From a virus, in IMG/VR virus record IMGVR_UViG_3300035704_000020, positions 1 to 25,626 of that record: a stretch of DNA of 25,626 bases; one strand, 5' to 3'. Positions 1 through 25,626 of this stretch are shown piece after piece. The position numbers and the translations under genes were made by a program. Below the pieces are notes generated by a model that saw only the letters and a program-made list of their open reading frames with translations, had not been told where the DNA came from and did not search any database. Positions within the stretch are counted from its first letter, which is position 1. Each line of letters begins with the position of its first letter.

Positions 1-17
1 CGGGCCGGCGTCGCCCA

Positions 18-57
18 GCGGCCGCGCGGATACCCACACCCCGGGCCGCGCGGCCGC
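18..57. repeat. 12-bp perfect GC-rich inverted repeat
   Basis: The arm gcggccgcgcgg (18-29) is exactly complemented by ccgcgcggccgc (46-57) across a 16-nt spacer. It would form a very stable hairpin just upstream of the first small ORF. No T-tract follows, so a classical Rho-independent terminator is not supported. A transcript-end structure or an operator are both possible. In such GC-rich DNA a chance element cannot be excluded. Confidence 0.5.
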
Positions 58-126
58 GGCCATATGCTCCGCTGCCTCGGGCGCCCGCGTCAACTCGCGG
101 CGGTGCCGGTGCCGATAATCTCGGCA

Positions 127-384
127 ATGGCACGTTGGGTTACTAACTGGCCGAAGGGGCCGGAGGGTAAGTGGGGCGCCTGCTCTGCGGCCATGGCCGC
201 CCAGATCGCGGCGGACGAGCAGGGGGGCTGCCAGGTCCTGCTGGTGCCCGACAGGACGCCGCTCAGCCGGCACATCCTCATCACCCCCGTCTGGGCCCAG
301 ACCCTCGCCCAGCGAAGCCCCGCGGTCGCCTTGGCACTGCGGCTGTCGCCCCTGGACCGGCGGCGCGCCGCGCAGGCTGCTTGA
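127..384 (+). CDS. Hypothetical small protein (doubtful)
   Basis: This ORF of 85 residues starts at the ATG at 127; an in-frame ATG at 64 would extend it by 21 residues. I chose 127 because the DNA just before it (about 110-150) is less GC-rich, as intergenic DNA tends to be, but neither start has a clear ribosome binding site. The product is Ala-rich with two Trp near its N-terminus, and I recognise no family. The opposite strand and another frame are also open here, as is common in high-GC DNA, so the ORF may not be expressed. Confidence 0.3.
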   Translation: MARWVTNWPKGPEGKWGACSAAMAAQIAADEQGGCQVLLVPDRTPLSRHILITPVWAQTLAQRSPAVALALRLSPLDRRRAAQAA

Positions 385-421
385 GACGCCAGCCGTTCGG
401 TCCGATCCTATCAATGGCCAC

Positions 422-446
422 GGAGCTTCGCTCCGGGCTTTCGCCC
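422..446. repeat. Two adjacent perfect hairpins
   Basis: GGAGC-TTC-GCTCC (422-434) is followed immediately by GGGC-TTTC-GCCC (435-446). Two abutting perfect stems with tiny pyrimidine-rich loops lie in the 236-bp gap between the doubtful ORF ending at 384 and the gene starting at 621. They resemble REP-like elements or a terminator lacking a U-tract. The rest of 385-620 shows no gene and no convincing promoter. Confidence 0.5.
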
Positions 447-620
447 GCTGGCGCTGGATGATCCACCGCCCTCGGACGCAAGCCCGGAGCCAATCCCCGA
501 GCCGGACGCACCCCAGACCCTCGCCGCCGTGCGCCCGCGTCATTCCCGTGAACCACAGACCAGCCCACGCCGACCCCGCGGCGCCCGCCGCCGCGACGGC
601 CTGCGCGCACCGAGGGAACC

Positions 621-1085
621 ATGTCCATCCGAATCCCCGAGGGCGCGAAGGTCCTCACCGACCGACGCCTAACGCTGATCCGGATCCTCTCGACGCTCTG
701 CCAGGACGGCGGCCGGCTCGAACAGCTCAAGGCTTCGGTCAAGTCGAAGATGGCGCAGCAGGGCGCCTCCTTCGCGCAGTCAAACTTGGTCGTCGCCCGT
801 CTGTCCGGCGGCGCACGGCCGAGGACGTTCGTGGACCCGCTCAAGCTCTACGCCCTTGTGCAGAGCAAGCGGATCACGCGCGAACAGTTCCTGTCGGTGC
901 TCGCCGTCCGCACCACCCTATTGCCTTCGATCCTGGCCGGCGACGAAATCGCACACCTGGCGGGGCCCGCCGGCGACGCTGCCCCGACGTCGCCGTCGCT
1001 CTGCACGGAGTTCAAGCCGGAAGTCAGCATCGACCTGGACGCGATCGAGGCCTCGATCCTGGCCGGACTCGGGGAGGCCGCGTGA
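621..1085 (+). CDS. Hypothetical protein, first gene of the integrase operon
   Basis: This encodes 154 residues from an ATG preceded by gaggga (612-617) at good spacing. I do not recognise the family. The sequence looks mostly helical and charged in its first half, with several Lys/Arg/Gln-rich stretches around residues 35-60. A Pro/Ala/Ser linker lies near 115-125, and the C-terminus is acidic and hydrophobic. There is no signal peptide or membrane segment. Its TGA stop overlaps the GTG start of the next gene, which in turn overlaps the integrase start, so the three proteins are probably translated as a coupled unit. That context hints at a role tied to integration or excision, or simply at early phage expression. 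Function is unknown. Confidence 0.7.
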   Translation: MSIRIPEGAKVLTDRRLTLIRILSTLCQDGGRLEQLKASVKSKMAQQGASFAQSNLVVARLSGGARPRTFVDPLKLYALVQSKRITREQFLSVLAVRTTLLPSILAGDEIAHLAGPAGDAAPTSPSLCTEFKPEVSIDLDAIEASILAGLGEAA

Positions 1086-1312
1086 CCTACGGATGGGTCA
1101 TCGAGCGCGGCGGCTCTGACGGGTCGTGCCCGGAGTACTTCACCGGCCGGCTGCCGCTCTCGGGCTTGGCCGAGCTGATGTGGTCGAAGCCGGGCGACCA
1201 TGCCGACGCCTGTCGCTTCGCCCGCCGCCGGGACGCAGACCGCATGGCGCACTGGCTTGAGCCGGGACGCCTGCACCGCGTCGCCGAGCACGGCTGGGAC
1301 GAGCCGTCATGA
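1082..1312 (+). CDS. Small conserved-type phage protein between hypothetical gene and integrase
   Basis: This encodes 76 residues from a GTG start that overlaps the previous stop as GTGA; its own stop overlaps the integrase start as ATGA. The N-terminus reads TYGWVIERG. The middle has the pattern DACRFARRRDADRMAHWL and the C-terminus is RVAEHGW. From memory this matches a common type of tiny phage-encoded protein (WVIE...RFARxxDA...VVEHxW) that has no assigned function. Its compact size and its coupling to the recombinase would suit an accessory such as an excision factor, but nothing in the sequence shows DNA binding. The exact start is supported mainly by the overlap geometry. Confidence 0.68.
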   Translation: MTYGWVIERGGSDGSCPEYFTGRLPLSGLAELMWSKPGDHADACRFARRRDADRMAHWLEPGRLHRVAEHGWDEPS

Positions 1313-2253
1313 GCTACGAGATCCTCGTCTACCAGCCGACGCCAGCGGCGGCCGTCCCGCCGCCCCCGGCCCGCGACCGCACGGACGAGCTGATCGTGCG
1401 CATGTGGATCTCGGGCAAGGCCGCCAACACGCAACGCGGCTACGCCGCCGACGCCCGCCGCCTGTTCGAGCACGTCGGCAAGGCCCTGGACCAGACCTCC
1501 CTCGAAGACCTGCAGTCGTTCGCCGAGGACCTGCAGCGCAAGGGCCTTTCGCCGGGCACGCGCAAACGCATCCTCGCCGCGGTCAAGTCCCTCTTCACGT
1601 TCGCCGCCGACATCCGCCACCTGCAATACAACGTGGCCGCCGCGCTCCGGCTGCCCAAGGCCAAGGACACGCTCAACGAGCGCATCCTCAGCGAGAGCCA
1701 GGTCAGCGACCTGGTCGCCGCGGCCGAGCCCGGGCGCAACCGGCTGATACTCGAGCTTCTCTACCTGGTCGGGCTGCGGGCGGAAGAACTGACGTCGCTG
1801 TGCTGGCGCGACGCCCGGGCGGACTCGGGCGGCGCAATCCTGACCGTCTTCGGCAAGGGCAGTAAGACCCGCCATCTGAGATTGGATCCGGAGACGTGGG
1901 CCCTGCTCGGCACATGGCGCGGCGACGCGGCTCGACTGAGCTCGCCGAAGTCCGGCGACGGCGACCCGGTCTTCGCCAGCCGGGAGGGCGGCGGTGGGAA
2001 GGCGCTGAGTACCGTGCAAGTGTGGCGGATCGTCAGCCGGGCCGCGAAGCGCGCCGGGCTGAAGGCGTCGCCGCATTGGCTGCGGCATTGCCACGCGAGC
2101 CATGCCATCGACCACGGGTGCGACCTTCGCACGCTGCAGCAGAGTCTGGGCCACGCTTCCAGCGAAACTACCGAACGCTACATCCACTCGCGCCCTCGGC
2201 AGTCGAGCGGGGCGTTCGTGAAGCGGCCCGGGCCGCCGGCGGGTGAAGGATAA
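1309..2253 (+). CDS. int: Tyrosine recombinase / phage integrase (Xer-like)
   Basis: The 314-residue product has the two-domain layout of XerC/D-type recombinases: an N-terminal SAM-like core-binding domain (about residues 25-115) and a C-terminal catalytic domain (about 125-305). The full catalytic set is visible: Arg157 in GLRAEEL, the beta-hairpin Lys in GKGSKTR (183-189), His256 and Arg259 in HWLRH, His282 in LGHAS, and the nucleophile Tyr291 in ERYIHS. No lambda-type arm-binding domain precedes the core-binding domain, so a simple two-arm core site would suffice as substrate. The gene is coupled to the upstream ORF by ATGA. A dif-like palindrome overlaps its stop codon. It contains an unusual 28-bp repeat (1926-1953) shared with the capsid gene. 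It would integrate and excise the element. Confidence 0.95.
   Translation: MSYEILVYQPTPAAAVPPPPARDRTDELIVRMWISGKAANTQRGYAADARRLFEHVGKALDQTSLEDLQSFAEDLQRKGLSPGTRKRILAAVKSLFTFAADIRHLQYNVAAALRLPKAKDTLNERILSESQVSDLVAAAEPGRNRLILELLYLVGLRAEELTSLCWRDARADSGGAILTVFGKGSKTRHLRLDPETWALLGTWRGDAARLSSPKSGDGDPVFASREGGGGKALSTVQVWRIVSRAAKRAGLKASPHWLRHCHASHAIDHGCDLRTLQQSLGHASSETTERYIHSRPRQSSGAFVKRPGPPAGEG
1926..1953. repeat. 28-bp interspersed repeat, copy 1 (inside integrase)
   Basis: This stretch differs at one base (1945) from 15316-15343 in the protease/capsid gene. The core ctcgactgagctcg is shared, followed by a variable base and cgaagtcc. Both copies are read in the same frame, as AARLSSPKS here and AARLSSSKS in the capsid fusion. 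It has a short dyad around TGAGCTC and resembles small palindromic repeats that are interspersed in many environmental bacterial genomes. Confidence 0.75.
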
Positions 2254-2270
2254 CGCCAATTATCTTTCAC
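2243..2270. other. dif-like recombination site (candidate attP) overlapping integrase stop
   Basis: The left arm GTGAAGGATAA (2243-2253) and right arm TTATCTTTCAC (2260-2270) flank a 6-bp centre, CGCCAA. This is the 11-6-11 geometry of XerC/XerD dif sites, with the same inner ends ATAA and TTAT. The dyad continues outward to 2237 and 2276, giving 17 pairs with two G-T positions. The 28 bp are about 39% G+C in a window near 70%. The TAA of the left arm is the integrase stop, so exchange in the centre would leave the gene intact. As RNA it would be a long hairpin, so a terminator role is the main alternative, although no T-tract follows. Confidence 0.6.
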
Positions 2271-2569
2271 TCGCCGCGCCCCCAGCGCCGGCCCCTTCCG
2301 CGGAATCAGAGAGGTTGTCAAGGTGTCGGCAGCGACATGATGGCGGGACGGGTCCTTTTGGGGGGTGGGTCGGGGCCCGCGGGTAAACGTCGGGCGGAAT
2401 TTTCACACGCGGGCGACCCAGATTCCACGTCTCCACCACCACCACTGGCCGCCAGCCCGCCAGACGGCCGCGGGATTTCCGACCAGCCGCGGATTCGCAA
2501 TGCATATTGCTAGAAGCGCGAGCGGGCCGGGAGAAAAACCGGGAAACGGCGCGCCGGAGGGCACCCGAC
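2254..2569. other. Non-coding region with small inverted repeats
   Basis: These 316 bp between the integrase and the next likely start contain no convincing gene. After the dif-like site there is a perfect TGTCG-gcag-CGACA dyad (2324-2337) and an AT-rich dyad GCAAT-gcat-ATTGC (2497-2510). A TTGTCA at 2315 could be a -35 box, but a matching -10 is weak. The cluster of dyads fits an attachment or regulatory region. GGAGG at 2556-2560 is the ribosome binding site of the next gene. Confidence 0.5.
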
Positions 2570-3214
2570 GTGATTCATCACCAGCATCACCCCAAAACAA
2601 AAGGTTCTCCCGCCGGCCCGGTGCCGGCCCCGCCCCCGCCGGGAACAGACGGGATCCCCCACACAGTAACGCACCGCGGTCGCCGCCGGCGGCGGAGCCT
2701 CGAACTCCGACCGCAGACGCCGGCGGCGGGCCTCTGGACAGGGATCGACCCGGCCGACCTGTCCAGCGACCTGGTCTATCTCCGGGAGCGGTCCTACGCG
2801 CACTACAGGACCCGACGCTTCGAGGACTGGCTCCTGTCTCTGGCGTGCGCCCGGGGCGTGCCCCTGCCCAAGGTAGAGACATTCATCTACTACCTCGTCG
2901 CGCGGGTGCAGCTCCAGCTCCTCGCCCCGGTCCTCTGGCCGCAGTTCTACACGGTCCCTGCCGACGACGGCGACGACGACGAGCCGCCGACTGAAATCTA
3001 CGTCGCCGTCCGCCACGAATCCGAGGCGCACGCGCACGGCATGACCGTGCGGCGGGTGCGGCGCACCGACCGGCACCTCCCGACCCTCCCCGGCTGCCAG
3101 GGCAAACCGGACGGCGGCGGGGCGTGCGCGAATCTCAGGGCGTACGGCGAGCGGTTCTGTCCCGCCTGCCGCAAGGCGGAGCTGGCCAGGCTGAGGGCGG
3201 CCGGGGGGCGCTGA
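2570..3214 (+). CDS. Hypothetical Cys-rich (possible zinc-binding) protein
   Basis: I place the start at the GTG at 2570, nine bases after GGAGG, which gives 214 residues; a TTG at 2507 lacks such a site. The N-terminal 60 residues are basic and Pro-rich and look disordered. The middle (about 65-125) is a helical, Trp/Tyr-rich domain (SYAHYRTRRFEDWLLSL). An acidic DDGDDDE patch follows. Near the C-terminus there are four cysteines spaced C-x9-C-x10-C-x2-C, ending FCPACRK, as in a small zinc ribbon. I do not recognise the family. A nucleic-acid-binding phage regulator is a reasonable guess from the basic tail and Cys cluster, but this is inference. Confidence 0.6.
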   Translation: MIHHQHHPKTKGSPAGPVPAPPPPGTDGIPHTVTHRGRRRRRSLELRPQTPAAGLWTGIDPADLSSDLVYLRERSYAHYRTRRFEDWLLSLACARGVPLPKVETFIYYLVARVQLQLLAPVLWPQFYTVPADDGDDDEPPTEIYVAVRHESEAHAHGMTVRRVRRTDRHLPTLPGCQGKPDGGGACANLRAYGERFCPACRKAELARLRAAGGR

Positions 3215-3252
3215 CAAAAGCGCTGACAACCGCGCACGTCTTACAGAGGGCC

Positions 3253-3504
3253 ATGTTTCGCCGGACGCGATTAGACGCCGCCACCGACCCGCTGGACGGG
3301 CTATCACCCCGCCAGATCGAGGCGCTGTCGGAGCGCTTCGGCAACGGCGGGCGCTTGACGCCCCTGCGCCTGATAGGACTCAGGATGGGCTGTTCGCGTG
3401 CCTCCGCGTTCTGCCTGATCCGCAGGGGGATCAGGAACCTGGCAATGAATGGGTGGGAGCTGGCCAACCCGCCGGCCCCGTTTCGCTCGGAGCGCGCGGC
3501 CTGA
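3253..3504 (+). CDS. Small helix-turn-helix-like protein, possible late regulator
   Basis: The ATG at 3253 follows agaggg and gives 83 residues. Residues 20-60 read LSPRQIEAL, then a turn, then LTPLRLIGLRMGCSRASA and RRGIRNL. This resembles the fold pattern of sigma-70 region 4 and ArpU/RinA-like phage regulators, where an IGxxxGxSR segment forms the helix-turn-helix. An upstream extension to 3124 is possible but overlaps the previous gene and looks like shadow sequence. Its position just before the lysis and structural genes would suit a late-gene activator. Family membership is inferred from pattern only. Confidence 0.55.
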   Translation: MFRRTRLDAATDPLDGLSPRQIEALSERFGNGGRLTPLRLIGLRMGCSRASAFCLIRRGIRNLAMNGWELANPPAPFRSERAA

Positions 3505-3507
3505 ACC

Positions 3508-3831
3508 ATGCCGGAGTCCCCGAACCACCGCCCCGGCTGGCTGAGCAGCGAGGCGTACCTCGCCGCCGCCGTCGTGCGCGAGCTGGCCAGGGTGCTGCAT
3601 GAGCCGCACTGGCCATTCGTCCAGATCGCCGCGGCCGCCGCCCTTGCGTGGGTGGCCGTCTCCTATTCGCGCCACCGGAGCGGCCTGAAAGCCACGCTCG
3701 GCCCGAGCCGGCCGGTCCTCGCCCGCGCCCTGTCCTGGCTGTGGACCACACTCTCTCAAAAGTCGTCGGCGCGTTCGCGCCCGCCTACCGCACCGCCCTC
3801 AGTCTCATCACCGGAGCGATCCAAACCATGA
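3508..3831 (+). CDS. Small membrane protein, holin candidate
   Basis: The 107-residue product has one clear hydrophobic segment (about 36-53, WPFVQIAAAAALAWVAVS) followed by a basic stretch (SRHRSGLK). That is compatible with a one-helix holin or other phage membrane protein. From about 3760 onward the reading frame becomes Ser/Pro/Arg-rich and its third-position G+C drops. The -1 frame over the same bases reads as a natural amphipathic sequence that runs straight into the next gene. The C-terminal 24 residues may therefore be an out-of-frame tail, or a frameshift may join the two genes. The ORF starts 4 bp after the preceding stop and ends in an ATGA overlap with the next start. Confidence 0.55.
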   Translation: MPESPNHRPGWLSSEAYLAAAVVRELARVLHEPHWPFVQIAAAAALAWVAVSYSRHRSGLKATLGPSRPVLARALSWLWTTLSQKSSARSRPPTAPPSVSSPERSKP

Positions 3832-4097
3832 GCAGCACCGCCATCCCCGTTACGGCAACCCCTGTCGCCGCCGCCCCGTCCGTCGCCTCCACTCTCGTCA
3901 CCGAGGGCGAGACCGCGCTCGCCTCGTTCCTGGCCCCGGTTGCCAAGGGCGCTGCCGACAGCGTATGCAAGGCCGCGGGCATCACCGATCCCGCCACCGT
4001 CGCCCAGGGCGAGACGGCACTCACCGAGTTGGCGAAGTTCGGCCTTCTGCTGGTGGCCGCGAAGCTGAGCGGCCTGCTGGCCCCCAAGGCCAAGTAG
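3828..4097 (+). CDS. Hypothetical protein with hydrophobic C-terminus, lysis-block member
   Basis: The ATG at 3828 (ATGA overlap, GGAG at 3812-3815) gives 89 residues. The N-terminus is Ala/Thr/Val-rich (about 1-25). It is followed by amphipathic helices with two similar stretches (EGETALASFLAPVAK and QGETALTELAKFG), then a hydrophobic, Lys-tailed end (LLLVAAKLSGLLAPKAK). The frame is also open upstream to a GTG at 3741 and looks coding there, so the true N-terminus may be earlier or reached by frameshift from the preceding gene. The family is unknown. A membrane-associated role in lysis is plausible from context. Confidence 0.5.
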   Translation: MSSTAIPVTATPVAAAPSVASTLVTEGETALASFLAPVAKGAADSVCKAAGITDPATVAQGETALTELAKFGLLLVAAKLSGLLAPKAK

Positions 4098-4118
4098 CCC
4101 GGGTGCTTCGGACCCGGG
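4098..4118 (+). terminator. Strong hairpin directly after stop codon
   Basis: CCCGGGT (4098-4104) pairs perfectly with ACCCGGG (4112-4118), and the loop contains a C-TTCG-G tetraloop. It begins at the base after the TAG at 4095-4097. Only two T residues follow, so it may be a weak intrinsic terminator, an attenuator or an mRNA-stabilising structure rather than a full stop to transcription. Confidence 0.45.
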
Positions 4119-4160
4119 TTGCCCACCACCCCAAGCCTCTCCCGGAGTACCGGGAAGCCC

Positions 4161-4379
4161 ATGCCGCTCGCGTCGCCCACGCCCGCCGCCAGCCTCGCCT
4201 ATGAGTTGATGCGCGGGGCATGCGCCGCCACCCTTGAGCACCTGCCCCAACTCCGCCAGGCCTGGATCGACTGGCAAACGAACACCGCCGTGGAGTCCAA
4301 GGCGGACCCGGCGGAGCAGTCGGCCGCCGAGCGGACCCGAGACCAGGCGATCGCCAGCGGAGAGGTGCCACCGCCATGA
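4161..4379 (+). CDS. Hypothetical small protein
   Basis: The ATG at 4161, preceded by ggag and gggaag, gives 72 residues; a TTG at 4119 lies in the hairpin and is less likely. The protein looks helical (about 10-40: YELMRGACAATLEHLPQLRQ) with a charged Ala/Glu-rich C-terminal half ending in PPP. It has no membrane segment. Its stop overlaps the next start as ATGA, so it is probably co-translated with the lipoprotein gene. I do not recognise the family. Confidence 0.5.
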   Translation: MPLASPTPAASLAYELMRGACAATLEHLPQLRQAWIDWQTNTAVESKADPAEQSAAERTRDQAIASGEVPPP

Positions 4380-4594
4380 GACGACTGACCCCCTTGCTGC
4401 TGCTCGCCCTGGCCGGCTGCGGCTCCCAGGCCGTCCTCGTCGAGCCCGGAACGGCCGTGCGCCTCTCCCGCGACGCCAGCGGGTACGTCTACGTGCGCGA
4501 CGGGAACGGTCAGTGGATCGAAGGCACCAAGCCCGTGAAGCTTCCGGCGGGGTGGTACGTGATCCCGCCCCCGACGACCCGCCCCGCGAATTAG
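4376..4594 (+). CDS. Small lipoprotein, candidate outer-membrane spanin subunit
   Basis: The 72-residue product begins with a lipoprotein signal: MRRL, a Leu-rich core, then the lipobox LAGC with Cys15 as the lipidation site. The mature part is about 58 residues, contains RDASGYVYVRDGNGQWIEG and LPAGWYVIPPP, and ends Pro/Thr-rich. Size, lipobox and Pro-rich tail fit a Rz1-like o-spanin. The next gene has the topology of an i-spanin. Classical o-spanin genes usually overlap or nest with the i-spanin gene, whereas here a 39-bp gap separates them. A superinfection or surface lipoprotein is the alternative. The lipobox is clear; the spanin role is inference. Confidence 0.6.
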   Translation: MRRLTPLLLLALAGCGSQAVLVEPGTAVRLSRDASGYVYVRDGNGQWIEGTKPVKLPAGWYVIPPPTTRPAN

Positions 4595-4633
4595 CCCCGA
4601 CCGCGCCGCCGCGACGCAAGGTAGACCGCTCCC

Positions 4634-4993
4634 ATGAGCCACACCTACACGCCCGACCGCGCCCTGACCAGCCAGCCCGAGCCGCAGGACCTGCGCAAGG
4701 CCGTCCTGACCGTGTCCCTGGCCAACAAGGTCGGCGGCCTGGTGGTCGCGGTCGTGACGGCCACCCTCAGCGTAGGCGGCTCCTACCTCGTCAACCGCGC
4801 CCAGACCGACTACCGGATGTCGGAGGCCGAAAAGCGGATCGAGCGCCTCGAAAACCAGAAGGCGGACCAGACCGCGCTGGTGGTGGCGGAGATCGGCCGG
4901 CAGGTGCAGGAACTGACCCACGCCGTCGCCCAAGACCACGACGGGCTGATCCGGCTCGCCGCCTCTCTCGAGCGCCAACAGGCCCGCAACTGA
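4634..4993 (+). CDS. Membrane-anchored coiled-coil protein, candidate i-spanin or XhlA-like
   Basis: Of 119 residues, about 34-56 form one transmembrane segment (VGGLVVAVVTATLSVGGSYLV). A long charged heptad-like coiled coil follows (about 62-119: SEAEKRIERLENQKADQTAL onward). An N-terminal membrane anchor with a periplasmic coiled coil is the topology of i-spanins; XhlA-type phage proteins have the reverse order. It follows the small lipoprotein gene and precedes a secreted protein gene 3 bp downstream. I see no endolysin beside it, so the lysis assignment rests on topology and company. Confidence 0.55.
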   Translation: MSHTYTPDRALTSQPEPQDLRKAVLTVSLANKVGGLVVAVVTATLSVGGSYLVNRAQTDYRMSEAEKRIERLENQKADQTALVVAEIGRQVQELTHAVAQDHDGLIRLAASLERQQARN

Positions 4994-4996
4994 CCC

Positions 4997-6385
4997 ATGA
5001 CCAACCGAACCGTCCTCAACCTCGTTCTCAGTTTCGCTGCCGCCGCGCTCGCCTCGGCCTTCCTCGCGGTCGCCCCTGAGCTGTTGGCCCAGGCGACGCA
5101 GCCCGCCGAGAGGGCGCCGCCCGACCTCTCCAAACTCGGCCTGACGCCGTTGAGCGACGCCGTCGGCGCCGACGGCCGGCACTACGTCACCTACCGGACT
5201 GCCGCCGATGCCGCGCAGCCCGCGGTGAGCGTCCCTCCCGGCTGGGAGCTGTGGGCCCCGCTCGGGCACGTCGCCGGCAACCGCTACGCCGTCACGTTGC
5301 GGGAGCTTGTCGGGGCGGCCGCGCTAACCACAGGGCCGCCAGCCACGCCAGCGGCGACGGCAGCCGCGGTGGCACCCGCGACCGCAGCCGCGACCCGGCC
5401 GGCCATGACGCCCGCGCCCTCGACCGCGCCGGCGCCTCCACCGTTGACGGTGCTTACGGCCACGGCCCCCAACCAAGGGACGCCGCCGCAGAGCTATAGC
5501 GTCAACCACGTCGCCGGCCAGATGCTGGCCAACCTCAGTGTGTCGGGCTACCGGTTCGGGGCGGTCTGCCAGTCCTACCAGGGCGGCCTGACGATCCGAA
5601 ACTGCCGCTTCCTGGACTCCATGTCGGACCTCCAGATGGAGGGCAGCGGCGTCTATGCCTCGGCCATCCCCGGCCCGATCTCCGTCACCGATTCGCTGCT
5701 GGGGTGGAACGGCCGGCCCCGCTCCGCGCCCGCCACCACCCCGACGGAATTCCGCCAGGGCTGGTATGGCCAGGGCGACGCCGCGGCGCCGATCTTCACG
5801 AACACGATCTTCATCGGCAACGCCAACGTCGGCTGCCAGCTCCGCAACGGCGGCACGCTGCTCAACTGCCTCCTGATCGACAACGGCACCGGTGTCGAGG
5901 CGGTGATGGGGCGGGTCACGATCCGCGATTGCCTGATCCTCTCCGCGCACCTCTGGTTCGACGGCGCCAACTACACCGGCGGCTCCGGCCTCATCGCGTA
6001 CAACCCCGTCGAGATCGACAACACGACGATCGTCGGCACCGTCGGCCAGTGCTCCGCAGCGCCCAACGCCAACCACCCCGGCGCCAGACTGTACCCACAG
6101 GCCGCCGTCGTCTCCGGCGGGACCTGGAACAACCACGACCACCCGCCCTTCGTCGCACCGCCGGCCGGCGCCAGACTCATCACCGGCACCGGCAACCGAA
6201 TCGCGGGATGGAGCGGCCCGGCGTTCGGCGGCCTCAAGCCCCACGACGGCAGCGGCTTCGTCGTGAGCACCAAGCCGATCGTCTATGACTGGTCACAGCC
6301 CGTCGCCGACTACCTGAGCAACCAGCGCACCGCCGCCGACACCATCGCCCGCGTCAAGGCCGACGTGGCCGCGCTGCTGCGGTGA
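4997..6385 (+). CDS. Secreted right-handed beta-helix protein
   Basis: The 462-residue product has a signal peptide (about 1-32, cleavage likely after LLAQA). A small N-terminal domain (about 40-105) contains ADGRHYVTYR and VPPGWELW. An Ala/Pro/Thr linker follows (about 112-155), then a region of repeated beta-helix rungs (about 165-350). Rungs include GLTIRNCRFLDS, APIFTNTIFIGN, GTLLNCLLIDNG, VTIRDCLILS and VEIDNTTIVGT. Such folds occur in polysaccharide-binding or polysaccharide-cleaving tailspikes and in surface proteins. The signal peptide implies export from the host rather than simple virion assembly, which is odd for a tailspike. No catalytic residues can be assigned by eye. It could modify the surface of a lysogen or act on envelope polymer during lysis. 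Confidence 0.7.
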   Translation: MTNRTVLNLVLSFAAAALASAFLAVAPELLAQATQPAERAPPDLSKLGLTPLSDAVGADGRHYVTYRTAADAAQPAVSVPPGWELWAPLGHVAGNRYAVTLRELVGAAALTTGPPATPAATAAAVAPATAAATRPAMTPAPSTAPAPPPLTVLTATAPNQGTPPQSYSVNHVAGQMLANLSVSGYRFGAVCQSYQGGLTIRNCRFLDSMSDLQMEGSGVYASAIPGPISVTDSLLGWNGRPRSAPATTPTEFRQGWYGQGDAAAPIFTNTIFIGNANVGCQLRNGGTLLNCLLIDNGTGVEAVMGRVTIRDCLILSAHLWFDGANYTGGSGLIAYNPVEIDNTTIVGTVGQCSAAPNANHPGARLYPQAAVVSGGTWNNHDHPPFVAPPAGARLITGTGNRIAGWSGPAFGGLKPHDGSGFVVSTKPIVYDWSQPVADYLSNQRTAADTIARVKADVAALLR

Positions 6386-6518
6386 CTCCATGCCCCTCGC
6401 CGGCGTACGGACAGTATGGACCCCACCGACCGCCTCGACCTCGCCGAGACCCTCGCCCGCACGCGCGCGGAGTGCCGCCGCACCGACGCCTTGGCCTGGC
6501 TGCTGATCCTGGGGGGGC

Positions 6519-7292
6519 GTGCGCGGTATGGGTGGGGCTATACCTCGCTTGCCGCTGATGCTCCTCCCCGGCCCCTCACTCTCATCCATCGGCACGTCCC
6601 GCAGGCGTACCGTCCCCGCTCCCCTTCTCCTGCTCGACGCGGGCGCCGGCGTCACGACTTCCGGCGGCGCCGTCACCGCCTGGGCCGACCAGAGCGGCAA
6701 CGGCCGCGACGGCACGCCCCACGGCTCGCCGACGTTGACGGCCGGGGCAATCAACGGCCTGCCGGCCGTCACCTTCGCCAGCCCAGCCTACTTCACCTGC
6801 CCGTCGCCGGGCGCCGTCGCCGGTGCCGAGATCACGCTCTTCGTCGTCGCGCGCTTCGCCAGCCTCACCGCCGGCTCCTACCCGCGCCTGGCCGACTGGG
6901 GCGACGGCACCGACAGCGCCCAGCTCCTGTACGACGCGGACGCGGGCAAGGTCACCACCAAGGACTCCGCGTGGCAGCCGGACGCCGGCGGCGTGGCCAC
7001 GCAATGGTATTCGCCGACCGCGGGGGCGTGGGACCTGATCGCCGTCCAGTGGGACGCGACCGGGGCCGGCGCCGCGACCCTCAGCCGCAACGGCACCGCC
7101 CAGAGCGGGTCGGCTAACAGCAACACCAACGTCGGCAGCCAGGACAACCTCCTGTACCTCGGCGTGCGCTCGGGCCTGAACTCCGTCACCTACCTGGCGG
7201 GCGACGTCGCGGAGGTGCTGTGCTACGGCCCGCTGACCCCTTCACAGATCACCAGCGTCACCAACGCCCTGCGGGGCAAATACGGACTCTAA
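6519..7292 (+). CDS. LamG/concanavalin-like lectin domain protein (start uncertain)
   Basis: The C-terminal 210 residues form a LamG-like domain. It begins PAPLLLLDAGAGVTTSGG, continues VTAWADQSGNGRDGT, INGLPAVTF and ITLFVVARF, and ends GDVAEVLCYGPLTPSQI. This pattern is common in carbohydrate-binding phage and bacterial surface proteins. The start is unclear: the GTG at 6519 and ATGs at 6528 and 6558 are candidates, and none has an ideal ribosome binding site. In the frame one base away, an ATG at 6416 opens a convincing helix-rich segment (DPTDRLDLAETLARTRAE) that runs into a G7 tract at 6511-6517. A frameshift there would give one longer protein. The gene lies between the beta-helix gene and two tail-fibre-like genes. 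Confidence 0.65.
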   Translation: MRGMGGAIPRLPLMLLPGPSLSSIGTSRRRTVPAPLLLLDAGAGVTTSGGAVTAWADQSGNGRDGTPHGSPTLTAGAINGLPAVTFASPAYFTCPSPGAVAGAEITLFVVARFASLTAGSYPRLADWGDGTDSAQLLYDADAGKVTTKDSAWQPDAGGVATQWYSPTAGAWDLIAVQWDATGAGAATLSRNGTAQSGSANSNTNVGSQDNLLYLGVRSGLNSVTYLAGDVAEVLCYGPLTPSQITSVTNALRGKYGL

Positions 7293-7304
7293 CCCCACTC
7301 ACCC

Positions 7305-7655
7305 ATGGCCGACTCTCCCACCCCAACGCCTCCCCCGCCGACTCCTTCCAACCCGCTGACCGCCGACGCCCTGGTGTCGGCCTACGCCGCCGCCGGCGTG
7401 AGTGCCGACGACGCCGGCGCCGTGGTCGCCGGCACCGTGCAGGTCGTGCGGGGGCTGATCGCCCTCGGCGTCGATACCGCCGACGCCACCACGGCCTTCC
7501 TGACGACCGCGAGCCGGCTGGTGCGGCGCGAGACGCTCAACGCCCAGATCGCCGCCCTCCAGGCCCAGTCCCGCCAGCAGCAGACCGACAACGCCACCGC
7601 GCAGCAGGCGCTGCAGCAGCAGATTGCGATGTTGCAAGCCGAGATCGGGCAGTAA
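7305..7655 (+). CDS. Hypothetical protein with C-terminal coiled coil
   Basis: This 116-residue protein has three parts: a Pro/Thr-rich start (about 2-20), a helical Ala-rich middle (about 22-75: LVSAYAAAGVSADDAGAVVA, then a VVRGLIALGVDTADA stretch), and a Gln-rich coiled coil (about 80-116: NAQIAALQAQSRQQQTDN onward). It lies between the LamG-like and BppU-like genes with 12-bp gaps on each side. A structural or oligomerisation role in a fibre or head complex is plausible. I do not recognise the family. Confidence 0.6.
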   Translation: MADSPTPTPPPPTPSNPLTADALVSAYAAAGVSADDAGAVVAGTVQVVRGLIALGVDTADATTAFLTTASRLVRRETLNAQIAALQAQSRQQQTDNATAQQALQQQIAMLQAEIGQ

Positions 7656-7667
7656 TTCGCGCCACGA

Positions 7668-9002
7668 ATGCTTTCGCAGGTCAGCCAATCCATCACCTTT
7701 GTAGCCCACTTCCGCAAGGCGGGGGTTGGCACGGTGCCGTCGTCGGCCCCGACCGTCTCCATCGAGCGGAAGGGCTCCGGCTCGCTCCTCGCCAGCGGCG
7801 GTACGACGGTGGCGGGGCTTCTGGCGGGGGTCTACTACTACACCCTATCGTCCGGCTCCGACGCCATCGCCGACAGCTACGTCGCCGTCTTCAGCACTAG
7901 CGACGCGACGATGGACCAGCAGGACGTGCCTGCGCTATGGGTGGTGGGCAACAGCCTCGCCGCCGCGCTCCCGGCCACCGCCCCTGGCGCGGACGGCGGC
8001 CTGCCGACCATCGGTACGGGCAGCGGGCAGATCGCCGTCAATTACGGCCGGGTGCCCGCCACCGTCGCGCCGGCGGACGTGAGCGGCCCCCTGCCGGCGG
8101 ACGTGCAATCGTGCGAAGTCGAAGTGTCGGCCAACGTGACCGACTGGTCCTATGCTGCGGCGCCGGACCTGCCGGACGCGGTCTCCGCGATCCTCACCAA
8201 CCTCGACGTCAAGGTGAGCGGGAGGGCGGGTCCGGGCGACCCAATGGCCCTTACGAGCGGGGAGCGGGCGAGCCTGGCCGGCGCGATCTGGGGCACCCTC
8301 ACGAGCGCTCTGACCACCGCGAACTCCATCGGGAAGAAACTGGCCGCTCTGGTACTTGGCTCGGACAACAAAGTGATGGTGAGTAGCGACAGCGGCGCCG
8401 TGCCCGACGGCCCCACCGATGCCAAGCTGGCAGGGATGCTGGTCGGCAGCATCCCCGACAAGTTCACGGCGCCGGCCCTGTCCAACGCGCCCGCCGGCTC
8501 GGGAGGCGGGGGCGGCGATCCGCTGGGCAACCCCGTCCCGGGCACCTACGCCGCGGGGACGGCGGGCTACGCGATCGCCCAGGCAGCCACGCGGACCGTC
8601 GTACAGGTGACGCCGGCACAGGCCAACGTCGCCAATCCCCGATTCGCCACCCGCGACCTCAGCCCGATCGCGCAGGGCTCGGCGCCGGCGGACCAGTGGA
8701 CGATCCAGGACGGCCAGGGCAATCCGATCGACCTGTCGGCCAAGCTCCTGCGGTTCGTGGTCTACACGGCCGCGGAGGCGGACGGGTCCGACGACCCCTT
8801 CACCCTGACGCCACGCTGGAAATATGAGACCGGCGGCGGGATCACGGTGGGCGGGAGAGGCAACAACGTGGTGACGGTCCAGCAGTCCGCCGCGAACAAC
8901 GGCACCGCGGGCCATTACCTCTACTGGCTGCTCAACGTCACCGACCGACTCCCGCTGGCCAACGGCAGGCTTCCGATCAAGCCGGCCCTATGGGACGTCT
9001 GA
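7668..9002 (+). CDS. BppU-like upper baseplate / tail fibre protein
   Basis: The protein has 444 residues. An N-terminal beta-rich region (about 1-95) is followed by an Ala/Gly/Pro-rich middle. The middle holds a typical fibre or collar motif, GNPVPGTYAAGTAGYAIAQ (about 285-305). The C-terminal domain (about 328-444) resembles the Ig-like N-terminal domain of upper baseplate proteins: WTIQDGQGNPIDLSAKLLRF early and HYLYWLLNVTD with RLPIKPALW at the end. It probably contributes to a virion fibre or baseplate. The gene sits upstream of the terminase, not after the tape measure where such genes usually lie. No strong ribosome binding site is visible before the ATG at 7668. Confidence 0.6.
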   Translation: MLSQVSQSITFVAHFRKAGVGTVPSSAPTVSIERKGSGSLLASGGTTVAGLLAGVYYYTLSSGSDAIADSYVAVFSTSDATMDQQDVPALWVVGNSLAAALPATAPGADGGLPTIGTGSGQIAVNYGRVPATVAPADVSGPLPADVQSCEVEVSANVTDWSYAAAPDLPDAVSAILTNLDVKVSGRAGPGDPMALTSGERASLAGAIWGTLTSALTTANSIGKKLAALVLGSDNKVMVSSDSGAVPDGPTDAKLAGMLVGSIPDKFTAPALSNAPAGSGGGGGDPLGNPVPGTYAAGTAGYAIAQAATRTVVQVTPAQANVANPRFATRDLSPIAQGSAPADQWTIQDGQGNPIDLSAKLLRFVVYTAAEADGSDDPFTLTPRWKYETGGGITVGGRGNNVVTVQQSAANNGTAGHYLYWLLNVTDRLPLANGRLPIKPALWDV

Positions 9003-9006
9003 CCCG

Positions 9007-9654
9007 ATGCTCCGTACCGGCGGCAACCCGCTGCTCTCGATCCAGCCGACCGACGCCCAGGGCCAACTGAAGGACCGGCGGACGCTGAAGCGCCGGGCCC
9101 GACGCCGGAAGCTGCTCAACGCCCTGGAGAGTGAGAACGCCGTCAAGGATCTGCGCGAGCTGCCGGGCCGCGACGAATCGATCCACTGCATCGCCCGCGG
9201 AAACTTCCCGCTCTGGGCCATCGTCCCAGCGGCGCTGAAGCTGGCCAGGCCGGCCGCCGTCGACGCGCTGCACATCGCCACGCTGTCGTTTAACGACCAG
9301 AACACGGCCGAGCTGCTGGCCCTGTTCGACGCCGGCAAGGTCCGGGCGGTGTGGATCGTCGCCAGCGCGTTCTTCGAGCGGCAGAACCCAAAGGAATACC
9401 GGCTGATGGCCGACGGGCTGGCCGGGCGGAGACAGTCGATCGTCGCCCTCCGATCCCACGCCAAGGTCATCACGATGGCCATGAGCGACGGCCGCCGCTT
9501 CGTGGTGGAGAGCAGCGCGAACCTGCGATCGTGCCGGAACATCGAGCAGTTCACCCTGACCGAGGCCCCGGACCTGTATGAGTTCCACCGCCGGTGGATC
9601 GAGGACGTGACCGCGGCCGCCACCGCGGCCAAGGCACGGGACCATGGCCGATGA
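9007..9654 (+). CDS. Phospholipase D-like (single HKD-type) protein next to terminase
   Basis: The protein has 215 residues and starts 4 bp after the preceding stop. The C-terminal half carries a PLD-superfamily signature: His151-x-Lys153 in SHAKVITMAM, then Ser169-Ser170-Ala-Asn172 in SSANLRSCRNIEQF. The Asp expected five residues after the Lys is Ala; the nearest Asp is 161. With a single motif, activity would need a dimer, as in Nuc-type nucleases. The N-terminus (about 18-40) is strongly basic. Genes of this kind occur beside phage small terminase genes. A packaging or DNA-processing nuclease is possible, but catalysis is unproven given the missing Asp. The stop overlaps the TerS start by 11 bp. 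Confidence 0.7.
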   Translation: MLRTGGNPLLSIQPTDAQGQLKDRRTLKRRARRRKLLNALESENAVKDLRELPGRDESIHCIARGNFPLWAIVPAALKLARPAAVDALHIATLSFNDQNTAELLALFDAGKVRAVWIVASAFFERQNPKEYRLMADGLAGRRQSIVALRSHAKVITMAMSDGRRFVVESSANLRSCRNIEQFTLTEAPDLYEFHRRWIEDVTAAATAAKARDHGR

Positions 9655-9964
9655 GATCGCAAAGCCGGCCGCGGCCGCCACGCCGGCGGAGCGGACCCAC
9701 CAGGTAGCGACCTGGATCCTCGGAGGCGCCTGCGAGCACGACGTCGCCCAAGCCATCGAGGCGACGTGGCCGGGCGCCAAGCCCAAGCCGCTGATCGTCG
9801 AGGCCATGAAGCGGATCGCCAAGTCCGCCGACGCCGACCCGGCCGTCGTGAAGGGGTGGGCCATCGAAGCAACGCGGAGCATCTACCAGAAGGCCCTGGA
9901 CGTAGCCGACCACCAGACGGCGCTGCGGGCGCTGAAACAGATCGTCGAGCTGTCCGGGAAGTGA
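9644..9964 (+). CDS. terS: Terminase small subunit (putative)
   Basis: The 106-residue helical protein has an N-terminal Ala/Pro tail. An HTH-like segment follows (about 18-50: ATWILGGACEHDVAQAIEA, with the turn near WPGAKPKP). The C-terminal helix pair contains ALDVADHQTALRALKQIVEL, typical of the end of phage small terminases. It lies one gene upstream of the large terminase and overlaps the PLD-like gene. It would recognise pac or cos DNA and regulate TerL. Assignment rests on the C-terminal pattern, size and position. Confidence 0.65.
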   Translation: MADEIAKPAAAATPAERTHQVATWILGGACEHDVAQAIEATWPGAKPKPLIVEAMKRIAKSADADPAVVKGWAIEATRSIYQKALDVADHQTALRALKQIVELSGK

Positions 9965-9971
9965 AGCCCCG

Positions 9972-10475
9972 ATGTCCTCCACGCTACTCAAATCCACCTT
10001 CGCCGCCGCCATCAACAGCGGTGAGCAAGTGACGCAGAACGACGCCGGTGCGGAATTCGACGTGTACGACAACCCCGCCATTGCCCCGATCGTCAACGGC
10101 ACCGGGGCCGGGGCCGCGCAGCACCTCTGGAAGAACACGTTCACGGTCAACACCTCCGGCACGACGCTGGACCTGACCAGCCTGGCCGGCGGCCTGGACG
10201 GCGGCACCCGGGACTTCACCAAGGTCAAGAGCATCAAGGTCACGAACAACGATGGGACCAACGTCGTCAACGTGGGCAACGCGGCGTCGAACCCCTGGAC
10301 GGGGCTATGTTCCTCGGGCACGGCCACCCTGCCGGTCCACCCCGGCGGACACCTGTGGAACCACGCCCCGGACGCCGCGGGCCTGGCGGTGGGGGGGTCC
10401 AACAAGAACCTCCTGATCGCCGCGGCGGCCGCCACCGCCAGCGTGACGGTCACCATTATCGGGGAAGGCACCTAG
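9972..10475 (+). CDS. Probable virion structural protein between terminase subunits
   Basis: The 167-residue product is beta-rich, with an N-terminal helix followed by strands (FTVNTSGTTLDLTSLAGG, then VKSIKVTNNDGTNVVNVGNA) and a compact end (TASVTVTIIGEG). The pattern TKVKSIKVTNN...NVVNVGNAASN...HPGGHLW matches a recurrent type of phage virion protein of unknown exact role, often found near capsid genes. It has no signal peptide or membrane segment. It lies between the small and large terminase genes, which is unusual. A head-decoration or fibre-anchoring role is a guess. Confidence 0.6.
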   Translation: MSSTLLKSTFAAAINSGEQVTQNDAGAEFDVYDNPAIAPIVNGTGAGAAQHLWKNTFTVNTSGTTLDLTSLAGGLDGGTRDFTKVKSIKVTNNDGTNVVNVGNAASNPWTGLCSSGTATLPVHPGGHLWNHAPDAAGLAVGGSNKNLLIAAAAATASVTVTIIGEGT

Positions 10476-10476
10476 C

Positions 10477-12654
10477 TTGTTCGCCGGCCGCCGCAGAAAG
10501 AAGACGCCGGCGCCGCCGCCGGCCGCGGCGGGCACGGCCGGCCGCACCGCCGCCGGTTACGAGCGCGAGCGGGAGCGGCTGGCGAGCCTCAAGGCGGACC
10601 GCAGCCGATCCGGCCGAGACATCGGGCCCCTGCCCACGGTCGCCCAGCCCGATCGCAAGGCGCGGTGTCGCGAGAGCTTCGAGGCATTCTGCAGGACCTA
10701 TTTCCCGCAGACCTTCGCCCTGGCCTGGTCACCCGACCACCGCCGGGCGATCGACCGCATCGAGCAGGCGATGAAGTGCGGCGGCCTGTTCGCCTTCGCC
10801 ATGCCTCGCGGCGCGGGCAAGACGTCGCTGGTGGTGGCGGCCTACCTGTGGGCGCTGCTGTACGGCTACCAGGACTTCGTGGCCGTCATCGGCGCCGACG
10901 CCGGGGCGGCCGGGAGCCTGCTGGACAGCGGCAAGAGCGAATTGGAGTGCAACGAGGCGCTGGCCGAGGACTTCCCCGAGGCGTGCTACCCGATCCGGCG
11001 GCTGGAGGGCATCGCCCAGCGCGGCAACGGCCAGCTCCTCGACGGCCGCCGCACCCACATCGGGTGGACCGCGACCGAGATCGTCCTGCCGACCGTCGCC
11101 GGCAGTTCCTGCTCCGCCGGCATCGTCCGCGTGGCCGGCATCACCGGCCGCATCCGCGGGATGCAGTACAGCCGGCCGGACGGCAAGAAAGTCCGCCCCG
11201 GGCTGGTCATCGTCGACGACCCCCAGACCGACGACAGCGCCAAGTCGCCCAGCCAGGTCAACACCCGGGAGAAGATCGTCAAGGGCGCCGTGCTGGGCCT
11301 GGCCGGTCCCGGCAGGCAGGTGGCGGGGCTGATGCCCTGCACGGTCATCGCCGCCGACGACCTGGCGGACCGGTGCCTGGACCGGTCCAAGCACCCGGAG
11401 TGGCAGGGCGAGCGGACGAAGCTGCTGTATGGGTGGCCGGCCACCGCGGAGCAGCTCAAGACCGACGAGGCGGTCAAGCGGCGCGAGGACCTGTGGGACG
11501 CCTACGCCAAGGTGCGCGGCGACAGCCTCCGCAACGGCAACGGCGGGCGGGAGGCGACGGAGTTCTACGCCGCCAACCGCGAGGCCATGGACCACGGCCT
11601 GACCGCGGCCTGGCCGGTGCGGCACAAGCCGTCCGAGCTGTCGGCGATCCAGCACGCCTTCAACCTGATGCTGGACTTGGGCCGGGCCGCCTTCCTGGCC
11701 GAGTACCAGAACGACCCGCAGCCCGCCGAGGCGCTGGCGGACGTCGGACTCACCGCCGCCCAGGTCGCCGCCAAGGCCGACGGCACGCCCCGCGGCGTGG
11801 TGCCGGCCGAGGCCACGCGGTTGGTGGCGTTCGTGGACGTGCAGAAGGAGTTGCTGTTCTACGCCGTCGTGGCCCTGCAGGACGATTTCAGCGGCCACGT
11901 CGTCACCTACGGCACGCACCCCGACCAGAAGCGGGAGTTCTTCACGAAGGCCGACGTGCGGCGCACGCTGATCGACGCCGAGAAGGCCAGCCGCTGGGAG
12001 GAGGCGCTGGCCAAGGGCCTGGAGACGCTGGCCTCGCTGATCCTGGCCCGGGAGTGGGAGCGGGAGGGCGGCGGGGCGGCGCGGATCGAACGGTGCCTGG
12101 TGGACGCCCGCTGGGGCGAGTCCACCCCGATCGTCCGCAAGTTCTGCCGCAAGAGTGCCCACGCCGGCGTCCTGCACCCGAGCTTCGGCGCGGGCGTCGG
12201 GGCGAGCAACCTGCCCCTGACGGAGCGGAAGAAGCAACCGGGTGACCGGTTCGGGCTGCACTGGGTCATCCCGCGGCCCGCCCCGGACAAGGGCCGCCAC
12301 GTGGTGTACGACGCGAACAGTTGGAAGTCGTTCCTGGTGACCCGGTTGAAACAGGAGGGCGGCGGGGGGGGATCGTTCACCCTCTTCGGCCGCCCCGAGG
12401 ACCACGGGCTGCTGGGATCGCACCTGACGGCCGAGTACGCCGTCGAGACCGAGGGCAGGGGGCGCAAGGTGCAGGAGTGGAAGGTGCTTCCGCACCGGCC
12501 GGATAACGACTTGCTCGACTGCCTCACCGGCTGCTGCGTGGCCGGCTCGATCGCCGGGGCCGCCCTGCAGGAGCTGCAGCAGCAGGCCGGGGCCCGCAAG
12601 CGCGTCAGCCTCGCCGAGCTGCAGAAGAACGCCCGGCACCACGCCGCGCGATGA
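10477..12654 (+). CDS. terL: Terminase large subunit
   Basis: The protein has 725 residues from a TTG start; ggggaagg at 10461-10468 supports that start. The ATPase domain shows a Walker A motif, MPRGAGKTS (109-117, Lys115), and a Walker B motif, LVIVDDPQT (about 243-251, Asp247/Asp248). The C-terminal RNase H-like nuclease shows acidic residues at Asp454 (AFVDVQ), Asp543 (LVDARWGES) and the DNDLLD cluster (676-681). Together they form a complete packaging motor and headful or cos nuclease. The length is somewhat above the usual 450-650 residues and includes a long inter-domain region. The basic N-terminal 60 residues (RRRKKTPAPPP) may contact TerS or DNA. The stop overlaps the next start as ATGA. 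Confidence 0.93.
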   Translation: MFAGRRRKKTPAPPPAAAGTAGRTAAGYERERERLASLKADRSRSGRDIGPLPTVAQPDRKARCRESFEAFCRTYFPQTFALAWSPDHRRAIDRIEQAMKCGGLFAFAMPRGAGKTSLVVAAYLWALLYGYQDFVAVIGADAGAAGSLLDSGKSELECNEALAEDFPEACYPIRRLEGIAQRGNGQLLDGRRTHIGWTATEIVLPTVAGSSCSAGIVRVAGITGRIRGMQYSRPDGKKVRPGLVIVDDPQTDDSAKSPSQVNTREKIVKGAVLGLAGPGRQVAGLMPCTVIAADDLADRCLDRSKHPEWQGERTKLLYGWPATAEQLKTDEAVKRREDLWDAYAKVRGDSLRNGNGGREATEFYAANREAMDHGLTAAWPVRHKPSELSAIQHAFNLMLDLGRAAFLAEYQNDPQPAEALADVGLTAAQVAAKADGTPRGVVPAEATRLVAFVDVQKELLFYAVVALQDDFSGHVVTYGTHPDQKREFFTKADVRRTLIDAEKASRWEEALAKGLETLASLILAREWEREGGGAARIERCLVDARWGESTPIVRKFCRKSAHAGVLHPSFGAGVGASNLPLTERKKQPGDRFGLHWVIPRPAPDKGRHVVYDANSWKSFLVTRLKQEGGGGGSFTLFGRPEDHGLLGSHLTAEYAVETEGRGRKVQEWKVLPHRPDNDLLDCLTGCCVAGSIAGAALQELQQQAGARKRVSLAELQKNARHHAAR

Positions 12655-12920
12655 GCCCCGTCCCGACCCGGACGCCGCCGAGGTGCCTCGAAATGCAGAA
12701 CCCGACCCCGACCGACCTGGTGCCAGCCATCACGACCAACGCCATCGCCCCGGCCAGCGCCAGCGGCGACAGCGGCTCGATGAGCCAGCACAGCCTGCCC
12801 GACCAGATCGCCGCCGACCGCTACCAGAAGGCCGCCGCCGCCCAGGCCGCCGGCGGGCTGGGGATCAAGCTGTTCAAGATCCGCCGCCCCGGCGCCATGG
12901 ACCTGCGCGACCGCGAGTAA
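12651..12920 (+). CDS. Small protein between terminase and portal
   Basis: This encodes 89 residues starting in the TerL stop (ATGA). In-frame ATGs at 12693 and 12780 could also serve. The first 40 residues are Pro/Thr/Ala-rich. The conserved-looking core is the last 46 (DQIAADRYQKAAAAQAAGG, then LGIKLFKIRRPGAM). Position and size match the gpW-type head-tail joining gene of lambda-like phages, but the sequence does not clearly match gpW. I therefore call it a hypothetical terminase-portal linker gene. It is probably translationally coupled to TerL. Confidence 0.55.
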   Translation: MSPVPTRTPPRCLEMQNPTPTDLVPAITTNAIAPASASGDSGSMSQHSLPDQIAADRYQKAAAAQAAGGLGIKLFKIRRPGAMDLRDRE

Positions 12921-12929
12921 GCCGACCCC

Positions 12930-14480
12930 ATGAGCCTCGCCGCCGCCCTCAACCCCCTCCGCTGGTTCAGCCGCCGGCCCGCCGGCCCGCCGCCGGTCAG
13001 CAACGGCCGCAACCGGCGCATGCTCCGCGCCCGCTTCGACTCGCAGTTCACCACCCCCGACAACCAGAACCACTGGGCCCTGGCCGATGCGATGAGCATC
13101 GACGCCTCGGCCAACTGGATGGTGCGCCGGCAACTGAGGATGCGGGCGCGGTATGAGTACCACAACAACTCGTGGCTGATGGGCATGGCCCAGACGCTGG
13201 CCAACTACGTCGTGGGCACCGGTCCCCGGCTGCAGATGACCACGCCGAACAAGGCGATGAACGCGGCCATCGAAGACGCCTGGAAGGAATGGGGCAAGCA
13301 AGTGCGGCTCCCCCGGACGCTGCGGAGCCTGCGCGCCGCCCGCGTCTACAACGGCGAATCGTTCGCCCTGCTGCGCACCAACCCCGGGTTGCACCACCCG
13401 GTCAAGATGGACCTGTTCGAGATCGAATGCGACCAGGTCACCAGCCCGCTTTTCGGGATGTACCCGGCGCAGTACCCCGACCAGTTCTTCGACGGGGTCG
13501 TGTTGGACACGTTCGGCCGGCCGCAGGAGTACCACATCCTGCGCCAGCACCCGGGCGCGTTCGGGGCGTTCGTCATCATGGGCTACGAGTTCGACCGCTG
13601 GCCGGCGCGCTACGTGCTGCACGACTTCAAGCAGATCCGCCCCGGCCAGCAGCGCGGCGTCCCCGAGGTCGCCCCGGCCCTGGACAAGTTCGGCCACCTG
13701 CGCCGCTACGGCAAGGCCGTGCTCGGGGCCGCCGAGACGGCCGCCGACTTCAACGCCGTCGTCAAGAGCGAGGCGCCGGCCGAGGCCGGCGGGGACGAGG
13801 TGAGCCCGATGGACACCATCGAGCTGCGCGACGGCATGGCCACGGTGCTGCCCCCCGGCTACGACCTCGGCCAGGTCAAGGCCGAGCAGCCGGTGACGAC
13901 TTACGACACTTACACCAACGCGGTGCTGAGCGAGATCGGCCGCTGCCTGGACGTGCCGCTGTTCTTCCTCACCCTCGACGCGCGGCTCGCCAACATGGCC
14001 AGTGCGTACGTCGTCAGCCAGACCTTCAGCCGCGCCGTGCAGGTCGATCGCTCCGGCTACGAGGACCTGCTCGACCGCGTCCTGGACGAGTTCCTCACCG
14101 AGGCGGTGCGGGTCCCCGGCTACCTACCCAAGGACCTCCCGGCGTCGTTCGACCACGTCTGGCGCTGGTCGCGGCTGGGCCAGCACGGGGACCCCAACAA
14201 GGTGGCCAACGCCCAGAAGACGCGGATCCAGTCCGGCGTCTCCAGCATCCCGCTGGAGGCCGCCGAGGACGGGTACGACTGGGAAGAGGTGCAGGCGTCC
14301 AACGCCAAGTCGCTGGGCATGAGCCTGGACGAGTACCGGGCCATGCTCCGCCAGTTCCTCTTCGCCGCCAGCGGCAACCCCGCCCCGGCCGCACTGGACG
14401 AAGAACCCGACCCCGTGCCCGACGGCACCCCCGACCCGGTGCGGCAGGGGGGCTACGAACCCGACGCATTCGAGCCATGA
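12930..14480 (+). CDS. Portal protein (lambda gpB-type)
   Basis: At 516 residues it is close to the usual portal length. The N-terminus is basic (PLRWFSRRPAG). The region about 65-100 has the typical portal pattern of a charged helix, then YHNNSWLMGMAQTLANYVVG and a VGTGPRLQ turn. A DxxxIExDQV-like segment follows near 165, and a GVPEVAPAL clamp-region motif near 230. The C-terminus (about 480-516) is acidic and Pro-rich and looks disordered. The dodecameric portal would form the DNA channel at one capsid vertex and dock TerL. The gene ends in an ATGA overlap with the protease/capsid fusion, which enforces coupling. Confidence 0.88.
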   Translation: MSLAAALNPLRWFSRRPAGPPPVSNGRNRRMLRARFDSQFTTPDNQNHWALADAMSIDASANWMVRRQLRMRARYEYHNNSWLMGMAQTLANYVVGTGPRLQMTTPNKAMNAAIEDAWKEWGKQVRLPRTLRSLRAARVYNGESFALLRTNPGLHHPVKMDLFEIECDQVTSPLFGMYPAQYPDQFFDGVVLDTFGRPQEYHILRQHPGAFGAFVIMGYEFDRWPARYVLHDFKQIRPGQQRGVPEVAPALDKFGHLRRYGKAVLGAAETAADFNAVVKSEAPAEAGGDEVSPMDTIELRDGMATVLPPGYDLGQVKAEQPVTTYDTYTNAVLSEIGRCLDVPLFFLTLDARLANMASAYVVSQTFSRAVQVDRSGYEDLLDRVLDEFLTEAVRVPGYLPKDLPASFDHVWRWSRLGQHGDPNKVANAQKTRIQSGVSSIPLEAAEDGYDWEEVQASNAKSLGMSLDEYRAMLRQFLFAASGNPAPAALDEEPDPVPDGTPDPVRQGGYEPDAFEP

Positions 14481-16807
14481 ACCACCTGCCACCCATCCGC
14501 GCCGCCAAGGCCCCCAAGACGGTCCGCGGCATGACGCTCAGCTTCACCGCCCCGGTCACGATCAAGGCGGCCGCGCCCGGGCCCGACGGCCGGCCCCCGC
14601 TGCCCCCGACGTTCACGATGGACGCCTACACCGGCGGCCCGATGAACCTGGAGGGGTGGGACTACCCGGTCGTCGTGGACCTGACCGGCATCGAGGGGCT
14701 CGACCAGTCGCGGCCGACGCTGCGCGACCACGACCCGAGCCTCATCGTCGGCCACACCACCGACACCGGCGTCCAGGACGGCAAGCTCAAGGCCGCCGGC
14801 GTCGTCAGCGGCCACGGACCGCACGTGGACGAGGTGGTCAACTCCGGCACCAACGGCTTCCCGTGGCAGGCGTCGATCGGCGCCACCACGCTCCAAAACC
14901 AGTTCGTCCCCGCGGGACAGACGGCCGACGCCAACGGCCGCACCTTCGAGGGCCCGATCAACATCGCCCGGAGCACGGCGCTGGGCGAGATTTCATTCGT
15001 GGCACTGGGCGCCGACGGCAATACCAGCGCCCACATCGCGGCCAAAGCCGCAAGGAAAGACACTATGGATTTCAACGCATGGCTGGCCGCGAAGGGTTTC
15101 ACGGCCGACAAGCTGACCGGCGAGCAGGCGAAGGCGATGAAGGCGGCGTACGACGCCGAGTGCAAGGCCGCGGAGGCGGCCAAGGAGAGCGCCGAGGGCG
15201 ACCCGCCCGACGGCGACGAGGAGGACGATGAGGACGAGGAGGAGGAAGACGACAAGGACGACAAGGACGCGAAGGCCGCCAAGGCGTCGAGGAAGGCCGG
15301 GAAGGGCGGCAAGGGCGCGGCTCGACTGAGCTCGTCGAAGTCCATCCGCGCCGCCGCCGCACCGGCCGACGTGCGCAAGCAGGTCCGCGCCGCCGCCCTG
15401 GCGGAAACCCAACGCCTGACCGCCGTGCGCAAGGCCGCGGCCGGGCACCCGGAGATCGAGGCCAAGGCCATCGAGCAGGGGTGGGACGCGGAGCGGACGG
15501 AGCTGGAGGCCCTGCGCGCCAGCCGGCCAAGCGCCGCCGGCCCCAACGGACAGTTCGGCATCAACACCGGCGCCGCCCGGGAGGTGACGCCCGAGATCGT
15601 GGCCGCCGCGGCCGCCACCGCCGGCGGGGTGGCCGAGAAGTACGCCTTCCAGGGCCTGAGCGACCGGCAGAAGGAGATCGCCGCCAGCCGGCCGCTGCGC
15701 CGCCTCACCATCTTCGGCCTGTGCCAGATGATCGCCGCCGCCCACGGCCAGCCGATCCACGCCAGCCGCATGGACGACGACGTGATCCGGCACATGTTCA
15801 CGATCGAGCGGTCCGCCGGCCCGAACATCCGCGCCGACGCCGGCACCGGCTACTCGACCATGAGCCTGTCGGGCGTCACCGAGAACATCCTCAACAAGTC
15901 GATGCTGCAGGCCTACGGCACCGTCCCCAGCGTGGTGCCGGACATCGCCTACCAGACCGACACCAACGACTTCAAGCAGTTCAAGCGCTACCGTCTGACC
16001 GCCGCCGGGGACTTCGCCCAGGTCGGGCCCAACGGCGAGCTGAAGAACCTGAGCCTGCAGGACGAGAGCTACCCCAACCAGGTGACGACCCGGGGCAACG
16101 TCGTCGTCGTCGGCCGCGAGCTGCTGGTGAACGACGACATGGGTGCCCTGACGGAGATCCCCACCATCATCGGCCGCAAGGCGGCGCTCGCCAGGGAGAA
16201 GGCCGTCTTCACCACCCTCTCCACCGCCACCAGCACCGTGGCCCCGGGCGCCAGCACCGGCCAGGCCGCCAACGGCTTCAACTTCTTCTCCACCGGCGCC
16301 AAGAACTACCTCAGCGGCGGCGGCTCCGCCCTGTCGATTTCCGCCCTCACCAGCGCGGTGCAGAAGTTCCTCGAGCAGAAGGACGCGAACGGCGACCCGA
16401 TCATGGTCAACCCGGACCGGCTGCTGCTGCCGCCGGCGCTGCTGGCCACCGGCAAGAACCTATTCAACGGCGCGAGCATCGTGGTGGGGGCCCTGGGCTC
16501 GACCGCCAGCAAGAGCCTGGACCCGAACTTCAACACCCACGCCGGAAACTACAAGCCCCTCAGTTCGCCGTGGCTCGGGGCCGCCTCGCCCATCGCCGGC
16601 GGCTCGGACACCGGCTGGTACCTGCTGCCCAACCCCGAGGGCGGCTTCGCCGTGGTGCAGGTGGGCTACCTGCGCGGCCAGCGCTCCCCGGTCATCGAGC
16701 GCGGAGAGGCCAACTTCAACACCCTCGGCATCGCCATGCGGTGCTTCTACGACTTCGGCGTCGCCCTGCACGACTACCGCTGCGGCACCTACTCCGCCGG
16801 GGCGTAA
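14477..16807 (+). CDS. Prohead protease-scaffold-major capsid protein fusion
   Basis: The 776-residue polypeptide starts in the portal stop (ATGA). Residues 1-196 are a prohead protease of the S78/U35 type, with His85 in LRDHDPSLIVGH and Ser133 in FPWQASIGA as likely catalytic residues. It ends in the family-typical EISFVALGADGNTS. Residues 197-355 are a scaffold-like delta region: helical, with a long Asp/Glu run (about 235-260) and a Lys/Ala-rich stretch. Residues 355-776 are an HK97-fold major capsid protein of the Mu gpT-like type (MSLSGVTENILNKSM, then KQFKRYRLTAAGDF). Such fusions are known in some phages. Autocleavage should release the capsid subunit. A good internal start at 15065 may make the scaffold-capsid part separately. 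Confidence 0.9.
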   Translation: MNHLPPIRAAKAPKTVRGMTLSFTAPVTIKAAAPGPDGRPPLPPTFTMDAYTGGPMNLEGWDYPVVVDLTGIEGLDQSRPTLRDHDPSLIVGHTTDTGVQDGKLKAAGVVSGHGPHVDEVVNSGTNGFPWQASIGATTLQNQFVPAGQTADANGRTFEGPINIARSTALGEISFVALGADGNTSAHIAAKAARKDTMDFNAWLAAKGFTADKLTGEQAKAMKAAYDAECKAAEAAKESAEGDPPDGDEEDDEDEEEEDDKDDKDAKAAKASRKAGKGGKGAARLSSSKSIRAAAAPADVRKQVRAAALAETQRLTAVRKAAAGHPEIEAKAIEQGWDAERTELEALRASRPSAAGPNGQFGINTGAAREVTPEIVAAAAATAGGVAEKYAFQGLSDRQKEIAASRPLRRLTIFGLCQMIAAAHGQPIHASRMDDDVIRHMFTIERSAGPNIRADAGTGYSTMSLSGVTENILNKSMLQAYGTVPSVVPDIAYQTDTNDFKQFKRYRLTAAGDFAQVGPNGELKNLSLQDESYPNQVTTRGNVVVVGRELLVNDDMGALTEIPTIIGRKAALAREKAVFTTLSTATSTVAPGASTGQAANGFNFFSTGAKNYLSGGGSALSISALTSAVQKFLEQKDANGDPIMVNPDRLLLPPALLATGKNLFNGASIVVGALGSTASKSLDPNFNTHAGNYKPLSSPWLGAASPIAGGSDTGWYLLPNPEGGFAVVQVGYLRGQRSPVIERGEANFNTLGIAMRCFYDFGVALHDYRCGTYSAGA
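15052..15067 (+). promoter_or_regulatory. Internal ribosome binding site and in-frame ATG (codon 197)
   Basis: AAGGA (15052-15056) lies 8 bases before an in-frame ATG (15065-15067), exactly at the protease-scaffold boundary. Initiation here would give a 580-residue scaffold-capsid product without the protease, analogous to nested lambda C/Nu3. The sequence supports it well; use in vivo is unknown. Confidence 0.55.
15316..15343. repeat. 28-bp interspersed repeat, copy 2 (inside protease/capsid fusion)
   Basis: This stretch is identical to 1926-1953 except for T at 15335. It encodes AARLSSSKS in the low-complexity scaffold/linker region of the fusion, where an insertion would be tolerated. The short dyad CTCGAC/GTCGAAG around TGAGCTC is better conserved in this copy. 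Confidence 0.75.
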
Positions 16808-16832
16808 CGACATCCACCGGGGCGTAACGACA
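16797..16832 (+). repeat. 16-bp tandem repeat spanning the capsid stop codon
   Basis: ccggggcgtaacgaca occurs at 16797-16812 and again at 16817-16832, a 20-bp period. The first copy contains the TAA stop of the capsid gene. The second lies in the 82-bp leader of the next gene, which has its own GGAG at 16878. It looks like a local duplication. Confidence 0.8.
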
Positions 16833-16889
16833 CCCGCCAACCGCGTGACTTCCGACTGACCTGCGACCTCTGACCTCTGGAGCGCGACC

Positions 16890-17540
16890 ATGACCTTCAA
16901 CCCCAAGGTGGCCCTGAACTCGGGCCAGACCCAGAACATCGACTACACGCCCGGCTCGGCCGTCGGCGCCGGCGACGTGGAGATCATCAACGCCATCGCC
17001 TACTTCGCCCAGCGCGACATCGCCGCCAACGTGCTCGGCTCGCTCGTCTACAGCGGCGGCGTCTGGCAGGGCAACAAGGCGGCCGGCGCGATCGCCGCCG
17101 GCGACGCCATCTTCTACAACACCACCGGCAACCCCAACGTCGGCACCGCCAGCACCGGCGCCTTCAACAACACCGGCACCGGCACCTTCGCCGGCTACGC
17201 CGTGGCCGCGGCGCTGACCGGCGATCAGTACGTCTACTTCGTCAAGGCCAACGCCCCGGGGGGCACCCTCCGCGCCGTCTCCGGGCAGCAGACCACCGTC
17301 GCGGCCGCGGACACGGTCGTCACCGGCTTGACCAAAGTGGTGGCCGTCGTCGCCTCCCTCGACTCCGACCCGACCGACAACCCCGAATGGGCGTCGGCCA
17401 CGATCGGCGACCAGGCCGGCTCGCCGGCGGCGGGCAGCGTCATCATCAAGACCTGGCAGAACACGTCCGGCACCGACCCGACGCCGGTGGCCGCCACGAC
17501 CTTCAGCAAGAAGGTCAACTGGGTCGCCTACGGGTACTGA
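16890..17540 (+). CDS. Head decoration-like protein
   Basis: This encodes 216 residues from an ATG with ggag upstream. The N-terminal half (about 1-120) has the strand pattern of capsid cement proteins of the DUF2190 kind (AYFAQRDIAANVLGSLVYSG, then AIAAGDAIFYNTTGNPNVG). The C-terminal half (about 128-216) is a second beta domain (VTGLTKVVAVVASLDS, then GSVIIKTWQN, then KVNWVAYGY) of a type that occurs alone or fused in phage virion proteins. It would bind the capsid surface at high copy number. The unusual 82-bp leader and position right after the capsid gene fit high expression. I see no signal peptide. Confidence 0.65.
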   Translation: MTFNPKVALNSGQTQNIDYTPGSAVGAGDVEIINAIAYFAQRDIAANVLGSLVYSGGVWQGNKAAGAIAAGDAIFYNTTGNPNVGTASTGAFNNTGTGTFAGYAVAAALTGDQYVYFVKANAPGGTLRAVSGQQTTVAAADTVVTGLTKVVAVVASLDSDPTDNPEWASATIGDQAGSPAAGSVIIKTWQNTSGTDPTPVAATTFSKKVNWVAYGY

Positions 17541-17624
17541 CCCACGTGGGCCGGCGGGGCGGCGGTGCTGACCTTCACCGCCCGCCCTGCCTCACGCGGC
17601 CCCGCGCCACGGACCCATGGATCC

Positions 17625-18014
17625 ATGGACCTGCTCGCCCAAGGATCGGCCTGGCTCCAGGCCACGCGCACGCAGTACGCCACGCAGTGCGTGACGTACC
17701 TCCGCGGCGCCTCGGCCGTCACCGTGCCGGCCACGATCGGCAGGACCGGCTACGAGCAGTCCACCGAGGACGGGCTCACGGTCCGGGCCGAGGTGCGCGA
17801 CTACCTCATCAACGTCGCGGACCTGGTGCTGGACGACGTGCCGGCCCAGCCCAAGCAGGGCGACCGGATCGCGGAAGGCGACCCGGCAACCGGTCGCGTC
17901 TTCGAGGTGATGAGCGGCGCCGGAGAGGGCCCCTGGCGCTACTCCGACGCCTATCGCACGGTCTACCGGATCCACGCCAAGGCCGTGGGGACGGCCGGCA
18001 CGCCCATCCCCTAA
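17625..18014 (+). CDS. Head-tail connector / joining protein (putative)
   Basis: The ATG at 17625 gives 129 residues (MDLLAQGSAWLQATR); the frame opens at a GTG at 17565, but that extension is Pro/Arg-rich and unconvincing. The protein is mostly beta with conserved-looking blocks: TYLRGASAVTVPATIGRT, then VRDYLINVADLVLDD, then QGDRIAEGDPATGRVFEVM and PWRYSDAYRTVYRIHAKAVG. I recognise this as a common phage protein lying between capsid and tail genes, usually taken as a connector or stopper. The evidence is position plus recalled pattern; the precise role is inferred. Confidence 0.6.
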   Translation: MDLLAQGSAWLQATRTQYATQCVTYLRGASAVTVPATIGRTGYEQSTEDGLTVRAEVRDYLINVADLVLDDVPAQPKQGDRIAEGDPATGRVFEVMSGAGEGPWRYSDAYRTVYRIHAKAVGTAGTPIP

Positions 18015-18039
18015 AGACCCTCACCCGGAGCCCTGACCC

Positions 18040-18540
18040 ATGCCGCTACCGACCAGCTCGCAGCGGGCGGCGATCGCCGACGCGGTCGCCGCCGCCCTGA
18101 CCGGCGCCCCGGGCGGCACGTTCGTCGAGCCGGTGACGGTCGCCGTGCGGAAGTACCTGCCGGCGGCCGAGCTGGAGGACCTGGCGAACCTGACCGTCAC
18201 CGTGGTCCCCATGGGCCCGGAGGAGCGGAGCATCGCCAGCCGGGGCAAGACCTGGCGGGACTTCACCGTGCAGGTGGGCGTGCAGAGGCGACTGACCCAG
18301 GCCTGCGCCCCGGACGACCCGGCGGGCAACCCCGAGCTGGACGAGCTGGCCCTGCTGACGGAGCAGATCGCGGGCTACTTCGAGCCCGACTACGGGGCCT
18401 CGCCGCCCCGGGACGGCTCCCTCGGCACCACGGCGGCCGTCTGGGTCAAGACCGCCTGCGACCCCCTCTATGACGTGGACCACCTGCTGAGCAAGCGCGT
18501 CTTCACCGGCGTCGTGCATCTGACCTTCCGGCGCCAGTGA
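18040..18540 (+). CDS. Tail terminator / tail completion protein (putative)
   Basis: This 166-residue protein begins with a helix (SQRAAIADAVAAALTGAP). A beta-rich body follows (EPVTVAVRKYLPAAELEDL, then LTVTVVPMGPEERSIASRG, then DFTVQVGVQRRL). A charged helix (ELDELALLTEQIAGYFE) and a final strand (FTGVVHLTFRRQ) complete it. This alpha-beta order matches the lambda gpU-like tail terminators that cap the tail tube at the head joint. It lies directly before the tail tube gene, as expected. Identity is by fold pattern and order. Confidence 0.6.
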   Translation: MPLPTSSQRAAIADAVAAALTGAPGGTFVEPVTVAVRKYLPAAELEDLANLTVTVVPMGPEERSIASRGKTWRDFTVQVGVQRRLTQACAPDDPAGNPELDELALLTEQIAGYFEPDYGASPPRDGSLGTTAAVWVKTACDPLYDVDHLLSKRVFTGVVHLTFRRQ

Positions 18541-18549
18541 GCGCCGGCC

Positions 18550-18581
18550 AAGCAACCCAAACCTAAGCAACCCAAGCAACC
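18550..18581 (+). repeat. Triplicated AAGCAACC(C) leader of tail tube gene
   Basis: AAGCAACCC occurs at 18550-18558 and 18565-18573, and AAGCAACC at 18574-18581, inside the 53-bp gap before the tail tube gene. The purine- and CA-rich, G-poor stretch would be an unstructured leader. It is followed by cggag (18583-18587) as ribosome binding site. Confidence 0.6.
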
Positions 18582-18593
18582 ACGGAGCAAGCC

Positions 18594-19088
18594 ATGTTCT
18601 CACTCGGCTTCCAGGGCGCCCTCTACTACCTCACCGCGACCCACACCCGCGCGAGCTGGGGCACGACCGGCGCCGGCGGCATCACCACCGGCACCCTGCC
18701 GGCCAACCTGACGCTGATCCCCAACGTGATCGACGTGACCCTGCCCCTCGACGGCAACAAGGTCAAGCTGACCACCCGCGCCGGCGGGGGCTTCGCCGCC
18801 TCCGCCCCCGGGATCATCGATGGCGACTTCACGATCAGCCAGGTCTACGACCCCACCGACCCCCTCTACCTCGCAATGGTCGCGGCGCTGCTGAATCGCA
18901 GCGTGCAGGCGCTGGCCATCCTGGACCACCTCGCCAGCACCGTGGGCGCCACCGGCATATATGCGGATTTCTGCTGCACCAAGATCGAGAAGACCGAGCC
19001 GGTGGAGGACAAGCAGATGGTGACGTATAGCGTCGCGTTCGGCTACAGCGCCGTCCCGCCCCAGGTCGTGCAGGTCAGTGGCTCATAA
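18594..19088 (+). CDS. Major tail tube protein
   Basis: This encodes 164 residues from an ATG with cggag upstream. The beta-rich sequence (LTLIPNVIDVTLPLDGNKVK, then FTISQVYDPTDPLYLAMVAALLN) and the end (QMVTYSVAFGYSAVPPQVVQ) match tail tube proteins of long-tailed phages. Length and position between the tail terminator and the chaperone pair fit. It would polymerise around the tape measure. The distinctive repeat-rich leader suggests strong translation. Only one tail tube-like gene and no sheath gene is seen, so a non-contractile tail is likely. Confidence 0.72.
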   Translation: MFSLGFQGALYYLTATHTRASWGTTGAGGITTGTLPANLTLIPNVIDVTLPLDGNKVKLTTRAGGGFAASAPGIIDGDFTISQVYDPTDPLYLAMVAALLNRSVQALAILDHLASTVGATGIYADFCCTKIEKTEPVEDKQMVTYSVAFGYSAVPPQVVQVSGS

Positions 19089-19127
19089 CTAAAGGGGCAA
19101 GGTGTACCCAGATCCCGAGGAAATGAC

Positions 19128-19583
19128 GTGAAGAGTTTCAAGGACGCCAACGGCCGCGACTGGACGGTCGCGGTCACCATCGACAGCATCAAGCGCGTCC
19201 GCGCCCTGTGCGGCGTGGACCTGCTGAAGGTGGTGGAGGACGGCTGCAAGCTGCTCCGCCAACTGTCCGACGACGCGGTCCTGCTGGTGGACGTGCTCTA
19301 CGCGCTGTGCAAACCCGAGGCCGACGCCGACGGCGTGAGCGACGCGCAGTTCGGCGCGGCGATGGCCGGCGACGCCATCCTCGACGGCTTCAACGCCGTG
19401 GTGGAGGACACGACCGATTTTTTCCCGCGGGCCCGCCGGGAGCAGCTCCGGGCGCTGCTGGGCAAGATCCGGGAGGCGGGCGAGCTGATGGACCGGGACC
19501 TGTCCGAGGCGCTGGCGGGGATCGACCCGGCCCAGATCCTCAAGGCCGGGCGTGCCGAAATGCGGCGCAAGTCGAAGCGCTGA
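19128..19583 (+). CDS. Tail assembly chaperone, G-like
   Basis: The GTG start, 7 bases after gagg (19117-19120), gives 151 residues. The protein has an N-terminal beta part (KSFKDANGRDWTVAVTID), then helices (KRVRALCGVDLLKVVED, then AGDAILDGFNAVVEDTTDFF), and a basic C-terminus (AEMRRKSKR). It corresponds to lambda gpG, which binds the tape measure protein before tube assembly. Codons 97-99 contain the slippery heptamer T_TTT_TTC, and the -1 frame is open from there to the end of the T-like ORF. The use of TTT for Phe is striking in a window where TTC dominates. Confidence 0.7.
   Translation: MKSFKDANGRDWTVAVTIDSIKRVRALCGVDLLKVVEDGCKLLRQLSDDAVLLVDVLYALCKPEADADGVSDAQFGAAMAGDAILDGFNAVVEDTTDFFPRARREQLRALLGKIREAGELMDRDLSEALAGIDPAQILKAGRAEMRRKSKR
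19418..19424 (+). promoter_or_regulatory. Candidate -1 ribosomal frameshift site T_TTT_TTC
   Basis: Zero-frame codons are GAT TTT TTC CCG, so the heptamer T TTT TTC fits the X XXY YYZ rule exactly. A -1 slip enters the frame that later encodes the T-like domain and is open to 19930, giving a fusion of about 267 residues. The intervening 50 or so residues would be Gly/Pro/Ala-rich. Confidence 0.5.
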
Positions 19584-19930
19584 TCTGGGAGCTCGCCGGC
19601 GTCGCCGGAGTAGACCCGTTCCCCCTGACGCTCCGCGAGCTGTGGCGGATGGCCGAGGGCCGGCTGCGGGCCGAGTGGGGCCAGACCTCCCTGACCGTCG
19701 CCGCCCTGGTCAATTCCAACCCCTTCCGCAAGGGGCCGCCGGTCACCCCCGACCAGTTCAACCCCTACGCCCCCAAACCGCAGCGCGACAGCAGCCCCGC
19801 GCCGCTGGCCCTGCTATGCAACATGCTGCTGGTCAGCCAGGGCCACAAGCCGTCCGTCCCCGTGCCCGGCCTCACGCCGGCGGCGCCATGCCCCACCTCG
19901 CAGACACCTTCGAGCGCGTCGCCGTCATAA
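19580..19930 (+). CDS. Tail assembly chaperone, T-like domain (frameshift product)
   Basis: The -1 frame after the G-like stop encodes ALIWELAGVAGVDPFPLTL, then RELWRMAEGRLRAEWGQTS and ALVNSNPFRKG, and then PDQFNPYAPKP. That is a clear match in pattern to the second half of phage tail assembly chaperones (lambda T region). No ATG, GTG or TTG stands near its beginning; the coordinate given is a CTG overlapping the G-like stop, and the first ATG (19649) is inside the domain. It is therefore probably made as a -1 frameshift fusion with the G-like protein. The slip site may be 19418-19424 or closer to the stop. Its 3' end overlaps the glycosyltransferase start at 19888. Confidence 0.62.
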   Translation: MIWELAGVAGVDPFPLTLRELWRMAEGRLRAEWGQTSLTVAALVNSNPFRKGPPVTPDQFNPYAPKPQRDSSPAPLALLCNMLLVSQGHKPSVPVPGLTPAAPCPTSQTPSSASPS

Positions 19931-20601
19931 ACCTGAACCGGCGACCGGAGCGGCTTGCACGGTTCAGGTCCGGCATCGACGCGGCCGGCTGGCCGTTCCG
20001 GCCGCCGGAAGTGTTCGACGCCATCGACGGCCGGACCCTCACCCCGCCCCCGACCTGGCAGGCTAGCGCCGGGGCCTACGGCTGCGCCCAGAGCCATGCC
20101 GAAGTGATTCGCCGGGCGATGGCCGACGGGGTCGCAAGCCTGCTGATCCTGGAGGACGACGCCTATATCGCCCGGCCGGGGACGTTCGGCGCGGACGCCG
20201 CCCGGTTCCTCTCCGCGGTGCCGGCGGACTGGGACGCTCTGTTCCTCGGCGGCGAGCACCTGAACCGCGACGGCAGCCCGCCGCCGGGACCCGTCGCGTC
20301 GGGCGTGGTGCGTTGCCACGATTGCGAGCGGTCGCACGCCTACGCGCTGCGCGGGCCGGCCCTGTCGCACGCCCTGGAAGTCATCCTCTCGGCATCGACC
20401 CACAAGGATCGCGCCCTCGGCCTGGCGCTGGGCCGCCTGCGGACCTACGCCGCCGAGCCGTTCCTGATCGGCCAGGACGAGGGGGTGAGCGACATCAACG
20501 GGCAGGAGCAGCGCCGCCGGTTGTGGCGCCTCGGCAGCTACGAACAACCCGACGCCGCCCGGCCGTGGCGACTGGCGGACGTTTACCCGAGACACCCGTG
20601 A
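19888..20601 (+). CDS. Family 25 glycosyltransferase inside the tail operon
   Basis: The ATG at 19888 gives 237 residues, typical of GT25 enzymes. The N-terminal block VAVINLNRRPERLARF (11-26), the block GAYGCAQSHAEVIRRA near 70, the DxD-like LLILEDDAYI (Glu89-Asp90-Asp91), and the C-terminal PFLIGQDEGVSDING are all characteristic of this LPS- and protein-glycosylating family. It would transfer a sugar from a nucleotide donor in the cytoplasm. It has no signal or membrane segment. It overlaps the T-like frame by 43 bp and the next gene by GTGA, so it is fully embedded in the tail transcript. Targets could be a virion protein or host surface glycan; neither is shown by sequence. Confidence 0.85.
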   Translation: MPHLADTFERVAVINLNRRPERLARFRSGIDAAGWPFRPPEVFDAIDGRTLTPPPTWQASAGAYGCAQSHAEVIRRAMADGVASLLILEDDAYIARPGTFGADAARFLSAVPADWDALFLGGEHLNRDGSPPPGPVASGVVRCHDCERSHAYALRGPALSHALEVILSASTHKDRALGLALGRLRTYAAEPFLIGQDEGVSDINGQEQRRRLWRLGSYEQPDAARPWRLADVYPRHP

Positions 20602-21017
20602 TCGACTTCAAGATGGCCCAAAGCTTTTTCGACCGGGCCGCGGTCGTGAACGCCCTGGGCAAGGCCAAGGCCGGTGCGATGAGCCGGATGGGCGCGTTCG
20701 TGCGAAGGCGGGCGCGGAGCCTGATCCGCCGGAGAAAGAAGAGTTCCTCCGCCGGCCAGCCGCCCAGCGACCACGGCGGCGCCCTCAAGCGGCTGCTCTT
20801 CTTCGCCTACGACCCCGGGGCACAGAGCACCGTCGTCGGCCCCGAGAAGTTCGGGGAATCGAACGGGGCCAACGCGCTGGAGTTCGGCGGGAAAGAGTCA
20901 CGCAAGGGCCGGACCCTCAATTACGCGGCCCGTCCGTTCATGGCGCCCGCGCTCCGGGCCGAGGTGGCGGCCGGCACGCTGCCGAAGGCGTGGGCCAACT
21001 CGATCAAAGGAAACTGA
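20598..21017 (+). CDS. HK97 gp10-like tail completion protein (putative)
   Basis: The GTG start overlaps the preceding stop (GTGA) and gives 139 residues. A basic helix (SRMGAFVRRRARSLIRRRKK) is followed by SSSAGQPPSDHGGALKRLLF and FFAYDP, then STVVGPEKF, LEFGG and AARPFMAPAL. This series is typical of a phage minor tail protein group related to HK97 gp10 and lambda Z. It would help finish or join the tail. The gene usually lies before the tail tube gene; here it follows the glycosyltransferase gene and precedes the tape measure. Confidence 0.65.
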   Translation: MIDFKMAQSFFDRAAVVNALGKAKAGAMSRMGAFVRRRARSLIRRRKKSSSAGQPPSDHGGALKRLLFFAYDPGAQSTVVGPEKFGESNGANALEFGGKESRKGRTLNYAARPFMAPALRAEVAAGTLPKAWANSIKGN

Positions 21018-21019
21018 GC

Positions 21020-23194
21020 ATGTCATCCGCCGGAGCCGTGCGCGCAGGTCGCGCATACGTCGAGCTGGGCCTGCAGGACAGGCTGCAGAAGGGTCTCGAC
21101 GCCGCGCAGGCCAAGCTGAAGGCGTTCGGCGCCGCGGCCACCTCCATCGGCAAGGGCCTCATGGCCGGCGGGGCCGCCATCAGCGACCCCCTCACCGCCG
21201 CCGCCGCGGCCTACATGGAGGTCGGCAGCGCCCTGGAGCACGCCGCCGCCAAAACCGGCGCGTCGGTGGAGGCGCTCAGCACCCTCGGCTACGCCGCCCA
21301 GCAGTCGGGCGTGGACATGGAGGGCCTGGAAAAGGGGATGACCAAGATGCAGAAGGCGCTCGCCCAGGCGGAAGGGGGGTCGAAGAAGGCGCGGGAGGCA
21401 TTCGGCGCGCTGGGTATCAACATCGAAGACTTGAAGGGCATGAGCCCCGACGAGCAGTTCAAGGCCATCGCCGACAGGCTCAGCCAAGTCACCGACCAGA
21501 ACCAACGGGCCGCCGCCGCGTTCTCCATCTTTGGCAAGGCGGGGACGGACCTGCTGCCCCTGCTCGACCAGGGCGGGGCGGGCATCGACCAGATGCAGGC
21601 CCGGGCCCGGGCGCTGGGGCTGGAGATGAGCGGCGAGACCGCCAAGGGCGCAACGGGCTTCAAGCGTGCCCTACAGGACCTGGAGGACGTGTCCAAGATG
21701 CTCACCGTCACGATCGGCTCGGCCGTCGCCCCGGCCGTGCAGCAGTTCGCGCAGCGGGCCACCCGCATCATTGGTCTGGTGATGCAGTGGTCCAAGGGCC
21801 ATCAGGACCTGATCGCCACCATTCGCAAGGTGGCCGTCGGGGTCACCGCCGCCGGCGCCGCGCTGGTGGTGTTGGGCACCGCCATCAGCCTCATGGCCCC
21901 CGCGGTCGGGGCCATCGCCGCCGTCGTGGGGGCGCTGGCCGCCCCGGTGACGATCGTCGCCGCGGCCGTCGTCGGCATCGGCGCCGCCTTCGCCTACGCC
22001 GTCGGGAGCGGCGACACCTTCGCTCAGCGGATCATGAGCGGGCTGGGCAAGGTGGCCGAGTTCCTCGACGCCGCGCTCGGGAGTTGGGACGGGTTCACGA
22101 CCAGCATGGCCGCGCTGTGGCAGCAATTGAAGCCGCGGCTGCTCAACGTCTGGCTGGACATCAAGGGGGCGTTGATCGGGATTTGGGACTCGCTCAAATC
22201 CAACTTCCCCGACATCGTTTACGGCTGGGGCAGCGCCATGGCCGAGTTTGCCCTCAAGGCGTGGCAGGTGATGAGCGACCTGGTGAGCCGGATCGTCGGC
22301 CTGTGGCACAAGGTCACCAACGCCGTGGACGACGCCCTGTTCACGCACGGGGCCCGGGGCGCCGTGGAGGCGGACGCCGACAAGAACTACCGGGGCAAGA
22401 CGCTCGCCCACGGAGACGCCCGCGCCTACATGCAGCAGATCGACGCCGCGGAGTACCAGGCGGCTTACAAGCGGGTCGCGGACGAGGCGCACGGGGACAA
22501 GGCCACCGAGGCCGCCCTCTACAAAAAGTACGTCGCCCCGATCGACGCCCGGCACGAGGCCGCGATCAACGCCCTCACCGGCAAGACGCTCACCGAAGAG
22601 CAGATCCAGGCCATGATCCGGGCCCGGATGGACGAGATCGGGCGGCGGCACAAGGTCGAAACCGACAAGCGCGACGCCGGCCAGCAGGCCGACCTCCAGG
22701 CCTCGCTCGAAGGCCACGCCGCGGACCTGGAGAAACACACCGCCGGCATCGAGAAGTGGGCCGCTGAGGGACGGGCGATGACCCCCGACCAGCAGGCCGC
22801 AGCGGCGCACCAGCACCAGGCCGAGATCGAGGCCGAGAAGCAGAAGAATAACCAGGACGCCGCCAAGGACTGGGCCGACTATCTGGCCAAGAAGGCCGGG
22901 CTTCCGAACCTGTCCGACCGCCTCAAGGGATTGCTGGCTGGCGCAAAAGACTTCCTCGAGAAGGGGCCGGCGCTGCCGGCCATCCCCGACATCCAGAAGG
23001 CCGCCTCCGACGGCATGGACGGGGTGGCCAAGAAACTCGGCGCCGTCGGCACCTTCAACGCCCGCGTGGCCGGGATGCTCGCCGGCGGGAGCCACGCCGC
23101 CAACATCGACAAGAACACCGCCCAACTCGTGGACATCGGGAAGAAGACGAACCAGGCGATCGACAACCTCGCCCACCCGACCTTCACCAACTAG
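21020..23194 (+). CDS. Tail tape measure protein
   Basis: The ATG at 21020, with AAAGGA (21006-21011) at ideal spacing, gives 724 residues. The N-terminal part is helical with GSALEHAAAKTGASVEALS and FSIFGKAGTDLLPLLDQGG, the standard start region of tape measures. A hydrophobic block (about 270-330, VAVGVTAAGAALVVLGTAIS and following) may form membrane-inserting helices during DNA entry. The C-terminal 280 residues are charged and coiled-coil-rich (DQQAAAAHQHQAEIEAEKQK). At the usual 0.15 nm per residue the tail would be about 110 nm. No lytic domain is apparent. The gene follows the chaperones, as expected. Confidence 0.88.
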   Translation: MSSAGAVRAGRAYVELGLQDRLQKGLDAAQAKLKAFGAAATSIGKGLMAGGAAISDPLTAAAAAYMEVGSALEHAAAKTGASVEALSTLGYAAQQSGVDMEGLEKGMTKMQKALAQAEGGSKKAREAFGALGINIEDLKGMSPDEQFKAIADRLSQVTDQNQRAAAAFSIFGKAGTDLLPLLDQGGAGIDQMQARARALGLEMSGETAKGATGFKRALQDLEDVSKMLTVTIGSAVAPAVQQFAQRATRIIGLVMQWSKGHQDLIATIRKVAVGVTAAGAALVVLGTAISLMAPAVGAIAAVVGALAAPVTIVAAAVVGIGAAFAYAVGSGDTFAQRIMSGLGKVAEFLDAALGSWDGFTTSMAALWQQLKPRLLNVWLDIKGALIGIWDSLKSNFPDIVYGWGSAMAEFALKAWQVMSDLVSRIVGLWHKVTNAVDDALFTHGARGAVEADADKNYRGKTLAHGDARAYMQQIDAAEYQAAYKRVADEAHGDKATEAALYKKYVAPIDARHEAAINALTGKTLTEEQIQAMIRARMDEIGRRHKVETDKRDAGQQADLQASLEGHAADLEKHTAGIEKWAAEGRAMTPDQQAAAAHQHQAEIEAEKQKNNQDAAKDWADYLAKKAGLPNLSDRLKGLLAGAKDFLEKGPALPAIPDIQKAASDGMDGVAKKLGAVGTFNARVAGMLAGGSHAANIDKNTAQLVDIGKKTNQAIDNLAHPTFTN

Positions 23195-23199
23195 CCCAC

Positions 23200-24054
23200 A
23201 TGCCAACCGTCACCGTCCCCACCAGCACCGGCGGCGCCGTCACCGTCACCGTGGAGGAGCGCTCCGAGTCGCGCAAGCCCAAGACCGGCGACAAGGCCAC
23301 CAACGAGTTCCTCTTCGAGGTGACCGGCACGATGGACGACTTCGCCGTCGTCGCCGCGATCGGCGCCGCGACCCCGGCCATCTACGAGGGGCTTTATTTC
23401 GAGAGCGTCGATTCCGTCGAGCAGGTGGGCTGGCAGCAGTGGTACGGCTCGGCCAAGTACGTTTCGCCCAACAACAAGCCCAACACCAACGAGAAGCTGT
23501 TCAGTTTCGACACCACGGGCGGCACCCAGAAGGTCACTCAGAGCCTCAGCACCGTCAACAAGTACGCCGTCGGGGCGGGGACGGCCCCCGACCTGAAGGG
23601 CGCGATCAACGTGACCGAGGACTCGGTCGAGGGGGTGGACATCACCGTCCCCAACTTCGCCTTCAGTGTCACGTTCTACATGCCCGACGCCGGCGTCACC
23701 GACACCTACGTCGGAACGCTCTACGCCCTGACCGGCACCGTCTGCAACGCCGCCTTCTACGGGGGCGACGAGGGGGAGGTGCTGTTCCTCGGGGCCAGCG
23801 GCAGCAAGCGCGGCCGGGGCGACTGGGAGATCGCCTTCAAGTTCGCCGGCTCGCCCAACGTTACCGGCCTGACCGTCGGCGCCATCACCGGAATCGACAA
23901 AAAGGGGTGGGAGTACCTATGGCTCAGGTACGAGAAGAACGTCTCCGGCAGCGGCGCCGACGCCCTCGTCACCAACACCGCCAAATACGCCTACGTCGAG
24001 CAGGTCTACCACGAGATGGACCTGTCCGGCCTCGGCATCGGGACCAGCTCATGA
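23200..24054 (+). CDS. Conserved-type phage tail protein of unknown function
   Basis: The 284-residue beta-rich protein starts 5 bp after the tape measure stop. Conserved-looking blocks include GWQQWYGSAKYV, FSFDTTGGTQKVTQSLSTV, DLKGAINVTEDSVEGVDITV, VLFLGASGSKRGRGDWEIAF and GWEYLWLRYEK. I recall this pattern from phage tail modules but know no assigned role. Position suggests a distal tail or baseplate component. The stop overlaps the next start as ATGA. Confidence 0.65.
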   Translation: MPTVTVPTSTGGAVTVTVEERSESRKPKTGDKATNEFLFEVTGTMDDFAVVAAIGAATPAIYEGLYFESVDSVEQVGWQQWYGSAKYVSPNNKPNTNEKLFSFDTTGGTQKVTQSLSTVNKYAVGAGTAPDLKGAINVTEDSVEGVDITVPNFAFSVTFYMPDAGVTDTYVGTLYALTGTVCNAAFYGGDEGEVLFLGASGSKRGRGDWEIAFKFAGSPNVTGLTVGAITGIDKKGWEYLWLRYEKNVSGSGADALVTNTAKYAYVEQVYHEMDLSGLGIGTSS

Positions 24055-24527
24055 GCGAAACCAGTCAGACCGCCGCACCGGTCGAGAAGTTCGACACGCA
24101 GAAGCCGGCGGCGAACCCGGCCGCCCCGGCGCCGCACCCGACCAGCGCCGCCGCGCCGGCCAGCGCCAGCGACTATTACCTCAACGTCGCCGACGGCAAA
24201 CACTACGCCGTCGAGAAGCTCGGGTGGAAGCCCACCCGGGCCCTCGGGCCGATCGACCCGGCGGCGCTGGGGGCGGACGTGCAGTCCCTGGACTGGACCA
24301 AGGCCGTCAACGCGACCCGTTGGAACGTCCGCTTCCTCGTGCGAGTGTGCCCGCCGGAGAAGGCGCTGTTGCTGTCCGGCAAGGGAAGGCAGGGCACCTT
24401 CGCCGGCCGCCGGAGCCTGAACTTCAAGGAGGCGATGGCCGGGGCAGGCATCCCCGACCCCTCGGAGATCCGCGAGGGGGCGCCGCCGGCCGTGGCGAAA
24501 GTAGTCAGCGTAACCGGAGCGAAATAG
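24051..24527 (+). CDS. Hypothetical distal tail protein
   Basis: The 158-residue product starts in the previous stop (ATGA). Residues 1-42 are Pro/Ala/Ser-rich and probably disordered. The rest holds DYYLNVADGKHYAVEKLGW, then ATRWNVRFLVRVCPPEKALL, then GTFAGRRSLNFKEAMAGAGI. No signal peptide or membrane helix is seen. I do not recognise a family. Co-translation with its neighbour suggests a shared role in the tail tip. Confidence 0.6.
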   Translation: MSETSQTAAPVEKFDTQKPAANPAAPAPHPTSAAAPASASDYYLNVADGKHYAVEKLGWKPTRALGPIDPAALGADVQSLDWTKAVNATRWNVRFLVRVCPPEKALLLSGKGRQGTFAGRRSLNFKEAMAGAGIPDPSEIREGAPPAVAKVVSVTGAK

Positions 24528-24530
24528 CTT

Positions 24531-25626
24531 ATGCCCGACCCCCTGAAGAAAGCCCGCCAGGGCGACCCGCTGAACATCTCGGCCCGAATCTGGAACGAGT
24601 TCCTGGAGATGCTCCAGTGGTACCGGCGGCAGAAGAACCAGGCCACCGGCCCGCCCGATTCAATTTTCACCAGCACGATCGCGCTGGTGAAGAACATCAC
24701 CGGCAGCCCCGTGCCGCGCTTCTCGGTGCTGCAACCCATCACCCCGATCCTCCTCCCCACCGACAACGAGCACGCCTTTGTTGCCAAGGTCGGGTTCGAG
24801 GGTCAGGCCCCCGTCGTCACGGTGCCGGCGGGCGACCCCTTCGCCCCGCCGGGGGCCTCGGTGGGCGGGTCGAGCGTCATCAAGACCGAGGTCGCCGCCC
24901 CGGCCAGCTACGTCGTGACCCTGGACCCCATCGACGCCGACGCCGTCGGCCGCGCGGTCATCAGCGGCGCCGTGCCGGTGAAACTCGACGTGACGGACGG
25001 CACCGGCCTCTACGCCGACGCCGTCAACACGGTCACCGGCTACGCCAAGGCCGGGCCGAAGGGCTACCGCATCCTGTGGGTGGACACCGACAACCCCGAC
25101 GAGGACGGCCATTGCTGGGCCGTGGTGAGGATCGGCGAGCCGCCGCCCCCGCCGCAGGTGTCGGTGATGGTGCGGATCACGACGCCCATCTCAACCAACC
25201 TCCCCGCCGCCCACGCCTGCTACAACGGGTACGTCGTCAGCCCCAACCCGGACATCGGCAGCGTCGATCCGACGACGTCGATAGGCTCGGCCTTGACGGC
25301 GGGCGCCGGGGGCGAGGGCGCCCTTATCATCAACGCCGAGGAGTTCAACGACACCATAGCGCCGCACCTCCTCTACAACAGCTCCACCCAGACCTGGCCG
25401 GGCATCGTCATCGGCACGACCAACGAGACGCCGTCGCGGCGGGTCGTGCTCATCAGCCAGGGGGTCGCCACCCTCGACGTCACCAGCATGGCCCCGGGCG
25501 CCCAGTGGTACATGGGACAGGCGTTCCCTTCCGGTGCGACCGACGTGTCGGGGATCACCTTCGACGTGATCTACGACGTGGCGGTAGACTTCGTCGCCGA
25601 GGCCGTCAACACCAAGACCTTCACCC
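24531..25626 (+). CDS. Large virion protein, partial (runs off window)
   Basis: The ATG at 24531 opens a frame with no stop to the window end, giving at least 365 residues. The N-terminus has a helix typical of phage proteins of this position (PLNISARIWNEFLEMLQWYR), followed by beta-rich domains (RFSVLQPITPILLPTDNEHA, then YRILWVDTDNPDEDGHCWAV). A Pro run, GEPPPPPQVSV, lies near residue 205. A further beta domain follows (VVLISQGVATLDVTSMAPGA). It is probably a fibre, baseplate or receptor-binding component. The 3' end is missing here, so the domain content is incomplete. Confidence 0.65.
   Translation, partial: MPDPLKKARQGDPLNISARIWNEFLEMLQWYRRQKNQATGPPDSIFTSTIALVKNITGSPVPRFSVLQPITPILLPTDNEHAFVAKVGFEGQAPVVTVPAGDPFAPPGASVGGSSVIKTEVAAPASYVVTLDPIDADAVGRAVISGAVPVKLDVTDGTGLYADAVNTVTGYAKAGPKGYRILWVDTDNPDEDGHCWAVVRIGEPPPPPQVSVMVRITTPISTNLPAAHACYNGYVVSPNPDIGSVDPTTSIGSALTAGAGGEGALIINAEEFNDTIAPHLLYNSSTQTWPGIVIGTTNETPSRRVVLISQGVATLDVTSMAPGAQWYMGQAFPSGATDVSGITFDVIYDVAVDFVAEAVNTKTFT

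Follow-up and report, generated by a model that had tools for sequence, protein, structure and literature searches.

Modules in which a recombinase is encoded next to its own resolution site are of a known kind. The closest described systems are Cre/loxP of phage P1 (PMC2409434), TnpI/IRS of Tn4430 and Tn5401, in which the IRS is made of an inverted-repeat core plus accessory repeats and lies upstream of the TnpI gene (PMC7157771), and the XerCD/dif and single-recombinase Xer systems (PMC5357621, PMC3025954). Many tyrosine recombinases of plasmids and phages are annotated merely as integrases. In one survey, the families that resolve plasmid multimers could not be identified (PMC3414803), and Kono et al. 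detected no dif in Cyanobacteria in their dif survey (PMC3025954). Among integrating phages, phiAP1 of Acetobacter is a studied temperate phage that inserts in a tRNA-Ser gene via a 24-bp attP (PMC8566455).

Here, we analysed a palindrome that overlaps the end of a tyrosine recombinase gene in a 25,626-base virus record from IMG/VR (hereafter the window, that is the whole stretch of DNA analysed). As the record is classed linear, it is probably a fragment.

An Xer-like recombinase without an arm-binding domain

The recombinase gene (positions 1309-2253, + strand) encodes a protein of 314 aa with Pfam matches to PF00589 (1.6e-29) and PF02899 (2.5e-8). Pfam finds the SAM-like core-binding and catalytic domains and nothing else, the N-terminal arm-binding domain of canonical phage integrases being absent from this protein. 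In NCBIfam and PDB, the protein matches XerC, XerD and XerA best, with XerC-like/XerA and XerD proteins as the nearest solved structures, and no Cre is found among the PDB sequence matches at E≤0.001. The original prediction of an Xer-like enzyme that lacks an arm-binding domain thus agrees with the domain and family searches. Identity with a chromosomal XerC, XerD or XerA was considered and rejected, as the scores fall far under the NCBIfam equivalog cut-offs (156 vs 335 bits for XerC, 153 vs 330 for XerD and 146 vs 220 for XerA). R157, H256, R259, H282 and Y291 are invariant in the first alignment and fit the usual tyrosine-recombinase catalytic set. In a tree, the recombinase family branches separately from E. 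coli XerC/XerD, though support is moderate (92/83), and the window recombinase itself receives no firm placement.

This is the only tyrosine recombinase in the window record, where no ParA match was found. A GpA-type terminase large subunit (10477-12654, + strand, PF20454 4.7e-14) lies downstream of it on the same strand, an order found in 11 of 11 records with such a terminase, window included. Further along, a long frame at 14480-16807 matches the capsid family PF25209 in its C-terminal part, with about 450 residues ahead of the match, and is perhaps a protease-capsid fusion.

A dif-like dyad spans the stop codon of the gene

At 2243-2270, the window holds an 11-6-11 dyad with 10 of 11 pairs matched and the inner ends ATAA N6 TTAT. 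The left 11-bp arm GTGAAGGATAA (2243-2253, + strand) is followed by the 6-bp centre CGCCAA (2254-2259, + strand) and by the right 11-bp arm TTATCTTTCAC (2260-2270, - strand), and the left arm ends with the TAA stop of the recombinase (2251-2253). The centre is the predicted crossover region, across which strands would be exchanged, and its geometry is kept in relatives. The dyad extends imperfectly to 2237-2276 (no strand assigned), with arms at 2237-2253 and 2260-2276 that form 17 pairs including two G-T positions. The G+C content of the 28-bp site is 39%, compared to ~69% on either side. Dyad, extension, overlap with the stop codon and A+T-richness were all described in the original prediction and are borne out here.

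Length by itself says little about such a dyad. In 400 first-order Markov shuffles of the window, 11-6-11 dyads with at least 10 of 11 pairs occurred 0.90 times per shuffled window, which is unremarkable, and we dropped dyad length as evidence. This rate is also what a chance palindrome has in its favour. Against it, ATAA N6 TTAT arose 0.005 times per shuffled window, the two features together occurred in none of the 400 shuffles, and with a matrix built from other relatives the dyad scores 32.0 vs 14.1 for the next-best place in the window; we regard a chance origin as having a negligible probability. ATAA N6 TTAT has a single copy in the whole 25.6-kb window, the one at 2243-2270. The top-scoring dyad of the window is another one, a long imperfect inverted repeat at 430-490 with 28-bp arms (GCTCCGGGC...GCCCGGAGC) that precedes the ORF at 621.

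Given its location at a gene end, the dyad could alternatively be a hairpin at a transcript 3' end, either a terminator or an RNA-stabilising structure after the recombinase operon. Its + strand RNA, in which the two imperfect pairs are G-U, folds well (z -4.85), but a good RNA fold would be expected of any such dyad. After the stem come C and G rather than a T tract, and no terminator-like site was called at the dyad, which speaks against the terminator that the original prediction had kept as its main alternative. Moreover, in the relatives described below the site precedes the gene, its centre keeps a constant 6 bp and its A+T-rich inner ends ATAA/TTAT are conserved; a hairpin function is accordingly very unlikely.

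Matching sites adjoin the gene in plasmid and phage relatives

The closest relatives of the recombinase (37-47% identity, 47% being the highest of any relative) are carried by plasmids, among them those of cyanobacteria and Methylobacterium; many of these plasmids are small, and in some cases ParA genes lie close by. The phages phiAP1 and phiKM1 also carry relatives. A single-protein search of IMG/VR and GTDB for close relatives returned distant ones only. A search with the portal protein led to related phages, and none of the 8 records tested (L007 among them) matched the recombinase alignment. In a phylum search, the family is present at E≤1e-75 in 22 of 244 cyanobacterial genomes, a patchy, accessory-like distribution. 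One circular plasmid, the 17.7-kb pNYY1_7 of Methylobacterium radiotolerans (L028), combines a family recombinase with ParA and an HK97-type prohead protease, and is perhaps a phage-plasmid or the remnant of one.

Because a strict 6-bp dyad search missed many relatives, we scored the surroundings of the genes with a leave-cluster-out matrix, in which each cluster's own members are excluded from scoring. Of 43 non-redundant relatives (clusters), 17 have a matching site adjoining the gene at p≤0.01, where ~0.4 would be expected, and a significant adjacent site is missing in the other 26 clusters at this threshold. The seed sites of the matrix were picked by eye, and the matrix is hence not blind; the checks are the leave-cluster-out scoring and a DNA-only search. 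At a score of at least 16, the 13.2 kb beside the gene contain 10 sites vs 3 in 273 kb elsewhere. A dyad scan shows the same layout in phiAP1 (AAGATAA gtgtag TTATCTT), phiKM1, pCMU02 and others, and in a Gloeothece verrucosa plasmid (L072) the left-arm letters of the window (ATGAAAGATAA) recur 2 bp upstream of the homologous gene. The dif-like geometry and inner ends on which the original prediction was built are therefore met again beside homologous genes in both plasmids and phages. One cyanobacterial site pattern has 1 copy in its own genome and none in three related-family genomes, with no second chromosomal copy seen in these four.

In IMG/VR, exact and degenerate versions of the window's own site gave 0 matches. 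The DNA-only pattern CGCAAGATAA N6 TTATCTTGCG was found there in 13 contigs, and the recombinase lies beside the site in 10 of them, all of the phiAP1 type. Three metagenome phage contigs share the perfect dyad CGCAAGATAA GCCACT TTATCTTGCG (L116, 4891-4916; L118, 9163-9188; L123, 6233-6258), whose arms are those of the phiAP1 core; no tyrosine recombinase was found in these records of 62 kb, 10 kb and 20 kb, respectively, and the site is an orphan there. Also, the record of one relative (L039) holds a strong dif-like site ATGCGCGATAA N6 TTATCGCGCAC at 4592-4619, 1.4 kb upstream of the recombinase and not adjoining it.

The significant sites lie 2-125 bp upstream of the gene, with the window, where the site is downstream, as the sole exception. 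In the window, the stop of a small upstream ORF (1082-1312, + strand, no family match) overlaps the recombinase start (ATGA, 1309-1312) and so leaves no upstream gap for a site, which may be why the site is found downstream. An upstream position is also what one would look for if the dyad were mainly an operator from which the recombinase controls its own gene, and TnpI does regulate from its site too (PMC7157771). However, the window's dyad lies downstream of the gene, and regulation could go along with recombination rather than replace it; a mainly regulatory dyad is in our view a remote prospect.

phiAP1 carries an Xer-like recombinase and dyad besides a probable integrase at attP

The relative of the window recombinase in phiAP1 is PhiAP1_290 (40% identical), whose dyad at 12330-12363, the one such site in that genome, lies 12 kb from attP. 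In the phiAP1 record, attP is at the first base and adjoins PhiAP1_010, a protein that has an arm-binding domain. From this position beside attP, PhiAP1_010 can be inferred to be the published phiAP1 integrase. Eight further records (G001, G004, G007, G010, G015, G279, G280 and G282) also contain a second, longer integrase frame besides the Xer-like one, each within ~2.3 kb of a record end, and these eight are not independent, several being close kin of phiAP1.

Nine phages of the phiAP1 group carry two further elements ahead of the core, a half-arm at -32 and a second dyad, ATAA N7 TTAT, at about -77, and the first dyad is thus the core element of an array with three parts. The arm letters vary between phages and agree within one (permutation p = 0.0004, with the shared ancestry of the phages uncorrected), as would be expected if one recombinase reads all arms. 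No accessory arms were found near the window's site, which in this respect resembles a bare lox or dif core.

The array also bears on whether the dyad is a site for the host XerC/XerD, by which the phage would hijack host dimer resolution or integrate at dif like the CTX phage. The 11-6-11 geometry is dif-like, and phages with such sites are known (PMC3025954). However, this type of site travels with this recombinase family, its letters agree within a phage and vary between phages, and its arms are near-symmetric whereas XerC/XerD sites share only partial dyad symmetry (PMC5357621). We see a slim chance at best for a host XerC/XerD site.

The phiAP1 data likewise bear on the attP proposed in the original prediction, according to which the same recombinase would integrate the phage into a host site with the same core, as do the arm-less integrases of some phages (e.g. 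Brujita). Simple recombinases can integrate phages (PMC8138268), the window record has this tyrosine recombinase only, and the part of the proposal by which the gene stays intact after a crossover at the dyad stands. The attP reading itself is weakened. First, the homologous site of phiAP1 is not its attachment site, attP lying beside the other integrase. Second, a second integrase is present in the eight further records. Third, plasmids carry most close relatives, and no prophage with such a site at its bounds was seen. The original prediction would have been contradicted by integrated relatives ending elsewhere; phiAP1 is such a case, but its recombinase is ~40% identical and none of the cases is of the window's own lineage. 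Taken together, we consider it unlikely, to a lesser degree than for the readings above, that the dyad is an attP. Since the site need not be an attP, its intactness says nothing on the integration state, and a circular, unintegrated phage, as deduced in the original prediction, does not follow from it.

A self-contained module that may keep phage DNA monomeric

The dyad is very probably the crossover site of the recombinase whose gene overlaps it, as judged from its letters and from its linkage to the family. For recombinase and site together, a role in monomerisation or circularisation is moderately likely. The joint reading, in which the crossover site belongs to a self-contained module that would keep circular phage DNA monomeric or help its circularisation, is the one we hold to be probable. 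Upkeep of monomers of circular DNA is more likely than insertion of the phage into a chromosome, because relatives of the gene and its site are found on plasmids and also in phages that integrate elsewhere, where the recombinase is a second one.

What the sequences themselves show is the site, the family of the recombinase and the linkage of the two in relatives; binding, recombination and the role in monomerisation are deduced. The most likely mechanism would work in the manner of P1 Cre/lox; it is proposed from the occurrence on plasmids, the split of tasks between the two phiAP1 recombinases and the array found in relatives. Recombinase protomers would bind the two near-identical arms, and two sites, present either because the genome is dimeric or because terminal redundancy repeats its ends, would synapse. 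Strand exchange across the 6-bp centre would then yield monomer circles, each retaining an intact site and an intact recombinase gene. As the arms are symmetric, one recombinase should suffice, with no need for a XerC/XerD pair. Counting against the joint reading, the window is the sole significant member with a downstream site and has neither accessory arms nor a ParA match. The record, a probable fragment, shows a single tyrosine recombinase and no second integrase. The distance of the relatives (47% identity at most) and the 26 of 43 clusters lacking a significant adjacent site weigh against it as well.

There is perhaps an even chance of a wider picture, in which tailed phages divide the work between two tyrosine recombinases: one that has an arm-binding domain would serve lysogeny, and an Xer-like one, with its own lox/IRS-like site ahead of the packaging genes, would resolve or circularise phage genomes. 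The latter would belong to an unrecognised module family, made of recombinase plus site and common to plasmids and temperate phages. In phages, this pulls apart two roles usually lumped as "integrase", and it cautions that a dif-like dyad adjoining an integrase gene need not be an attP. A family with many members on cyanobacterial plasmids also gains predicted crossover sites beside its genes, which makes its function directly testable. We found no description of the family, of its sites or of a second-recombinase role in integrating phages in the literature searched, a partial coverage of phage lox/pac and plasmid resolution families.

Comparison with known systems

As in Cre/loxP, a phage tyrosine recombinase has a core site of its own, with symmetric arms, near its gene, and there is one site per genome in the window and in phiAP1; the likeness in function, that is monomeric phage DNA, is inferred for the window. 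Unlike Cre, the window enzyme is Xer-like, its site is 11-6-11 vs the 34 bp of lox, and in contrast to P1 its phage is not known as a plasmid. With TnpI/IRS, it shares a tyrosine recombinase with a resolution site beside the gene, and the phiAP1 group comes closer still, with core, half-arm and second dyad upstream of the gene. However, the family sits on phages and plasmids with no transposase, and the IRS-type accessory repeats present in the phiAP1 group are absent from the window, which has the core only. The Xer systems have the same 28-bp 11-6-11 site with ATAA/TTAT inner ends, and their XerC, XerD and XerA are the proteins most similar to the window recombinase; the window module differs in that it is not chromosomal, its arms are nearly symmetric, its site adjoins the gene and its scores are far under the family cut-offs. 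PhiAP1_290 shares with the window the core geometry and the place upstream of the terminase, whereas its site precedes the gene and has accessory arms, and its phage has a second, arm-binding integrase beside attP. Finally, the family may correspond to the "Cyan" subgroup of simple tyrosine recombinases (PMC8138268).
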